From: Acidobacteriota bacterium | GTDB lineage: Bacteria > Acidobacteriota > Terriglobia > Bryobacterales > Bryobacteraceae | Assembly (NCBI GenBank): GCA_026393985.1 | Contig: JAPKZB010000074.1 | Span: forward strand, 1 to 64,000 | Reading direction: 5' to 3' | DNA: 64,000 nucleotides | Part shown: in pieces, positions 1-64,000 of the stretch | How the letters are laid out: every line of letters begins with the position of its first letter | How positions within the stretch are numbered: position 1 is the first letter of the stretch | The notes under the pieces: generated by a model | Seen by the model: only the letters and a program-made list of their open reading frames with translations | Databases searched by the model: none | Told to the model about the DNA's origin: nothing | Translations under genes and position numbers: made by a program

Positions 1-35
1 CGCCCGCCTAGCGCAAAACATGGCGGAAAGGAGGA

Positions 36-680
36 CTATCGAAGGACGAAACGCTTCAGCAAATATCGGTCACCGACCGCCCATGCGCCGCTTCTGATGC
101 GCGGGGAGGGAAAGCTTTGCCCCCTGTGCATAATTTGGGTGAAATCGCCGTTGCCTCCGGCAAAGTAGCCGTTCTCCGCCGTGCAGTCCGGGGTCTCGCC
201 GGAGGTGAGAATGATGCCGAGATCCGAGAAGCTGATGCCGTTGTCGGTGGAGACCAGCATGCCGATCTCGGGAGCGCTCAGGCTGCGGCCCTCGCAACCG
301 GCGCCGACTTCGTGGTGATACCAGGCAAAGAGCGTACCGTCGGGTTCAACGTGGGTGGCTTCGATCCACATCGGCACGTGCGCGTAGCTATCCAGTTTCA
401 CGGCGCGGACGCGGCGCAGGTTGGTCACATCGGTGCCCTCGCTGCGGACCGGCATGCCATCGGAGTTGAAAACGATCATCTGCCCATTGCGCCAGTGCAG
501 GGGGCTGTTCGAGTCGGCGATGCCGGGGAACCATTGGAGTTCCTCTTCGGTCACGGTAACGTGCTGGGCGGACGCACGGAGGGCGAGTACGGAAAGGCAG
601 ACGAGGACTCGTATACTAATCGGAATGCAACTGAGCGCTGTCGATTGGTTAGTGGTCGCGTTGTACTTCGCGTTGAACAT
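36..680 (-). CDS. Secreted sialidase/BNR-like protein, apparently C-terminally truncated
   Basis: The frame has a secretion signal at about residues 20-39 ending ALRASA-Q, then a beta-propeller-like exo-glycosidase style sequence with one Asp-box (STDNGISF, residues 144-151) and a GGNGDF motif at 175-180. Proteins of this look are usually well over 300 residues; here the recognisable sequence stops soon after GGNGDF and a short basic tail leads to the stop. I checked the other two minus frames below position 130 and saw no continuation, so a truncating rearrangement is more likely than a simple frameshift. The first ATG overlaps the divergent transporter gene and has no clear Shine-Dalgarno; initiation closer to the signal peptide at a non-ATG codon is possible. 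Confidence 0.5.
   Translation of the reverse strand: MFNAKYNATTNQSTALSCIPISIRVLVCLSVLALRASAQHVTVTEEELQWFPGIADSNSPLHWRNGQMIVFNSDGMPVRSEGTDVTNLRRVRAVKLDSYAHVPMWIEATHVEPDGTLFAWYHHEVGAGCEGRSLSAPEIGMLVSTDNGISFSDLGIILTSGETPDCTAENGYFAGGNGDFTQIMHRGQSFPSPRIRSGAWAVGDRYLLKRFVLR
612..617 (+). promoter_or_regulatory. Possible -10 box giving a near-leaderless mRNA
   Basis: TATACT lies 7 bases before the ATG at 625. If used, transcription would begin at or next to the start codon, and no Shine-Dalgarno is visible in front of it. No convincing -35 hexamer is present, so this is a weak call. Confidence 0.3.
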
Positions 681-2406
681 CGCAATAGGCTTTTACTACA
701 AGGCGAGGGCCGGTAAGAGCGTCGAGGAGTTCTTCCTGTCGGGCCGGGACGTGCCGTGGTGGCTGGCGGGTACGTCGATGGTGGCAACGACTTTTGCGGC
801 CGACACACCGTTGGCCGTTACTGGCATGGTAGCGCGATATGGCGTCGCGGGGAACTGGCTGTGGTGGAACTTCGTCGCCAGCGGTATGCTGACCGTGTTC
901 TTTTACGCCCGGCTGTGGCGGCGCAGCGGGGTGACCACCGACATCGAGTTCTCCGAAATTCGCTACGCCGGCAAGCCGGCCGCCTTCCTGCGCGGCTTCC
1001 GGGCGCTCTATTTCGGCCTGCCGATCAACTGCATCGTGCTCGGCTGGGTCAACCTGGCGATGGTAAAGATTCTGATGATGATCCTCGACGTCGATAAAGC
1101 CACGGCGCTCGGCATCGTCATCGGCCTCATTGCCGTGACCTCGTTCATCTCGACGCTGAGCGGCCTGTGGGGCGTCCTCGTCACCGACGTCGTGCAGTTC
1201 TTCATCAAGATGGCGATGGTGATTGTGCTCGCCTACTGCGCCGTCGAAGCCGTGGGCGGGATGGACCAGATGCTGCTGAAGCTCGAAGCGTTGGACCGCG
1301 CCAAAGGCATCGCCCCCGGCGGCACCGGCGGCGTCCTCAGCTTCGTACCCGACCTGAACTCGCCCTGGATGCCGATGATCACCTTCCTCGTCTACATCTC
1401 GCTCAACTGGTGGGCCGTCTGGTATCCGGGCTCCGAACCGGGCGGCGGCGGCTACGTCGCCCAGCGGATGATGTGCGCCAAAGACGAACGGCACTCGCTG
1501 CTGGCCACCCTCTGGTTCAACATCGCCCACTACGCCCTCCGCCCCTGGCCCTGGATCCTTGTGGGTCTGGCCTCGATTATTCTCTACCCCGACCTCGCCG
1601 ACAAAGAGTCCGGCTACGTCAAGGTGATGGTCGATCATCTGCCGCCCTCGCTCCGCGGCTTAATGGTCGCCGGCTTCGCCGCGGCCTACATGTCCACCAT
1701 CGCGACGCAACTCAACTGGGGCGCCAGCTACATTGTTAACGATTTCTACCGCCGTTTCGTCCGCCCCGAGGCCACCCAACCGCAGCTGGTGCGGGTCTCG
1801 CAGCTGGTGACCGTGCTGCTGACGGTGGTCTCCGCCGTCGTCACCTTCTACATGGAGTCCATCTCCGGCGCCTGGAAGCTGCTGATCGTCACCGGAGCCG
1901 GCACCGGCGGCGTCCTGCTGCTCCGCTGGTACTGGTGGCGCATCAACGCCTGGAGCGAGGTGGCAGCCATGAGCGTGGCCTTCGTCGTCTCGGTGGCGTT
2001 GCAACTGATCTGGGGCCTCGACTCCGATAACCCCGAGCAGTTCGCCTACCTCATGATGATCACCGTCGGCCTGACCACGGCCGCCTGGCTGGCCGCCACG
2101 TTCCTCACCGCGCCCGAAAGCCAGGAGACGCTCGTCGCCTTCTACCGGCGCACCCGCCCCTCCCGCACGGGCTGGGGACCCGTGGCCCGGTTGGCGCCCG
2201 ACGTGAAACCCGCTGCCGACGGCCTCGACAATCTCCTCTGCTGGCTCTGCGGCTGCGTCATGATCTACGGTTCGCTGTTCGGCATCGGCAAGATCGTTCT
2301 GCGCGAGACGGCGACCGGCGCCGGCATGCTGGCGGTGGCGGCCGTGGCCGGCGGTGTGATCTATTGGAACCTTACCCGGCGCGGCTGGGCGAGTCTGGTC
2401 GACTGA
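625..2406 (+). CDS. Sodium:solute symporter (SSS family)
   Basis: A 593-residue integral membrane protein of the SSS (SglT/PutP-like) family, predicted to import a small organic solute with Na+. It opens with the family's first hydrophobic helix after a short MQLSAVDW leader, followed by the characteristic FFLSGRDVPWWLAG and TTFAADTPLAVTG segments and about 13-14 hydrophobic spans. The start at 625 is chosen because upstream in-frame sequence is non-hydrophobic and antisense to the neighbouring gene. It ends 8 bases before the sulfatase gene, so the two are probably co-transcribed. That suggests uptake of a sugar or organic acid released from a sulfated compound; the substrate cannot be read from sequence. 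Confidence 0.88.
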   Translation: MQLSAVDWLVVALYFALNIAIGFYYKARAGKSVEEFFLSGRDVPWWLAGTSMVATTFAADTPLAVTGMVARYGVAGNWLWWNFVASGMLTVFFYARLWRRSGVTTDIEFSEIRYAGKPAAFLRGFRALYFGLPINCIVLGWVNLAMVKILMMILDVDKATALGIVIGLIAVTSFISTLSGLWGVLVTDVVQFFIKMAMVIVLAYCAVEAVGGMDQMLLKLEALDRAKGIAPGGTGGVLSFVPDLNSPWMPMITFLVYISLNWWAVWYPGSEPGGGGYVAQRMMCAKDERHSLLATLWFNIAHYALRPWPWILVGLASIILYPDLADKESGYVKVMVDHLPPSLRGLMVAGFAAAYMSTIATQLNWGASYIVNDFYRRFVRPEATQPQLVRVSQLVTVLLTVVSAVVTFYMESISGAWKLLIVTGAGTGGVLLLRWYWWRINAWSEVAAMSVAFVVSVALQLIWGLDSDNPEQFAYLMMITVGLTTAAWLAATFLTAPESQETLVAFYRRTRPSRTGWGPVARLAPDVKPAADGLDNLLCWLCGCVMIYGSLFGIGKIVLRETATGAGMLAVAAVAGGVIYWNLTRRGWASLVD

Positions 2407-2414
2407 GGAACCCG

Positions 2415-3884
2415 ATGATTACACGACGCACTTTGCTTGCCGGCCTGGCCGCACGCCGCAAACCGAACCTCCTGTTCATCATCTCCGATGACCACGCCGC
2501 CTACGTCATGGGCTGCGATGGCAACAAACGGGCCAGCACCCCGAATCTCGACCGCCTCGCCCGCGAAGGCGTCCGCTTCGCCCAGCACTACTGCAATCAG
2601 CCCGTCTGCACCCCATCCCGGCAGAGCCTGCTCACCGGCCTCCTGCCCTCGGCCGCCGGCGTCACCGTCCTCCAGACCTCGCTCGACCCCGCCCGCCCCA
2701 ACCTCGCCAAGCGCTGCCGCGAGGCCGGCTACAAAACCGCCGTCTTCGGCAAAATGCACCTCAACCGTCCCTCTTCGCCCGGCCTCTACGGCTTTGAGAC
2801 GATGATGGCCGAACGCGAGATCAACCAGGCCTGGAGCGGGAGCCCCGTGCTCCAACCGGCGCCCGCCGGCGTCGCCACCAAGCCCCCGTGGAAACCCTTC
2901 CGCGACCCCGCCCGCATCTGGCTCAACGGCGAAAAGCTCCCCTACCCCCGCTACTACGACGAGATGCGCGGCACCTTTACCGCCCGCCAGGCCACCCGCT
3001 GGATGGAGGAGCACCGCGAAGAGCCCTTCGCCCTCTGGGTCAGCTTCCCCGACCCCCACTCGCCCTTCGATTTCCCCATCGACATGGCCGCCCGGTTCCC
3101 CGCCGCCTCCTTCGACGTCCCCCGCGTCGGCCCCGAGGACGCCTGGCAGATCCCGCTCATCTTCCGCAATCTCAGCCCGGAGGACAAACAGGGCATTCAG
3201 GCGGCTTACTACACCTCGGTCGCCATGCTCGACCGCAACGTCGGCGAAGTGCTCGACACCCTGCGCCGGTTGAACCTCGAAGACGATACCCTCGTCGTCT
3301 ACCTCGCCGACCACGGCTACTGCATCGGCCAGCACGGCCGCTTTGAAAAGCACTGCGGCTACGAGCCGGCGCTGCGCGTCCCGCTCATCATCCGCTTCCC
3401 CGGCCGGGCCCGCCGCGGGGCGGTGGTCGAGGCGCTCACCGAGCACGTCGACGTCACCGCGACCCTGGCCGATCTGCTGGGCCTCGGGCCGCTGCCCGGC
3501 CAGCACGGCACGAGTCTGCGGCCCCACCTCGAAGGTAAGAAAGCCCCCGGCCGGCCGCACATCACGAGCCAGTATCTCGAAAACGAAGAGACCTTCCTCA
3601 GTAGTCCCGACTGGAAGTTCATCCACTGCTCGGGCAAGCGCAAGCGCGGCGACGGGTACGAGACGGAACGGCCCACCCCGGGCCGCTACATCCGCCTCTA
3701 TGACCGCAAACGCGATCCCGGCGAGTTCACCGACGTCGCGGCCAAGTACCCGGAAGTCGTCCAACGGATGCAGGATCTCGTCCTCGCCCGCTACCGGGCG
3801 ACCCACCCCGACGCGGCTGCCGAACCGAAGAACCTGCCCGCCCCGGAAGCCATCGATTTCTACGTCCGTCCGCGGGATGCCTAA
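2415..3884 (+). CDS. Sulfatase, cysteine (formylglycine) type
   Basis: A 489-residue arylsulfatase-family hydrolase that cleaves sulfate esters. The metal-binding start NLLFIISDDHA is at residues 18-28 and the CTPSR motif carries the cysteine that must be converted to formylglycine. Further conserved elements are GKMHL, FPDPHSPFD, ADHGYCIGQHGRFEKH and RVPLIIRFPG. The N-terminus MITRRTLLAGLAARRK is twin-arginine-like but unusually short, so export is uncertain. GAGGA overlapping the upstream stop serves as ribosome binding site. No formylglycine-generating enzyme is in this window. It is paired with the SSS transporter, consistent with use of sulfated sugars. Confidence 0.88.
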   Translation: MITRRTLLAGLAARRKPNLLFIISDDHAAYVMGCDGNKRASTPNLDRLAREGVRFAQHYCNQPVCTPSRQSLLTGLLPSAAGVTVLQTSLDPARPNLAKRCREAGYKTAVFGKMHLNRPSSPGLYGFETMMAEREINQAWSGSPVLQPAPAGVATKPPWKPFRDPARIWLNGEKLPYPRYYDEMRGTFTARQATRWMEEHREEPFALWVSFPDPHSPFDFPIDMAARFPAASFDVPRVGPEDAWQIPLIFRNLSPEDKQGIQAAYYTSVAMLDRNVGEVLDTLRRLNLEDDTLVVYLADHGYCIGQHGRFEKHCGYEPALRVPLIIRFPGRARRGAVVEALTEHVDVTATLADLLGLGPLPGQHGTSLRPHLEGKKAPGRPHITSQYLENEETFLSSPDWKFIHCSGKRKRGDGYETERPTPGRYIRLYDRKRDPGEFTDVAAKYPEVVQRMQDLVLARYRATHPDAAAEPKNLPAPEAIDFYVRPRDA

Positions 3885-3936
3885 TTCGGATAAATATGTA
3901 TACAATTAATCGGTTCCTGTATATGCTGGGGTTGCC

Positions 3937-4797
3937 ATGAAGAAATTCACCAAAATTCTCCTTGCGGTAGACTTCGCGCCCCAGTCGATCCTGATGGCGC
4001 ACCAGGCCCGGGCGATGGCCGAGGCGAGCGGAGCCGAGATTCTGGCCGTGCATGCCATGCGGCCGTTTGAATTGATGGTTGAGGGCATGGACGTGCCCGG
4101 TGCCGTGGTTTTCGAATGGTACGAGGCGCAGAAGCCGCTGCTGGAGCGGCAGTTGACGGCGTTCTGCCAGGAGCATCTGGGCGGCTGCCGCTACCGTACC
4201 TTCCTGGTCGAAGGCGACCCGGCCGGCGAGATCTTGAAAATCGCCGGCGCCGAGTCCGCGGATCTGGTGGTACTGGCAACCCATGGCTTTGGCGTCTTCC
4301 GGCGCCTGATTCTCGGCTCGGTCGCCGCCAAAGTGCTGCACGATTCGCCGCTGCCAGTGCTGACCGGCGCCCACCTGCAGGAGCCGCGGGCGGGCAGCGG
4401 GACTTTCCGCAGGATTGTCGTGGGCGTGGACTTGGCCGCCCGCACCGGCGAGGTGCTCGCGGCGGTCAAGGAGTTAGGCGTCGAGCAGATTACGGTGGTC
4501 CATGCCCTGCCCGTGGTGGCCGACGGGGTGCAGCCGTCGATGGATCCCTCCTGGCAGATGGCCCTGCAGGCGGCGGTGACGACGACCTTGCAGGAGGCCC
4601 TCGAAAAGGCTGGACTTACGGCCAGGACGGTGATCGAGGCGGCGGGGCCGGCCCAGTTGATTCGTCGCGTCGCCGCCGAGCAGGGCGCGGATCTCGTGGT
4701 GATCGGCCGCCACTCGGACCACTCCCTGCTGGGCCGGTTGACGGCGCAGGCCTACTCGATTGTGCGCGAATCGCCCTGTCCGGTGTTGAGCCTCTAG
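3937..4797 (+). CDS. Universal stress protein, tandem UspA domains
   Basis: A 286-residue cytoplasmic protein with two UspA folds (about residues 1-145 and 152-286). Each half ends with an ATP-binding type loop: ATHGFGVFRRLILGSVA in the first, and GRHSDHSLLGRLTAQAYSIV in the second. In the second the canonical GS is replaced, so that half may bind nucleotide poorly. It is preceded by an AT-rich intergenic stretch (TATACAATTAAT around 3899-3910) and a GGGG-type ribosome site, so it is probably a separate transcript. Role: stress survival, target unknown. Confidence 0.88.
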   Translation: MKKFTKILLAVDFAPQSILMAHQARAMAEASGAEILAVHAMRPFELMVEGMDVPGAVVFEWYEAQKPLLERQLTAFCQEHLGGCRYRTFLVEGDPAGEILKIAGAESADLVVLATHGFGVFRRLILGSVAAKVLHDSPLPVLTGAHLQEPRAGSGTFRRIVVGVDLAARTGEVLAAVKELGVEQITVVHALPVVADGVQPSMDPSWQMALQAAVTTTLQEALEKAGLTARTVIEAAGPAQLIRRVAAEQGADLVVIGRHSDHSLLGRLTAQAYSIVRESPCPVLSL

Positions 4798-5483
4798 TCG
4801 AGCCGGCGAATCCGGATCTTGCGGAACTGCGCGATAGAATCGGCGTGGTTCTGTAGCGCCACCGCGCTGGCCGGGCCGCTGACCTTGGCCGAAAGCACCG
4901 GCTTGCCGTTCACCCAGTGTTCGAGGAGTCCGCCGCGATAGCGCAAGCGGAGCGTGTTCCACTCGCCCGGTGGATGGGCCGGCGAGGTGGTGGGCGGGAT
5001 CTTGTTGTAGAGCGCCCCGGTATGGCGGTTCCGGCCGCGGGCGCCGTCCGGATGGCGCTCATCGTCGAGCAGTTGGAACTCAAGCCCTCGCAGGTAAAGC
5101 TCGCCCCGCGCGCCCGGCGGGAGTTCCGCCCGCTGGATCCGGCGGCCATCCAGATAGCCGGGTTTCTCGTGAAGAAGAAAAATCTCCTCGGTGATGTGAT
5201 GCTTCACCCCGCTGTTGCCGCCAGGTTCGAGGCGCCACTCGAGCGTCAATTCGAAGTTATCGAACGTTTCAAGCGTAATCAGGTCTTCGAGCAGCCGCGG
5301 ATCGCGCACCGTCGTGAACACTCCGTTGGCGAAGGTCCAACTGCGGTCGGCCAGGGGACGGAAGTGCGCCGGCGAATCGAGACGCAACCACTTGCCCTCC
5401 GAAAAGGCGGGCAGCGCGAGAGCAAACAGCAGGCAGAGAGGCCGGAGCCGGGCCATGCGGGCAGGGCAGGGAACAATCATCAT
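4794..5483 (-). CDS. Secreted DUF1080 (3-keto-disaccharide hydrolase-like) protein
   Basis: A 229-residue exported protein of the DUF1080/3-keto-disaccharide hydrolase family, a concanavalin-like jelly-roll fold common in acidobacteria and planctomycetes. A signal peptide ends near PAFSEG. Family features are FELTLEWRLEPGGNSGVKHH, the YEFQLLD-type segment (LEFQLLDDERH) and the closing AVALQNHADSIAQFRKIRIRRL. ATGATG at 5483/5480 follows a GAAGG ribosome site and is preferred; ATG at 5456 is an alternative. The stop overlaps the end of the convergent usp gene by 4 bases. The probable role is extracellular carbohydrate degradation. Confidence 0.85.
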   Translation of the reverse strand: MMIVPCPARMARLRPLCLLFALALPAFSEGKWLRLDSPAHFRPLADRSWTFANGVFTTVRDPRLLEDLITLETFDNFELTLEWRLEPGGNSGVKHHITEEIFLLHEKPGYLDGRRIQRAELPPGARGELYLRGLEFQLLDDERHPDGARGRNRHTGALYNKIPPTTSPAHPPGEWNTLRLRYRGGLLEHWVNGKPVLSAKVSGPASAVALQNHADSIAQFRKIRIRRLD

Positions 5484-5531
5484 CGAACAGACCTTCAGTA
5501 TGGCCGATCCGGCGCGCCGGGCGCACCGGTT

Positions 5532-6566
5532 TTACGGCGCGGCGTTCACCCAGTAGCCGGGGCGGCTGCGCACCTGTATCTTCCCGCTCACCCCCACCTG
5601 CACCCGCAGCGCGTGATAGCCAGGCTTGGGTTCGTTCGGCAAAAAGCTGATCACGTACTGCGCATGGATCTCCTCGCCCAACTGCTGAATCGCTTTTTCA
5701 AGGCCGCTCAGCCGCGTAAACGGGTACTCCGCTCCGCCCGTGGCGGCAGCGAGTTTCTCGGTGGCCTTCTCCTTACCGAGCCGGGCGAGTTCGCCGATGC
5801 CGCCCAGCAGGTCGGTTGATTGAGCGCCCGAGTTGGCGGGAATCGACTCGCCCACCGGATCAGAGACCGGCTTGCCCGAAGGCAGCGGCAGCGGGCGCGT
5901 GCGCCGCCGCGGCTGCACGTCTTCGGGCTTGGCGAGAAAGCCGGTGCGGAAGGCCGAGTAGGTGGCGGCATAGACGGTCACCCCGGCCGTCTGCGCGGCG
6001 CGGATCACGTCGTCGAGCTTGGCCTCACTGCCGCGGTCGCGCGTCTCGGCGATCAGCAGCAGAACGCGGCGCGAGTTCGGGCGGGCGTCAAGCAACCGGA
6101 TCGCCTCGGCAGCGGCGTCGAGCAGATGGCCCTCGGTGGGCGCACGGGGCTCAAGCCGGGCGAAGGCGCCCGCGAGCGCGTCGACATCGCGGGTGCAGGG
6201 CTGCCGGAGCACCACCGAATCGGAAAACGAAAGCAGCCCGGCGCAACCGCGCTCCCCCGCCACCAGCGGCTGAATCATCGCGCCAATCTGGCGCACCTTG
6301 ACGAGCGCCGCCGCCGAGATGCCCGAGGTCTGTACGGCCACCAGCAGCGACACCGGCGCCACGCCCGTATCAAACGTATCGAGTTCAAACGGCTGCCGCG
6401 CGTTCTGGTCGAAAAGCTGGAAGCTCTCCTTCGTTAACCCGTCCACGGGACGGCCCTTGGCGTCCCGCACCGTCACGGGCACCACCACCAGGCGGACCTG
6501 CGTCCGAAAACCGGCCTCCTGCGCCGGCAGAACGCAAGCGAGCAGGAAGGCGATGGCGCCGCGCAT
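5532..6566 (-). CDS. Secreted VWFA-related acidobacterial protein
   Basis: A 344-residue exported protein with a von Willebrand factor A-like domain, of the type called VWFA-related acidobacterial domain. A short signal peptide (ending CVLPAQ) is followed by VRLVVVPVTVRDAKGRPVDGLTKE, the usual lead-in where an Ig-like strand precedes the VWA fold. The MIDAS-like region is weak (LLVAVQTSG instead of DxSxS), so metal binding is doubtful. LLLIAETRDRGSE corresponds to the second conserved VWA strand. The family is abundant in Acidobacteria and its function is unknown. Confidence 0.83.
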   Translation of the reverse strand: MRGAIAFLLACVLPAQEAGFRTQVRLVVVPVTVRDAKGRPVDGLTKESFQLFDQNARQPFELDTFDTGVAPVSLLVAVQTSGISAAALVKVRQIGAMIQPLVAGERGCAGLLSFSDSVVLRQPCTRDVDALAGAFARLEPRAPTEGHLLDAAAEAIRLLDARPNSRRVLLLIAETRDRGSEAKLDDVIRAAQTAGVTVYAATYSAFRTGFLAKPEDVQPRRRTRPLPLPSGKPVSDPVGESIPANSGAQSTDLLGGIGELARLGKEKATEKLAAATGGAEYPFTRLSGLEKAIQQLGEEIHAQYVISFLPNEPKPGYHALRVQVGVSGKIQVRSRPGYWVNAAP

Positions 6567-6569
6567 GGG

Positions 6570-7538
6570 CTAGACCGGGTCGCCGTCGTGGTGCGGCGCG
6601 AGCTGGTCGAGGATCGCGGTCTTTTCGGGCTTCTTGTAACGCTCAATCTTCGAGCCGATCGGACCCTTGGCCGTGCGCGAGAGCAGCGTCGAAATCTCCT
6701 GGCGATTCATCTTCTGGAAGGTCTTCACGGTGAGCACATTTTCTTCGAGCTGCTGCACGGTTTCCACACCCGAGACGAGCGTATCCACATCGTGGCTGAG
6801 CGTGTAGCGGAGGCACTCGGCGATCGTGGCGATGTTGGCCTTCGTAATGCCGCCAATCGCGTTCGACTTCATGGCGAGCAAGCCCAGGCCCTTGGCCCGT
6901 ACCTTGGGCAGCACGTGCTGGATGAAGCTGAGATAGTGCGGGTCAATGAGATTCACCGGGTGCTGCACCGTCTCCCAGCCGTCGAACCCTTTGAGCAGCG
7001 CCTGATGCACCTCGGGGTCATGATGGCCGGTGAAGCCGATGTGGCGCACCATGCCCTTCTTTTTGGCCTCGACAAACGCTTCGAGCGAGCCGCCGGGGCC
7101 AAAAATCTTCTCCACCTCGTCCATCCGCGCCACCTCATGGCAGCACCACAGATCAAGATAGTCCGTGTTCATCCGCTTGAGCGTCATTTCGAGCTGGCCC
7201 ATGGCGGATTTCTTATCGCGCAGCTCGGCCTTGGACATCAGCAGGACCTTCTTGCGCAGACCGCCCGTGAGCGCCTTGCCGTAGACCTCGTCCGACTTGC
7301 CCTGGTGGTACTTGGCCGCCGAATCAAACATCACAACGCCGAGATCGATGGCGCGGCGGATGATCTTGATGCCCTCCTCCTCGCCCTTCACGGCCATGTG
7401 GTAGCCGCCGAGCGTGAACCGGGAAACCCGCAGGCCGGACTTGCCGAGCGTGGCCATGGGCATGGGGGCGTCGGCCAGCGCCGAAACCGAGGTGCCGAGA
7501 GCGGCAGCGGTGGAGTGGAGGAAATCGCGACGGTCCAT
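6570..7538 (-). CDS. Aldo/keto reductase with twin-arginine signal
   Basis: A 322-residue aldo/keto reductase. MDRRDFLHSTAAALG is a twin-arginine export signal, so the enzyme is probably exported with bound NADP(H), a common arrangement in this lineage. The TIM-barrel tetrad can be placed: Asp in MFDSAAKY, the following Tyr, Lys in LLMSKAEL and His in LDLWCCHEV. The IGFTGHHDPEV and LAMKSNAIGG segments are typical of the family. It is followed 3 bases later by the VWFA gene and preceded 9 bases earlier by the cyclophilin gene, so the three may share a transcript. Confidence 0.87.
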   Translation of the reverse strand: MDRRDFLHSTAAALGTSVSALADAPMPMATLGKSGLRVSRFTLGGYHMAVKGEEEGIKIIRRAIDLGVVMFDSAAKYHQGKSDEVYGKALTGGLRKKVLLMSKAELRDKKSAMGQLEMTLKRMNTDYLDLWCCHEVARMDEVEKIFGPGGSLEAFVEAKKKGMVRHIGFTGHHDPEVHQALLKGFDGWETVQHPVNLIDPHYLSFIQHVLPKVRAKGLGLLAMKSNAIGGITKANIATIAECLRYTLSHDVDTLVSGVETVQQLEENVLTVKTFQKMNRQEISTLLSRTAKGPIGSKIERYKKPEKTAILDQLAPHHDGDPV

Positions 7539-7547
7539 GAGGGCTCC

Positions 7548-8168
7548 TTAGGGAACGAGAGTAACTCGCTTAATTGTATCGAGGCGCGGCCACGTCCGTT
7601 CAAAGTACGCGTTGCCTTCCTGCTGCGCGAGCTTCGGATCCGGCCCCGGCCCGAGCGGCGCGATGTCGCCGTAGACGAAGGCCAGTTGATCGAGCACCGC
7701 GAGCCCTTCGGTCACCTTGCCGATCGGCGCGAAGCCGTCGCGGTCGAGCGCCGAGTTATCCCGCAGGTTGAAGAACAGCTGCGTCGAGCGCGTGTTGGGG
7801 CCGCGGGTGGCGAACGTAAGCGTGCCGCGCACATTACTTTGCTTCACCGGATCATCGACGATCTCCCGGCCCGCCCAGAGGCGATTCGTCTTCGGATCTT
7901 TGTGGATGCCCCATTGCGCGACGAAGCCCCGCACGACGCGGAAAAACTTCTGCTCGTCGTAGAACTTCTCCTGCACGAGTTCGTAGAACCGATCCGCGCC
8001 GAGCGGCGCCCACGCGCGGTTCACGGCGACGACAACATCGCCCTTCGAGGTCTCAAACCGCACCGAAAACTGCTCCGGCGCCTGCACCGGCGGCTTCGGC
8101 TTTTCGGCCACCTTCGCCGGGCCGCAGGCCGCCAGCAGGGCGAGGGCGGGAATCCAGATCTTTCGCAT
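7548..8168 (-). CDS. Cyclophilin-type peptidyl-prolyl isomerase, lipoprotein
   Basis: A 206-residue periplasmic prolyl isomerase anchored by a lipobox (ALLAAC at about residues 10-15). The cyclophilin core includes FETSKGDVVVAVNRAWAPLGADRFYELV, the active-site FFRVVRGFVAQWG and the STQLFFNL strand. The usual GTxxMA is GTLTFAT here. MRKIW at 8168 is taken as start because it falls 4 bases before the end of polA on the same strand and gives a standard lipoprotein signal. It assists folding of exported proteins. Export by Sec and lipid anchoring follow from the signal only. Confidence 0.88.
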   Translation of the reverse strand: MRKIWIPALALLAACGPAKVAEKPKPPVQAPEQFSVRFETSKGDVVVAVNRAWAPLGADRFYELVQEKFYDEQKFFRVVRGFVAQWGIHKDPKTNRLWAGREIVDDPVKQSNVRGTLTFATRGPNTRSTQLFFNLRDNSALDRDGFAPIGKVTEGLAVLDQLAFVYGDIAPLGPGPDPKLAQQEGNAYFERTWPRLDTIKRVTLVP

Positions 8169-8172
8169 TGCG

Positions 8173-10659
8173 CTACTTCGCATCGCGCCAATTGTCCCCT
8201 ACTCCCGTATCGACGACAAGCGGCACGGCAAACTTACGGACGGACTCCATCTCGGTCTTGACCAGTTCGGTCAGCGCCGCGACCTCCTCGGGCGGGGCTT
8301 CAAAAACGAGTTCGTCGTGCACCTGCAGAATCATCCGGGCGGCGAACTGCCGGCTCGCGAGTGCCGCGGCGATGCGGATCATCGCCAGCTTGATCAGGTC
8401 GGCGGCCGAACCCTGCAGCGGTGTGTTGACGGCCGTGCGTTCGGCAAACGAGCGGGCGTTCGGGTTGCGGCTGTCCATATCGGGAATGGGGCGCCGGCGG
8501 CCGAAGAGCGTCTCGGCGTAGCCTTTGGCGCGCACCTCGGCGATGGTCTTTTCAATGAAGTTCTTCACCCCGGAGTAGCGGGCGAAATAGGCCTTGATGT
8601 ACTTCTCGGCCTCGTGCTTGGGGATGCCGAGCGCTGTCGCCAGGCCAAAGGCCGTCTGGCCGTAGACGATCCCGAAGTTGACGGCCTTAGCGCCGCGGCG
8701 CATCTCCGGGGTGACAAAGGCTGCGTTGACGCCAAAGACCTCGGCCGCCGTGCGGGTGTGGATGTCCTCGCCGTGCTGAAAGGCGTCGACGAGCACCGCG
8801 TCGCCCGACATGTGGGCGAGCAGGCGCAGCTCAATCTGCGAGTAGTCGGCAACAACCAGCTTCCAGCCGGGCGGCGGGATGAAGGCGGCGCGGATCTCGC
8901 GGCCGAGTTCGGTGCGGACAGGGATGTTCTGCAGGTTCGGGTTCGAACTCGACAGGCGGCCCGTCGCCGCGCCCGTCTGCTGGAAGGTCGTATGCACGCG
9001 GCCGGTTTCGGGCCGGATCAGCGCCGGGAGCGCGTCGACGTAGGTGCCCTTCAGCTTCACGAGGCCGCGGTACTCGAGCACGCGGGCGGCGATCGGGTGG
9101 GCGAGCCCTTCGAGCACATCGGCGGCCGTCGAGATCTGCTTCTTGCCGCCCTTGGTCGGGGCCGGGAGGTTGAGGTCTTCAAACAGCACTTTCCCTAGCT
9201 GCTGCGGCGAGTTGATGTTGAACTCGCGCCCGGCCAGGCCATGGATCTCGCGCGTCAGCCCCTCAATCACCGTCTCCATCTTGGCCGACATCACGCCCAG
9301 TTGCTTGGGCTCGATCAGTACGCCGATGCGCTCCATGGCGGCGAGCACGGGCACCAGCGGCAGATCGATGGATTCGTAGATCTCGCGGGCGCCGATCTTG
9401 TCGACCTCCGGGCCCAGCTTCTCGGCCAGGCGCAGGGTAAGGTCGGCGCGCTGGTCGGCGCGGGCGCCCGGCTTCTGGTGCAGATAGACCTCGCACAGCG
9501 CTTCAAAGGCGGCGTTGCCGGAGTCAGCGGTGAGCAGAAAGGCTTCGAGCAGCAGGTCGCGGGTCAGGTGGCGGGCGGCGGGGTCGGCGGTGTAGAGGGC
9601 CTTCAGATCGTGGGCGATCTTGGGCGTGTCCGATTGCAGGAACGTGAGCGACGGGCAGGCGCGGCCCTCGCCGGGCGCCCGCGCCACGCCGAGTTGGCCG
9701 TCGAACAGCGCGACGCCTACCGGCCCCGCCCCGGCCCAGCCGGGGAGCTCTTCGGCGGTGATGGGGGCGTAATCCTCGGCCACCTTCACCGGCTCCGGCG
9801 CTAGGTCGCGGAGGAAGGAGAAGAACTCCATCTCGCGGTAGAAGGCTTCGAGCGTGGGGCGATCCGGGTCGGCGGCCGCGAGCGCGTCGAGCGACAGTTC
9901 GAGCGGCACCTCGCAGTGGATCGTGGCGAGGCGCTTGGACAGCTCCACCTGTTCGCGGTGCGTCGTCAGCGCCTCCCGGTAGGTCTTCTTGGCCAGGTTG
10001 GGACCCTCGGCGAGCAGGTTGTCGAGCGTGCCGTACTGCTCGAGCAGCGCGACGGCGCCCTTGTCGCCGATCCCGGGCGCCCCCGGGATGTTATCGATCG
10101 CGTCGCCCTTCAGCGCGAGCAGGTCGGCCACCTGCTCGGGCCAGACGCCCATGAACTCCTTTACCTTCTCGCGATCGTACAGCGTATCGTCCTTGGCCGG
10201 GTTGAGCATGGAAATGCCCGGGCCGACCAGTTGGAGCATGTCCTTGTCCGAGGAGACGATGACCACTTCGAGCCCGGCCGCCTGCGCGCGCCGGGCCAAC
10301 GTGCCGATAACGTCATCGGCTTCAAAGCGGTCGAACTCGAGGACTGGAATCCGCAGCGACTCGAGCAGGCGCTTGACGAGCGGCACCTGCGCGAGCAGGT
10401 CCGGCGGGGTTTCAGTACGGTTGGCCTTGTAGGCAGCGAACTCGGTTTCGCGGAAGGTGGGGCCGAGCGATTCGTAGACGGCAGCGAGATATTCCGGATG
10501 GTACTTTTCGCGCAGCTTCTTCAACATGTTGTGGAAGATGAAGACCGCTTCGGTGGGCACGCCGGCCGAGGTCCGCATGGGTGGGGCGTTCATGCGCATG
10601 CGAGCGTAGAAGGCCCGGAAAATATAGCCAAACGAGTCGATCAGGAAGAGTCGCTGCAT
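8173..10659 (-). CDS. polA: DNA polymerase I
   Basis: An 828-residue DNA polymerase I with an N-terminal 5'-3' exonuclease (residues 1-290; FEADDVIGTLA, SSDKDMLQLV, DNIPGAPGIGDKGA), a central exonuclease-fold domain and the C-terminal polymerase. Polymerase motifs are intact: motif A DYSQIELRLLAH near 605, motif B RRGAKAVNFGIVYG and motif C QVHDELVFEAP near 782. In the central domain the proofreading carboxylates appear lost: KALYTA stands where KYD is found in E. coli, and QRADLTL where EDADVTL is found. It therefore probably does not proofread. It acts in Okazaki fragment processing and repair. Confidence 0.96.
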   Translation of the reverse strand: MQRLFLIDSFGYIFRAFYARMRMNAPPMRTSAGVPTEAVFIFHNMLKKLREKYHPEYLAAVYESLGPTFRETEFAAYKANRTETPPDLLAQVPLVKRLLESLRIPVLEFDRFEADDVIGTLARRAQAAGLEVVIVSSDKDMLQLVGPGISMLNPAKDDTLYDREKVKEFMGVWPEQVADLLALKGDAIDNIPGAPGIGDKGAVALLEQYGTLDNLLAEGPNLAKKTYREALTTHREQVELSKRLATIHCEVPLELSLDALAAADPDRPTLEAFYREMEFFSFLRDLAPEPVKVAEDYAPITAEELPGWAGAGPVGVALFDGQLGVARAPGEGRACPSLTFLQSDTPKIAHDLKALYTADPAARHLTRDLLLEAFLLTADSGNAAFEALCEVYLHQKPGARADQRADLTLRLAEKLGPEVDKIGAREIYESIDLPLVPVLAAMERIGVLIEPKQLGVMSAKMETVIEGLTREIHGLAGREFNINSPQQLGKVLFEDLNLPAPTKGGKKQISTAADVLEGLAHPIAARVLEYRGLVKLKGTYVDALPALIRPETGRVHTTFQQTGAATGRLSSSNPNLQNIPVRTELGREIRAAFIPPPGWKLVVADYSQIELRLLAHMSGDAVLVDAFQHGEDIHTRTAAEVFGVNAAFVTPEMRRGAKAVNFGIVYGQTAFGLATALGIPKHEAEKYIKAYFARYSGVKNFIEKTIAEVRAKGYAETLFGRRRPIPDMDSRNPNARSFAERTAVNTPLQGSAADLIKLAMIRIAAALASRQFAARMILQVHDELVFEAPPEEVAALTELVKTEMESVRKFAVPLVVDTGVGDNWRDAK

Positions 10660-10759
10660 CGCCTCCAGGATACTCCAATGTGTCCGGATCGCCTCACGTG
10701 TTGCCGGAAAGACACACTTTTTGGGGTGTAACTAATTTCCTTTCAATTGATTACCATTT

Positions 10760-11665
10760 TTGGTATCCTTCGCTTTGCGCTTCGAAACAACGGTTTCACA
10801 ACCAGTATCGGCCGAAGGAGTCGGGCTCCACAGCGGGGTTCCCGTGACGATGACGATCCGGCCGGCGGCGGCGGGCACGGGCATTGTGTTCCGGCGAACC
10901 GACCTTTCCGACTTCGAACTCCCGGCCAGTTGGCAGCATGTGGCGCGCGTCTCGTACGCCACCAGCCTGATGCGGCAGGGCGTGCTCATTTCGACGACCG
11001 AACATCTGCTGAGCGTTCTCTACTCGGTGGGCGTGGACAACGCTTACATTGACATCAACAATCTCGAAGTGCCGATTCTGGACGGCTCGGGTTTGCCGTT
11101 TGTCAGACTTCTCGAGCAGGCGGGCCGGCAGACGTTGAAAAACCGGCGGAAGTATCTGCGGATCGTCAAACCGGTGACCGTCGAGCAGGGGAACAAGCGG
11201 ATTACGATTCTGCCGGCGGACTCCTTTCTGCTCTCCTGTGAGATCTACTTCGATCATCCTTTGGTGGGCCGGCAGTCGATGGCGATGGAGTTGACCCCGG
11301 AGGGCTACGCCACCGAAATCGCCGCGGCGCGGACGTTTGGCTTTGAGTATGAACTCGACCAGATGCGGAACATGGGGCTGATTCGCGGGGCAGATCTGAC
11401 CAATGCCGTCTGCTTCAACCGGCAGCAGGTTTTGAACCCCGGCGGGTTGCGCTATCCGGACGAACCCTGCCGCCACAAGATTCTCGATCTCATCGGCGAT
11501 CTGGCGCTGATTGGCCGTCCGCTGCTCGGGAACGTCATTGCCGAGCGGGCGGGGCATGCCATGCACGCCGCTCTGGTGGCCCGCATCATGCAGGATAGTT
11601 CGCTGTATGAGATCGTGACGTTTGATCAGTTGGCGTCCCGGGCGACGCACGCGATGGTCGGTTGA
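10760..11665 (+). CDS. lpxC: UDP-3-O-acyl-N-acetylglucosamine deacetylase
   Basis: A 301-residue LpxC, the zinc deacetylase that commits to lipid A synthesis in the cytoplasm. Zinc ligands are present: His82 in STTEHL, His238 and Asp242 in RHKILDLIGD. His265 in AGHAMH is the catalytic histidine. The opening SAEGVGLHSG and the IPILDGSG-like segment are also standard. Initiation is at a TTG: 10760 or, five codons on, 10775. Neither has a good Shine-Dalgarno, and the gene lies behind an AT-rich promoter-like stretch (10730-10770). It is followed by the phosphatidyltransferase gene after 17 bases, so the pair links lipid A and phospholipid supply. Confidence 0.94.
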   Translation: MVSFALRFETTVSQPVSAEGVGLHSGVPVTMTIRPAAAGTGIVFRRTDLSDFELPASWQHVARVSYATSLMRQGVLISTTEHLLSVLYSVGVDNAYIDINNLEVPILDGSGLPFVRLLEQAGRQTLKNRRKYLRIVKPVTVEQGNKRITILPADSFLLSCEIYFDHPLVGRQSMAMELTPEGYATEIAAARTFGFEYELDQMRNMGLIRGADLTNAVCFNRQQVLNPGGLRYPDEPCRHKILDLIGDLALIGRPLLGNVIAERAGHAMHAALVARIMQDSSLYEIVTFDQLASRATHAMVG

Positions 11666-11682
11666 GAATGGCTCGTTGAGTT

Positions 11683-12192
11683 GTGTTCCGCCACATACCG
11701 AACATTCTGACAGTTCTGCGCCTTCTGGGAACCGCGCCTGTGGTCTGGATGATTCTCGAACGCCGGTTTCACTTGGCCTTGGTCGTCTCTTTCCTGATCG
11801 CAGTTACCGACAGTATCGATGGTTGGATGGCGCGTAAATGGAAGCTCGAGTCCCGCTTCGGGGCAATCATGGACCCCCTGGCGGACAAACTCCTTGTCGG
11901 CGGTGGCGTCGTTTCGCTGTGTTTGGTGGGCGCGATGCCGTTTTGGCTGGTGGCGATGGCGCTCCTCCGGGACGGCGCTATTTTGCTGGCGGCAGTGGTG
12001 CTGATGCGGTGGAAAGGGGTGCGCGAATTTCCGCCGTCGCGTCTCGGAAAAGCGAACACATTTATTTTGATGTGTACCGTAGCTGCGGTATTTCTAGATT
12101 TCTACCCTAATGTTTTCTTCGGGATGAGCGCCTGTGCGATTGTTTTGAGCGGGGCGCGGTATGCCTACCTCGGCTTTCGGGCTGCAAAATGA
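11683..12192 (+). CDS. CDP-alcohol phosphatidyltransferase (PgsA-like)
   Basis: A 169-residue membrane enzyme that transfers a phosphatidyl group from CDP-diacylglycerol to an alcohol, most likely glycerol 3-phosphate. The full CDP-alcohol signature is present (DGWMAR, then G, then DPLADK; DGxxAR-x8-GxxxDxxxD), flanked by about four hydrophobic helices. It starts with GTG. The alcohol acceptor cannot be fixed from sequence, so PgsA is likely but not certain. Confidence 0.9.
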   Translation: MFRHIPNILTVLRLLGTAPVVWMILERRFHLALVVSFLIAVTDSIDGWMARKWKLESRFGAIMDPLADKLLVGGGVVSLCLVGAMPFWLVAMALLRDGAILLAAVVLMRWKGVREFPPSRLGKANTFILMCTVAAVFLDFYPNVFFGMSACAIVLSGARYAYLGFRAAK

Positions 12193-12193
12193 A

Positions 12194-12241
12194 TTGACGA
12201 TTGCCCCGCCTGGATATAGTCTGTAGGTAGGTAGATCTACC
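12194..12241 (+). promoter_or_regulatory. Sigma-70-like promoter with palindrome at the transcript start
   Basis: TTGACG (12194-12199) and TATAGT (12215-12220) form a -35/-10 pair with a 15-base spacer. They are followed by the perfect 12-base palindrome GGTAGATCTACC at 12230-12241, just ahead of the ATG at 12245. The palindrome overlaps the place a ribosome site would be and could be an operator. The short spacer lowers confidence. Confidence 0.45.
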
Positions 12242-12244
12242 GCT

Positions 12245-12802
12245 ATGCGCTACACGCCTTCGAAGCAGTATTTGTGGGCCGGTCTTGTTGCTGCCGGACT
12301 TGCGGTGATCTCTACAGTGTTTGCGGCCGAGTGGCCGGCTGCTCTGCTCGCCTCCGTTTTCTGTCTAATTACCGCCGGCTCGGTATTGTTATTAGCTTTT
12401 CGGCCGCCGATTGAGATTCAGGATCAGGCCCTGGTCATAGGCGAACGGACCATTGCGTGGTCCTCCATTGCGCGGGTAGACCGGACCGGGTGGATTTCTC
12501 CCTTAATTGTTCACGTAACCTTGGTGAGTGAAGAGAGAATCCTGATCGTTTTCCCGGGTGATCTCGACGATTCCAACTCCCTCCTGCGTCATCTACGCCG
12601 GAACTCCCGGGAAGCGTTGATCGACGGCATTCCGCACCCCCAGTTTTGGGGAACCACGGTGCCTGTCCCGGACGCGGCCAAATCCGTCGAGGTACCCACG
12701 GTGCACCTGCTTCGACGGGAAGATGAATTGGAAGTCGAACGCTTGTATCAACTTCTGAAGACGGTTGGCCATCTGGACACGCGCCAGCCCGACGAGAAGT
12801 AG
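12245..12802 (+). CDS. Membrane protein with PH-like domain
   Basis: A 185-residue protein with two closely spaced transmembrane helices (about residues 8-28 and 32-52) and a cytoplasmic beta-rich segment, IEIQDQALVIGERTIAWSSIARVDR, that resembles bacterial PH-like domains. The C-terminal part is charged and probably helical. I do not recognise a specific family. The gene is followed after 6 bases by the DUF218 gene. Confidence 0.7.
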   Translation: MRYTPSKQYLWAGLVAAGLAVISTVFAAEWPAALLASVFCLITAGSVLLLAFRPPIEIQDQALVIGERTIAWSSIARVDRTGWISPLIVHVTLVSEERILIVFPGDLDDSNSLLRHLRRNSREALIDGIPHPQFWGTTVPVPDAAKSVEVPTVHLLRREDELEVERLYQLLKTVGHLDTRQPDEK

Positions 12803-12808
12803 TTTTCC

Positions 12809-13396
12809 GTGCGTATTGCCCGGCGCCTCGTCCTGCCGATTGCGTTATGTGCGGTCATCGTCCTCTTGCACGCCCAATGGTTGCCTTCGGTGGCTTGGTT
12901 CCTGGTCCGTGCCGAGGCGCCGCGTCCGGCCGACGCGATCTTTGTGCTGGGGGGGGACCAGTACGGCGAACGGATTCTCCACGCAGCGGCGTTGGCCCGG
13001 CAGGGGCTGGCGTCGAAGGTGTATGTCAGCGGGCCGGCCGGCATCTTTGATCACTACGAAAGCGACCTTTCTATTGCGTTCGCCAGACGGCGAGGCTACA
13101 CCGACGTTACCTTTGTGCCGCTTGAGAACGATTGTAAGTCGACGCGGGAAGAGGCCGAGCGCTACCTGCCGGAGTTTCGGCGGATGGGCTTCGAGCATGT
13201 ACTGGTGGTGACCAGCAACTTCCACACCCGGCGCGCCGGGCGGATTTTCCGCGAGCTGGGGGGCGAACCAGAGATTCACATGATGGCCGCCGCGGCCCGG
13301 GAGTTCCGTCCCGAAGACTGGTGGCGACGCCGGCAGGATCAGAAGAATCTCTTTCTGGAGTGGTCCAAGACATTCGCAAACTGGATCGGGATGTAG
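12809..13396 (+). CDS. DUF218 / YdcF-ElyC-SanA family membrane-anchored protein
   Basis: A 195-residue protein with one N-terminal membrane anchor (residues 5-25) and a DUF218 domain: ADAIFVLGGDQYGERILHAAALARQG, then ENDCKSTREEAERY and LVVTSNFHTRRAGRIFRE. Members such as SanA and ElyC affect envelope integrity and peptidoglycan precursor metabolism. The biochemical activity is not established. The start is GTG. It lies 4 bases before the ABC exporter gene and probably shares its mRNA. Confidence 0.85.
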   Translation: MRIARRLVLPIALCAVIVLLHAQWLPSVAWFLVRAEAPRPADAIFVLGGDQYGERILHAAALARQGLASKVYVSGPAGIFDHYESDLSIAFARRRGYTDVTFVPLENDCKSTREEAERYLPEFRRMGFEHVLVVTSNFHTRRAGRIFRELGGEPEIHMMAAAAREFRPEDWWRRRQDQKNLFLEWSKTFANWIGM

Positions 13397-13400
13397 CGGC

Positions 13401-15143
13401 ATGTGGCAAGCCATCCGTTTCCTTTGGCCGTATCTGGACCGCCATCGGCGGCAGTTGCTGCTGGGCCTGGGTGCGTTGGTGCTCAATGCCCTCTTCGGCG
13501 CCACTCTGCCGCTGATGATCCGGCGGGGCATCGACTCAATCACCGCCGGCGAGCCCTGGCGGGTGACGGCCTGGGCGGCGGGCGCGCTGCTGGGTCTGGC
13601 CCTCTGCAAGGGCATCTTTCAATACTGGAAGCGCTGGATTCTGATCGGCGTGTCGCGCGATCTGGAATACGATCTCCGGAACGACATTCTGGCGCACCTG
13701 CTGGGGATGGGCCGCGATTTCTACGGTCGTTTTCCAACCGGCGATATCATGGCCCGGTCGACCAACGATCTCAATGCGGTCCGCATGATGGCGGGGCCCG
13801 GCCTGATGTACTGCGTGGAGACCCTGCTCATTTTTGTCCTCGCCTTTGCCGTGATGGTCTCGGCCGATCCGGTGCTGACCCTCGCCGCGCTGGCCCCGGC
13901 GCCGGTGATCAGCTTCCTGGTGGTCTTCTACGGCCAGCAGATCCATACCCGGTTTGAAGAGATCCAGACCGTGTTTTCCACCATCTCGAGCCGGGTGCAG
14001 GAGTCGATCGCCGGCATGCGGCTGCTCCGCGCCTACGGGCAGGGCGAGGCCGAGCGGGACCGCTTCGCCGAACTCAATCAGGACTACATTCGCCGCAACC
14101 TGGATCTGGTCCGCACGACCGGCGTCTTTGAGCCGCTGCTCCATGCCTTGACCGGCATCGCCTTCCTGATCGTTCTCTGGGTGGGCGGTCTGCGCGTGCT
14201 CGAAGGCCGGATCTCGCTCGGCAGCTTTGTGATGTTTCAAACCTATGTCGGGATGCTCATCTGGCCGATGATCGCCATGGGCTGGGTGATCAACCTGCTG
14301 CAGCGCGGCACGGCCTCACTCGATCGCATCCGGGAGATGCTCAACGTGGCGCCTTCGATCGCGGCGCCGGCGCAGCCCCACCCGCTGCCGGAGGCCCTGG
14401 CGGGGGAGATTGAATTCGACCATGTCGAACTGCACTATCCGGCCGGAGAGGCCTTGCGGGGGGTGAGCTTCCGCGTCGCCGCCGGAGAGACGGTGGCGAT
14501 TGTGGGCCATACCGGATCTGGAAAAACTTCGCTGACGCAGATGGTGCCGCGCCTGCTCGATCCCACCGGGGGCACGGTCCGGGTGGATGGGGTCGATGTG
14601 CGGGAGTACGATCCGGCGGCCCTGCGGCGGCAAATCAGTATCGTGCCGCAGGAGACGTTTCTGTTTTCGATGACCCTGCGGGAGAACATCGCCCTCGGCC
14701 GGCCGGGGGCCACCGAGGACGAGATCGCCCGGGCGGTGGCCGTGGCCGGGCTCACCGGCGATGTCGCCGGCTTTCCGGCGGGTCTCGATACTCTGATTGG
14801 CGAACGCGGTATCACCTTGTCTGGCGGGCAGCGGCAGCGGGCGGCCATTGCACGCGCCGTATTGCGCGACCCGCGGATTCTGATTCTCGATGATTCCCTG
14901 TCGAGTGTCGATACCGTGACCGAGGCGAAAATTTTAGCGGAGTTGGGCGCCGTGATGAAAGGAAGAACCACGCTGCTCATTTCGCATCGCGTTTCGACGA
15001 TTCGTTATGCCCATCGGATTGTCGTGCTGGCACGCGGCGAAATCGTGGAAATGGGCAGTGCCGAACAGCTTTTGGCGCGCCAGGGTTACTTCGCCGATCT
15101 GGTCCGGAAACAGCAACTCGAAGAGGAGATCGAAGCCCTCTAA
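13401..15143 (+). CDS. ABC exporter half, degenerate Walker B (YheI/TM287-like)
   Basis: A 580-residue ABC half-exporter with six membrane helices (about residues 15-310) fused to an ATPase domain. Walker A is GHTGSGKTS and the signature LSGGQRQR is intact, but Walker B reads LILDDSLSSVDTVTEAKIL, with Asp where the catalytic Glu normally is. That is the hallmark of the non-catalytic subunit of heterodimeric exporters (YheI, LmrC, TM287). Such proteins pair with a canonical half normally encoded next door; no partner follows here. It could export drugs or lipids; the substrate is unknown. Confidence 0.9.
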   Translation: MWQAIRFLWPYLDRHRRQLLLGLGALVLNALFGATLPLMIRRGIDSITAGEPWRVTAWAAGALLGLALCKGIFQYWKRWILIGVSRDLEYDLRNDILAHLLGMGRDFYGRFPTGDIMARSTNDLNAVRMMAGPGLMYCVETLLIFVLAFAVMVSADPVLTLAALAPAPVISFLVVFYGQQIHTRFEEIQTVFSTISSRVQESIAGMRLLRAYGQGEAERDRFAELNQDYIRRNLDLVRTTGVFEPLLHALTGIAFLIVLWVGGLRVLEGRISLGSFVMFQTYVGMLIWPMIAMGWVINLLQRGTASLDRIREMLNVAPSIAAPAQPHPLPEALAGEIEFDHVELHYPAGEALRGVSFRVAAGETVAIVGHTGSGKTSLTQMVPRLLDPTGGTVRVDGVDVREYDPAALRRQISIVPQETFLFSMTLRENIALGRPGATEDEIARAVAVAGLTGDVAGFPAGLDTLIGERGITLSGGQRQRAAIARAVLRDPRILILDDSLSSVDTVTEAKILAELGAVMKGRTTLLISHRVSTIRYAHRIVVLARGEIVEMGSAEQLLARQGYFADLVRKQQLEEEIEAL

Positions 15144-15263
15144 CCCGCGAGACCCTCCGGCGTGCTATTTTTAAGATCTGTAGCATCTGTTGTTGTGTCC
15201 GGTTCATTCCCATCGTTCGATCCTGCCCAACCAGCCGCTCTGCATTTCTCAAGGAAAGTAAAA

Positions 15264-15593
15264 ATGACAAATATTTTTGTTGGAAACCTGAGTTTTCATA
15301 CCACCGAGCAGAACCTCCGCGCGTTGTTCGAGCAGTTCGGCACAGTGGATCGTGTGAGTCTGGTCACAGACCGCGAAACCGGAAAAGCCCGTGGATTTGG
15401 CTTTGTCGAGATGGCCCAGAAGGCCGAAGCCGAGAACGCGATTGCCTCGTTGAACGGCCGGGAGTTGGATGGACGCGCCATCAATGTGAATGAAGCCCGC
15501 CCGAAGGAAGATCGTGGTGGTGGCGGCGGTGGTGGCTATCGCGGCCGGAGCGGCGGCGGTGGCGGCGGCGGCCGGCAGGGCAACCGCTGGTAG
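15264..15593 (+). CDS. RRM RNA-binding protein with glycine-rich tail
   Basis: A 109-residue RNA-binding protein. One RNA recognition motif fills residues 1-80, with RNP2 IFVGNL and RNP1 ARGFGFVEM. The C-terminus is an arginine/glycine-rich tail with two runs of glycines ending in GNRW. The ATG at 15264 is preceded by AAGGAAAG, a strong ribosome site. Such small RRM proteins are often cold-induced RNA chaperones in bacteria; induction is not demonstrated here. The 120 bases upstream show no coding potential and may hold its leader. Confidence 0.92.
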   Translation: MTNIFVGNLSFHTTEQNLRALFEQFGTVDRVSLVTDRETGKARGFGFVEMAQKAEAENAIASLNGRELDGRAINVNEARPKEDRGGGGGGGYRGRSGGGGGGGRQGNRW

Positions 15594-15610
15594 CCTGCTC
15601 CGTCTCATAA

Positions 15611-15655
15611 AAAAACCGGGCCGCAGCCTTCACAAGCTGCGGCTTCGCTGTGTGG
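15611..15655. terminator. Hairpin with flanking A-run, possible terminator
   Basis: An 8-bp stem GCCGCAGC / GCTGCGGC (15620-15627 with 15636-15643, 8-base loop) follows the RRM gene. An A-run lies before it and GGTTT after it, so an outer AAACC/GGTTT pairing is also possible. Read on the minus strand it ends in a run of Ts, which would terminate antisense transcription; on the plus strand the T-tract is weak. Confidence 0.45.
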
Positions 15656-15779
15656 TTTCAGTTACAATAGACTCTTTGTGTGTTCAGGTCAGCTCTGTCC
15701 TATCTCGTCATCGCCAGTGCATCCAGTTGGCTCCAGTGAAACCAGTTGGCCTTCCGACGCGTCCCCCGAGAGTCGCAAA

Positions 15780-18716
15780 GTGAAAAGGATCTATCGATTC
15801 ATGATTTCTTCCGGGCTCGCACGCCTGCTCCTCTTTGCGTTCATCGTTCAGGTTGTCGCGTTGCGCCTCGGCTGGGCCCAGCAGCCTCCTCAGCCCCCTG
15901 CGCCGAAACCTGCTGCCCCCAAACCGGCCAACCCGTTTGAAAGCGTCCCCACGGCCCCCACCGAAGCGCCCAAGCCAGCGCCCGTCAAACCGGGGTTGAT
16001 CGCGCCGGCCAAACCAGGCCAGGTTGATGACGTGATTGAACTCATCGAGTTCCGCGGGGCCCGCCGTGTTCCGCAAGATACGCTTCGAGCGATGATCTTC
16101 TCAAAGAAAGGCGATAAGATCGACGAAGACGCCCTCCATCGGGACTTCATGTCGCTCTGGAACACGGGGCGGTTCGACGATATTGTGCTCGAGCGCGAAC
16201 CCGGCCGGACCGGATACATCATCCGCTTTGTGGTCGTTGAACGCCGCATTGTTCGCTCCATCCGTTATGAGGGCGCCAAGTCGCTGACTGTTTCCGAAAT
16301 TCTCGACCGGTTCAAAGAGCGCCGCGTTGGCCTGTCGGTCGAAGCCCAGTATGATCCGAACAAGGTCCAACGAGCCGCCATTGTCTTGAAGGAGTACCTG
16401 GCTGAGCGCGGCCGGCAGTACGCCACCGTCGAGCCGGACCTGCGCCAGATTCCTCCCTCCTCGATGGAGGTCGTCTTTAAGGTGGACGAGGGACCAAAGG
16501 TCAAAGTGGGCGCCATCAATCTCGATGGCAACAAAGTGTTCTCCGACCGGGCCGTGCGTCGGGCCATGCGGAGTCTGCGGCCGATCGGCATTCCCCGGTC
16601 CATCCTGTTTGAAAATCTGTTTGCCAAGACGTTTGACTCAACCAAACTCGAACAGGACAAGCAGATGATCGTCAACTTCTATCAGGAGAAGGGCTACTTT
16701 ACGACGCGAACGGGTGATCATACCGTGAAGATTCGCGACGTTGGCGGTAAAGGCCTCCGCATTCCTTTGTTCTATCCGAACAAGCCGGGCAAGCGGGCCG
16801 ATGTGACCATTCCCATCGAAGAGAGCCGCCTGTACCGGTTGAACAAGTTGAACGCCGTCGGCATGAAGCTGTTCCGCACCCCGGAAGCCATTCTCCCGCA
16901 GGTCTACGGCATGAAAGAGGGCGACCTCTTCTCGATCGCCAAGCTGCGCAAGGGCATGGAACAGATCCGGAAGCTATACGGCGAGTTCGGCTACATCGAC
17001 ATGGTGCCGGAGCCGGATATCCAGCCGCAGCTCGGAACCGACAAGATCGATCTGACCATCAATGTCGATGAAGGCAAACAGTTCTTTGTGCGCCGCATCG
17101 ATTTTTCGGGCAACGTGACTACCCGCGACAAAGTGATCCGTCGCGAACTCTTGGTGGATGAAGGCGACCAGTACTCGACGCGCCTGTGGGAGCTCTCGCT
17201 TCTGCGTTTGAACCAACTCGGCTACTTTGAAGCCCTGAAAGAGAACGAAGCCGCAGAAATCAAGCGCGACACCCGGACCAACAGCGTTGACATCACTTTG
17301 AAAGTGAAGGAGCGGGGTAAGAACTCCGTGCAGCTGTCGGGCGGCGTCTCCGGCATTTCGGGCTCCTTTGTCTCGTTCGGCTATTCGACCAACAACTTCC
17401 TCGGTTTGGGTGAGACGCTCGGCATCAGCAGCCAGTTGGGCGACCGCATCCGCGACGTGACCTTCTCCTTCACCGAACCCTACCTGTTCGACAAGCCGAT
17501 TCAGGCCGGTTTCACGGTCTACATGCAGCGCTTCAACTACGACCAAGGACGGGAAGTCTCGCTGCTTTCGGGCCGCAACCTGATTCCTTACTACCAGGCT
17601 CTCGGCACCCAGAACCTGCTCAATTATGTGACAAATGGCATGGGTTTCACGGCGTTCGCCTCGACGCAGTTGAAACGTTCTTTTGCCCGCGTCAGCATGA
17701 CCTACGGCTACGATGTTTCGACCGTGAAGACGCTGTCGGAGGCTTCGAGTAACTATTTCAACTTCCTCTCCTTCCAGCGGACCGACGGGCCTAACCAGTT
17801 GGACGGCATCCGGACGAGTAAGGTGATCCCCTCCTACAGCTACAACACCGTCGATCACCCGATCACCCCGACGCGGGGTCGCAGCCTTTTCATTTCAACG
17901 ACGTTCGCCGGCACCTTCATGGGTGGTAACGTGAACATGGTGGAACCGACCATCAGCTCGACCTACTTCCGTAGCGGCTTCAAGAAGGGGCACGTGATCG
18001 GTATGCGCGGCTTGGGCAGGCTAATCTCCGGCTACGGCGGGCGCGTGGCTCCTCCTTTTAATCGCATCTTCATGGGCGGTGAAAACGATATTCGCGGCTT
18101 CGACATCTGGGGCATCTCGCCGATCTCGTTCATCCCAAGCGAGGCTAGCGTGGCGGTGCTGAACGATGACGGGTCGGCCCGCTTGCAGAAAGTACTGCAG
18201 GATGGGGTGGAAACCTTCGTCCCGGTGGCGCAGCGCATCCCGGTGTATCAGTTGACGACCACCGGCGGCGACACGCAGCTGATCGGGAACTTCGAGTACC
18301 GAATTCCGATCTTTGGGCCGGTGGTTCTCGCTGCCTTCTTTGATGCCGGTGTGAACCGCATCTCCCTCAAGAATCAACTCCGCCTCAACCCGCGCCGCGT
18401 GGAGGAGTTGAACAGCCTGTTCCCGCAGGCGGGTTTCAATCAGCAGATTCCAGTGAATACGGAAACGGAAAAGATGCGCATGTCGACCGGTCTTGAAATG
18501 CAGATTATGATGCCGGTGGTGAACGCGCCGTTCCGTTTCTATTGGGCGTACAACCCGACCATCGTACAAACCTTCCTGCAGCCGCCCGTCGTACTCGATC
18601 GGTCGCAGTTCCCCAACCAGCAGACCTTTGTTAATTCCGTGGTGCAGTGGGGTCAGGCGACTCCGTTCTTCGAACGGCGGCGCGTATTCCGGTTCACCAT
18701 CAGTCGAACCTTCTAG
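15780..18716 (+). CDS. bamA: Outer membrane protein assembly factor BamA
   Basis: A 978-residue Omp85 protein that inserts beta-barrels into the outer membrane. A signal peptide ending LGWAQ is followed by a proline/alanine-rich linker (about residues 36-75), five POTRA-like repeats to about residue 530 and the C-terminal 16-strand barrel. The conserved lid-lock loop is seen as DIRGFDIWG near residue 770. The last residue is Phe (SRTF), as expected for an outer-membrane barrel. GTG at 15780 behind GAGAG is chosen because it adds a basic n-region; ATG at 15801 also works. skp follows directly. Confidence 0.95.
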   Translation: MKRIYRFMISSGLARLLLFAFIVQVVALRLGWAQQPPQPPAPKPAAPKPANPFESVPTAPTEAPKPAPVKPGLIAPAKPGQVDDVIELIEFRGARRVPQDTLRAMIFSKKGDKIDEDALHRDFMSLWNTGRFDDIVLEREPGRTGYIIRFVVVERRIVRSIRYEGAKSLTVSEILDRFKERRVGLSVEAQYDPNKVQRAAIVLKEYLAERGRQYATVEPDLRQIPPSSMEVVFKVDEGPKVKVGAINLDGNKVFSDRAVRRAMRSLRPIGIPRSILFENLFAKTFDSTKLEQDKQMIVNFYQEKGYFTTRTGDHTVKIRDVGGKGLRIPLFYPNKPGKRADVTIPIEESRLYRLNKLNAVGMKLFRTPEAILPQVYGMKEGDLFSIAKLRKGMEQIRKLYGEFGYIDMVPEPDIQPQLGTDKIDLTINVDEGKQFFVRRIDFSGNVTTRDKVIRRELLVDEGDQYSTRLWELSLLRLNQLGYFEALKENEAAEIKRDTRTNSVDITLKVKERGKNSVQLSGGVSGISGSFVSFGYSTNNFLGLGETLGISSQLGDRIRDVTFSFTEPYLFDKPIQAGFTVYMQRFNYDQGREVSLLSGRNLIPYYQALGTQNLLNYVTNGMGFTAFASTQLKRSFARVSMTYGYDVSTVKTLSEASSNYFNFLSFQRTDGPNQLDGIRTSKVIPSYSYNTVDHPITPTRGRSLFISTTFAGTFMGGNVNMVEPTISSTYFRSGFKKGHVIGMRGLGRLISGYGGRVAPPFNRIFMGGENDIRGFDIWGISPISFIPSEASVAVLNDDGSARLQKVLQDGVETFVPVAQRIPVYQLTTTGGDTQLIGNFEYRIPIFGPVVLAAFFDAGVNRISLKNQLRLNPRRVEELNSLFPQAGFNQQIPVNTETEKMRMSTGLEMQIMMPVVNAPFRFYWAYNPTIVQTFLQPPVVLDRSQFPNQQTFVNSVVQWGQATPFFERRRVFRFTISRTF

Positions 18717-18753
18717 TACAATCAACTTAACGTAATCCAGGAGCTTTCCCACT

Positions 18754-19335
18754 GTGAATCGCCAGATCTTGTGGCTGCCCGCCCTCTTGTTGGGCGCTGG
18801 AATCAGCCTTTTCGCTCAAACCGCCCCCTCCAAGGTCGGTATCATCCACATCCAGAACGCCATTATCGGTACCAAAGACGGTCAGACCGCCGCCAAGGCC
18901 CTTGAAGAGAAGTTCATGCCGCGGCGCAAGGAAGTGGAAAAGAAGCAGGCCGATATCGCGGCGTTGCAGAACCAGCTCCGCGCCTCTTCGAATACGGCCA
19001 GCGAGGATGTGAAGAACAAGCTGATGCGTGATATCGACGCTAAGCAGAAATCCTTGCAGCGCGATGCTGAAGACTTTCAGGCGGAAGTGGACGCTGAACA
19101 GCAGAAAGTGCTCGGCGAGTTGGGCGGCAAGATCATGGCCGTCATCGACAAGTACGCCACCGATAATGGCTTTGCGATCATCATCGACGTTAGCTCGCAG
19201 CAGAGCCCGGTGTTGTATGCGGCTACTTCGATCGACATCACCCGCGAAGTGGTCGGTCTCTACGACAAAAACGCCCCGTCGGCGGCGCCGGCAGCGCCCG
19301 CTCCGGCTAAGAAAGCCACGCCCGGCGCGAAGTAA
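18754..19335 (+). CDS. skp: Periplasmic chaperone Skp/OmpH
   Basis: A 193-residue exported chaperone that carries unfolded outer-membrane proteins across the periplasm. A signal peptide ends LFAQ; VGIIHIQNAI is the usual first strand; residues 45-130 are charged coiled-coil tentacles; a C-terminal globular strand returns near ATDNGFAIIIDVS. An Ala/Pro/Lys tail follows and is unusual. It begins with GTG behind AGGAG. Its place after bamA is the classical arrangement. Confidence 0.92.
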   Translation: MNRQILWLPALLLGAGISLFAQTAPSKVGIIHIQNAIIGTKDGQTAAKALEEKFMPRRKEVEKKQADIAALQNQLRASSNTASEDVKNKLMRDIDAKQKSLQRDAEDFQAEVDAEQQKVLGELGGKIMAVIDKYATDNGFAIIIDVSSQQSPVLYAATSIDITREVVGLYDKNAPSAAPAAPAPAKKATPGAK

Positions 19336-21011
19336 TGCGGCTGGCTCCTCTGGTTTTCGCCTTGGCTTGGCCCTTGGCGGCCCAGAAACTGGAGAAACTG
19401 TTCGAACAGGAATGGGAGAGGTCCTTACGGATCTCTCCCATTTTTGCGTCGACGATGGGCGAACGGCGCTACGCGCAGCGTTGGCCCGATCTGTCGCCCG
19501 CCGCCCTGGAGCGAGACTACAAAGATACCAAAGCCGCCTTGGCGCGCCTGCGCTCCCTGCCGGCCGTCCCGGCCGAGGCGGTGAACCGCGCCGTGTTTGA
19601 GCGGATGCTCTCCGAACAGCTCGAAGAGTACGAGCTGGGTTGGCGTTTTGTGCCGATCAACATGCGCGACGGCATTCAGAATACCGCCGAGCTGGCCAAC
19701 CTGCTTCCGTTCCGCGACGAGCGGGACTATCGTGACTGGCTCGCCCGGCTGCGGGCGTTTCCGGTCTACCTGGACCAGACGATCGTCCTGATGCGCGAAG
19801 GGATGCGGCGGAAGCTGGTGCAGCCGAAGATTGTCATGCAGCGCGTGCCGGGGCAGATTGAGCGGCAACTGCGGTCGAACCCGTTTCTGGTTCCGTTTGC
19901 CTCCCAGCCCCCTGTTTTGCGAAACGAAGCCAAACTCGTTATCGAGACCGCCGTCTTTCCGGCCCTGCGCCGCTTGCAGCATTTTCTCGAGACCGAGTAC
20001 CTGCCTGCGTGCTACGACGGCGCCGGGATCTGGCAGGCGCCGGAGGGAGCCCGGCTCTATGCCTATTTCGCGCGCAGCTTCACGACCACGGGCCTGACCC
20101 CGGACGAGATTCACGAGATCGGCCTTGGCGAAGTGGCCCGCATCCGGGACGAGATGCACGGGGTAATGCGCAAGACGGGATATTCCGGGACGTTGCCCGA
20201 GTTTTTCCACCATCTCCGGACCGATTCGCGGTTCTTCTACCCCTCCAGCGCCGAGTTGTTGGCCGGTTACCGGGCCGTGGCCAAGCGGATCGATCCGACG
20301 CTCGTGAAGCTGTTCGGGAAGCTGCCGCGGATGCCCTACGGGGTGGAACCGATTCCAGCCGAGATCGCGCCCGACACGACGGCGGCCTACTACCAGCCCC
20401 CGGCCGGGGACGGATCACGCGCCGGGATGTATCACGTCAACCTGTACAAGCCGGAGCTGCGGCCGAAGTGGGAGATGATGGCGCTGAGTCTGCACGAGGC
20501 CGTGCCGGGCCATCATACGCAGATCGCCTACGCCCAGGAGCTGGGCGAAGTGCCAAAGTTCCGCCGTTTTCAAGCCAGCTTTACGGCCTACGTGGAGGGT
20601 TGGGCGCTCTATGCCGAAAGCCTGGGAGATGAGTTGGGGCTCTATGACGATCCGTACGCCAAGTTCGGGCAGCTGACGTATGAGATGTGGCGGGCGGTGC
20701 GCCTGGTGGTCGACACCGGCATCCATCACAAGCGCTGGACGCGGCAGCAGGCGATTGATTACTTCCTGGCCAACGCGCCCCGCAGCGAGCTGGACGTCAC
20801 CAACGAGATCGACCGCTATATCGGCTGGCCCGGCCAGGCGCTGGGCTACAAGATTGGCGAGCTGAAGATCAAAGCCCTGCGCCGGAGGGCGGAGGCGAAG
20901 CGGGGCGCCCGGTTCGAGGTCCGCGCGTTTCACGATGTGGTCTTATCGACCGGTGCGGTGCCGCTGGACGTACTCGAAAAACGGGTGGAGGAGTGGATGA
21001 ATGCCAACTAA
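19335..21011 (+). CDS. DUF885 family secreted zinc metallopeptidase-like protein
   Basis: A 558-residue exported protein (signal ending PLAAQ) of the DUF885 family. The zinc-type motif LHEAVPGHH lies near residue 385 and a downstream glutamate-bearing TAYVEGWALYAESL completes the gluzincin-like site. It is predicted to hydrolyse peptides in the periplasm; no substrate is established for this branch. The start codon overlaps the skp stop (TAATG), indicating translational coupling, so it may serve envelope protein quality control. Confidence 0.88.
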   Translation: MRLAPLVFALAWPLAAQKLEKLFEQEWERSLRISPIFASTMGERRYAQRWPDLSPAALERDYKDTKAALARLRSLPAVPAEAVNRAVFERMLSEQLEEYELGWRFVPINMRDGIQNTAELANLLPFRDERDYRDWLARLRAFPVYLDQTIVLMREGMRRKLVQPKIVMQRVPGQIERQLRSNPFLVPFASQPPVLRNEAKLVIETAVFPALRRLQHFLETEYLPACYDGAGIWQAPEGARLYAYFARSFTTTGLTPDEIHEIGLGEVARIRDEMHGVMRKTGYSGTLPEFFHHLRTDSRFFYPSSAELLAGYRAVAKRIDPTLVKLFGKLPRMPYGVEPIPAEIAPDTTAAYYQPPAGDGSRAGMYHVNLYKPELRPKWEMMALSLHEAVPGHHTQIAYAQELGEVPKFRRFQASFTAYVEGWALYAESLGDELGLYDDPYAKFGQLTYEMWRAVRLVVDTGIHHKRWTRQQAIDYFLANAPRSELDVTNEIDRYIGWPGQALGYKIGELKIKALRRRAEAKRGARFEVRAFHDVVLSTGAVPLDVLEKRVEEWMNAN

Positions 21012-21237
21012 TCGGAAGCGCGCCGCGGCCAACCTGCTGATCGGGACCGGCGCGGTGATGTTGGGCTATGTTGCCTATTGGCTCGGCGGATTGCTGCGGA
21101 CGGCCAAGGCAGCCGCCGATGCCGGGCAGCGAATTACGGCCGGCCCGATGCTCGTCTGGGTGCTCGCGCTCGTTCCGGCAGCGATGGTGCTGCTGACTAT
21201 CGGGGTGGTGATGCGGACTAAAAGCCGCTCGGTTTGA
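21001..21237 (+). CDS. Small two-helix membrane protein
   Basis: A 78-residue protein with two hydrophobic helices (about residues 9-32 and 50-70) joined by a short basic and alanine-rich loop. It overlaps the end of the DUF885 gene by 11 bases. No family is recognised. Confidence 0.65.
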   Translation: MPTNRKRAAANLLIGTGAVMLGYVAYWLGGLLRTAKAAADAGQRITAGPMLVWVLALVPAAMVLLTIGVVMRTKSRSV

Positions 21238-22267
21238 CCCAGAAGCTCTCTTTCCAGACGCCGCCGCCGGGGATCGACTGCAGCTCCGGATACTTGCCGG
21301 CGTGGGCGAGATTGGCTCCGTTGGTGATACCGGTCATGGGTTCAAAGCAGATGAACTCGCGGCCCGGGGGAGCGTAGACGACCGCCACCGGATACCTGGG
21401 TCCGTAAACGACCTCGATTTTCTGCTGTTTGCCTTGGACCGCGAAGGTAGCGTTGGCGGCCAAGCCGGTGAAGACATCGTCCAACTGTTTGCCCTTGAGG
21501 CGAACGGGCGAGGGGTACGGGTTGGGCTCCCGGCTGCCGGTGGGAGTCAGTTTCTCGTTGAGTTTGACGTGTTCGCGGGCCGGCAGGGTGACCTGCCACT
21601 CGTCGCGGGGGGCGTCGGTGAGCCGGTAGTAGGGGTGATAGCCGATGACCAGCGGCATGGGCTCGAAGGAGAGATTGGTGACTTCGGTATGTACCTCCAG
21701 GTTGCCGTTCTCGAGCCGGTAGGTGATGTCGATAGTATGTGCGAAGGGCCACTGGGCCATGTAGGCCGGCACGCGGAAGAACTCGAGGCGGAAGGTCAGC
21801 CAGGCCCGGTCGGGCCCGTCGTAGATACCGATCATCTTCCACTCCGGCGCGTAGTTCAGTAGACCGTGGATAGGCTGCCTGTTCCCGTCGAAGCGATAGT
21901 TGCCGATGCCAGGGTCGAGCGCGTAATGCTTGCCGTTGGCGTAGAAACCCTCATGGTCCAGCCGGTTGGCCCACGGGGCCAGAAACGGGGTGCCGAGGAG
22001 GGTGGGCTTGGCCTTGAGCTGGCTGAGCTTTTCGTAGGGCGAGAAGAGAATCTCCTGGCCCTTCACCTTCATGCTGTAGGCGTTGGCGCCGAGCGTGGGG
22101 GCGATGCGGACGACCACGTCCGCCGTCGAGTCGCGGAGGGTGTAGATGCCAATCCCGTCATCAATAGCGGATTTGGCTTCATAGCGGGCGGCCGTAAGAG
22201 CAGTGGTCATGAGCAGAGCGAGGAGGAGAGAGGGGCGCAAGTTAGTCGTACCGTTCGCGAAGGTCAA
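21218..22267 (-). CDS. Secreted aldose 1-epimerase (mutarotase-like)
   Basis: A 349-residue galactose-mutarotase-fold enzyme with a hydrophobic signal sequence (RPSLLLALLMTTALTA). Family landmarks are PWANRLDHEGFYANGKHY, the conserved IGYHPYYRL histidine strand and FICFEPMTGITNGANL, which carries the catalytic glutamate region. It interconverts sugar anomers, here probably in the periplasm. TTG at 22267, behind AGGAG, is preferred since ATG at 22210 would remove the signal. It overlaps the end of the upstream cysteine-rich gene by 26 bases and the convergent small membrane gene by 20. Confidence 0.87.
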   Translation of the reverse strand: MTFANGTTNLRPSLLLALLMTTALTAARYEAKSAIDDGIGIYTLRDSTADVVVRIAPTLGANAYSMKVKGQEILFSPYEKLSQLKAKPTLLGTPFLAPWANRLDHEGFYANGKHYALDPGIGNYRFDGNRQPIHGLLNYAPEWKMIGIYDGPDRAWLTFRLEFFRVPAYMAQWPFAHTIDITYRLENGNLEVHTEVTNLSFEPMPLVIGYHPYYRLTDAPRDEWQVTLPAREHVKLNEKLTPTGSREPNPYPSPVRLKGKQLDDVFTGLAANATFAVQGKQQKIEVVYGPRYPVAVVYAPPGREFICFEPMTGITNGANLAHAGKYPELQSIPGGGVWKESFWVKPSGF

Positions 22268-22634
22268 GTTCGGTCTGCTCCTGACAGCACCAGCACTGCC
22301 CGGGCGTATAGGTCCGGATGGAGCAGATGTCGCACCAGTATGTCACGAAGAGGCGTTTTCCGTCTTTGAGGGCATAGAGCGCCTTCTTGTGAATGGGATC
22401 GATTTCGAGAGAGCCGGGGGCGCGGGATTGGCCGATCAGTTCGAGTTCGAGGCCGATGACGCGCGGATCGTTCAGCACGCCCCGGGTGGGCTCGTCCCCG
22501 GAGAGCCGGACGGGTCCGGAGGCGGCCTCGAGAAGTTGACCGGCCAGCAGTTTTCCTCGCACTACCGAGGCAGCCGTCTGTGCGAGGCTGCTCCCGGCCG
22601 AAAGGAGGGCAGCTAGTAACCAGCGTCGCTTCAC
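22242..22634 (-). CDS. Small secreted protein with C-terminal cysteine cluster
   Basis: A 130-residue exported protein (signal MKRRWLLAALLSAGSSLAQ). The middle resembles a carrier or scaffold strand set, and the end carries four cysteines in CDIC-x7-QCWCCQ spacing, suited to metal or haem binding. The GTG start gives the best signal peptide. It is translationally coupled to the aldose epimerase gene. No known family is recognised. Confidence 0.7.
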   Translation of the reverse strand: MKRRWLLAALLSAGSSLAQTAASVVRGKLLAGQLLEAASGPVRLSGDEPTRGVLNDPRVIGLELELIGQSRAPGSLEIDPIHKKALYALKDGKRLFVTYWCDICSIRTYTPGQCWCCQEQTELDLRERYD

Positions 22635-22748
22635 CTTTACATTGTACCGATTGTTAACCCGGCAAGAGGCCCGAACTTCCCGGCAACCCGGGCTCGCCAG
22701 CGCGCATCGCATGCCATAGGGGTGCTCCCCTTTCTGGTGGCAACAACC

Positions 22749-23333
22749 ATGCGATTTCTCCTTTATCTTGGCGTATTGGCGTCCCTCTGCCCGGCGCAGT
22801 TGCTGGAGGTTGGGGTGCACGGCGGCCAGCACCGGTTTTCCCGGGCGGCGCTCGGCAGCAGCTCCCCGCGCCCGGGCGCTGCGAACGAGTACAGCCTCGA
22901 TGGCGGGTTCCGGCTTGGCTTCCGGATGACGACGAACTCGGATACTTATTGGGGGCACGAGTTCGGATACGCCTACAACCGGACCCGGTTGGTTTTTGAT
23001 TTGACCGGCGAACGCCAAGGGATGGCGACCCATCAGGGGATGTACAACTATCTGGCCTACGCTACGCGGGAGGGCAAGCGAGTGCGTCCGTTTGCCACCG
23101 CCGGGGTTCATTTTTCGAATTTCGTGCAGCCGGGGGCTTCGGCTACCCAGGGAGGCGGGTCGACCAAGTTTGGTGTGAACTACGGCGGGGGACTGAAGAT
23201 TCGCATCAGCCCGATGTTTCTGATCCGCTTCGACGTGCGGCAGTATGATACGCCGAAGCCGTTTCCGCTGTTTAACCGCTCCGGTTGGATTCGCCAGATG
23301 GAGTACTCGGCCGGCTTCTCGTTCTTTCTGTAG
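22749..23333 (+). CDS. Outer membrane beta-barrel protein
   Basis: A 194-residue exported protein (signal ending CPAQ) with alternating hydrophobic strands, aromatic girdles and a C-terminal MEYSAGFSFFL ending, typical of small 8-stranded OmpA/OmpW-type barrels. GHEFGYAYNRTRLVF and NYGGGLKIRISPMFLIRFDVRQY are clear barrel strands. Function unknown. Confidence 0.75.
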   Translation: MRFLLYLGVLASLCPAQLLEVGVHGGQHRFSRAALGSSSPRPGAANEYSLDGGFRLGFRMTTNSDTYWGHEFGYAYNRTRLVFDLTGERQGMATHQGMYNYLAYATREGKRVRPFATAGVHFSNFVQPGASATQGGGSTKFGVNYGGGLKIRISPMFLIRFDVRQYDTPKPFPLFNRSGWIRQMEYSAGFSFFL

Positions 23334-23338
23334 GGCCG

Positions 23339-24046
23339 TTAGCCATCGTTGCGGATGCCGAACAGATCGACCTCGCTGCGCTTCGGTGCGTGGTGGTCGT
23401 AGACCACGACGATGACTTTGCCCACGGGAAAGCGTTGCAGGTAGTTCGCCGGGAGGGCAGGAGAGACGCCCTCATACCATCGTCCGTTGAGTCCCTGATA
23501 GGCGAAGGTGAACTGGCCGCGTCCGGTGGGCTTGCTTGGTAGGGTGTGAGCGCGGACGTTGCTATTGACCGCCATCCCCTGCTTGAGAAGCCGGATGGTG
23601 CGGAAAATCTGAATCGCCTGGTAGGTGAGGAACAGAGCCCCGGCGAGAATGATGAGGCAGCCCAGGAGAAGCACGCCGGACCGGAACGACCGATCGAAAC
23701 TCTGGCGTCCGCTGTGCGCGAGGTCGTAGAGTTCCGGACGGCGGCGGTCATATCGAATTTCGAGAAATCCGGATGTCCGCGCGGCTGCCGCGCCGGGACC
23801 CTGCAGCAACGCCTCGCCACGGTGTAATTGGGCGAGCTCATCGAGGTATTCGAAGGCGACCCAAAACTGCTCTCCCCTGGTCTCGCTCTCCCGGATCCGG
23901 GCCCGGACCACGTCACCGTGCTCGGCGAGATCGGCTTCGTTCCGGGTGAGATAAAAGCCGGCCAGCGCCAGCGTGAATCCGACGGAGACGGGGATCACAA
24001 AGCCCAGGAGAACTACACGCAGCGAGAGCCGCCAATAACCCCACAT
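23339..24046 (-). CDS. DUF3592-like membrane protein
   Basis: A 235-residue membrane protein with an N-terminal helix (residues 8-30), an extracytoplasmic domain resembling DUF3592 (FEYLDE, LEIRYDRRRPELYDL), a second helix (about 125-147) and a C-terminal repeat of the same beta unit ending VVVYDHHAPKRSEVDLFG. Function unknown. It is convergent with the beta-barrel gene. Confidence 0.72.
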   Translation of the reverse strand: MWGYWRLSLRVVLLGFVIPVSVGFTLALAGFYLTRNEADLAEHGDVVRARIRESETRGEQFWVAFEYLDELAQLHRGEALLQGPGAAAARTSGFLEIRYDRRRPELYDLAHSGRQSFDRSFRSGVLLLGCLIILAGALFLTYQAIQIFRTIRLLKQGMAVNSNVRAHTLPSKPTGRGQFTFAYQGLNGRWYEGVSPALPANYLQRFPVGKVIVVVYDHHAPKRSEVDLFGIRNDG

Positions 24047-24083
24047 GCCACCCTCTATTCTGGCACGATCCCGAAGACGATCA

Positions 24084-24386
24084 CTAGAAACTTACCGCTG
24101 TTCGGTGGCCGGAGAGGCCGGGCCCCGCGCGGTAGGGGCCTCGCTGCGGGCCACGCTCAACATGAGCCGGCGTCCTTATATACTCCGCTCCGTTGAGCTG
24201 CTCCAGCGCCTGCTGACTGTCGCTTTCGTTTGAGAACTCCGCAAAGCCAAAGCCCTTCGAGTCGCCGGTGAGGCGATGACGAACAATAGCGACCTCGGCA
24301 GGAGAGAAGCCATGGCCCGAGAACCAATCCAACAAATCGGTTTCGCTGGTTTGGAAGGGAATATTGCCGATGAAAAGCTTTTTCAT
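24084..24386 (-). CDS. RRM RNA-binding protein, frameshifted in its last strand
   Basis: A second RRM protein. RNP2 LFIGNI and RNP1 SKGFGFAEF are intact and the frame reads normally to LEQLNGAEY (residue 69). After that the zero frame gives an unrelated tail. In the +1 frame immediately downstream, the sequence reads GRRLMLSVAR and ends at 24092-24094, exactly the beta-4 strand expected for this family. One extra base in the TATATAAGG stretch (about 24173-24184) therefore separates the two parts. Whether this is a true mutation, a sequencing slip or recoding cannot be told. It is not listed as a pseudogene because most of the RRM survives. Confidence 0.75.
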   Translation of the reverse strand: MKKLFIGNIPFQTSETDLLDWFSGHGFSPAEVAIVRHRLTGDSKGFGFAEFSNESDSQQALEQLNGAEYIRTPAHVERGPQRGPYRAGPGLSGHRTAVSF

Positions 24387-24402
24387 TTACGTTACGAGGT
24401 TT

Positions 24403-24600
24403 CTTCTGAGGAACCGCGCACAACGGACTCGCTTCGGCCCGGCAGTATGGGCGCGTTCCTCGCCCTTTGGTGCCGGGCCTCCGCGGCCTGTGCGCTTCTG
24501 AGGAACGCGCACAACGGACTCGCTTCGGCCCCCGGCAGGAGGACCGAGTTCCTCGCCCGTTGGTGCCGGACCTGCGCGGCCTGTGCGCTTTTGAGAAAAG
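24403..24600. repeat. Two tandem ~92-base imperfect repeats with internal dyads
   Basis: Unit A is 24403-24494 and unit B 24495-24587; a third partial start (CTTTTGAGAA) follows at 24588. Each unit begins CTTCTGAGGAAC, contains CGCACAACGGACTCGCTTCGG and ends GCGGCCTGTGCG. GCGCACA near the start pairs with TGTGCGC near the end, and CAACGG with CCGTTG in unit B, so each unit can fold as a long hairpin. It sits directly upstream of the minus-strand RRM gene, in its likely 5' leader. The whole 24387-24662 interval carries no gene. Confidence 0.75.
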
Positions 24601-24662
24601 CCCTGCTACTAGAACATTAATGAAAGAACGCTAATCAAGCAAGCGAATTCCGACCTGCGTAG

Positions 24663-25127
24663 CTACTTTGCTGTACTGTCCTGGCGTTCGAAAACGACCG
24701 ACTGTTCGAGGACGCCGTTCGGGGTGTCGATTTTGCGCTGCAGGGTCAGGGTTTTCTTGTCTTCAGAGAGGGAGAGGCGGTCGTTCAACTCGATGGGAGT
24801 GCCATTGAAATCGAGTTTGCTCTTGGAACTGAGCACCTCGCCGTCCCAGCGGGAGATGGATTTGAGGGCGTTGCCGCGGATTTCACTGCTGGTTTCGGTC
24901 CCGTCGGTTTTGAGGTTGATGATTCCCGTCCACTCGCCCCGGTCGGAGGCCTGACTTTCTTCGATTTTGACCGTCGGTTCCTTGTGGTCGATGACGCGGA
25001 TGTACTTGTCGGGGCTGGGCATGGGGCCGAAGTTGCTCTTTGCGACGTTGACCTTCCAGGTCCCGCTGAAATCCGGCGCGGCCAGCGCGGCAAGAGAGAA
25101 AAGAAAGAGAGGCAGGATGGTTTTCAT
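24663..25127 (-). CDS. Small secreted protein, FSGTWK type
   Basis: A 154-residue exported protein (signal ending LAALA) starting APDFSGTWKVNVAKSNFG, a lipocalin-like opening shared by many acidobacterial secreted proteins. The rest alternates short beta strands. Function unknown. The ATG at 25127 follows a GGGGAG-poor leader; its 5' end is close to that of the divergent HEAT-like gene. Confidence 0.75.
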   Translation of the reverse strand: MKTILPLFLFSLAALAAPDFSGTWKVNVAKSNFGPMPSPDKYIRVIDHKEPTVKIEESQASDRGEWTGIINLKTDGTETSSEIRGNALKSISRWDGEVLSSKSKLDFNGTPIELNDRLSLSEDKKTLTLQRKIDTPNGVLEQSVVFERQDSTAK

Positions 25128-25155
25128 ATTGGGGAGTATAGCTCAGGTATCGTTC

Positions 25156-26037
25156 ATGGAAACCCAGGCTTGTTCGATAAGCCAGTATACGATGTCGTCA
25201 AATGCCGAAACTTGGAAATCTGCGCTGTCTGGTTGTCTTCCGAGCGTAGGGCGGCAGTTGGAGGTCTGGCTCAACCTGGACAAACCGCCGGATCTGTGCG
25301 AATTTCTGCTGGCCTCGCTGCAGCAGGAAAACGGGTACCGCGCGGATTTTCTGCTGGAATCCCATTTTGTGGCCCGGGCTCTCCTCGAGCCTGGGGTGCT
25401 AACGGAGGGGCAGGCCCTCGAGGTGATGACCGTGGTCATGGCGCAGGATCCCCTATTTGACATGAAGCTGCTACAGCGGCTGCAGGCGCAGCGGACCTGG
25501 CCCTCCGAGGTGCCGTACCACGAGATCCAGCGGTGCCTGAACCTGATCGACGAGGCGCCGGATCCGGCCCGCCTCAGCGTAACGCTGCTCAAGTTTTCGC
25601 GCCATCCTGACCCGCGGGTGGAATCCAAAGCGGCCAAGCTGCTGGGACGGCACCTGTTCAACATGGACCGGATCGAGGCTTTGTCGCAGAGCCCGGACGA
25701 TCGTGTACGGGCCAACCTGATCGAAGGGATTGGCCGGCGCAAGGATCTGGAACCGTTCCTGTGGCTGGTCGAGCGGGCGGCGCAGGATCCGTCCTACCGT
25801 GTTTCCACGATGGGTCACGCCATCCTGGCCCGGCGCGGGCACAAGATGAGCCATACGATTCTGGCCATGCGCCGCCGGTCGAAGGATGACTCGATCAGTT
25901 GGGCGGCCAACTATGCCACGGAGGTTCTGGTGAAGCCCTATCTGCAGGCCGATGATCTGGCCAACCTAGCGGCCGCCTTCAGCGGTGACGCGGCGCAACC
26001 GGCTGTGGTGGCGGCTGTAGCCGAAGTAAATAGCTAG
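25156..26037 (+). CDS. HEAT-like helical repeat protein
   Basis: A 293-residue, mostly alpha-helical protein. Helical pairs in the second half, such as HPDPRVESKAAKLLGRHL and SPDDRVRANLIEGIGRRKD, have the Pro/Asp-Arg pattern of HEAT or PBS-lyase repeats, which mediate protein contacts. ATG 25156 behind AGGT is used; ATG 25192 is an alternative. The last 24 codons overlap the convergent permease gene. Partner unknown. Confidence 0.7.
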   Translation: METQACSISQYTMSSNAETWKSALSGCLPSVGRQLEVWLNLDKPPDLCEFLLASLQQENGYRADFLLESHFVARALLEPGVLTEGQALEVMTVVMAQDPLFDMKLLQRLQAQRTWPSEVPYHEIQRCLNLIDEAPDPARLSVTLLKFSRHPDPRVESKAAKLLGRHLFNMDRIEALSQSPDDRVRANLIEGIGRRKDLEPFLWLVERAAQDPSYRVSTMGHAILARRGHKMSHTILAMRRRSKDDSISWAANYATEVLVKPYLQADDLANLAAAFSGDAAQPAVVAAVAEVNS

Positions 26038-27420
26038 GCCCAGGCCCATCCAGACGAAGAGCCGAAGCCAGTTCGACCAGCCGAGACCCGCCATGAGCGC
26101 GAGGTTGACGAGTACACCCAACACCGGAACGATCGGGACCAGCGGCGTCTTGAACGGCCGGGGCAGATCCGGGTGGGTCTTTCGCATCACAAGAATGCCG
26201 CCGCAGACGAGCACGAAGGCGAAGAGGGTGCCGATGGAGGTCATCTCGCCGACCACCGAGATGGGGGCAAAGGCGCTGAAGCAGCTCACAAAGACCATGA
26301 ACAGCAGATTGCTCCGCCACGGGGTTTGAAACTTCGGGTGGACCTCGCTGAACAGTTTCGGCAGCAGGCCGTCGCGGGACATGGAGAAGAAGACGCGGCT
26401 CTGGCCGAGGAGCATGACGAGGATGACCGAGGTCAGACCGGCCAGCACGGCGACCTTCATCAGAATCGCGAGCCAGGTGTAGGGCATCTTGTTCAGCGCG
26501 AGCGTAATGGGACTCGGGACGTTGAGTTCTTTATAATTCACAATGCCAGTGAGCACGTGGGCGTAGAGAATGAACAGCACGGTGCAGACGATCAGCGAAC
26601 CGATGATGCCGATGGGCATATCGCGCTTCGGGTTTTTGGCCTCCTGCGCGGCGGTGGAGACGGCGTCGAAACCGATGTAGGCGAAAAAGATCACCCCGGC
26701 GGCCCGCAGGATGCCGGACCAGCCGTAGCGGCTGCCGCCTTCGTTGAGCGGAATGTAGTTGCTGTGATTGGAGGAGTCGACAAACGACCAGCCGATGGCG
26801 ATGAAGACGATGATCACGGCGACCTTCAGGACCACGATGATGCCGTTGGCGCGGGCCGATTCCTGAATGCCGCGCATGAGCAGCAGCGAGATGGCGCAGA
26901 CGATGAGCACGGCCGGCAGGTTGATGAGGCCGGTGACGGTGCTGCCGTCGGCCAGTTTGATGGGCTCAAAGGGCGAGGTGATCAGGGCTGGCGGCAGATG
27001 AATGCCCAGATTTTGCAGTAGCGACACCAGCGTTCCGCTCCACCCGACGGCGACCGTGGCGGCGCCAACGGCGTACTCGAGCACGAGGTCCCAGCCGATG
27101 ATCCAGGCCAGCAGTTCGCCCATGGTGGCGTAGGCGTAGGTGTAGGCCGAGCCGGCGATGGGGATCATGGTGGCGAACTCGCTGTAGCAGAGTCCGGCGA
27201 AGGCGCAGCCGATGGCCGCCGCGATGAAGGCGAGCGTAATGGCTGGTCCGGCGTGTTCGGCCGCGGCGACTCCGGTGAGGGTGAAGATGCCGGCGCCGAT
27301 GATGGCACCGATGCCGAGAGCGACCAGTTGGGCCGCCGACAAGGTGCGCTTGAGCTGGTGCTCTCCGCCCTCTGACTCTTCGAGGATCCGCTTAAGCGGC
27401 TTGGTTGCAAAAAGACTCAT
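25966..27420 (-). CDS. APC-family amino acid permease (CAT type)
   Basis: A 484-residue transporter with about 12 helices. The opening LVALGIGAIIGAGIFTLTG and the consensus PIAGSAYTYAYATMGELLAWIIGWDL place it in the cationic amino-acid transporter branch of the APC superfamily. ATG at 27420 overlaps the stop of the upstream permease (ATGA), so the two are translationally coupled. Substrate not determinable. Confidence 0.9.
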   Translation of the reverse strand: MSLFATKPLKRILEESEGGEHQLKRTLSAAQLVALGIGAIIGAGIFTLTGVAAAEHAGPAITLAFIAAAIGCAFAGLCYSEFATMIPIAGSAYTYAYATMGELLAWIIGWDLVLEYAVGAATVAVGWSGTLVSLLQNLGIHLPPALITSPFEPIKLADGSTVTGLINLPAVLIVCAISLLLMRGIQESARANGIIVVLKVAVIIVFIAIGWSFVDSSNHSNYIPLNEGGSRYGWSGILRAAGVIFFAYIGFDAVSTAAQEAKNPKRDMPIGIIGSLIVCTVLFILYAHVLTGIVNYKELNVPSPITLALNKMPYTWLAILMKVAVLAGLTSVILVMLLGQSRVFFSMSRDGLLPKLFSEVHPKFQTPWRSNLLFMVFVSCFSAFAPISVVGEMTSIGTLFAFVLVCGGILVMRKTHPDLPRPFKTPLVPIVPVLGVLVNLALMAGLGWSNWLRLFVWMGLGLAIYFGYSRHHSRLRRVTAEGGR

Positions 27421-28748
27421 GCGTTGACCTTCCCTTTCGTCCACCAGAAATATACCGGGATGCCAAGTAGAACAATGATCAGCCCGGGCCACGTAAAGCT
27501 AGGTTTGTACAGCAACAGCAACAACTCAATGCCGCTGGCCAGGAGAATGTACAGCCCCGGCAGCAGCGGGTATCCGAACGCTTTGTAGGGCCGGGGCGCT
27601 TCGGGGCGCGTCCGGCGCAGTACGAAGATGCCCACAATCGTCAGGATGTAGAAAAGCAAAACTGCGAATATAACATAGTCGAGTAGGTCGCCATAGCTGC
27701 CGGTGAGCGTGAGGCCGCAGGCCCAGAGGCACTGGATCCAGAGCGAGGTCGTGGGGGCTTGCGTCCGCGGGTCGAGTTGGGCCGCCTGGCGGAAGAAGAG
27801 ATTATCGAGCGCCATGGCGTAGTAGACCCGGGCGCCGGCGAGGGTGAGGCCGTTGGCGCAGCCGAAGGTGGATACCATGATGGCAGCGGCCATCACCTGC
27901 ACGGCCACCGGGCCGAGGATGGCGCTGGCGGCGGCGGTGCCGACGCGGTCCTGGGCGGCGTTTTGAATCTGGTCGAAGGGCAGCACGAGCAGGTAGGCGT
28001 AGTTGGCGAGCAGGTAGAGAATGGAGACGAGGCCCACCCCGAGCAGCAGCGAGAGCGGCACGTTGCGCTGCGGGTGGCGGGTTTCGCCGGCCGTGAAGGT
28101 AACGTTATTCCAGGAGTCGGACGAGAACAGGGACCCAACCAGAGCGACGCCGAGCACGCGGAGGGCGGTGAGCCCGTCGAAGCCTCCGGCCCAGAAGTTT
28201 TCGCCGAAGTTGCGGGCGATGGCGGCGTCGTTGCGCCCGAACAGGAACGCCGCGCCGATCAGGCCGAGCAGCGCGCCGGTCTTGGCGACGGTGAAGATGT
28301 TTTGCACGAGCGCGCCCGTGCGGAGTCCGCGGGTGTTGAGCCAGGTGAGGAACACGATCAGCACGATGGCCACGCCCTTCTGGCTGAGGTCGGGCACGAA
28401 GACGCCGAGGAACTTGGCGAAGGCCACGGCCACGGCGGCGATAGTGCCGGTTTGGATGACAGTGAAGAACGTCCATCCGTACAGGAAGCCGTAGAGCGGG
28501 CCAAAGGCCTCGCGCAGATAGATGTACTGGCCGCCGGCCTTGGGCATCATGGCGGCGAGTTCTCCGTAGCTGAGGGCGGCGATGAGCGTCAGCAGCGCGG
28601 TGGCGACCCAGGCCATCAGCATCAGGCCGGGCGAGCCGACCTGGCGACCGATATCGGCGGCCACGATGAAGACGCCGGAGCCGATCATGGAACCCATGAC
28701 GATGGTGGTGGCGTCGAAGAGTCCCAGGCTGTGCTTTGGCGTGTTCAT
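27417..28748 (-). CDS. APC-family amino acid permease (LAT type)
   Basis: A 443-residue APC transporter of about 12 helices. TIVMGSMIGSGVFIVAADI is the unwound first helix that binds the amino-acid backbone, and MPKAGGQYIYLREAFGPLYGFLYGW is the family consensus. It heads a two-permease unit with the CAT-type gene. The pairing of a LAT-like and a CAT-like carrier suggests uptake of amino acids, perhaps from the peptides released by the S9 peptidase encoded upstream. Confidence 0.9.
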   Translation of the reverse strand: MNTPKHSLGLFDATTIVMGSMIGSGVFIVAADIGRQVGSPGLMLMAWVATALLTLIAALSYGELAAMMPKAGGQYIYLREAFGPLYGFLYGWTFFTVIQTGTIAAVAVAFAKFLGVFVPDLSQKGVAIVLIVFLTWLNTRGLRTGALVQNIFTVAKTGALLGLIGAAFLFGRNDAAIARNFGENFWAGGFDGLTALRVLGVALVGSLFSSDSWNNVTFTAGETRHPQRNVPLSLLLGVGLVSILYLLANYAYLLVLPFDQIQNAAQDRVGTAAASAILGPVAVQVMAAAIMVSTFGCANGLTLAGARVYYAMALDNLFFRQAAQLDPRTQAPTTSLWIQCLWACGLTLTGSYGDLLDYVIFAVLLFYILTIVGIFVLRRTRPEAPRPYKAFGYPLLPGLYILLASGIELLLLLYKPSFTWPGLIIVLLGIPVYFWWTKGKVNA

Positions 28749-28784
28749 GGAGGGATCACCCTACAGTATGGAGGAGTCGGGGGG

Positions 28785-29357
28785 CTAGCGCAGATGCTGG
28801 ATCCAGGCGCGCGCCGTCCGGGTGATGTCGCCCTGTTGCAGGGCGCCGATGACGGCTACCGAGTCGGCGCCCGCTTCGATGACGCTGGCCGCGGTTTCAA
28901 AGGTGATGCCGCCGATGGCGACGACCGGACGCTTGGACAGCGGGGCGATGGCGCGCAGGCCGGCGAGGCCGACGACGGGGTCCGGGTTCGTTTTCGAGGC
29001 GGTCGGAAAGATGGGGCCGAGGGCGTGGTAGACGACCGGTTCGTCGTTGGCGGCCTGCATCTGGGCGGCGTTATGGGTGGACAGGCCGATCATGTAGACC
29101 ATCTGCCGGGCGAGGACGGGGGGCAGGTCGTCCTGGCCGAGGTGGAGGCTGGCGCCGAGCAGGACGGCGACATCGGCGCGGTCGTTGACGACGAAGGGCA
29201 CGCCCCGGCAGCGTTCGGCGATGGCGGCGGCGGTTTCGAAGGCTTGGCGCGTGAGCGGCCCTTTGTGGCGCCATTGCAGGATTTCGGCGCCGGCTTGCAG
29301 GACGGCGTCGGCGGCTTCGAGGGAGTCGACAATGGGATAGAAGCGGGGAACGATCAT
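28785..29357 (-). CDS. thiE: Thiamine phosphate synthase-like protein
   Basis: A 190-residue ThiE/TenI-fold protein. ThiE joins the thiazole and pyrimidine parts of thiamine. Conserved pieces are ILQWRHKG (usually LREK), VVNDRADVAVLLGASLHLGQDDL, YHALGPIFPTASK and PVVAIGGIT, with a phosphate-binding GADSVAVIGAL loop. It overlaps the S9 peptidase gene by 4 bases (ATGA). No thiamine riboswitch or other thi gene is nearby, so TenI-like function is possible. Confidence 0.82.
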   Translation of the reverse strand: MIVPRFYPIVDSLEAADAVLQAGAEILQWRHKGPLTRQAFETAAAIAERCRGVPFVVNDRADVAVLLGASLHLGQDDLPPVLARQMVYMIGLSTHNAAQMQAANDEPVVYHALGPIFPTASKTNPDPVVGLAGLRAIAPLSKRPVVAIGGITFETAASVIEAGADSVAVIGALQQGDITRTARAWIQHLR

Positions 29358-31483
29358 GGCTTGAGGTGCCGGTCGAGGAAGCGCGCGGTGCGTCCGAAGG
29401 CGTCGATGAGTGTTTCGTCCCGTACGAAGCCGTGATCTTCCTGCGGGTAGAAGATCTCTTCAAACGGTTTCCGTTCCCGGATCAGCTTTTCGGTCAGTTG
29501 CACTGCGTCCTGAAAGAGTACGTTTGAATCTACCATGCCGTGAACGATCTGCAGGTGATCGCGCAGGTTGCCGGAGAAGGTGATGGGGGAGCTGCGGCGG
29601 TAGGCTTCGGGGTGGGCGGCGGGCGTCGAGAGCCGCTGCTCGGTGTAGCCGGGATTATAGTTCTCCCAGTCGTTGACGGCGGCCCAGGAGCTGCCGGCTT
29701 TGAAGGTGCCGGGGGAGAGGAACAGGGCCATGTTGGTCATAAAGCCGCCGTAGCTGACGCCCCAGATGCCGAGCCGGTTCAGGTCGACGCCGCCCCGGGC
29801 GCGGAGATAGTCGACCGCGCCGAGGACATCCTGCAGGTCCGGACCGCCCATGTGCAGATGGACGCCGGTACGCCAGTTGCGGCCGTAGCCGGAGGAGCCG
29901 CGGTAGTCGAGATCCATGACGATGTAGCCGGAGTTGGCGAGGTAGGCGTTGAAGACGTAGCGCAGCTCCTGATAGGAGCCCCACTGCTGCAAGACGGAGG
30001 AGGCGATGCCGGCGCCGTGGATAAAGAAGACGCAGGGGTACTGTTTGGCGGGTGAGTAGCCGGGCGGCAGGAGGAGCTTGGCCTGGACGGTGGCGCGGTC
30101 GGCGCGGGAAGGGAACTGGACGAACTCGGTGCGGGGCCAGTCGTAGGTGGAGAACTCGGTGCGGGGGGAGATGGTGACGCGTTCGTCGTTGACGAAGAGG
30201 TCCCAGGGCGCGGAGAGGTTGGCGTGGCGGACGGCGAGGAAGCGGCCATCCTTGCTGAGGGCGCCGACGTTGAGGCCGGGGCGGGTGGTGAGCGGGCGTT
30301 TGCCGGTGCCGTCGGGGGCGATGCGATAGAGCTGGCGCTGGCTGGTGCCGGCTTCGGTGGAGCAGTAGACGATCTGGCCGTCGAGCCACTGGGGCGGGTA
30401 GCTGAAGTTTTCCGTGTCGAGCTCCCACGGGCCTTTGGTGAGCTGCACCGGGTCGCCGCCGGCGGCGGGGATCTTCCACAGATGGATGAAGCCGTCGCGG
30501 TCGCTGGCGAGGAGGACCGATTGCGAGTCGGGCGACCAGGCTTCGAACTCGGCGCTGACCCAGCGGTCGTCGTGGTCGGTGAAGACGGTTTTGCCTTTGC
30601 CGGTTTTGGCGTCGAGGACCTGGACGCGGCGGGTGTGGTGGTCGGCCGAGACGGTGGAGACGAGCAGGGAGCGGCTGTCGGGGGACCAGACGGGGAGTCC
30701 GGCGCGGGCGCGGGCGCCGGGGAAGGCGTCTTCGAGTTGCACGGGTTTGCCGCCGGTGCTGGCGACCACGTAGCGCGTGGAGGCGGCGCCTTCGTCGCCG
30801 GCGACGCCGCGGGGGAATGGTTGTGAGCGGGCGAACTGGCCGGAGTAGTTCATGAGCACCTGGGTGCGGGTGGCGCCGGGCGTGGACTTGACGTAGGCGA
30901 TGCGCGCGCCGTCCGGGGACCAGACGGCGGCGCCGGTGGGGCCTTCGGTGAGCTGGGCGAGGAAGCCGGTGCGGAGGTTCTGCACAAAGAGTTCGCCGGC
31001 GCGGTGGAACAGGAGCCTTTCGCCATCGGGAGAGAAGGCCGGGGCGGTTTCGGCGGCGCGGGTTTGGGTGAGGCGCTCGGGTTTGGGGTTGTCGGTGGGA
31101 ACGAGGTAGAGGTCGCCGCGCCAGACGTAGGCGACGCGGGTTCCGTCGGCGGAGACGGCGAAGTCGGAGAGGCCGGCCGGGGGCATGCGGTTGGCCTTCA
31201 GCCGCTCGTCGTTTTCGTCGGGCAAGGGGTTGAACTCGTCGCGGGCAAATTCGAGATTGGTGAGGCGGAGGCGGCGTTTGGCGGGGGCGTGCCAGGCGTA
31301 GAGGTCGAGGTGCCGCCGGCCGTCTTCATTCCACAGAAAGACGAGCACCGGCTTGTCTTCGGCCCAGGTGAGGCGGTCGGGCGAGGTACCCCAGACGAAG
31401 GGGCGGGTGTAGAGTTTTTCGAGCGACCAATCGGCGGCATGGAGCGCGACCGTGGCGGTGAGGCAGAGCAGGATCCGGCGCAT
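29354..31483 (-). CDS. Secreted S9 prolyl oligopeptidase / dipeptidyl peptidase
   Basis: A 709-residue exported serine peptidase (signal ending VALHAA). The N-terminal two-thirds is a beta-propeller of TolB/DPP-IV type repeats (FSPDGERLLFHR, WSPDGARIAYV, WSPDSRSLLV, WSPDSQSVLL). The alpha/beta hydrolase domain carries Ser in GVSYGGF (about 575), Asp in GMVDSNVLF (about 651) and His in EDHGF (about 683). It degrades peptides in the periplasm. It is the first gene of the unit with thiE. Confidence 0.93.
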   Translation of the reverse strand: MRRILLCLTATVALHAADWSLEKLYTRPFVWGTSPDRLTWAEDKPVLVFLWNEDGRRHLDLYAWHAPAKRRLRLTNLEFARDEFNPLPDENDERLKANRMPPAGLSDFAVSADGTRVAYVWRGDLYLVPTDNPKPERLTQTRAAETAPAFSPDGERLLFHRAGELFVQNLRTGFLAQLTEGPTGAAVWSPDGARIAYVKSTPGATRTQVLMNYSGQFARSQPFPRGVAGDEGAASTRYVVASTGGKPVQLEDAFPGARARAGLPVWSPDSRSLLVSTVSADHHTRRVQVLDAKTGKGKTVFTDHDDRWVSAEFEAWSPDSQSVLLASDRDGFIHLWKIPAAGGDPVQLTKGPWELDTENFSYPPQWLDGQIVYCSTEAGTSQRQLYRIAPDGTGKRPLTTRPGLNVGALSKDGRFLAVRHANLSAPWDLFVNDERVTISPRTEFSTYDWPRTEFVQFPSRADRATVQAKLLLPPGYSPAKQYPCVFFIHGAGIASSVLQQWGSYQELRYVFNAYLANSGYIVMDLDYRGSSGYGRNWRTGVHLHMGGPDLQDVLGAVDYLRARGGVDLNRLGIWGVSYGGFMTNMALFLSPGTFKAGSSWAAVNDWENYNPGYTEQRLSTPAAHPEAYRRSSPITFSGNLRDHLQIVHGMVDSNVLFQDAVQLTEKLIRERKPFEEIFYPQEDHGFVRDETLIDAFGRTARFLDRHLKP

Positions 31484-31520
31484 GGTGTTTCAGGCTACTG
31501 TATTCGATTAGGATTATGGG

Positions 31521-31997
31521 ATGGATCGGCGCAATTTCATCTGGACATTTCCGGCGGCTGCCTGCGGGTTCGGGGTGGGGCAGCGGGTGCCTCCGTTCTC
31601 CGGCAAGACGATAACGGGCGAACGATTTGACACCAGTTCGTTGAAGGGCAAGCCGGTGCTGATCCAGTTTTGGACCACCTGGTGCGGCTACTGCCGGCGG
31701 GAGCAGCCGGCGCTTGAAACCATCCACAAAGAGTACGCTCCGGGACAGTTGACGATGCTGGCCGTGAACGTGGGCGAACGCCGGGCGCAGGTGGAAGAGT
31801 TTCTGGCCAAGAGCCCGCGCTCGCCGCAGGTGGTGTTGACGGAGGATACCGACCTGGTGCGCCTGGTGGCGCCGAAGGGTTTTCCGGTTTACATTCTTCT
31901 TGGCAAAGACGGGCTGATGGAGCACCGGCAGGACGGGGCCGGGGGCATTCTGGCTTTGCGGCAGATGCTGCTCGAAGTCGGCCTTGGGAAGGGTTAG
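31521..31997 (+). CDS. TlpA/ResA-like thioredoxin-fold protein
   Basis: A 158-residue exported thiol-disulfide protein. MDRRNFIWTFPAAACG is a twin-arginine or lipoprotein-like signal. The TlpA core begins VPPFSGKTITGERFDTSSLKGKPVLIQFWTTWCGYC with active cysteines 55 and 58, and the cis-proline lies in GFPVYIL. It reduces or oxidises periplasmic thiols, for example in cytochrome c maturation. It ends in a 4-base convergent overlap with the next gene. Confidence 0.9.
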   Translation: MDRRNFIWTFPAAACGFGVGQRVPPFSGKTITGERFDTSSLKGKPVLIQFWTTWCGYCRREQPALETIHKEYAPGQLTMLAVNVGERRAQVEEFLAKSPRSPQVVLTEDTDLVRLVAPKGFPVYILLGKDGLMEHRQDGAGGILALRQMLLEVGLGKG

Positions 31998-32359
31998 CCG
32001 AGGTCTTCGGGGAGCAGCTCAATATTTTTTTCGCCGGCCATCTTCTTTTCGATGTACTTCTTCATCCAGGCCTCCCAGCTTTTGCCGGCGGCGGTGTCGC
32101 GGCCGGTGAAGTGGAGGGCGCCGACATCGGAGTAGGGGACGGCGATCTTCTGGTCGGTGTCTTTGGGGAAGAGGCGAACGTAGCTGTCGGCGAGCGTGGG
32201 GCCGGTCCAGCGGTCGAAGATGTAGCCTTCAACGGAGCTGCCGTCGCGCCGCGTGATCGTCACGTCGCCCCGGTAGTCAAAGGCCTTTTCGAGCGCTTCG
32301 AGGACCTCGGCCTCGCTGGCCATTTGATAAGAAGCGCCTGGTAACTCTTCGTGACTCAC
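31994..32359 (-). CDS. Small protein coupled to hpnH
   Basis: A 121-residue soluble protein. The middle (VTITRRDGSSVEGYIFDRW and IAVPYSDVGALHFTG) looks like a small beta-barrel, perhaps an Sm-like or PilZ-like fold. The C-terminus is a charged helix (WEAWMKKYIEKKMAGEK). Its ATG overlaps the hpnH stop by 4 bases, so translation is coupled and a role next to hopanoid synthesis is possible. No family assigned. Confidence 0.72.
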   Translation of the reverse strand: MSHEELPGASYQMASEAEVLEALEKAFDYRGDVTITRRDGSSVEGYIFDRWTGPTLADSYVRLFPKDTDQKIAVPYSDVGALHFTGRDTAAGKSWEAWMKKYIEKKMAGEKNIELLPEDLG

Positions 32360-33474
32360 TGGTTGACTCCGGTTTTGTGTCCTTCGAGCTGGACTAGCTT
32401 ATCGGGCGTGAACAAGGGCCGCGCGGGCTCCTGGAGAATTTCCAGGGCTTCGGCATCAGGATGCCGGTCGAAGAACATCGCCCGCCCGCTCTCCCACAGG
32501 CCGCGCAGGGAGCCGAAGGTGAAGTCGACGGCCGAGGCTTCGTAGCCGCTGTGCACCATGCAGTTGGCGCACTTGGGGTTGCCGCTGGCGGTGCCGTAGT
32601 TGTCCCATTCCACCGACGCCATCAGTTCGGCGAAGGTGTCGGCGTAGCCATCCTGGAGCAGGTAGCAGGGCTTCTGCCAGCCGAACAGGTTGTAGGTGGG
32701 CATGCCCCAGGGCGTGCAGTGGTACTCCTGCTTACCCATGAGGAATTCGAGAAACAGCGGCGACATGTTGAACTTCCACGACGGCTTGCGATTGGAGAGA
32801 ATGGCCCGGAACAGGCGCCGGGTGCGGGCTCGGCCAAGGAAGCTCTTCTGGTCGGGCGCTTTGTCGTAGGAGTAGCAGGGCGAAAGCATCATGCCCTCGA
32901 CGCCGAGGGCCATCATGTCGTCAAAAAACTGGCGGACGCCGTTGGGGTCGGCGCCATCAAAGAGGGTGGTATTCGTGGTGACGCGGAAGCCGCGCGCGAG
33001 GGCGGCGCGGATGCCTTCGTAGGCCAGTTCGTAGCCGCCCTCTTTGCAGACGGAAAGATCGTGATGCTCCTTGTCGCCGTCCATGTGGACGGAGAAGCTG
33101 AGGTACTTGGACGGGGTGAACAGGGGGAGCTTTTCTTTGAGCAGGAGGGCGTTGGTGCAGAGGTAGATGTACTTCTTGCGGGCGATGAGGCCGGCGACGA
33201 TTTCGGCAATCTGCGGGTGCATGAGCGGTTCGCCGCCGGGGATGGAGACCATGGGAGCGCCGCACTCGTCGACGGCGCGGAGGGCGTCTTCGACGGACAT
33301 GTTCTTTTTGAGCACGTGGGCCGGGTACTGGATCTTGCCGCAGCCGGCGCAGGCGAGATTGCAGCGGAACAGCGGTTCGAGCATCAGCACGAGCGGGTAC
33401 TGTTTCCGGCCGGCGAGCTTCTGCCGGAGGACGTAGCTGGCGACGGTCCACATCTGCGAGATCGGTACGGGCAT
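32356..33474 (-). CDS. hpnH: Adenosyl-hopene transferase HpnH (radical SAM)
   Basis: A 372-residue radical SAM enzyme that attaches a 5'-deoxyadenosyl group to diploptene, the first step to side-chain-extended hopanoids in the membrane. The cluster motif is C38-x3-C42-x2-C45 (CNLACAGC). The partial barrel follows with MVSIPGGEPLMHP and SFSVHMDGDKEHHD, and a C-terminal cysteine set (CANCMVHSGYEA) is typical of HpnH. It is divergent from a TetR gene. No squalene-hopene cyclase is in this window. Confidence 0.94.
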   Translation of the reverse strand: MPVPISQMWTVASYVLRQKLAGRKQYPLVLMLEPLFRCNLACAGCGKIQYPAHVLKKNMSVEDALRAVDECGAPMVSIPGGEPLMHPQIAEIVAGLIARKKYIYLCTNALLLKEKLPLFTPSKYLSFSVHMDGDKEHHDLSVCKEGGYELAYEGIRAALARGFRVTTNTTLFDGADPNGVRQFFDDMMALGVEGMMLSPCYSYDKAPDQKSFLGRARTRRLFRAILSNRKPSWKFNMSPLFLEFLMGKQEYHCTPWGMPTYNLFGWQKPCYLLQDGYADTFAELMASVEWDNYGTASGNPKCANCMVHSGYEASAVDFTFGSLRGLWESGRAMFFDRHPDAEALEILQEPARPLFTPDKLVQLEGHKTGVNQ

Positions 33475-33527
33475 AAACGCGAAGTCCTATTCGCTTTTAC
33501 CATTCCGGACGTGATAGTGTCAATGAA

Positions 33528-34115
33528 ATGCGCCGCACGCCGGTTCAGGAACGGAGCCTCGATACGATTCAGCAGATCTATCAGGGGACGTCCGCGCTGC
33601 TCGCGGAGATGCCGCTCGAGCAGATTACGACGAGCCGGATTGCTGAGGCAGCCGGTATTTCGGTGGGCGCGCTCTACCGCTTTTTTCCGGACAAACAGGA
33701 GATTATCGACGCGATTGCGGTGCGGCATATGGAGGAGTTCCGGGGGCGGTTGCAGCGGCTGCTGGTGAAGTCGCTGCTGGCCAAGGGGCCGGAGTTTCTG
33801 GGCCGGGTGGTGGATGCCTACGTGGCGTTTTTGGACGAACGGCCGGACTTCCGGGCGATTGCGCTGGGCCAGCATGTGAGCGCCGCGGCGCGGAGCCAGC
33901 AGATGGCGCCGGGGGCGGGGCCGGGGGGGCTGGTGCGGCTGTTTATGATCGAGTGGCTGGGGGTGAAAAGCTCCGCGTCGCTTGATTTGAAGCTGCGGAT
34001 GGCGACCGAGGCGGGCGAGCGGCTGATTCGCTATGCCTATGCGCAGCCGACGGTGGAGGAGCGGCGGCAGGTGTTGGCCGAGCTCAAAGAGATGCTGAGC
34101 CGGTATCTGTTCTAG
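33528..34115 (+). CDS. TetR-family transcriptional regulator
   Basis: A 195-residue TetR regulator. The N-terminal helix-turn-helix reads ITTSRIAEAAGISVGALYRFFPDKQEIIDAIA (residues 32-63) and the remainder is a helical ligand-binding domain. It diverges from hpnH with only 53 bases between start codons, so hpnH and its own gene are the likely targets. No clear long palindrome is seen there. Ligand unknown. Confidence 0.9.
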   Translation: MRRTPVQERSLDTIQQIYQGTSALLAEMPLEQITTSRIAEAAGISVGALYRFFPDKQEIIDAIAVRHMEEFRGRLQRLLVKSLLAKGPEFLGRVVDAYVAFLDERPDFRAIALGQHVSAAARSQQMAPGAGPGGLVRLFMIEWLGVKSSASLDLKLRMATEAGERLIRYAYAQPTVEERRQVLAELKEMLSRYLF

Positions 34116-34120
34116 GGCCG

Positions 34121-36184
<2,064 letters not shown>

Positions 36185-36186
36185 CC

Positions 36187-37713
36187 ATGGCCAAGCGACC
36201 CGTCGTTCTCACCATCCTGGACGGTTGGGGGTATTCGCCCGAAACCCGCGGCAACGCGGTCTATCTGGCGAAGACCCCCACCTTCGACATGCTGCAGCGG
36301 ACGTTCCCGCATACGTTGATCCAGACCTCGGGGGAGGCCGTGGGGCTTCCCGCCGGGCAGATGGGCAACAGCGAGGTGGGCCATCTGAACATCGGCGCCG
36401 GACGCGTCATCCGCATGGATGTCACGCGGATTGATCTACTCGTCCTGACCGGCGAGATCTATCAGGATCCGGTACTGAAGTCGCTGATGGCCGCCGCGCG
36501 CGGCCGGCGGCTGCATCTGCTCGGGTTGGTGAGCGACGGCGGGGTGCACTCCTACAACACCCACCTCTACGCCCTGCTGGCGATGGCCAAGCGGGAGGGT
36601 TTGACCGACGTGGCCGTCCATGCCTTCATGGACGGCCGCGATACGCCGCCGCACTCGGGCCTGGGCTACATGCAGGAGCTCGAGGCCAAGATCGCCGAGA
36701 TCGGCGTGGGGCGGGTGGCTACCGTTACCGGCCGTTACTATGCGATGGATCGCGATAAGCGCTGGGAGCGGGTCGAGCAGGCCTTCCGCACCGTGGTGCT
36801 GGGCCAGGGCGAGAAGGCACCGGACGCGGTGACCGCCGTCAAGCAGAGCTACGAGCGCGGCACGACCGATGAGTTCGTCCTGCCGACCGTCGTCGGCGAC
36901 GGGGCGCCCATCCGCGATGGCGACGCCGTGATGTTCTTCAACTACCGCGCCGACCGCGGCCGCGAGTTGACGCAGGCGATCATGGACCCGAGCTTTGAGC
37001 CCATCTCCCGGTCGCTGGCGCCGAAGAACCTGCACTACGTCACCATGACGCAGTACGACAAGAATTTCGCCGCCTGGGGCGTGCAGCATGTCATCCCGGT
37101 GGAGACGCCGCAGAACATTCTGGGCGCGGTGCTTGAGCGGCACAACCTGCGGAACCTGCGCACGGCGGAGACGGAGAAGTATCCGCACGTGACGTTCTTC
37201 TTTAACGGCGGCATCGAGAAACCCTTTTCGACCGAAGAGCGCGCGATGGTGGCCTCGCCCAAGGTGGCGACCTACGACCTGGCGCCGGAGATGTCGGCGC
37301 AGGGCGTTTGCGACATCGTAAAGAAGGGCCTCGTCGACAACACGTTTGACGTCATCGTCGTTAACTTTGCCAACCCGGACATGGTGGGTCACTCGGGCCA
37401 ACTCGAACCGGCCATCCGCGCCTGCGAGAAGGTGGACGATTGCCTGAGCCAGATCTGGCCGCTCATTCAGCAGCGCAACGCGGCCTGGATTGTCACCGCC
37501 GACCACGGCAACGCCGAGACGATGATTGATCCGGTGACGGGCGGACCGCACACCTACCACACGACTAACCCGGTGCCGTTTATTCTGGCCAGCGACGGGC
37601 GTCAACCGCTGCGTTCCGGCGGCAGCCTGCGCGACATTGCGCCGACCATGCTGGGCCTGTTGGGCGTAGAAAAATCGGCCGAGATGACGGGCGTGGACCT
37701 GCGCGTTTTATAA
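36187..37713 (+). CDS. gpmI: 2,3-bisphosphoglycerate-independent phosphoglycerate mutase
   Basis: A 508-residue di-manganese phosphoglycerate mutase of the alkaline phosphatase superfamily. LTILDGWGYSPE provides the first metal ligand, GNSEVGHLNIGAGR the phospho-serine, MDGRDTPPHSG and VTGRYYAMDRD the phosphotransferase insert, and VNFANPDMVGHSG with TADHGNAE the second metal site. It interconverts 3- and 2-phosphoglycerate, directly upstream of enolase in the pathway. Confidence 0.97.
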   Translation: MAKRPVVLTILDGWGYSPETRGNAVYLAKTPTFDMLQRTFPHTLIQTSGEAVGLPAGQMGNSEVGHLNIGAGRVIRMDVTRIDLLVLTGEIYQDPVLKSLMAAARGRRLHLLGLVSDGGVHSYNTHLYALLAMAKREGLTDVAVHAFMDGRDTPPHSGLGYMQELEAKIAEIGVGRVATVTGRYYAMDRDKRWERVEQAFRTVVLGQGEKAPDAVTAVKQSYERGTTDEFVLPTVVGDGAPIRDGDAVMFFNYRADRGRELTQAIMDPSFEPISRSLAPKNLHYVTMTQYDKNFAAWGVQHVIPVETPQNILGAVLERHNLRNLRTAETEKYPHVTFFFNGGIEKPFSTEERAMVASPKVATYDLAPEMSAQGVCDIVKKGLVDNTFDVIVVNFANPDMVGHSGQLEPAIRACEKVDDCLSQIWPLIQQRNAAWIVTADHGNAETMIDPVTGGPHTYHTTNPVPFILASDGRQPLRSGGSLRDIAPTMLGLLGVEKSAEMTGVDLRVL

Positions 37714-37719
37714 TGCGGC

Positions 37720-38427
37720 GTGGCTTCGCCTTCCTTCTTAACCCGTCTCACTGAGCAGCACCGCTTCCGGTACTACGACCTTTGCCTGTCGTTCTTCGTG
37801 GTGGTGCTGCTGATTTCGAATCTAGTGGCCCCGAAGATCTGCCAGATCGGCCCCTTCACGCTTTCGGGCGCGCAACTGCTGTTTCCGCTGACCTACATTT
37901 TCGGTGACATTTTCACCGAGGTCTACGGCTACGCCGGTTCGCGCCGCGCTATCTGGCATGGCTTTCTCGCGCAGACGCTGCTGACCACGCTGGCGATGAC
38001 CATCGTGCAGTTGCCCCCGGCGCCGGGGTGGGGCAATCAGCAGGCCTTTGAAACGGTGTTCGGCTTTCTGCCGCGCCTGGTGGTGGCGAGCCTGATCGCC
38101 TACTGGTGCGGCGAGTTTGCCAACTCCTTCGTCATGGCCAAGATGAAGGTCCTCACCAAGGGCCGGATGCTGTGGACGCGTACAATCGGCTCGACGGCAG
38201 TGGGCCAACTGGTCGATACCGTCATCGTCATGATTGTCGGCTTCGGCGGCACCATGTCCTGGGAGTTGATCTTCAACCTCATCTGGTCGGGCTACGTGGT
38301 GAAGGTCGTCTACGAGGCGGCGGCCACGCCGGTGACCTATCTGGTCGTCAACGCGTTGAAGAAGGCCGAGGGGGTTGACCTCTACGATACCGACACCGAC
38401 TTCAACCCGTTCGCCCGCATGAGCTGA
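37720..38427 (+). CDS. Queuosine precursor transporter (YhhQ/QPTR family)
   Basis: A 235-residue membrane protein of about six helices, family DUF165/YhhQ, which imports queuine precursors for tRNA modification. Characteristic are SNLVAPKICQIGPFTLSGAQLLFPLTYIFGDIFTEVYGY and WTRTIGSTAVGQLVDTVIVMIVGF. The start is GTG, 6 bases after gpmI. No queuosine biosynthesis gene is nearby. Confidence 0.9.
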   Translation: MASPSFLTRLTEQHRFRYYDLCLSFFVVVLLISNLVAPKICQIGPFTLSGAQLLFPLTYIFGDIFTEVYGYAGSRRAIWHGFLAQTLLTTLAMTIVQLPPAPGWGNQQAFETVFGFLPRLVVASLIAYWCGEFANSFVMAKMKVLTKGRMLWTRTIGSTAVGQLVDTVIVMIVGFGGTMSWELIFNLIWSGYVVKVVYEAAATPVTYLVVNALKKAEGVDLYDTDTDFNPFARMS

Positions 38428-38478
38428 GTCTGGTATCCTGGGAACGTTGTCGTTACACACTGAGGGGGTGAATTTTTT

Positions 38479-38676
38479 TTGGCTGAAGTTCTAGTCCAAG
38501 ACGGCGAAACGCTCGAAAATGCGTTGCGTCGCTTTAAGCGCAAGGTGCAACAGGAAGACATCATTAAGGAGATCAAGCGTCACTCCTTCTACCTGAAGCC
38601 GGGCGAAAAGCGCCGCACCAAAGAAGCGTTGGCCCGCAAGCGAAACCGCAAAAAGCGGAGCAAGGATGTTGAGTAG
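38479..38676 (+). CDS. rpsU: Small ribosomal subunit protein bS21
   Basis: A 65-residue S21 protein of the 30S subunit, rich in Lys and Arg with the standard ENALRRFKRKVQQEDI core. It starts with TTG immediately after an 8-T run; the strong GAGGGGGTG at 38462-38470 is the ribosome site. A terminator follows at 38727. S21 assists translation initiation. Confidence 0.95.
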   Translation: MAEVLVQDGETLENALRRFKRKVQQEDIIKEIKRHSFYLKPGEKRRTKEALARKRNRKKRSKDVE

Positions 38677-38708
38677 TCAAGAATGTTGAGTAAACAAAAT
38701 GTCGAGTA
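38666..38708 (+). repeat. Three tandem copies of ATGTTGAGTA at the rpsU 3' end
   Basis: ATGTTGAGTA occurs at 38666 and 38683, and ATGTCGAGTA at 38699, spaced 17 and 16 bases. The first copy is the end of rpsU (its stop is within it); the third contains the first ATG of the next open frame. This looks like a small local duplication of the rpsU tail. Confidence 0.7.
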
Positions 38709-40150
38709 ACCTCCTCGGCCTGCTCGAAGGGCGCCTTATCCTGGGCGCCCTTTTGGCGTTTGGCCTGCACGCACAGCCTTTTGATCTGGTAATCGCCGGT
38801 GGCCGGGTGATGGACCCGGAGACCAAACTGGACGCCGTCCGCTTTGTCGGCATTCGCAACGGCCGCATCGCCGCCATCAGCGCGCAGCCGCTGGCGGGGA
38901 AGCAGACGCTGGATGCCAAGGGGCTGGTGGTCGCCCCCGGCTTTATCGATCTGCACTCGCACGGGCAATCCGATGAGAACTATCGCTACAAGGCCCGCGA
39001 TGGCGTGACGACGGCGCTCGAAATGGAAGTGGGTGTCTCGCCCGTCAAGCCCTGGGTGGCCGAGCGGGAGGGCAAAGCGCTGATTCACTTTGGCGCCTCG
39101 GCCGGCCACATTCCCACGCGGATGGCCGCCGTGGGCGACACCTCCGACTGGCTGCCGCGCGGACCGGCGGCGACGCGGGCGGCTACACAGGCCGAGCAGG
39201 AAAAGACGCTGGCGCTGCTGCGGCAGGGACTACGGGAGGGCGGCCTGGGCATCGGCATGGGCATCGCCTATACTCCGTTTGCGAGCCGCACGGAGATTCT
39301 CGATGTGTTCAAGCTCTCGGCGGCGGTGAAGGTGCCGGTGTTTGTCCACATGCGCAGCGGCGGCCGCAAGGATCCCGGCGTGGTCGACGCGCTGCAGGAG
39401 GTGATCGCCGATGCCGCGGCTACCGGTTCGCCGCTGCACGTCGTGCATATCAATTCGAGTTCCGGGCGCGCCTGGGCCGACGCGATCGGCATGGTGCGCG
39501 GGGCGCGTGCGCGCGGCCTCGACATTACGACGGAGGCCTATCCCTACGTCGCCGGCATGACGCGGCTCGATTCGGCCATCTTCGATCCCGGCTGGCGGGA
39601 GAAGCTCGAGGTCCGCTTCGAAGACCTGATGTGGGTGGAGACGGGCGAACGGCTCACGGAGAAAACCTTCGCCGAACGGCGCAAGCAGGGCGGAACGGTC
39701 ATTACCTTCACCATGCGGGAGGAGGATGTGGACCAAGCGATTGCGGCGCCGGATGTGATGGTGGCGAGCGATGGCTGGATTACGGAAGGCAAGGGCCATC
39801 CGCGCGCCGCGGGCACCTATGCCCGGGTGCTCGGCGTCTACGTTCGGGAGCGGAAGGTGCTGACGTTGATGCAGGCGCTGCACAAGATCAGCTACATGCC
39901 GGCCAAGCGTCTTGAAAACTTCACCCCGGTGATGAAGCGCAAAGGGCGCCTGCAGGTGGGCGCCGATGCCGATATCGCGATCTTCGATCCCGCGACGGTG
40001 ATCGACCGTTCCACCTATCAGAACCCGGCGCAGTACTCTACCGGGATCAAGCACGTTCTCGTGAATGGCGTCGTTGTCGTCCAGGACGAAAAGCTGGCCG
40101 AAGGCGTCTTCCCCGGCCAGCCCATTTTGAGCGCGGTTACAGTCCCTTAG
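38699..40150 (+). CDS. N-acyl-D-amino-acid deacylase-like amidohydrolase, probably secreted
   Basis: A frame of 483 residues of the amidohydrolase family. The metal pair HSH is in FIDLHSHGQ near residue 85; other landmarks are VFVHMRSGG, VVHINSS, VMVASDGW and SYMPAKRLENF, as in D-aminoacylases. Hydrophobic LILGALLAFGLHAQ looks like a signal peptide, but its coding sequence contains the rpsU-type terminator at 38727. So the true start may be TTG 38753 with no complete signal, or the first ATG 38699. Substrate is probably an N-acyl-D-amino acid or related amide. Confidence 0.85.
   Translation: MSSNLLGLLEGRLILGALLAFGLHAQPFDLVIAGGRVMDPETKLDAVRFVGIRNGRIAAISAQPLAGKQTLDAKGLVVAPGFIDLHSHGQSDENYRYKARDGVTTALEMEVGVSPVKPWVAEREGKALIHFGASAGHIPTRMAAVGDTSDWLPRGPAATRAATQAEQEKTLALLRQGLREGGLGIGMGIAYTPFASRTEILDVFKLSAAVKVPVFVHMRSGGRKDPGVVDALQEVIADAAATGSPLHVVHINSSSGRAWADAIGMVRGARARGLDITTEAYPYVAGMTRLDSAIFDPGWREKLEVRFEDLMWVETGERLTEKTFAERRKQGGTVITFTMREEDVDQAIAAPDVMVASDGWITEGKGHPRAAGTYARVLGVYVRERKVLTLMQALHKISYMPAKRLENFTPVMKRKGRLQVGADADIAIFDPATVIDRSTYQNPAQYSTGIKHVLVNGVVVVQDEKLAEGVFPGQPILSAVTVP
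38727..38754 (+). terminator. Rho-independent terminator of rpsU
   Basis: Nine-bp perfect stem AAGGGCGCC / GGCGCCCTT (38727-38735 with 38744-38752), loop of 8, and TTTT at 38751-38754. It lies inside the first codons of the following open frame. Confidence 0.8.
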
Positions 40151-41153
40151 GCTTCACTTGTTTAAAGCCGGTGGGCACGGCGAACAGGGCGGCGTCCACC
40201 GGTAGCGAAGAGAAGTTGGCCGATTCGGTGAGCATCTCCATCATGCTGGCCGCGGAGGAAAAGCTCCCTTCGACGGGCAGGGTGCTCTTGGCCGGCGCGG
40301 CGGTAGCGGGAGCCGGTGAGGCTGGCGGGGGGTCTTCGGTCTTCTTCTTGCGGCCAAAGCCGCCCAACCGGCCGCCGAGGGCGCCGGAGAGCGCCTCGCC
40401 CATGCTCGGCCGTCCCGGCGCGTCCGCGCTCTGCGCCTGCATGGCTTCCATCTGCTTGATCTGTTCGGGATCGGTGGGGATCATCCGAATGACGGTGACA
40501 ATCGGCACGCCGCCCACTTCGGCCATCTTCTTGGCCATCTCGGCCATGCCCTTGGCCATACCCGGCTGCGCCATGGGCCCCGCCGGTCCAGCCAGCGTCG
40601 CCAGCCCCATCTTCTGCACCATCTTCCGCTGGAACGTGGTCACCTCATCAAAGCCGGCGATCTTGCTCTCGGAGACCCAATTGCTCATCTCCATGCGCAT
40701 CTGGCCGCGCTGGCCGCCCGAGTTGCCTTCGACGAGCATGGTCAGCATCCACTCGCTGGTCGCCATGCCATTGACGGTTGCTTTCTTGCCGGTCTGCTTG
40801 CCATCGACGCTGACGTTGGTTTCCACCTTGTCGCCCCGTTTGCTGAACAGCTTCTCCATCTGCTCGCGGGTCTGGGCGAAGGTCATGACGGAGTAGGTCT
40901 GGTCCTTCAGGTCGACGGTGGTGGTGGTCTCGGCGGACAGATCGACGATGACAATCGAGTCCTTGGACCGCGTGGCCATCTTGTCGCCCTTGACGGCGAC
41001 GGTGCTGGTATGCGGATCGGCGGCGCCGCGGCCTACCATCTGCATCATGCGGAGCATGGAGCCACCGGTCATCCGGGTGGTCTGGTCATACTTGAAGTCC
41101 GCCAGGCAAAGTGTAGCGAACAAGAATGGGAACGAAATGGTGCGAAAAAACAT
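40137..41153 (-). CDS. Secreted Met/Lys-rich protein of unknown function
   Basis: A 338-residue exported protein (signal ending LCLADF). The first half has a beta-rich stretch (MATRSKDSIVIVDLSAETTTTVDLKDQTYSVMTF) that resembles LolA/DUF4412-like lipid- or ligand-binding sheets. The middle is methionine-rich (PMAQPGMAKGMAEMAKKMAEVG) and the end has a Pro/Ala linker. ATG 41153 behind AGAGG is preferred over 41171. The family was not identified. Confidence 0.7.
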   Translation of the reverse strand: MFFRTISFPFLFATLCLADFKYDQTTRMTGGSMLRMMQMVGRGAADPHTSTVAVKGDKMATRSKDSIVIVDLSAETTTTVDLKDQTYSVMTFAQTREQMEKLFSKRGDKVETNVSVDGKQTGKKATVNGMATSEWMLTMLVEGNSGGQRGQMRMEMSNWVSESKIAGFDEVTTFQRKMVQKMGLATLAGPAGPMAQPGMAKGMAEMAKKMAEVGGVPIVTVIRMIPTDPEQIKQMEAMQAQSADAPGRPSMGEALSGALGGRLGGFGRKKKTEDPPPASPAPATAAPAKSTLPVEGSFSSAASMMEMLTESANFSSLPVDAALFAVPTGFKQVKPKGL

Positions 41154-41170
41154 AGTACCTCTCAACCTCA

Positions 41171-41176
41171 TATAAT
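41171..41176 (+). promoter_or_regulatory. -10 box TATAAT for the PH-domain gene
   Basis: A perfect TATAAT lies 14 bases before the ATG at 41190 in the divergent region. No convincing -35 is seen. Confidence 0.4.
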
Positions 41177-41189
41177 AACGGGTGCCCCG

Positions 41190-41636
41190 ATGAAGCCTCT
41201 TGTCATCAAGTCCACCGCCAAGGCCGTCATGGGCTGGCTGCTGCTTTCGACGGTTCTCCTGCTGGGAATCGCCTACTATCTCGCTACGCGGAATTGGGAG
41301 CCAAAGGCCCTCCTGGGGCTGTTCCTGTTTCCGCTGGGTATCGATCTCTGGGCCGTCCTCCGGCTCGTGCAGCTGCAGAACCGGCAGATGACGCTCTCCG
41401 GGGACACGCTCCGCTTCGAACAGGGTGTCCTGAGCAAGTCGCAGCGCACGCTGATGCTGGCCAAGGTTGAAGATGTCCGCGTGGAGCAGAGCCTGGGCCA
41501 ACGCATCCTGGGGGTGGGCAATCTGGCGGTGCTGGCCACCGGAGACTCTGCTCCGCTCCGGCTGGACAATATCGACAACGCTCGCGGCGTCGCGGACCGA
41601 ATTCTCAACGCGGCCCAAGCCGCCCGGAAACCATAA
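41190..41636 (+). CDS. PH-like (YdbS-type) membrane protein
   Basis: A 148-residue membrane protein with two helices (about residues 13-34 and 41-60) and a C-terminal bacterial PH domain of YdbS type: LSGDTLRFEQGVLSKSQRTLMLAKVEDVRVEQSLGQRILGVGNLAVLATG. This DV-x-V-x-QS-x-GQRILGVGN core is diagnostic. Such domains may bind lipids; the function is not established. It is 3 bases upstream of the SDR gene. Confidence 0.85.
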   Translation: MKPLVIKSTAKAVMGWLLLSTVLLLGIAYYLATRNWEPKALLGLFLFPLGIDLWAVLRLVQLQNRQMTLSGDTLRFEQGVLSKSQRTLMLAKVEDVRVEQSLGQRILGVGNLAVLATGDSAPLRLDNIDNARGVADRILNAAQAARKP

Positions 41637-41639
41637 CTC

Positions 41640-42398
41640 ATGTCTGATCAATCTCTTGCTAACAAAGTCGCCGTCATCACCGGCGGCAGCCGCGGCCTGG
41701 GCCGCGCCATGGCCATCGCGCTGGCCGCCCGCGGGGCGCAGATCGCGTTGGTGGCGCGCGATGTCGCCGCGCTTGAAGAGAGCGCCCGGCTGGTGGCCGA
41801 AGCCGGTTCGACGGCCCGCTGCTTTGCCGCCGATGTGACCGACGAAACCCAGGTGGCCGCCATGGCCGAAGCGGTGCTCGCTGCCTTCGGCGGGGTCGAT
41901 ATCCTCATCAACAACGCCGGCATCAACATCCGCAAGAACGTCCACGAGTTTACGCTCGACGAATGGAACGCCGTCATCGGCACCAACCTCACCAGCGCCT
42001 TTCTGCTCTGCCGCGCCTTCGTGCCCCCGATGAAGGGCAAGGGCTACGGGCGGATCCTCAACATGACCTCCATCATGAGCCATGTCTCGCTCGGGGGCCG
42101 CACGGCGTACTCCTCGAGCAAGGCCGCCCTGCTCGGCTTCACCAAGTCGCTCGCGCTCGAACTGGCGAGCGAAGGCATCACCGTCAACGGCATCAGCCCC
42201 GGGCCCTTTGCCACGGAGATGAACGTGCCACTGATGAACAACCCGGAAACCAACGCGATCTTCATGTCGAAGATTCCGCTGGGCCGCTGGGGTAAGGTGG
42301 AAGAGATCGGCCAGCTCGCGGCCTACCTCTGCTCGCCCGATGCCGGCTTCATCACCGGCACCGATATCCTGATCGACGGAGGCTGGTGTGCGCAGTAG
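41640..42398 (+). CDS. SDR-family dehydrogenase (gluconate 5-dehydrogenase-like)
   Basis: A 252-residue classical short-chain dehydrogenase. The cofactor loop TGGSRGLG is at residues 15-22, the NNAG motif near 92, and the catalytic Ser...TAYSSSK with Tyr at about 156. It ends ITGTDILIDGGW. Homologs oxidise sugar acids such as gluconate. It overlaps the downstream sugar-binding lipoprotein gene by 11 bases, supporting a carbohydrate role. Confidence 0.9.
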   Translation: MSDQSLANKVAVITGGSRGLGRAMAIALAARGAQIALVARDVAALEESARLVAEAGSTARCFAADVTDETQVAAMAEAVLAAFGGVDILINNAGINIRKNVHEFTLDEWNAVIGTNLTSAFLLCRAFVPPMKGKGYGRILNMTSIMSHVSLGGRTAYSSSKAALLGFTKSLALELASEGITVNGISPGPFATEMNVPLMNNPETNAIFMSKIPLGRWGKVEEIGQLAAYLCSPDAGFITGTDILIDGGWCAQ

Positions 42399-43344
42399 CG
42401 CCGTCCTGCTGCTGGGGTTTCTGGCTCTGGCCGGCTGCCAGAAGAGCGAAAAAAAAATTATCGCCGTGGTGCCGAAAGCCACCTCCCATCTGTTCTGGCT
42501 CTCGGTGCAGGCGGGCGCCATGGCGGCGGGCGAAGAGTACGGCGTTCAAGTGGAGTGGAACGGCGCTGCGTCCGAAACCGACTTCACGCGCCAACTGCAG
42601 ATTGTCGATAGCTTCATCTCGCGGCGCGTGGACGCCATGGCCGTGGCCGCCACCGAACGCAAGGTGCTGCTGGCTTCGCTTGATCGCGCGGCGGCAGCCG
42701 GCATTCCGGTCACCGTCTTTGACTCCGGCGTCGACGGCGAAAACTACATGAGCTTTCTCGCCACCAACAACTACGAGGCCGGCCAGTTGGCCGCTCGCAG
42801 CCTCGGCCGTCTACTGGACGGCAAAGGCAAAGTCGCCATGGTCATGCACACCCCGGGGAGCGGCTCCACCATGGACCGCGAACGCGGATTTACCGATGCC
42901 CTCGCCGCCGAATTCCCCGGCATCAAAATCGTCGCCTCGCAGTTCGGCCAGTCGGACCGCTCGAAGTCCATGGCCGCGGCCGAAAATATGCTGACGGCGC
43001 ACCCGGACCTCAACGGCATGTTCGGCTCCTCGGAGCCGTCGAGCGTCGGCGCCGCGCTCGCCATCAAATCGCGCAATCTGGTGGGCAAAGTGCACCTGGT
43101 CGCCTTTGATTCGAGCGATGGCATGATTGAAGATCTGCGGGCCGGCGTCATCGACGCCATGGTCGTGCAGGATCCCTTTCGCATGGGCCACGATGCGGTG
43201 AAGACGCTCGTGGATAAGCTCAACGGTCAGACCCCGCCCAAGCGCATCGACCTTTCGGCCCGCGTGGTCACCCGCGCCGATCTCGAGAAGGCCGAAGTGC
43301 AGCGTCTGCTCCATCCGGACTTGAAACGATGGGTCAAACAGTAA
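42388..43344 (+). CDS. Periplasmic sugar-binding lipoprotein (RbsB type)
   Basis: A 318-residue solute-binding protein of the LacI/RbsB fold with lipobox LALAGC at residues 12-17. Family blocks are IAVVPKATSHLFWLSVQAGAMAAGEEYGVQV, ATNNYEAGQLAARSLG and NGMFGSSEPSSVGAALAIKSR. It binds a sugar for ABC import, but no permease or ATPase gene is adjacent. GTG start; it overlaps SDR upstream and Ldh2 downstream. Confidence 0.9.
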   Translation: MRSSAVLLLGFLALAGCQKSEKKIIAVVPKATSHLFWLSVQAGAMAAGEEYGVQVEWNGAASETDFTRQLQIVDSFISRRVDAMAVAATERKVLLASLDRAAAAGIPVTVFDSGVDGENYMSFLATNNYEAGQLAARSLGRLLDGKGKVAMVMHTPGSGSTMDRERGFTDALAAEFPGIKIVASQFGQSDRSKSMAAAENMLTAHPDLNGMFGSSEPSSVGAALAIKSRNLVGKVHLVAFDSSDGMIEDLRAGVIDAMVVQDPFRMGHDAVKTLVDKLNGQTPPKRIDLSARVVTRADLEKAEVQRLLHPDLKRWVKQ

Positions 43345-44387
43345 AGGCCGAGGCGCTTGAACGCTTTGGCATCGCCCTGCTGGAAGCCGCCGGCACCCCC
43401 ACCGCTTACGCGCGCGAGGTGGCGGCCAATCTCGTCTTCGGCAACCTGCGCGGCGTCGATTCGCACGGCATTCGCCTGCTGCTCTACTATCTCGACCACA
43501 TCAGCCACGGTCTGATGCTGCCCGCCGCGGGCGGCGAGCCGCTCGCCGAGTTCGGCGCCATCTGCGTCTACGATGCGGCGTATGGCCTTGGCGCGGCCAC
43601 CTCGGCTGAATGCTGCGCCATCGCCAACCGCCTCGCCTCCACGCACGGCGTGGGCGTCGTCACCGCCCGCCGGGCGAACCACTTCGGCGCCGCCGCCTTC
43701 TGGGCGCGCCGCATGGCCGAGGCCGGCCACATCGGCATCGTGTTTTGTAACGCCTCCACCATCGTCGCCCCGTGGCAATCGAAAGAACCGAAATTCGGCA
43801 CCAACCCCATCTGCATGGCCGTGCCCGGCCCCTACGAAGACAGCTTCCTGCTCGACATGGCCACCACCACCGTCGCCGCCAACCGCATCTTCAAGGCCTT
43901 TCAGAACCACGAACCCGAGATCCCGATGGGCTGGGCCATGGACCGCGAAGGCCGCCCCACTACCGACACCAAGGCCGCCTACGAAGGCTTGGTCGCCCCG
44001 CTCGGCGGCTACAAAGGCACCGGCCTCGCGCTGATGGTGGAGATTCTCACCTCGGTCCTGGGCGGCGGCGCCATGGGCGCCGAAATCGGAGGCATCCGCT
44101 TCACCGAAAAGCCGCTTAGCGTCAGCCACTTCTTCCTGGCCATCGACGTCCGGCGCTTCCTCCCCGCCGGCGAGTTCGAAGCCCGCATGCGGCGGCTCGT
44201 TGACGAGATGCGCACCGCCACCCCGGCGGCGGGCTACGACGAAGTACTCGTGGCCGGCGACCCGGAGATCCGTGTCGAACGGGACCGCCGCGCCCACGGC
44301 ATCCCCTTCTCCCACGCCGACCTCGATGCTCTCCGGCAAGCGGCTGAGGCCTGGGGCGTTGAGCCGCTACAATTAGACAATGCCTGA
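43329..44387 (+). CDS. Malate/L-lactate dehydrogenase family (Ldh2) oxidoreductase
   Basis: A 352-residue NAD(P)-dependent oxidoreductase of the Ldh2 superfamily, which acts on 2-hydroxy acids (malate, ureidoglycolate, 2,3-diketo-gulonate). Conserved GVDSHGIRLL, ARRANHFGAAAFWARRM, WQSKEPKFGTNPICMAVPG, DMATTTVAANRIF and GGYKGTGLALMVEILTSVLGG. It is translationally coupled to the binding-protein gene (16-base overlap), and with the SDR forms a small sugar-acid module. Confidence 0.92.
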   Translation: MGQTVKAEALERFGIALLEAAGTPTAYAREVAANLVFGNLRGVDSHGIRLLLYYLDHISHGLMLPAAGGEPLAEFGAICVYDAAYGLGAATSAECCAIANRLASTHGVGVVTARRANHFGAAAFWARRMAEAGHIGIVFCNASTIVAPWQSKEPKFGTNPICMAVPGPYEDSFLLDMATTTVAANRIFKAFQNHEPEIPMGWAMDREGRPTTDTKAAYEGLVAPLGGYKGTGLALMVEILTSVLGGGAMGAEIGGIRFTEKPLSVSHFFLAIDVRRFLPAGEFEARMRRLVDEMRTATPAAGYDEVLVAGDPEIRVERDRRAHGIPFSHADLDALRQAAEAWGVEPLQLDNA

Positions 44388-44610
44388 GGAAAAGCCGCCA
44401 TCGTTTGAAGCTGGCCTGTCGGAATTGGAAGCCGTCGTCAAGGAGTTGGAGGGCGGCGACCTGCCGCTCGAACAGGCTATCGCCCTGTTTGAGAAGGGCG
44501 TTCATCTGTCCGATAACTGCCGCAAACAGCTCGAAGAAGCGGAGACGCGCGTAGAAATTCTGCTCAAGAAAAACGGTCAGGTGAAGGCCGAACCGTTCGA
44601 AGGAAATTAG
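44380..44610 (+). CDS. xseB: Exodeoxyribonuclease VII small subunit
   Basis: A 76-residue XseB, helical: SFEAGLSELEAVVKELEGGDLPLEQAIALFEKGVHLSDNCRKQLEEAE. It joins XseA (not in this window) to form the single-strand exonuclease. It overlaps the Ldh2 stop by 8 bases. xseB next to ispA and tlyA is a common order. Confidence 0.93.
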   Translation: MPEEKPPSFEAGLSELEAVVKELEGGDLPLEQAIALFEKGVHLSDNCRKQLEEAETRVEILLKKNGQVKAEPFEGN

Positions 44611-44616
44611 TCGTTG

Positions 44617-45486
44617 ATGGATTTGAAAGCTTATCTGGCCCGGCAGGCCGAACGCTGTGATGCAGCCCTCGAACGTTGGGTGCCGCCGGAAACCACCCCG
44701 CCTTACACCATCCACAAAGCCATGCGCTACAGCCTCTTTGCCGGCGGCAAGCGCGTGCGGCCGGTGCTGTGCATGGCGGCCTTCGAGGCCGTCGGCAGCG
44801 CGCGCGAAGGCATTGCCGACGCCGCCTGCACCCTCGAAATGATCCATACCTATTCGCTGATCCACGACGATCTGCCGGCGCTCGACAACGACGACCTCCG
44901 CCGCGGCCGCCCCACCAATCACAAAGTCTTCGGCGAAGCCATGGCCATTCTGGCCGGCGACTCGCTCCTTACCCTCGCCTTTGAAGTGCTCGGCCGGCTG
45001 CCCTACGGCGGGCCGCTGGTGGCCGAGCTCGCCCGGGCCTCCGGCACCGTGGGCGGCATGATTGGCGGCCAGGTGCACGACATCGAAGGCGAACGCCAGA
45101 CGCCCACCGCCGAACTCCTCGACCAGATCCACCGCGCCAAGACCGGCGCCCTGCTCCGCTGCTCCCTCCGCATGGGCGCCCTCTACGCCGAGGCCACGCC
45201 GGAGCAGTTGGACGCCCTGACCGCCTTCGGCGAACACGTCGGTTTGGCCTTCCAGATTGTCGACGATATCCTCGACATCGAAGCCTCGCCCGAAGAGCTC
45301 GGCAAGACCCCCGGCAAAGACGAAGCCCAGGCCAAGATCACCTTCCCGGCCGTCTACGGGCTCGCGCAGAGCCGCCGCATGGCCGAGGCCGAGCGCCTCG
45401 CCGCCCATGCCGCCCTCGCCGGCTTCGATGCCAAGGCCGACCCCTTGCGCGCGCTCGCCGATTTCATCGTGCAGCGCAAGGGATAG
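44617..45486 (+). CDS. ispA: Polyprenyl (farnesyl/geranylgeranyl) diphosphate synthase
   Basis: A 289-residue trans-isoprenyl diphosphate synthase. First aspartate-rich motif DDLPALDND (DDxxxxD), FAGGKRVRP substrate site, and second motif DDILDIE in QIVDDILD. It makes C15-C20 isoprenoid diphosphates for quinones and hopanoids. ATG 44617 is used; a TTG lies one codon upstream. Confidence 0.94.
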   Translation: MDLKAYLARQAERCDAALERWVPPETTPPYTIHKAMRYSLFAGGKRVRPVLCMAAFEAVGSAREGIADAACTLEMIHTYSLIHDDLPALDNDDLRRGRPTNHKVFGEAMAILAGDSLLTLAFEVLGRLPYGGPLVAELARASGTVGGMIGGQVHDIEGERQTPTAELLDQIHRAKTGALLRCSLRMGALYAEATPEQLDALTAFGEHVGLAFQIVDDILDIEASPEELGKTPGKDEAQAKITFPAVYGLAQSRRMAEAERLAAHAALAGFDAKADPLRALADFIVQRKG

Positions 45487-45489
45487 CGG

Positions 45490-46218
45490 ATGGCCAAGGT
45501 GCGTCTCGATCAGTTGGTTGTCGAACGCGGCTTGGCTTCCTCCCGCGAAAAAGCCAAGGCGCTCATCCTCGCCGGCCAGGTTTTGCTCGACGGGCAAAAG
45601 TCCGACAAGGCCGGCCGCGAGGTCTCCGAACACGCCGAGGTCGAGTTGCTCGCTCAGCCCCGCTTTGTCAGCCGCGGCGGGCTGAAACTTGAAGCCGCGC
45701 TCGAGCACTGGCGGATGGACGTCACCGGCAAAGTCGGCCTCGACGTCGGCTCTTCCACCGGCGGCTTCACCGACTGTCTCCTGCAGCGCGGAGCGCGCCG
45801 CGTCTTTGCCTTCGATGTCGGCTCCAATCAGATGGATTGGAAGCTGCGCACCGACCCGCGCGTCGTGCTCCGCGAAGGCGTCAACGCCCGCTACCTTCAG
45901 CCCACCGATATCTCCGAACCGGCCGACCTGCTGGTGGCCGACGTCTCCTTCATCTCCATCACGCTCATCCTGCCCGCTGCCGTTGCGCTCTTGCACCCGC
46001 GCGGCGAACTCGTTATTCTCGTGAAGCCCCAATTCGAGGTTGGACGCGGGCAGGTCGGCAAAGGCGGCATCGTCCGCGACCCCGCCCTGCACGACGAAGC
46101 GGTGGCGAAAGTTACGGTAGCGGTTCAAACTCTTGGCTTCGAGACGGACCTCCTAGTCAGTCCCATCCTCGGCGCCGAAGGCAACAAAGAATTTCTCCTC
46201 TATGGCAGAAAGCAATAA
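45490..46218 (+). CDS. tlyA: TlyA-family rRNA 2'-O-methyltransferase
   Basis: A 242-residue protein with an N-terminal S4 RNA-binding domain (VRLDQLVVERGLASSREKAKALILAGQVLLDG) and an FtsJ/RrmJ-like methyltransferase domain (GLDVGSSTGGFTDCLLQRGARRVFAFDVGSNQ; KPQFEVGRG). It is predicted to methylate rRNA. It overlaps nadK by 17 bases. Confidence 0.93.
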   Translation: MAKVRLDQLVVERGLASSREKAKALILAGQVLLDGQKSDKAGREVSEHAEVELLAQPRFVSRGGLKLEAALEHWRMDVTGKVGLDVGSSTGGFTDCLLQRGARRVFAFDVGSNQMDWKLRTDPRVVLREGVNARYLQPTDISEPADLLVADVSFISITLILPAAVALLHPRGELVILVKPQFEVGRGQVGKGGIVRDPALHDEAVAKVTVAVQTLGFETDLLVSPILGAEGNKEFLLYGRKQ

Positions 46219-47068
46219 AAGCGTTGGGGTCATCTCAAAACCAGGGATCCAGAACGGCCCCGCACTCCTGACGACCATGCTGGCCTGGTTCGCCGAACGG
46301 TCGATCACCGTCCGTTACGACGAACAGACCGCGGCCTACCTCGGCCGCACCGACGGCCTCGCCCGGCAGGAGTTGCCCGACGGCGTCGAACTCGTCATCG
46401 TGCTGGGCGGCGATGGGACGCTCCTGTCGGCCGCCCGCGCCATCGGCGGACGGGACATTCCGCTGCTGGCCGTAAACCTCGGCCACCTTGGGTTCCTTTC
46501 GTCGATCTCGCTCGATGAACTGTATCCCACGCTCGAACTCGCCCTGCGGCGCGAATACCGCATCGGCCCCCGCCGCATGCTCGACTGCGAAGTCTTTCGC
46601 GGCGAAGCCTCCATCGCCCGTTACGAAGCGCTCAACGACGTCGTGCTCACCAAGGCCGCCCTCGCCCGCATGATCGATCTCGACTGCTTTGTCGACCGCC
46701 ACTTCGTCGCCTCCTTCAAGGCCGACGGCCTCATCATCGCCACGCCCACGGGTTCGACGGCCTACTCGCTCTCCGCCGGCGGACCCATCATCTTCCCCAC
46801 CGTGCAGGCGCTCGCCATCACCCCCATCTGTCCGCACACCCTCACCAATCGCCCCGTGATCGTAAATGATGCTAGTGTTATTACGATCCAGGCGAAAAGC
46901 GAGGACGAAGCGATCTTCCTCACTGTCGATGGCCAAGTGGGCCAACCGCTGAAGAGAGGCGACCGTGTGGTTTGCCGCAGCAGTGAAAATTACATCAAGC
47001 TGATCCGGCCGCCGCAGATGCTGTTCTTTGATGTGTTGCGGGCCAAATTGAAGTGGGGAGAACGATGA
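46202..47068 (+). CDS. nadK: NAD kinase
   Basis: A 288-residue NAD kinase that makes NADP. Catalytic GGDGTLLSAAR (about residues 63-73), NLGHLGFLSS, the NDVVL block and TPTGSTAYSLSAGGPI are all present. It overlaps tlyA upstream and ends in ATGA with the symporter gene. Confidence 0.96.
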   Translation: MAESNKSVGVISKPGIQNGPALLTTMLAWFAERSITVRYDEQTAAYLGRTDGLARQELPDGVELVIVLGGDGTLLSAARAIGGRDIPLLAVNLGHLGFLSSISLDELYPTLELALRREYRIGPRRMLDCEVFRGEASIARYEALNDVVLTKAALARMIDLDCFVDRHFVASFKADGLIIATPTGSTAYSLSAGGPIIFPTVQALAITPICPHTLTNRPVIVNDASVITIQAKSEDEAIFLTVDGQVGQPLKRGDRVVCRSSENYIKLIRPPQMLFFDVLRAKLKWGER

Positions 47069-48294
47069 AAAAAATATCGCAGACTAGCTGGATTTTTATC
47101 GCCATGGTGGCCGGCATCGCGCTTGGCTTTTTCGCGCCAGAGTTTTCAAAAGAGCTCTCGCCGATCTACAAGATCTTTATCAACCTCATCAAGAGCATCA
47201 TCGCCCCGCTGCTGTTCGCGACGCTCGTCTATGGCATCGCCAGTTCGGGCAACGTCAGCACCATGGGCCGCATCGGCGGCAAGGCGATCCTCTACTTTGA
47301 AATCGCGACGACGCTCGCGCTGGTGGTCGGCCTGTTCGCGGTGAATCTCATCCAACCCGGCGTCGGCCAGCATATCGACCCGGCCAAGGTCGCCTCCACC
47401 AACCTCCCCACGCAGAAGACGCAGACGCTCACCCAGATTATCGAACACGCCTTCCCCTCCAGTGTCATCGACGCCATGGCCAAAGGCGACGTGCTGCAGT
47501 TGGTGGTCTTCTGCTTCCTGTTCGGCACGGCCTGCGTGGCCGTGGGCGAAAAGGCGAAGTTCATCGTGGAGTGGTGCGAGTCGCTCGCCGAGGTGATGTT
47601 CAAGTACACCTCCTATGTCATGTATCTCGCGCCCCTCGCCGTGGGCGCAGCGATTGCCGTCACCGTGGGCACCTACGGCGTGGGCATTCTGAAGACGCTC
47701 GGCCTGCTGGTGCTCACCGTCTTCGGCTCGCTCGTCTTCTTCGTCGTGTGCATTCTCGGGCCAATTGTTTACCTGTCGAAGATTCCGCTGGGCCGCTTCA
47801 TCGAAGCCGTCAAGGAGCCCTGGCTGATTGCGTTCTCGACGGCGAGTTCGGAAGCCGCGCTGCCCAAAGCGCTCGAGAACATGGAGCGCTTCGGCGTGCC
47901 CAAGCACATCGTCAGCTTCGTGCTGCCCACCGGCTATAGCTTCAATCTCGACGGCTCCACGCTCTACCTCGCCGCCGCCAGCATCTTCTGCGCCCAGGTG
48001 GTCGGCATGGAACTCACCGTTGGCACGCAGGTCATGCTGATGCTCACCCTGATGTTGACGAGCAAGGGCGTGGCCGGTGTCCCCCGCGCCTCGCTCGTCA
48101 TTCTCGCCGGCACCATCGCGGCGTTTAACATCCCGCCTGATGGCATTGCGCTCATTCTGGGCGTCGATGCGATTCTCGACATGGCCCGCACCTCCGTCAA
48201 CCTCCTCGGCAACTGCCTGGCTTCGGCCGTGGTGGCCCGTTGGGAGGGGGTCGATTTGAGCAAGGCCCCGGAGCCGGTCGCCGAAACCGTCTAA
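47065..48294 (+). CDS. Dicarboxylate/amino acid:cation symporter (DAACS)
   Basis: A 409-residue glutamate-transporter-fold protein. HP1 FSTASSEAALPKALENME, the NLDGSTLY motif and the HP2/TM8 region AGTIAAFNIPPDGIALILGVDAILDMARTSVNLLGNCLA are complete. It imports glutamate, aspartate or C4-dicarboxylates with H+ or Na+. ATG 47065 behind GGGGAG overlaps the nadK stop. Confidence 0.93.
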   Translation: MKKISQTSWIFIAMVAGIALGFFAPEFSKELSPIYKIFINLIKSIIAPLLFATLVYGIASSGNVSTMGRIGGKAILYFEIATTLALVVGLFAVNLIQPGVGQHIDPAKVASTNLPTQKTQTLTQIIEHAFPSSVIDAMAKGDVLQLVVFCFLFGTACVAVGEKAKFIVEWCESLAEVMFKYTSYVMYLAPLAVGAAIAVTVGTYGVGILKTLGLLVLTVFGSLVFFVVCILGPIVYLSKIPLGRFIEAVKEPWLIAFSTASSEAALPKALENMERFGVPKHIVSFVLPTGYSFNLDGSTLYLAAASIFCAQVVGMELTVGTQVMLMLTLMLTSKGVAGVPRASLVILAGTIAAFNIPPDGIALILGVDAILDMARTSVNLLGNCLASAVVARWEGVDLSKAPEPVAETV

Positions 48295-48303
48295 CGGCGC
48301 TCG

Positions 48304-49287
48304 CTACCCCCGGCGCCGCGACGGCCGCGCAATGCCGGAACCAGCCCGGTCGCTCCCCTCGGCTCGGCTTGAGAACGCATACAGGTGGACGTACCGGTCC
48401 TCGGCCCACAGCGCTCCTCCGCAGGCCTTGGCGCCCGCGATCCGCACGTCTTTGCCCAGCCCCACCGCCGGCACGGCGAACGCGGGCGCTTTCACTACCG
48501 CCCGGACGAAGCTCCCGAGCCGGTCCGAAGAGACCGGGCGGACCGTCGAAGGCTCCGTATCGATCGCGTCGAGCGCATACCCTCGCAACAGCCGCGGGAA
48601 GACCCGCTCGAACGACGCCGCATGGTCAAACAGGTCGATGCCCCACCTCTGGCCGCCAATGCAGTACAGCACCCCCGTCTGCCCCGGCGCCCACGCAAAG
48701 GCCCGCAGATAGTGCTCCACCGAATCCCGGTGCTGCTCGAACATGGCCCGCATCGCGCCCGTGCCCGACGTCGTCCGCAGCCGTCCGGCCTTCAAGGCGA
48801 TGTCCTGCCACACCTGGTTCTGATCCGAACGCCGGTGGCCCTCCTCCCGGATGGACTTGGAAACCTGCCGGGCCCGCGCCTCGCGCGCCGAAGCGTACTG
48901 CACCGCATCCGCCGCCCGGAACTGCGCCGAGACGTTTTGCCACCGTCCGGCCTCGACGCAGGAGACCGGAATCTTGATCGCCGACCGGGCCGGAGCCAGA
49001 ATCGAGAGATTCAGCACCCGGTTCTGTTTGGCGCCCACCAACTCCTCGCCATCCAAAAGCAGCACCGGGAGCGGGGCGCTGTTCTCGAATTGCAACTCCG
49101 GGACCGAGCCGCCGTGGCTCACCTCGGTCACCCGCGCCAGGCCCCGCTCCATCGCCTCTTCGAGTAAAAGATAGCCAGGCTCCGAACGCGCCGGCTTGAG
49201 CCGGAACATCGGAAAGAGCGTCAGATGCTGGAAACCGGTCGGATCGCCGAGCCGCATGCCAGCCAGTAGTTCTTGAATCGAAATCAT
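48304..49287 (-). CDS. ARPP-1-like protein (DUF6569-type)
   Basis: A 327-residue soluble protein I recognise as the ARPP-1 family (ADP-ribosylglycohydrolase and rhodanese-phosphatase associated). Core: GFQHLTLFPMFRLK, YLLLEEAMERGLARVTEVSHGGSVPELQFEN, LLDGEELVGAKQNRVLNLSILAPA and IPVSCVEAGRW, with the C-terminal half (GVLYCIGGQRWGIDLFDH) also typical. No enzyme motif is obvious; the DGEELVGAKQNR stretch could bind nucleotide. It is the third minus-strand gene of the cassette, with its own sigma-54 promoter and 5' hairpin. The last residues are a basic, probably disordered tail. Confidence 0.85.
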   Translation of the reverse strand: MISIQELLAGMRLGDPTGFQHLTLFPMFRLKPARSEPGYLLLEEAMERGLARVTEVSHGGSVPELQFENSAPLPVLLLDGEELVGAKQNRVLNLSILAPARSAIKIPVSCVEAGRWQNVSAQFRAADAVQYASAREARARQVSKSIREEGHRRSDQNQVWQDIALKAGRLRTTSGTGAMRAMFEQHRDSVEHYLRAFAWAPGQTGVLYCIGGQRWGIDLFDHAASFERVFPRLLRGYALDAIDTEPSTVRPVSSDRLGSFVRAVVKAPAFAVPAVGLGKDVRIAGAKACGGALWAEDRYVHLYAFSSRAEGSDRAGSGIARPSRRRG

Positions 49288-49288
49288 T

Positions 49289-49315
49289 GGGACAGTGCCT
49301 CCAGTTGCACTGCCC
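49289..49315 (-). promoter_or_regulatory. 5'-terminal mRNA hairpin holding the ARPP-1 Shine-Dalgarno
   Basis: On the minus strand GGGCAGTGC pairs with GCACTGTCCC (one bulged T); the GGAGG ribosome site of the ARPP-1 gene lies in the loop and at the right edge of the stem. The predicted sigma-54 start (about 49313) falls at the first bases of the stem, so the mRNA would begin with this hairpin. Confidence 0.55.
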
Positions 49316-49323
49316 TATAGAAA

Positions 49324-49340
49324 GGCAAGCCGCCTACCAA
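49324..49340 (-). promoter_or_regulatory. Sigma-54 (-24/-12) promoter of the ARPP-1 gene
   Basis: Minus strand TTGGTAGGCGGCTTGCC. It has GG and GC exactly 10 bases apart and matches the consensus TGGCACG-N4-TTGC at TGG, A, G and TTGC. Predicted start about 49313, 26 bases before the ATG. The upstream neighbour encodes a sigma-54 activator. Confidence 0.75.
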
Positions 49341-49381
49341 ACAGATTGCTTCGAGAAATCAATAACTTAGAGTCTGGCTTG

Positions 49382-49429
49382 GTCGTCCGCCGACAACGAA
49401 AAGTGACGCTTCGTCAACCGTTGTTGTCG
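49382..49429. promoter_or_regulatory. Palindromic elements, candidate enhancer sites (UAS)
   Basis: GTCG-N5-CGAC (49382-49394), CGACAAC (49391-49397) inverted with GTTGTCG (49423-49429), and TGACG-CTT-CGTCA (49404-49416) lie about 70-115 bases upstream of the predicted start, the usual position for enhancer-binding-protein sites. The region overlaps the 3' end of the regulator gene, so coding constraint is a confounder. Confidence 0.45.
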
Positions 49430-50997
49430 TCCTCTCCCCGCAGGATCCGGCTCACCGCTTGTTTGGTGATCCCCAGCATCTCTGCCGCTTTCGTCTGGTT
49501 GTCGCCGCAGCGTTCCATCGCCCGGTTGACCAACTGCCGTTTGGCATCAGCCAGAAATGCCTTCAGTTGAAACCCCGGCCCCGGCTCCGGCAGCTTGGTC
49601 CATCCGCCGCCGGCCACCATGCGGATGGGGAGCTCAAGATCCTTGGCCCGAATCACGCCGCCGCTCGAAAAAATGGCCGCCCGTTCCAGCACGTTCTGCA
49701 GCTCTCGCGTGTTCCCCGGCCAGTCGTGCGTCACCAGGCGCTCGAGTGCTTCGGCGGTCAGCTGCCGCGGCTGCTGGTAGCGCTGATTGATCTGCCGGAG
49801 CAGTACCGCGGCGAGTTCCGGGATTTCGGCCGGCCGCTGCCGCAGCGGGGGGAGCTTGATCTCGACCACGGTGAGCCGGAAAAACAGATCCTCCCGGAAT
49901 CGGCCCGCGGCAATCTCCGCCTTCAGATCGCGATGCGTGGCGGCCAGGATCCGCACATTCACCTTCTTGATGGGCCCACCCACCACCTCTATCTGGCTCT
50001 CCTGCAGCGCGCGCAAAATCTTCGCCTGAATGCCAAGGTCCAACTCGCCGATCTCGTCAAGGAAGAGCGTGCCGCCGTCTGCCGCTTCGAACTTGCCGGT
50101 CTGGTGGTTCACCGCCCCGGTGAAAGAGCCTTTCCGGTGGCCAAACAGATGGCTTTCTGCCAGGTCCTTCGGGATCGCGGCGCAATTGACCGGCACCAGG
50201 GGCTGGCTGGCGCGGTCGCTCATCCGGTGAATAAACTTGGCGAACATCTCTTTGCCCGTGCCGGTCTCCCCGGTCAGAAGAATCGGGGCGCTGGGGTGCG
50301 CCCCGGCGATCGCGGCGCGTTCGAGGGCATCGCGCATCCGCGCCGAACCGATGAACAGGTTCAACTCCCGCCGGGCCGCTTCGATCTTCTGGTTGCTGGT
50401 CTGTTCGGCGGGCGGCGCCGAGGCGTTCAGCGCCACGTGCGTAGCCTCGATTTCATCAATTCGCTCGCCAAAGAACTCCTGCGGCATCACCAGGTCAGCC
50501 AGGCTGCGCCAATCGTCCTGCTCGAAGCAGACCTCCTTGACGTGGGCGGCGCCGAACAGCGGTTCAATGGGAGAACCGATCTGCAGCATGGTTGCCGGCA
50601 GGAACCCGGAGGCGATCAACACAAACCAGGCCGCGCGCATCTCGGCCGTGCCGCTTGAAACGCACACGTATCGGTCGGCTTCGGCGGACGACTCCCAGCG
50701 CACCTCGGCTAAGAACCGCGCCAGACCGCCCATCAGCGCCGAGTAGTCCTTGGGATCGGGTACCGGCAGCTCCTGCAGGGTCAACCGACAGGCCGGAAAG
50801 CGTTGTCTGATCTCTTCGCCGGTAGCCACGGCGTTGGTCAGGGTGTGGGGTGTGTAGACGAGATACACCCGGTCGAAGTCCTTGGAGGCGAGCAGCGACA
50901 GAACCGGGCCGCTCTGCTCCCCGCCCGCGATCTCGTTGGGTGCAAACGGATCTTTCGGATCCACGAACGCGAAGAGCGTCTTGCCGGTAGGCGGCAT
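49414..50997 (-). CDS. RtcR-like sigma-54 enhancer-binding protein with probable CARF sensor
   Basis: A 527-residue sigma-54 activator. Residues 1-175 (DFDRVYLVYTPHT, YVCVSSGTAEMRAAWFVLIASGF) look like the CARF ligand-sensing domain of RtcR rather than a response-regulator receiver. AAA+ domain: Walker A GETGTGKE (about 242-249), GSFTGA (about 292, usually GAFTGA), Walker B GGTLFLDEIGEL and RFREDLFFRL. C-terminal Fis-type helix-turn-helix NQTKAAEMLGITKQAVSRIL. It should activate the sigma-54 promoter of the following ARPP-1 gene. It starts 7 bases after the ADP-ribosylglycohydrolase stop. Confidence 0.88.
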   Translation of the reverse strand: MPPTGKTLFAFVDPKDPFAPNEIAGGEQSGPVLSLLASKDFDRVYLVYTPHTLTNAVATGEEIRQRFPACRLTLQELPVPDPKDYSALMGGLARFLAEVRWESSAEADRYVCVSSGTAEMRAAWFVLIASGFLPATMLQIGSPIEPLFGAAHVKEVCFEQDDWRSLADLVMPQEFFGERIDEIEATHVALNASAPPAEQTSNQKIEAARRELNLFIGSARMRDALERAAIAGAHPSAPILLTGETGTGKEMFAKFIHRMSDRASQPLVPVNCAAIPKDLAESHLFGHRKGSFTGAVNHQTGKFEAADGGTLFLDEIGELDLGIQAKILRALQESQIEVVGGPIKKVNVRILAATHRDLKAEIAAGRFREDLFFRLTVVEIKLPPLRQRPAEIPELAAVLLRQINQRYQQPRQLTAEALERLVTHDWPGNTRELQNVLERAAIFSSGGVIRAKDLELPIRMVAGGGWTKLPEPGPGFQLKAFLADAKRQLVNRAMERCGDNQTKAAEMLGITKQAVSRILRGEDDNNG

Positions 50998-51004
50998 AGT
51001 ACCG

Positions 51005-52168
51005 CTATCCCTGGCGCCCGAGCGCCAGCAGACGCTCGGCCAGCCGCAGTGCGTCGACGGGCCAAAACCACTCCGGCCGTGGCGTATCCACCCCCGGCAT
51101 CCCATCAATCGGCCGGCACGTCAATACCCGCTCCTGCCATTGCCAGGGGATGGCGTCTCGGCCGAAGGCGGCGCCGAGCAGGGCGCCGGCAATCGCCCCG
51201 TTGGTGTCGGTGTCGCCGCCCGCCATCACCGTATCCACGATCCCCTCCTCGGCGTTTTCTGCGTGCAGCAGCTGCCAGAAGGCGTTCTGCAGGGCGATCA
51301 GCACCCATCCCTGATTGGTCCCGTAGTCGGCCGGGCGCTCGTGCGCCGCCTTCGCGATGGCCAGGGTTGCGGCTTCTGGCGTTGCTGCGGTTTGCGCGGC
51401 CAGCAGAGCGAAATCGTAAATCTCCTGCCGGCCGGCGCCGGAGCGTATGGCAAAGGCAGTCGTCTCGACAAAAATCCGGCTCGCGTGCCGGCAGACCGGA
51501 TGGGGGTGGCTCAGGCCGGTGTCCTGCATCGCCCACTCTCCGCCCTCGCCTGCCCTCCGGCCTGCCACAAAAATAGCCAGCGGGCTGACGCGCATCAGGG
51601 CGCCGTTCGATTGAGAATGCGACAGCGCCGCGTTTCGGGCCGCCGCGGCGCCCGGCTGGCCCGTCCGGATGGCCTGCGAGGCCGCCTGCACGGCCGCCCG
51701 CGTGGTCGTACCGATATCGAACGGGTGGGAATCGAACCACCGGCCGTAGGCTTGCGCCGCCGCCTCCTCATCGTAGCCTTCGCTCATAATGATCGACCGG
51801 GCCAGCAGCAGCGCCATCTCCGAGTCGTCGGTCGGCTGCCCGGCGAGGATCCGCCAGACGCCGCCATCGGTCAACTCCCGTACGCCTCGCGGGTACTGAC
51901 GTTCGATGTCGGCGGCCCGGCGGAACTCCACCAGCCCGCCGAGATTATCCCCGGCCAACTGTCCCAGCAGGCAACCCTGCGCGCGGGCGAGCATGCCGGC
52001 ATCCGGTACCGTCCGGCCTCGCGCGAACTCGAGCAGCGGATACCATGGCACGGCGCTACCCCGGCGCCGGTGCACCGCGGACCAGTCTCGCGTGGCCAAC
52101 TCCGCGGCGATCGCCTCCGCCCCCCCCGTAACAGCGGCCGCCGCAGCCACTATTGCCATCCGCGGCAT
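51005..52168 (-). CDS. ADP-ribosylglycohydrolase, C-terminal half of an IMPase fusion
   Basis: An ADP-ribosylglycohydrolase (ARG/DraG) domain that removes ADP-ribose from a target using two Mg2+. All metal-ligand motifs are present: GCLLGQLAGD, TDDSEMALLLARSI and GGDTDTNGAIAGALLGAAFG. The domain proper begins near the ATG at 51994; residues upstream (AEAIAAELATRDWSAV) are the continuation of the phosphatase. The first in-frame ATG, 52168, lies in sequence that reads correctly in the phosphatase frame, so independent initiation is unlikely to be intended. Restoring one base in the 52120-52127 run makes a single 616-residue protein with the next entry. Confidence 0.88.
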   Translation of the reverse strand: MPRMAIVAAAAAVTGGAEAIAAELATRDWSAVHRRRGSAVPWYPLLEFARGRTVPDAGMLARAQGCLLGQLAGDNLGGLVEFRRAADIERQYPRGVRELTDGGVWRILAGQPTDDSEMALLLARSIIMSEGYDEEAAAQAYGRWFDSHPFDIGTTTRAAVQAASQAIRTGQPGAAAARNAALSHSQSNGALMRVSPLAIFVAGRRAGEGGEWAMQDTGLSHPHPVCRHASRIFVETTAFAIRSGAGRQEIYDFALLAAQTAATPEAATLAIAKAAHERPADYGTNQGWVLIALQNAFWQLLHAENAEEGIVDTVMAGGDTDTNGAIAGALLGAAFGRDAIPWQWQERVLTCRPIDGMPGVDTPRPEWFWPVDALRLAERLLALGRQG

Positions 52169-52856
52169 ACCGAATCGGCTGGCCCTCCCAGTTATACAGA
52201 TCGAGCCCGGCGCCCAGCAGCAGGGCATGGCCCCCGGCGTAGTCCCAGCCCACGGGATTGTTCGTGGAAACCGCGGCCAGCGCCTCTCCCGCCGCGACCA
52301 GCGCGAGGCGGTAGGCGATGCTCGCCACGGCGCGGTAGCGATGCGGGGCCGCCAGTCGCGCATTCGCTTCGGGATTCTTATCCGCGTCCTGCGATAACAG
52401 AATCGTCTTCGGGAGCGACGCTGCGTCCCCCACCACCGGCTGGCGGTTGCGCTGCACCGGGCCCAACCCCTCGGCCCAGGTGAACAGATCGCCGTTGTCG
52501 TCGGGCGCGGCGTAGGCGTAGACCACCCCGAGCACCGGCCGGCCATCGCGCAGCAGCGCAATCGACACCGACGCCCCCCGGCCCCCTTTCTGGAAGGAGG
52601 AAGTCCCGTCATTGGGATCGACCAGCCAAAGATGCCGTTCCTCGTCGCCGGGAGAGTCAACTAAGTGAAGCTCCTCGCCGTGGTAACCGTAATCGGGAAA
52701 CGCCGTCTTCAGACTCCGGTAGATCTCTCTTTCGGTGGGCGTATCGTAATCCTCCCCCTCGTGCGAAGCGCCATGAAACGCTTTCCGTAGATTCGCTCCG
52801 GCGCACAAAGCAGTCTCGATGGCACACTCCAACGCCGCCCGGTAGTTAGTTTGCAT
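52056..52856 (-). CDS. Inositol monophosphatase-like domain, N-terminal half of the fusion
   Basis: An IMPase-fold phosphatase (FIG superfamily, which also holds CysQ and 3'-nucleotidases). Metal ligands are in GEELHLVDSPGDEE, in VDPNDGTSSF (DPxDGT), and in GWDYAGGHALLLGAG. It is predicted to remove phosphate from a sugar- or nucleotide-phosphate. The frame is good to CYGGG and then runs into 20 residues of nonsense, whereas the ARG frame picks up without a gap. ATG 52856 is used. It is the first gene of the cassette. Confidence 0.82.
   Translation of the reverse strand: MQTNYRAALECAIETALCAGANLRKAFHGASHEGEDYDTPTEREIYRSLKTAFPDYGYHGEELHLVDSPGDEERHLWLVDPNDGTSSFQKGGRGASVSIALLRDGRPVLGVVYAYAAPDDNGDLFTWAEGLGPVQRNRQPVVGDAASLPKTILLSQDADKNPEANARLAAPHRYRAVASIAYRLALVAAGEALAAVSTNNPVGWDYAGGHALLLGAGLDLYNWEGQPIRYAADGNSGCGGRCYGGGGGDRRGVGHARLVRGAPAPG
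52120..52127 (-). other. Poly-G(8) frameshift site at the phosphatase/ARG junction
   Basis: Eight consecutive Gs on the minus strand (TAC-G8-CGG). With G7 the two flanking domain frames join as CYGGAEAIAAELA; with G8 the phosphatase stops at 52056. Either a sequencing error, a phase-variable tract, or a transcriptional slippage site. Confidence 0.8.
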
Positions 52857-52888
52857 ATCCGTATCAGTAAATCGGTCTCTAAGATCGT

Positions 52889-52909
52889 AACACTGGTCAG
52901 GCCAGTGTT
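52889..52909. promoter_or_regulatory. Perfect inverted repeat upstream of the cassette
   Basis: AACACTGG-N5-CCAGTGTT, 8-bp arms, 33 bases upstream of the phosphatase-ARG start and 53 before the divergent metalloprotease gene. It is a good operator shape; with no T-run it is not a terminator. Confidence 0.6.
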
Positions 52910-52947
52910 TAGCTCGGCGCAGGCTATCTCCCGGGAACGCCATCTGA

Positions 52948-52953
52948 TATAGT
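52948..52953 (+). promoter_or_regulatory. Possible -10 box for the metalloprotease gene
   Basis: TATAGT 8 bases before the ATG at 52962; no Shine-Dalgarno is present, so the mRNA would be almost leaderless. No clear -35. Confidence 0.3.
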
Positions 52954-52961
52954 CAGCGATC

Positions 52962-53996
52962 ATGCCTAAGCCTACCCCTCTCCCGCGCGTCTGCATTGAC
53001 CGGGTACTTCCCAAAGATGCGATGAAGTACCAGTTCACCCGCCGCCTCGGCCGGCCCGGTATCCTTCATGCGGTAGCGCCCATCGGCAAGACATGGATCA
53101 ACGGCTCCACGCTCCGGGTTCGCTTCCTGGGTGGCACGGCCGCCGAACGCACGATCGTCAAAGAACAGGCCGGCTGGTGGACGCAGCACGCCAATCTGAA
53201 GTTCGACTTCAACAACGCGCCCGACGCCGAAATCCGCATCTCCTTCGATAAGAACGACGGCGCGTGGAGCTATGTCGGCACCGATGCCAAAGGCATCTCT
53301 CAAGGCGAAGCTACCATGAACCTCGGCTTCCTCGACGGCGGCACCGTCGCTCACGAGTTCGGTCACGCCATCGGTTTGGCGCATGAGCATCAGAATCCCG
53401 ATGGCGGCATTCAATGGAATGAACCGGTCGTCATCTCCTCGCTCGCCGGCTCGCCCAACTTCTGGACCCCGGAGCAGACTCGGCATAACGTCCTCAGCAA
53501 ATACACGGCGAATCAGCTGAACGGTACCAAGTTCGATCCGGATTCGATCATGCTCTACTTCTTTCCTGCCTCCTGGACGCTGAACGGCATTGCCACCGAG
53601 CAGAACGAGGTCCTCTCGGAAACCGACAAGTTGTTCATCAAAAGCGCCCGGATGTATCCCCCCAACGGACCCATCGAAAGCAAACTGCTCGAACTGAAAC
53701 CGGGCGGATCGCCGCTTGGTGCCGACATCGGCAAGCCGGGCGAGGAGGATGTGTTCACCTTCAAGGTCAGCACGGGCGGAAGCTATCTTGTCGAAACGCA
53801 GGGAGCCACGGATACCGTCATGAAGTTATTCGGACCCAACTCACCCACCAATCTGATCGCCGAAGATGATGACTCCGGCGCCGGTTCCAATGCGCGTATC
53901 CGGGCCAGCCTGATTCCGGGCCAGTACTTTGTCCAGGTTCGGCACTGGGATCCGAAGAAGACCGGCAAGTACGCCGTGGGCGTCAGGAAAGGCTAA
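52962..53996 (+). CDS. Metzincin-type zinc protease with PPC domain
   Basis: A 344-residue zinc metalloprotease. The zinc motif HEFGHAIGLAHEHQ (HExxHxxGxxH, from about residue 128) is of the astacin/matrixin kind; MLYFFPASW could hold the Met-turn. Residues from about 240 form a pre-peptidase C-terminal (PPC) beta-sandwich (GEEDVFTFKVSTGGSYLVETQG, LIAEDDDSG, GQYFVQVRHW). Unusually, no signal peptide is seen, so it may act in the cytoplasm or be exported by other means. It diverges from the cassette and overlaps the convergent Fe-S gene by 14 bases. Confidence 0.85.
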   Translation: MPKPTPLPRVCIDRVLPKDAMKYQFTRRLGRPGILHAVAPIGKTWINGSTLRVRFLGGTAAERTIVKEQAGWWTQHANLKFDFNNAPDAEIRISFDKNDGAWSYVGTDAKGISQGEATMNLGFLDGGTVAHEFGHAIGLAHEHQNPDGGIQWNEPVVISSLAGSPNFWTPEQTRHNVLSKYTANQLNGTKFDPDSIMLYFFPASWTLNGIATEQNEVLSETDKLFIKSARMYPPNGPIESKLLELKPGGSPLGADIGKPGEEDVFTFKVSTGGSYLVETQGATDTVMKLFGPNSPTNLIAEDDDSGAGSNARIRASLIPGQYFVQVRHWDPKKTGKYAVGVRKG

Positions 53997-55020
53997 CGCC
54001 GCTGATCTGCACCAATCCCGACTGATTTTCGAGCCGCAGCACGCCCCGCGGGCAAACCTCCGCGCAGATGCCGCAGCCCACGCAGGAAGCTCGCGTGAAG
54101 CTCTCGTTGCGCTGCGCGTAGGTCCGCACATCAATCCCCATCTCGCAGTACTTCGAACACAGGCCGCAGGAGATGCACATATCCTCCTTCACCCGGATAT
54201 GAAAGCGTTTCCCGGCCTTCTGCGTAATCCCCAGCAGCGCCGCCATGGGGCAGAAGAAGCGGCACCAGACCCGCGTCCCGCCCAGCGGGTATAACCCCGT
54301 TCCCACCGCGCCCGATAAAATACTGCCCACCACCAGCCCGTACCAGGTCTGAAACTGCGCTACCGCCGGCGACTTACTCCCGCTGAACCAGGAATAGAAC
54401 AGCAGCCCGGTCAGCAGCAGGCTGATCCCCAGCACCGCGTGAATGCTCACTCGTTCGAAACGCCACGCCGCGCTCGACTTATCGCTCAAATGACGCCACG
54501 GCTCGCCCGCCGTGTTCGCCAACCCCCCGCAGCCGCACACCCACGAACAGTACCACCGCTTGCCGAACAGCGCCCCGAGCAGCGGCACCCCCACCAGGCT
54601 CGCCGCCAGCGTGTACACCACAAACGGCCACGGCTGCGCGAACAGATACTCCGGGTTCATGTAGTCGAACTTCAGCGGCCAGAAGTAACTCAGGTAGTAC
54701 TCGGGCTGATGCAGCGCCTTCAGCATCATCGGCACTGAGAAGGCGAACACCACCTGCACGAACATCACCACCGCCGTCCGCACCACCTGATACCGGTTGT
54801 TTCCGTACTTGCGGATCACCCCGATGCCGCCCGCCACCACCACCACCGTATACAGCAGCCCGTAGAGATCCCACTTGCTGCTCAACCCCACCCGCTGCGC
54901 CCACGGCGTCAGGCTCTCGGTAAAGTACAGCGCCATGTAGAACCACACAAGTAGCCCGGCTACCACCCAGCCCGTGATTCCCCGGTTGGTCAGGTCATGA
55001 TAAAGACGGTTCCGGATCAT
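53983..55020 (-). CDS. NapH/CcoG-like 4Fe-4S membrane protein
   Basis: A 345-residue protein with several transmembrane helices, two cysteine pairs in the membrane (WYCSWVCGCGG and VWCRFFCPMAA) and two C-terminal ferredoxin clusters (CISCGLCSKYCEMG and CVGCGICAEVCPRG). NapH and CcoG relatives move electrons across or along the membrane. It is coupled by ATGA to the FAD oxidoreductase upstream. Confidence 0.9.
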   Translation of the reverse strand: MIRNRLYHDLTNRGITGWVVAGLLVWFYMALYFTESLTPWAQRVGLSSKWDLYGLLYTVVVVAGGIGVIRKYGNNRYQVVRTAVVMFVQVVFAFSVPMMLKALHQPEYYLSYFWPLKFDYMNPEYLFAQPWPFVVYTLAASLVGVPLLGALFGKRWYCSWVCGCGGLANTAGEPWRHLSDKSSAAWRFERVSIHAVLGISLLLTGLLFYSWFSGSKSPAVAQFQTWYGLVVGSILSGAVGTGLYPLGGTRVWCRFFCPMAALLGITQKAGKRFHIRVKEDMCISCGLCSKYCEMGIDVRTYAQRNESFTRASCVGCGICAEVCPRGVLRLENQSGLVQISGVSLS

Positions 55021-56219
55021 AGCACCACCCGCCCGAACTCCCCATCGTACTGCGCCTCGTACAGCCGCGAGACAACCTCCTCCACCCGCCGACGCTCCTC
55101 CACCCAGCGCGCCAGCACCCGGTGGTTCCAGCGCGAACCCAGCATCGAGAAGCCCACCACGACCCCCTCCCGCTCAATCACCCGCACGCTCGCCTCCCGC
55201 CCCGGTAGCTTCCGGAAGCGGCCGGGCCCCGCCGCCGTCTCGCCCACCCCGGTCCACTCCAGATGAAAAAACTTCGCGCTGTTGTAGTAAGTCGGCGGGG
55301 TGTACTCTACGGTCTCACCCAGCATCGCCCGCGCCGCCGCCTCCCCCTGCCGCTTGGCCGCGTACCACAGCGGTTCAATCCGCCCCGCCACCTCGGCGCA
55401 ATCCCCGGCCGCATACACCCCGGGCAGGGAAGTGCGGAACGCCTGGTCCGTCACCACGCCCCGCCCGAGCGCCGGGGGCGTCTTCACGCGCCGTAGCCAG
55501 TCGATATTCGGCTCCACACCGATCGTTACCCCCACCATCTCGCAGGCGATCCGTTCGCCCGCCCGGGTCGTCACCCCGCTCACCCGCCCCTCGCCCTCGA
55601 GCGACGCAATCTCAGTCTCGAGCCGCAGATCCACCCCCTGCGCCCGCAGATGCGCCGCCACCATCGCCCCCTCCTCCGCGCTCAGCGCCGCCGGCCAGTA
55701 GCTCGCCTCCCGCACGAGAAAGGTCACCGGCACGCGGTGATGCAGCAGGCATTCCACCAGCTCCACCCCGATCAGTCCCCCCCCGGCCACCACCGCCCGC
55801 TGCGTCCCCGGCGTCCACCGCTCACAGGCGTCCAGGTCCTGCAGCGTGACCAACCGCACCACCCCGTCCAACTCCCGCTCCCATGCCGCCCGCCGCCCCC
55901 GCGAGCCCGTCGCCAGCAGCAGTCGGTCGTAGCGCAGGCTCTCGCCCCCCATCAGCCGCACCGTACGCTCGCCGGCGTCCAGGTCGACTACCCAGTCGAG
56001 GCGCCGCTCCAAACGCTGCTTCCGGTACACCTTGCGCTCATACGGCTCCAGGTCGCGCCGCTGCATAACGTCCATGTAGGCGTACATCAGCGCCGTGCGC
56101 GAGAAGAAATACTCGCTCTCCCCGCTAATGATCGTGATCTCGGCCCGCGGATCCCGCGCCCGCACCGCCATGGCGGCGGTGACGCCCGCTACCCCGTTGC
56201 CGACCACCACCAGGCGCAT
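55017..56219 (-). CDS. FAD/NAD(P)-dependent oxidoreductase
   Basis: A 400-residue pyridine-nucleotide-disulfide oxidoreductase family protein (ferredoxin or rubredoxin reductase / NirB-like type). FAD site VVVGNGVAGVTAAMAVR, YDRLLLATGS, NAD site AVVAGGGLIGVELVECL and the FAD-binding GVYAAGDCAE. It could pass NAD(P)H electrons to the coupled 4Fe-4S membrane protein. Confidence 0.9.
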   Translation of the reverse strand: MRLVVVGNGVAGVTAAMAVRARDPRAEITIISGESEYFFSRTALMYAYMDVMQRRDLEPYERKVYRKQRLERRLDWVVDLDAGERTVRLMGGESLRYDRLLLATGSRGRRAAWERELDGVVRLVTLQDLDACERWTPGTQRAVVAGGGLIGVELVECLLHHRVPVTFLVREASYWPAALSAEEGAMVAAHLRAQGVDLRLETEIASLEGEGRVSGVTTRAGERIACEMVGVTIGVEPNIDWLRRVKTPPALGRGVVTDQAFRTSLPGVYAAGDCAEVAGRIEPLWYAAKRQGEAAARAMLGETVEYTPPTYYNSAKFFHLEWTGVGETAAGPGRFRKLPGREASVRVIEREGVVVGFSMLGSRWNHRVLARWVEERRRVEEVVSRLYEAQYDGEFGRVVL

Positions 56220-56230
56220 AAAACGGCGCC

Positions 56231-56542
56231 CTACGGCAGCAGCGCCAGCGCGCCTTCCAGTTCCATCCGCGTATGCGTATCCCCGGCCTGCCGGGCCGCC
56301 TCAATCCCCCTCCGGTACATCGCGGCGGCCTCTTCCAGTTCGCCGGCCTTCTCGAGTGTCTGCCCGCCGTGGAAGTAGGCGGCGCAGTAGTCCGGCTTGT
56401 TTGCAATCAACTCCTCAAACTGCCGCACGGCATCGGCGTAGCGCCCCCCCTTGGCCAACTCCATCGCCAGTCCGTAGCGGGCAAAGGTATTCGCGGGGTC
56501 CTGGGCCAGCATGCCCTCTAAAATCTCCAACCGGGAACTCAT
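56231..56542 (-). CDS. Tetratricopeptide repeat protein
   Basis: A 103-residue protein with about three TPRs (PANTFARYGLAMELAKGGRYADAVRQFEELI, PDYCAAYFHGGQTLEKAGELEEAAAMYRRGI). Probably a protein adaptor; the partner may be the neighbouring oxidoreductase, 11 bases downstream. Confidence 0.85.
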   Translation of the reverse strand: MSSRLEILEGMLAQDPANTFARYGLAMELAKGGRYADAVRQFEELIANKPDYCAAYFHGGQTLEKAGELEEAAAMYRRGIEAARQAGDTHTRMELEGALALLP

Positions 56543-56582
56543 TCTCTCTATCCTACCCCGCGCTCCATCGTACCCTGAGGAT

Positions 56583-57068
56583 ATGCACCCTGATCAGCCG
56601 GGCCGCCCGGTCTCTGAATCCGCCTCCGAAATGAGCGAATTCGCCCTCCCCAACGACGCCAACGTCCTCGGCACCCTCTTCGGCGGAAAAGTCATGGCCA
56701 TGGTCGACCTCGCCGCCTCCCTTGCCGCCGCCCGGCACGCCCGCTGTCCTGTCGTCACGGCGTCTGTTGACCAGATGACGTTTCTCTACCCCATCCACAT
56801 CGGCCAGCTGGTGACCCTCAAATCCAGCGTCAACCGCGTATTCCGCACGTCCATGGAGGTCGGTGTAAAAGTCTTCATCGAAGACCTGCGGACCCGCGAG
56901 ATCAAACACACCTCTTCGGCCTATCTCACCTTCGTCGCCGTGGCGCCGGATGGTGGCAAGGTGCCGGTGATTTCCGTGATTCCCCAAACCGAGGCCGAAC
57001 AACGCCGATTCGACGAAGCCGGGCAAAGGCGCGCGGCCCGCTTGGCGATGAAAGTGAAAACGAAGTAG
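56583..57068 (+). CDS. Acyl-CoA thioesterase (YciA-like hotdog fold)
   Basis: A 161-residue hotdog thioesterase. LPNDANVLGTLFGGKVMAMVDLAASLAAARHA and VVTASVDQMTFLYPIHIGQLVTLKSSVNRVFRTSMEVGVKV are the active-site strands of the BFIT/YciA group. It hydrolyses acyl-CoA in the cytoplasm. ATG 56583 is used because an upstream ATG (56511) lacks homologous sequence. Confidence 0.9.
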   Translation: MHPDQPGRPVSESASEMSEFALPNDANVLGTLFGGKVMAMVDLAASLAAARHARCPVVTASVDQMTFLYPIHIGQLVTLKSSVNRVFRTSMEVGVKVFIEDLRTREIKHTSSAYLTFVAVAPDGGKVPVISVIPQTEAEQRRFDEAGQRRAARLAMKVKTK

Positions 57069-57071
57069 GCG

Positions 57072-57326
57072 CTACTCGCCGTCTTTGTACATGTACTTAA
57101 TATTGTGCTTGTACAACATCAGGTTCGGCGCGCCTTCCCGGTTGAACTTCAAGGCGCACTTGTCGTACCACTCGATCACGCCCTTCAACACTTCGCCGTC
57201 CTTCATCACGATGCACATCGGCGTCTTGGCCTGCATCTGCTTCATGTAATAAAAATTTTCGGCGTTGGTCTGGTCGGGCGGAACGGGCTTTTTGGCGGGA
57301 GCGGCGCTACGGGTCGGAGGAGGCAT
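57072..57326 (-). CDS. hfq: RNA chaperone Hfq
   Basis: An 84-residue Sm-like protein with a Pro/Ala/Lys N-terminal extension of about 22 residues. The Sm1 motif PMCIVMKDGEVLKGVIEWYDKCALKF and Sm2-type LMLYKHNIKYMYK (YKH as in Hfq) are clear. It would pair sRNAs with mRNAs. It ends the large core operon, 22 bases downstream of the holB stop region on the same strand. Confidence 0.85.
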   Translation of the reverse strand: MPPPTRSAAPAKKPVPPDQTNAENFYYMKQMQAKTPMCIVMKDGEVLKGVIEWYDKCALKFNREGAPNLMLYKHNIKYMYKDGE

Positions 57327-57348
57327 AGCAATTCTTATTCCTATTGCA

Positions 57349-58389
57349 TCACAAACGAACGCTGCTGCGCAGTTCGAGCACCATCGAGTCGAGCGCGATG
57401 CCCTTTTGAATGTTCCGCCGCAGCAGGTCCACCAGCTCGTCGGTCTTCTTCACGGCCTTCTGGATCCACGCAAAACTGATCGCCTGCGCCAACCCGCCAA
57501 GCTCCCGTTCAATGTCAAAGTTTCGCAGCTTGGCGTTCCTCGCCTGGCAGCGCAGCAGCAGCAGATCGTCCAGCAGCAGGTACAGCACCTTCAGGTGATT
57601 CTCGAGCTTCTCGGTCCGGCTCGCGTTGAGCGCCTCGGAGGTCTTCGCCCAGTCCGCCCAGGGCAGCATGCCGCACGCCGCGCCCAGCAGCGCCAGCATC
57701 TGCGCCCGCCGCTTGTCGTAGGCCTGCAGGTCGAGGCTCATCGCCAAACCCGGTGATCCGGCCGCGAGGGCAATCCGTCGCGCCGTGTCCTTCAGCCCCT
57801 TCTCGCGGGCAAAACCCGCCATCTCCTCTTCGTTCAGCGGCGTGAGATAAATCGGCACCGACCGGGAACGGATCGTCGGCAGCAGGTCATACGCGTTGGT
57901 TGCCGTGGCCACAATGATCAGATACGCCGGCGGCTCCTCGAGGGTCTTCAGCAGGGAGTTCGCGGCCTGCTCGTTGGCGCGGTCGATCTGGTCGATCAGA
58001 AAGACCTTCCGCGTTCCCTTGAGCGGCCCGTACTGCGCCCGCTCTTTCAACACGCGCATCTGCGGAATCGAGATCTGCCGCAGCGGACCCTCCGGGCAGA
58101 AGGTCACAAAATCGGGATAGGAGTTGAACAGAATCGGATCCTCGTTCCGCTTTTCCGCCGTCCACTTCTCCCGCTCGGCAATCACGTCCTGATTGGCGGC
58201 CAGCGACAGGTCGTCCTGCTCGATCAGCTCCGCGTGGCCAAGGAGTGAGGCCGCAAACCGGCGCGCCAGCGTCGCCTTGCCGATGCCTTCCGGCCCGGCC
58301 AGCAGGATCGTCTGCGGTAGCCGCTGCCCCCGCACCATCTCCCGCAGCACCCGCTGCGCTTCCGCGTTGCCGTGGAAGTTTTCAAACAT
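57349..58389 (-). CDS. holB: DNA polymerase III subunit delta'
   Basis: A 346-residue clamp-loader subunit. Starts MFENFHGNAEAQRVLREMVRGQRLPQTILLAGPEGIGKATLA (Walker A-like), then the VFLIDQIDRANEQAANSLLKTLEEPP sensor block. It acts with tau and delta to load the beta clamp. It overlaps tmk by 8 bases. Confidence 0.92.
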   Translation of the reverse strand: MFENFHGNAEAQRVLREMVRGQRLPQTILLAGPEGIGKATLARRFAASLLGHAELIEQDDLSLAANQDVIAEREKWTAEKRNEDPILFNSYPDFVTFCPEGPLRQISIPQMRVLKERAQYGPLKGTRKVFLIDQIDRANEQAANSLLKTLEEPPAYLIIVATATNAYDLLPTIRSRSVPIYLTPLNEEEMAGFAREKGLKDTARRIALAAGSPGLAMSLDLQAYDKRRAQMLALLGAACGMLPWADWAKTSEALNASRTEKLENHLKVLYLLLDDLLLLRCQARNAKLRNFDIERELGGLAQAISFAWIQKAVKKTDELVDLLRRNIQKGIALDSMVLELRSSVRL

Positions 58390-59023
58390 GCGGCTCCACC
58401 TCGGCCCAGATCGCCGCCGCCACGGCCTCCACACTCTGCCCGGCGTCAATCGTCCGGATGCGCTCCGGCTCCCCCGCCGCCAGCGCCAGGTAACCCCGCC
58501 GCACCCGCTCGTGAAACTCCTCGGCCTCGGACTCCATGCGCGACTCGTCCGGCCCCGCCTGTCCGGCGTTCCGCGCCCGCGCCCGGCTTAGCCCCGTCCG
58601 GTAGTCGATGTCGAGGTAGATGGTCAGGTCCGGCAATATCTCTTGGCAGGCTATGGCGTGCAGCTGACGCACGAGGCCCGCCGTCAGGCCCCGCCCCTCA
58701 CCCTGGTAAGCCAGCGTCGAATCGGTGAACCGGTCGGTCACCACCACGCGGCCCGCCGCCAGCGCCGGGCGAATCCATTCGTCTACGTTCTGCGCCCGGC
58801 AGGCAAAATAGAGCAGCATCTCGGCCCGCGGCGACAACGCTTCGTTTGCCGAATCGAGCAGAATCCGCCGAATCTGCCGCCCGATCGGGGTGCCGCCCGG
58901 CTCGGCCGTCTCAAGCACATCCTTGCCGTTCGCCCGCAGCCGTTCGAGCAGCAGCCGCATCTGCGTCGTCTTCCCGCAGCCGTCTCCACCTTCGAACGAC
59001 ACAAAAAAGCCTGGCTTACTCAT
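58382..59023 (-). CDS. tmk: Thymidylate kinase
   Basis: A 213-residue dTMP kinase. P-loop GGDGCGKT at residues 12-19, the DRF motif in VVVTDRFTDSTLAYQG, and the LID region ARARNAG. It makes dTDP. It is between udg4 and holB, with overlaps on both sides. Confidence 0.95.
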   Translation of the reverse strand: MSKPGFFVSFEGGDGCGKTTQMRLLLERLRANGKDVLETAEPGGTPIGRQIRRILLDSANEALSPRAEMLLYFACRAQNVDEWIRPALAAGRVVVTDRFTDSTLAYQGEGRGLTAGLVRQLHAIACQEILPDLTIYLDIDYRTGLSRARARNAGQAGPDESRMESEAEEFHERVRRGYLALAAGEPERIRTIDAGQSVEAVAAAIWAEVEPHV

Positions 59024-59868
59024 AAACCCTGGTCATACACAAAATGCAGAACCTTCTTCAGGTCCTCCCAGGCTTCCCGCTTGGCGTTTTGATTATACGG
59101 CCGCAGCAGGTAAGACGGATGGTAGGTCACCATCACCGGAATCTCGTGCCACTTCTGCCAGTTCCCGCGCAGCTTCGTCACGCCCTCTTTGGTCCCCAGC
59201 AGCGCCTTGGCCGCCGTCGAGCCCAGCGCGCAGATCGCCTTCGGGCGGATCGCCAGCAACTGCCGGAACAGGAACTGCCCGCAGATCTCCATCTCGTCCG
59301 GCATCGGCGTCCGGTTCTCCGGCGGCCGGCACTTGACGACGTTGGCAATGTACACGTCCGGCCGCAGGATGCGAATCCCTTCTTTGGCCGCCGTTCCCTC
59401 AATCATCTGCGTCAGCAGTTGCCCGGCCCGGCCGACAAACGGCAGGCCGCTCGCGTCCTCGTCCGCCCCCGGGCCCTCGCCCACAAAAACCAGCCGCGAA
59501 CTCTCGTTGCCCGACCCGAAGACAATCTTGTTTCGCCCCTCGCACAAGCGGCACCGGCGGCAATCGCCGATATCGGTCCGGATCGCTTCCATCGTGTCGC
59601 CTTCCGGCGCGAGCGGAATCAAGGCTGGGGTTTTCGGCGGGGGCACCGCGGCAGGAGGTTTCATGGCAGGGGAAAAAGACACGGGGGCCGGGGCCACGCG
59701 AGGCGGGGCGACGCGGGGCGGGGCGGCGGATGGGGGCAGCAGCGAGTTGAGGTCCTCGACCAGCTCCGGCAACGCCTCGGCCTCGAGCGCCGAGCCGCGC
59801 TGGTAGATCGTCTTCACCCCCAGGTCCTGGTAGAACTCGAGAAACTGTCGAATCTCGTCTCGCGTCAT
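59020..59868 (-). CDS. Family 4 uracil-DNA glycosylase, extended N-terminus
   Basis: A 282-residue iron-sulfur uracil-DNA glycosylase. Catalytic GEGPGADEDASGLPFVGRAG and the TYHPSYLLR motif. Cluster cysteines are C103, C106, C180 and C196 (16-residue spacing of the last two fits the family). About 90 extra N-terminal residues include a Pro/Ala linker (about 46-82), longer than usual. It removes uracil from DNA. Confidence 0.93.
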   Translation of the reverse strand: MTRDEIRQFLEFYQDLGVKTIYQRGSALEAEALPELVEDLNSLLPPSAAPPRVAPPRVAPAPVSFSPAMKPPAAVPPPKTPALIPLAPEGDTMEAIRTDIGDCRRCRLCEGRNKIVFGSGNESSRLVFVGEGPGADEDASGLPFVGRAGQLLTQMIEGTAAKEGIRILRPDVYIANVVKCRPPENRTPMPDEMEICGQFLFRQLLAIRPKAICALGSTAAKALLGTKEGVTKLRGNWQKWHEIPVMVTYHPSYLLRPYNQNAKREAWEDLKKVLHFVYDQGL

Positions 59869-61076
59869 TGCTTTGCGTGAAGCGCCAGCCGCAGCCGGAG
59901 CGCATGGTCGAAAATCTGGTGCGCCACGTCTCGTTTCGACGCCCGCGCAATCTGGTGCGTCTCGCCGCTCCGCAGCACCAGCGTCACTTCGTTTTCATCG
60001 GCCTCAAAGCCTGTGCCGGCCTGGTTGACCAGATTGCCCACCACCATGTCGGCGTTCTTGGTGGTCATCTTGCGCCGCGCCTCGGCTACCAGATTCTGCG
60101 TCTCCGCCGCGAAGCCAATCAGCAGCCGGTCGCCTTTGCAGGCCCCCACCTCGGCCAGAATGTCGGGCGTCGGGTCCAGATCGAGCGTCAGCCGCGCCGC
60201 CGTCTTTTTGAGCTTCTGCGGCGCAATCTCTGTCACGTGATAATCGGCCACTGCCGCGGCTTTCACGATCACCGTCGCCGCTTCCAGATGCGCCATCACG
60301 GCATCCCGCATCTCCCGCGCCGACCGCACGGCAACCACTTCGACGCCCGCCGGCACCGGAAGGTTTACCGGGCCGCTCACCAGCACCACCCGTGCCCCCC
60401 GTGCCGCCGCCGCCTCAGCCAAGGCGTAGCCCATCTTACCGCTCGAGCGGTTCGAAATGTAGCGAACCGGGTCAATCGCTTCCTGCGTCGGGCCGGCGGA
60501 AATCAATACCGTCTCGCCGCTCAAATCCTGCCGCCGGGTCGCGGCCAGCACGGCGTCGGCAATCGCCTCCACCTCCGCCATCCGCCCCGGACCCACCGTG
60601 CCGCACGCCAGGTCGCCGCTGTCCGGGCCCACCATCCGGTGTCCCCGCGCCCGCAGCGTCGCGAGATTAGCCTGCGTCGCCGGGTGGTCCCACATATTCG
60701 TGTTCATCGCCGGCGCCAACACTACCGGACCCGCAAAGGCCAGGTACAAAGTGGACAGAAACTCATCCGCCAGACCGTGCGTGAACTTCGCGAGCAGGTC
60801 CGCCGTCGCCGGCGCCACCACCAGAACCTCGTTCTCCCGCGCCACGCCAATGTGTTCCACCGAACTCGCCAGCACCGCCTCCGGCGAGCGGCCGTCAAAC
60901 AGCCCGGTGATCACCTTCCGGCCTGTCAGCGCCGCAAACGTCAGCGGTTGAACAAATTCCGTTGCACTCGCCGTCATCACCGTGTTCACGACGCAGTTCC
61001 GCCGCATCAGCGCGCGCGCCAACTCCGCCGCCTTGTACGCGGCAATCCCTCCGCCAACCCCCAGGACGACGTTCAT
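59865..61076 (-). CDS. coaBC: Bifunctional phosphopantothenoylcysteine decarboxylase/synthetase
   Basis: A 403-residue CoaBC of coenzyme A synthesis. N-terminal flavoprotein CoaC (GVGGGIAAYKAAELARALMRR, active PAMNTNMWDHPATQANLATLRARG) and C-terminal CoaB (ISAGPTQEAIDPVRYISNRSSGKMGYALAEAA; KKTAARLTLDLDPTPDILAEVG). It overlaps the glycosylase gene by ATGA. Confidence 0.95.
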   Translation of the reverse strand: MNVVLGVGGGIAAYKAAELARALMRRNCVVNTVMTASATEFVQPLTFAALTGRKVITGLFDGRSPEAVLASSVEHIGVARENEVLVVAPATADLLAKFTHGLADEFLSTLYLAFAGPVVLAPAMNTNMWDHPATQANLATLRARGHRMVGPDSGDLACGTVGPGRMAEVEAIADAVLAATRRQDLSGETVLISAGPTQEAIDPVRYISNRSSGKMGYALAEAAAARGARVVLVSGPVNLPVPAGVEVVAVRSAREMRDAVMAHLEAATVIVKAAAVADYHVTEIAPQKLKKTAARLTLDLDPTPDILAEVGACKGDRLLIGFAAETQNLVAEARRKMTTKNADMVVGNLVNQAGTGFEADENEVTLVLRSGETHQIARASKRDVAHQIFDHALRLRLALHAKQ

Positions 61077-61089
61077 GCCGCCCCCGCGA

Positions 61090-61341
61090 TTAACCGCGTC
61101 TCGAAGCAATCTCGGCCAGATTCGCGTCGCGAATCGGGTCTTCGTACTGGATCAGGCCTCGCCGAACCTCTTCAAGGGCGGTTACCGTCGGCTTCCGCGA
61201 AGTCGTCGGTAGAAAAGAGCGGTTGCCGTTCTGCAACTGCCGCGCCCGCTTGGCCGCCACGATGATGAAGCGGTAGGTGCTGGACTCGGGGTCATCCGGA
61301 ATCGCGTAATTGGCGTTGCGGGGGGTATTGGTCTCGGCCAT
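61090..61341 (-). CDS. rpoZ: RNA polymerase omega subunit
   Basis: An 83-residue omega subunit: STYRFIIVAAKRARQLQNG and the following TALEEVRRGLIQY match the family. Stabilises the beta' subunit. It lies between gmk and coaBC, the classical order. Confidence 0.9.
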   Translation of the reverse strand: MAETNTPRNANYAIPDDPESSTYRFIIVAAKRARQLQNGNRSFLPTTSRKPTVTALEEVRRGLIQYEDPIRDANLAEIASRRG

Positions 61342-61355
61342 AAAACTCTTTGCCT

Positions 61356-61958
61356 CTAAAACGAACCCAAAGCTCGCTGCACCGGACCCTCCATCCGCTG
61401 CCGGCGTAAACGCTCGGCCCGGATGATACTACGTAGGTCCGCCACGGCGGCGTCCAGTTCATCGTTGATTAGGATGTAGTCGTAGATACCGTATTGGCTC
61501 GTTTCAGCCTTAGCTTCCCGAAGCCGGCGTTCGATCACCTCCGGCCGATCCTGCGATCGGGCCCGCAAGCGTCGTTCCAGTTCCGTCCGGTCCGGCGGCA
61601 GCACAAAAATCAATACGGCGTCAGGTACTCGCTCCCGTAATTGTCTCGCACCCTGCACGTCGATGTCCATGACCAGGTCGCAGCCCGCCGCCGCCGCCCG
61701 CTCAATCTCGCTCCGGTGCGTCCCGTAATAGTTCCCGAACACGTTGGCGTACTCGAGAAACTCACCCCTCGAAGCCCGCTCTTCAAAATCCTCTTTCGAG
61801 GTGAAATAATAATCCACCCCGTCCAACTCCGGTCCCCGCGGCGCCCGTGTCGTGTAGCTCCTTGAGAAGGTCAGGTACGGATCCGTCCGCCGGGCGTCCC
61901 GCAGGATCGTCGACTTGCCCGTCCCCGACGGCGCCGAAATCACAAAAAGAATGCTCAT
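61356..61958 (-). CDS. gmk: Guanylate kinase
   Basis: A 200-residue GMP kinase. P-loop APSGTGKST (residues 9-17), SRSYTTRAPRGPELDGVDYYF GMP site, EYANVFGNYYGT, and DIDVQGARQLRE. It overlaps the YicC gene by 4 bases. Confidence 0.96.
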   Translation of the reverse strand: MSILFVISAPSGTGKSTILRDARRTDPYLTFSRSYTTRAPRGPELDGVDYYFTSKEDFEERASRGEFLEYANVFGNYYGTHRSEIERAAAAGCDLVMDIDVQGARQLRERVPDAVLIFVLPPDRTELERRLRARSQDRPEVIERRLREAKAETSQYGIYDYILINDELDAAVADLRSIIRAERLRRQRMEGPVQRALGSF

Positions 61959-62848
61959 TCCAGGTTCAAAGATTGCTCCCGGATCTTCTCGATATCCGCC
62001 TTGATCCCGAGCGCCACTTCCGTCAACTGAAGACCCTGCTCTCCCACGCCATTCGTCTTCGACAGCATGGTATTCGTCTCCCGGTTCATCTCCTGCAGCA
62101 GAAAATCCATCTTCTTGCCCACCTCGCCGCCCTTGGCCAGCATCTGGTCAAGTTGCTCCGAGTGGATCTCGAGCCGCGCCATCTCTTCGCCGATGTCGCT
62201 CCGGTCGGCCAAAATTGCCGCCTCCTGTACCAGTCGCTGCGGATCGATGGTCACCCCGCCGAGCAGTTCCGCCAGCCGGTCTTTCAGCCGCTGCTGAAAC
62301 GCTGGCAGCGCCCGGCTCCGAATCTCACGCACCACGGCCGTCGCTTCCCGAATGGCCTTGGTCCGCTCGGCAAGCACGGCCGCCGTCTCTGCGCCCTCCC
62401 GCTCCCGCACCCGGTTCAGTTCCGTCAGCGCTTCGTCGAGCAAGCCCACGAGAAACGCCTCCAGCTCCGCCTCCGGCTCCTGGTCCACCGCCGGCTCGAA
62501 CATTCCTGGAAGCCGCAGCGCCATGTTCAGATCCGGCTCGGCCGTGATCGAATGCCGGTGCCCCGCCTGCCGGAAGGCTTCAAGATAACTGTCGAGCAAC
62601 TCGACGTTCAGCGAGGACCCCGCCTGGCTCCGGTTGCGGTGGTACTGCACGCGTATCTCAATGTGCCCCCGCGACATCCGCTTGCGGATCAACCCCCGCA
62701 TTGCGGTCTCGTAGGGATCAAGCACCCCCGGCATCTGGAAGTGCAGGTCCAAACCCCGGTGGTTGACACTCTTCACGGTGACTACCGCCTCACCATCCGG
62801 GCTCTGCCGCCGGACCCGCGCAAACCCCGTCATGCTGCGTATGCTCAT
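61955..62848 (-). CDS. YicC-family endoribonuclease-like protein
   Basis: A 297-residue YicC protein. MSIRSMTGFARVR start, VTVKSVNHRGLDLHFQMPGVLDPYE, then the C-terminal GEEMARLEIHSEQLDQMLAKGGEVGKKMDFLLQEMNRETNTMLSK. E. coli YicC is implicated in RNA turnover. It sits upstream of gmk as in many genomes. Confidence 0.93.
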   Translation of the reverse strand: MSIRSMTGFARVRRQSPDGEAVVTVKSVNHRGLDLHFQMPGVLDPYETAMRGLIRKRMSRGHIEIRVQYHRNRSQAGSSLNVELLDSYLEAFRQAGHRHSITAEPDLNMALRLPGMFEPAVDQEPEAELEAFLVGLLDEALTELNRVREREGAETAAVLAERTKAIREATAVVREIRSRALPAFQQRLKDRLAELLGGVTIDPQRLVQEAAILADRSDIGEEMARLEIHSEQLDQMLAKGGEVGKKMDFLLQEMNRETNTMLSKTNGVGEQGLQLTEVALGIKADIEKIREQSLNLE

Positions 62849-62858
62849 GAGCCTTCCA

Positions 62859-64000
62859 TTATGCAGAAGCCGGGGGCTCCGGTTCAAGAAACTGCAGCTC
62901 GTGCAGCCGCTGGTACATTCCCCCCGCCCCCACCAACTCCTCGTGCCGCCCCGTCTCCACCACCCGCCCCTTCTCGAGCACGAAAATCCGGTCCGCCCGC
63001 CGGATCGTCGACAAACGATGCGCAATCACAATCACCGTCCGCCCCTGCATCAGATTCCCCAGCGCCCGCTGCACCAGCACCTCGCTCTCCGTATCCAAAT
63101 GCGATGTCGCCTCGTCCAGTACCAGCACCGGCGCGTTCTTGAGCAGCGCCCGCGCAATCGAAATCCGCTGCCGCTGCCCGCCCGACAGCCGCGTCCCCCG
63201 CTCTCCAATCACCGTCGCAAACCCCTGCGGCAACTGCTCAATGAAGTCCAGCGCCAGCGCATTCCGCGCCGCCTCCCGCACCTCCTCCTCGCTCGCCTCC
63301 GGCCGCCCGTACCGCAAATTGTTCGCCACCGTGTCGTTGAACAAAAACGTATCCTGCGCCACAATCCCGATCTGCTTCCGCAGCGAGACCAGCGTCAACT
63401 CCCGCACATCCACCCCATCCATCCGGATCGCCCCCGCCTCCGGGTCGTAAAACCGCGGCAGCAGCGCCGCCAGCGTCGATTTGCCCGCCCCGCTCGGCCC
63501 CACCAGCGCCACCACCTCACCCGCCTTCACCGTGATCGAAACATCCGCCAGCACCGGCCCCTCGCTCGTCGGATACCGGAATGTCAAATGCTCTATAGCA
63601 ATCTCCTGCGTGAACCGCCGCAGCTCCCGCTCTCCGCTCACCACCGTCGAGGGCTGGTCGAGATACTCAAACACCTTTTGCGAGGCGCCCAACGCCTGCT
63701 GAAAAATATTGTGGATCCCCACCAGCCGCTTCACCGGCTCGTACAGCATCAGCAGCGCAATCACGAAGCTGGTGAACTCGCCCGCCGTCATCGCCCCCGC
63801 CCGTATCTCCGTCCGGGCGTACACCAACAGCCCGATCACCGTCACCGCGCCCATGAATTCAATCAGCGGCGACGCAATCGCCTGCTGCATCACATACTTC
63901 AAATTGCTCCGCCGCAGCCGCCGCCCCGCCTCCCGGAACCGCGCCGACTCCACCGCCTCGGCCCCGAACGACTTCACCACCTGGTGCCCGCTCAGCGTCT
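62859..64000 (-). CDS. MsbA-like ABC exporter, 5' end beyond the window
   Basis: The C-terminal 380 residues of an ABC half-exporter. Last membrane helices (GAVTVIGLLVYARTEI, SFVIALLMLYEPVKRL) and a full ATPase domain: Walker A GPSGAGKST, signature RLSGGQRQRIS, Walker B LVLDEATSHLD with the catalytic Glu. Unlike the half-exporter at 13401 it is fully canonical. The reading frame continues past 64000. Lipid A core or lipid flipping is likely by family. Confidence 0.93.
   Translation of the reverse strand, partial: TLSGHQVVKSFGAEAVESARFREAGRRLRRSNLKYVMQQAIASPLIEFMGAVTVIGLLVYARTEIRAGAMTAGEFTSFVIALLMLYEPVKRLVGIHNIFQQALGASQKVFEYLDQPSTVVSGERELRRFTQEIAIEHLTFRYPTSEGPVLADVSITVKAGEVVALVGPSGAGKSTLAALLPRFYDPEAGAIRMDGVDVRELTLVSLRKQIGIVAQDTFLFNDTVANNLRYGRPEASEEEVREAARNALALDFIEQLPQGFATVIGERGTRLSGGQRQRISIARALLKNAPVLVLDEATSHLDTESEVLVQRALGNLMQGRTVIVIAHRLSTIRRADRIFVLEKGRVVETGRHEELVGAGGMYQRLHELQFLEPEPPASA

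Follow-up and report, generated by a model that had tools for sequence, protein, structure and literature searches.

The window, i.e. the whole stretch of 64,000 nucleotides analysed here, comes from an acidobacterial genome of 5.9 Mb in 96 contigs (97.9% complete). It contains a cassette whose components (the IMPase and ARG domains, a sigma-54 activator and ARPP-1) are all encoded on the same (minus) strand, as stated in the first-pass annotation. In the direction of transcription the cassette begins with an IMPase/CysQ-like domain (52056-52856, starting with the ATG at 52856; PF00459, E-value 1.6e-26), followed by an ADP-ribosylglycohydrolase (ARG) domain in the frame of the ORF 51005-52660 (51005-52006; PF03747, 9e-59). 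The stop codon of ARG precedes by 7 nt the ATG (50997) of a gene for a 527-aa sigma-54 activator with CARF, AAA+ and Fis-type HTH domains, which ends at 49414. The last gene (48304-49287) codes for ARPP-1, a protein of 327 aa that matches its family (PF20208, identical to DUF6569) over the full length (positions 2-297 of 297, 1e-90). The nearest named relatives of this ARPP-1 are found in Acidobacteriota.

The IMPase domain exhibits the motifs GEE, DPxDGT and WDxA, and the ARG domain exhibits GD..G, TDDSEM and GGDTDT, as is usual for their families. Among the NCBIfam models, CysQ and HisN score higher for the IMPase domain than inositol phosphatase, all under the curated cut-offs, while the solved structures closest to ARG are dinitrogenase-reductase glycohydrolases. 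The first-pass annotation regarded the two domains as a fusion, which agrees with the same-genus relative L066 (genome G010), but not with the window copy, in which the two frames part at a run of G residues (52120-52127, minus strand) and the IMPase frame continues past the break to its own end at 52056; the domains thus occupy different frames and are not one polypeptide. Since L066 encodes IMPase and ARG in one uninterrupted frame, the fusion is real in this lineage, and the break in the window reflects an error of assembly, a genuine frameshift or two overlapping genes. Full-length IMPase-ARG proteins, each recovered as a single match, occur in 10 of the 220 genomes of the order, G010 included, and therefore constitute a genuine gene family, some members of which (e.g. 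L168) have degenerate IMPase motifs. A palindrome 5' of the IMPase gene (AACACTGG-CCTGA-CCAGTGTT) was dropped as a candidate feature, as it is not conserved in L066.

The three genes occur together in only two of the 220 genomes, the window's own included, while ARPP-1 itself is present in 50 of them and in 2 of the 19 genomes of the genus. Homologues of the flanking genes are far more common in the genus (the SDF transporter at one end in 19/19 genomes, the oxidoreductase at the opposite end in 14/19), and in eight genomes, those of the window and G010 among them, they lie close together on one contig, which allowed the interval between them to be read in the remaining six. In G016 the match to the window ends at 48292 and restarts at 52943, and the place of the whole-cassette block (48293-52942) is taken by 847 bp of different sequence. 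In the other five genomes the match restarts only near 54000, and the interval contains several other genes in four of them and a short stretch in L179. In these alignments, therefore, the site is variable, and the cassette behaves as though gained or lost there in one piece.

ARPP-1 belongs to a widespread family, of which 486 relatives were retrieved with two peptide patterns from one genome collection. Six residues (C110, E112, R115, W116, Q156 and H301) are invariant among 62 aligned sequences; L084, L097, L111, L120 and L139 were left out of this alignment, L086 and L096 entered it with shortened ranges, and 14 more of the 80 best ARPP-1 loci, including L090 and L100, fall outside it and are therefore absent from the ARPP-1 tree. 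The conserved residues are compatible with an active site, and PMC9503650 suggests covalent sugar chemistry for the Cys residue of ARPP. The structural model is confident (pLDDT 92.1); it matches no fold in the PDB (best E-value 0.28) and none of the viral folds in BFVD at E≤0.001 (best 0.033), and a profile search of the PDB sequences gave 0.15 at best. With ARPP-1 of L131 as a query, three weak matches were found in plasmids and none in phages. In the literature searched, outside of which stands Burroughs and Aravind 2023, a study that may treat the genomic contexts, no tested function of ARPP-1 is reported, its association with an ADP-ribosylglycohydrolase is absent, and so are the terms DUF6569, PF20208 and "ARPP-1 domain".

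The activator shows the features of its class, namely an AAA+ sigma-54 interaction domain (PF00158, 2e-62; Walker A motif GETGTGKE), a Fis-type HTH, and a sigma-54 factor encoded in the same genome; its loop sequence is GSFTGA in place of the usual GAFTGA. The activator also matches the RtcR domain PF06956 above its cut-off (5e-9). Its N-terminal sensor comprises residues 1-166 (50500-50997), and the S-x-G-T motif is invariant among 13 aligned sensors. The sensor model (pLDDT 77.9, pTM 0.79) yielded 61 PDB matches at E≤0.001, with Csm6 as the best (4.6e-9). All 50 of these that were listed are CARF-type proteins, among them Csm6, Cam1, Cad1, Can2, Cdn1, Card1, Csx1 and the ring nuclease Sso2081. 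According to the model, the sensor is thus a Rossmann-like CARF fold, a type known from CRISPR signalling, as the first-pass annotation had supposed for the fold, and no non-CARF fold appears among the listed matches. A search of 396 genomes of the phylum with the window sensor gave 12 matches, ten weak, besides the window and G081.

Among the best 80 of the 486 ARPP-1 loci, a CARF-type activator adjoins ARPP-1 in 12, or in 13 if the activator fragment in L067 is counted; it lies upstream on the same strand in Acidobacteriota and is divergently oriented in Gammaproteobacteria. Most of these loci have another regulator or none that was recognised: with each regulator class recognised by its similarity to one or two representative proteins, we found a divergent MerR in 22, an adjacent WYL protein in five (one of which, L069, has the CARF activator as well), Csm6 in one and, in three, an ECF sigma factor in the vicinity. 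The gene calls come from a simple caller and contain errors, and L121 and L139 have no ARPP-1 gene call. Among the 220 genomes of the order, all six strong matches to the sensor (E<1e-70) are immediate 5' neighbours of ARPP-1; three of these (G010, G599 and G568) are the loci L066, L068 and L069 already counted, and none of the 17 weaker matches lies beside ARPP-1. The co-occurrence in relatives that the first-pass annotation expected of the entire cassette is therefore seen for the activator and ARPP-1, but IMPase-ARG adjoins ARPP-1, among the 220 genomes of the order, only in G010 and, as a broken copy, in the window. The conserved unit is the CARF activator plus ARPP-1.

The region between these two genes contains a predicted -24/-12 promoter of the sigma-54 type (TGGTAGGCGGCTTGCC, 49324-49339, minus strand), 52 bp 5' of the ARPP-1 start, and, further upstream on the same strand, tandem repeats that resemble activator sites (GACAAC-N4-GTTGAC-N15-GTTGTC, 49392-49428), the first half of which overlaps the end of the activator coding sequence. 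We scanned 250 bp upstream of ARPP-1 in 79 loci (L121, which lacks upstream DNA, was excluded from the promoter counts) with a scoring matrix based on the general sigma-54 consensus. The five top scores belong to the five gammaproteobacterial pairs, which have TGGCAC-type sites 47-57 bp from the ARPP-1 start. With a cut-off of 15 that, like the twin-site motif, was picked after seeing the loci, a promoter within 80 bp was found in 10 of 13 non-redundant paired loci (the near-identical L066, L079 and L083 left out) versus 1 of 66 unpaired ones (Fisher test, 2e-9); the acidobacterial pairs L068, L069 and L090 score below 15. Twin GTTGWC repeats spaced by 20-22 bp, with GACAAC-like partners, occur in 7 of 10 acidobacterial pairs (L069, L100 and L025 lack the spacing), and in none of the 66 unpaired loci, the 3038 random windows or the five gammaproteobacterial pairs. 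L161, a locus examined after the motif had been chosen, has repeats spaced by 22 bp and a promoter 28 bp before the start. In both strands of the 5.9-Mb genome the full pattern with up to two mismatches occurs at one place, before ARPP-1 and not before IMPase, and its reversed control also occurs once; the looser pattern (GTTGWC twice, 21 bp apart) gives 30 matches versus 11 for its reversed control and is therefore not specific alone. Two nucleotides before the ARPP-1 ATG, a hairpin (49290-49315, minus strand; -16.1 kcal/mol) has an SD-like GGAG in and beside its loop, and the same stem is seen in L066; 12 of 200 shuffled sequences are equally stable (z -1.7), i.e. its stability is not significant.

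We consider it likely that the two genes constitute a switch, in which the CARF activator would induce ARPP-1 via the sigma-54 promoter. The alternative that retains most appeal treats the three genes as a single NAD/ADP-ribose detoxification cassette: ARG and IMPase would clear (phospho-)ADP-ribose adducts, ARPP-1 would treat the released ribose, and the activator would sense an ADP-ribose derivative and induce all the genes. It draws on the gain or loss of the block in one piece, on the 7 nt between the ARG stop and the activator start, and on the ARG-centred anti-ADP-ribosylation systems of PMC9503650 (section 3.8), which likewise combine an ARPP family with ARG and a phosphatase fused to it. 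However, in the nine other genomes of the order with a full-length IMPase-ARG the fusion is not near ARPP-1, and neither IMPase nor an adjacent ARG was detected at the other acidobacterial CARF-ARPP-1 pairs among the best 80 of 486 loci (in L074 an ARG is present, but at a distance of about 6 kb). Moreover, the fusion in the window is out of frame, and the activator-site pattern is missing before IMPase. According to the same section, the ARG-centred systems utilize Nudix or WYL repressors (over 42% of the conflict systems have such a negative regulator) and rhodanese-type, calcineurin, HD or HAD phosphatases, whereas the regulator adjacent here is of the CARF-sigma-54 type, the phosphatase is of the IMPase type, and ARG is dispensable for the pair. 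We therefore regard the detoxification cassette as unlikely. The proposal in the first-pass annotation of a response centred on NAD-derived modifications is not supported, as it rests on ARG, which is lineage-specific here; that annotation also did not take into account that ARG-centred conflict systems with fused phosphatases and ARPP are already described in PMC9503650.

In the tree of activators, a single clade (100/99) unites the ten acidobacterial ones linked to ARPP-1; its sister clade comprises L172, L173, L174, L056 and L059. The activators of L172 and L173 lie 5' of type I restriction genes, that of L174 lies 5' of a helicase gene, and that of L056 is beside an AAA ATPase gene. The gammaproteobacterial ARPP-1-linked activators form a separate clade (100/99) with L057, whose activator precedes HsdR- and HsdM-type genes. 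In the ARPP-1 tree, the deep forks of which are weak, the acidobacterial and gammaproteobacterial groups are likewise apart, and L138 is placed away from the other gammaproteobacterial pairs. Because both activator lineages group with restriction-linked activators, the pairing with ARPP-1 probably arose at least twice.

These relationships also bear on the idea of an RNA-repair operon that has had its repair enzymes replaced and in which the activator is an orthologue of RtcR. The RtcR Pfam domain and identical architecture of the activator would fit, yet it scores 316 bits against the NCBIfam RtcR equivalog, far from the cut-off of 650, the sister group of the acidobacterial ARPP-1-linked activators includes activators that precede type I restriction genes, and RtcB (PF01139) has no match in the window's own genome, 97.9% complete, while the control search found it in 9 of 14 genomes. 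We consider this orthology improbable, and the suggestion in the first-pass annotation of RNA repair via RtcAB is unlikely because RtcB was not found in that genome. That the two genes are chance neighbours, with the activator regulating something else and ARPP-1 merely downstream, finds some comfort in the frequent association of ARPP-1 with other regulators, but is very hard to reconcile with the occurrence of the pair in two phyla and in two different orientations, the sigma-54-like promoter of most pairs and the twin sites of most acidobacterial ones.

The surroundings of several ARPP-1 genes point to defence. In L131, ARPP-1 is followed on the same strand by DruH3 (1.4e-85) and DruE3 (E=0) of Druantia III, the order of ARPP-1, DruH and DruE present in Thiorhodococcus, and in L077 DruE3 adjoins the activator. 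A protein matching Mokosh and Cas4 models is encoded in L079 and one with a TIR-like start in L138, and in L130 ARPP-1 has a Csm6-type protein on one side and Cas1 on the other. The window genes scanned show no match to Druantia, and in 10 genes flanking the cassette PADLOC found no clear defence match, the one weak match (2e-7) being of the methyltransferase type. These observations fit an inducible response to stress or for defence, as read initially in the first-pass annotation, and the evidence for the ARPP-1 promoter goes further than that reading.

We propose the following scenario for the activator-ARPP-1 switch. The CARF domain would keep the AAA+ domain of the activator off until it binds a nucleotide-type signal, which, by extension from RtcR, is most likely either a cyclic oligonucleotide or a fragment of RNA ending in a 2',3'-cyclic phosphate, generated by RNA damage or infection. 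The activator would then bind the conserved twin sites (49392-49428) and open the sigma-54 RNA polymerase at 49324-49339, whereupon ARPP-1 would be made as the output, a wiring that finds support in sequence conservation. ARPP-1 is likely an enzyme or a covalent binder, whose targets would be nucleic-acid damage or signal molecules that contain ribose. In the window lineage the IMPase-ARG gene, 7 nt upstream, is probably co-transcribed with the activator and may add ADP-ribose removal and phosphatase activity. Our best reading is thus a response to infection or RNA damage that is sensed by CARF and induces ARPP-1 as its output, the mode of action of ARPP-1 being conjectural.

The activator resembles the RtcR-like CARF sigma-54 activators of defence genes (Makarova 2014, PMC4012209; CoCoNuTs, PMC11090510) in its CARF-AAA+-HTH architecture and in the proximity of its relatives to restriction or Druantia III genes; for these activators RNA with cyclic phosphate ends has been proposed as the ligand. 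In the literature searched, the CoCoNuT paper and its preprint alone mention RtcR together with Druantia. Such activators were already known; what is new is ARPP-1 as a promoter-marked target, which is not named in the available text of PMC11090510, and the addition of IMPase-ARG in one lineage. The location of the twin sites and the promoter and the clade of their own formed by the acidobacterial ARPP-1-linked activators are further differences. With RtcR-rtcBA of E. coli (PMC9650030) the pair shares the CARF sensor and the sigma-54 promoter 5' of the effector genes, though RtcB was not found in the window's genome and the score stays below the RtcR equivalog cut-off. In E. coli the isolated CARF domain of RtcR binds tRNA fragments, which nevertheless failed to activate RtcR in vitro, and RtcAB bind the CARF domain; by analogy, ARPP-1 might bind its own activator.

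It is tempting to speculate further, although we advance this only tentatively, that antiviral and RNA-damage responses governed by CARF employ ARPP-1, with a fold absent from the PDB, as an effector or as an enzyme that processes signals. It would operate independently of ARG, and CARF sigma-54 activators would have recruited it on at least two occasions, with one further recruitment beside Csm6. Its substrate may be the CARF ligand, as with ring nucleases, or damaged RNA or DNA ends. The combination of a promoter, an enhancer-like site and a CARF sensor would make the inducing signal of ARPP-1 testable, and the pair could serve as a small system for finding the ligands of RtcR-like CARF domains. 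If the proposed switch is true, a protein family hitherto associated with ADP-ribose would gain a connection to CARF signalling.

Within the genus, the block that holds the whole cassette (48293-52942) is a variable site, at which some relatives carry other genes, including, as judged by eye, one kinase-like gene and one ECF-like sigma gene. Among the relatives of the CARF-sigma-54 activator (49414-50997, minus strand) at loci L172, L173 and L174, one of which comes from the same genus as the window, the gene directly 3' belongs to a type I restriction system in the first two and encodes a helicase in the third. A similar protein of 67 aa, with the shared sequence MAI-SA--R---VYVYDERGR, adjoins the IMPase-ARG gene in three genomes (L164, L166, L168).

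Among the best 80 of 486 ARPP-1 loci, the most frequent neighbour is a divergent MerR-type regulator (22 loci, chiefly from Gemmatimonadota and Gammaproteobacteria; e.g. L119:7766-9758). In the Bryobacterales loci L073, L078 and L081, genes for SbcD-like phosphoesterases adjoin ARPP-1 or lie nearby. On a betaproteobacterial contig (L130:1563-5607), ARPP-1 is flanked by Cas1 and a Csm6-type HEPN protein, whose CARF part was assigned by eye only. In Thiorhodococcus minor (L131:9980-20737), ARPP-1 is preceded by a sigma-54-like promoter and followed by DruH and DruE of Druantia III.

In the window, a hairpin at 49290-49315, whose loop and adjoining bases hold an SD-like sequence, ends 2 nt 5' of the ARPP-1 start (gene 48304-49287, minus strand). 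It was not significant against shuffled sequences; it possibly contributes to translational control of ARPP-1.
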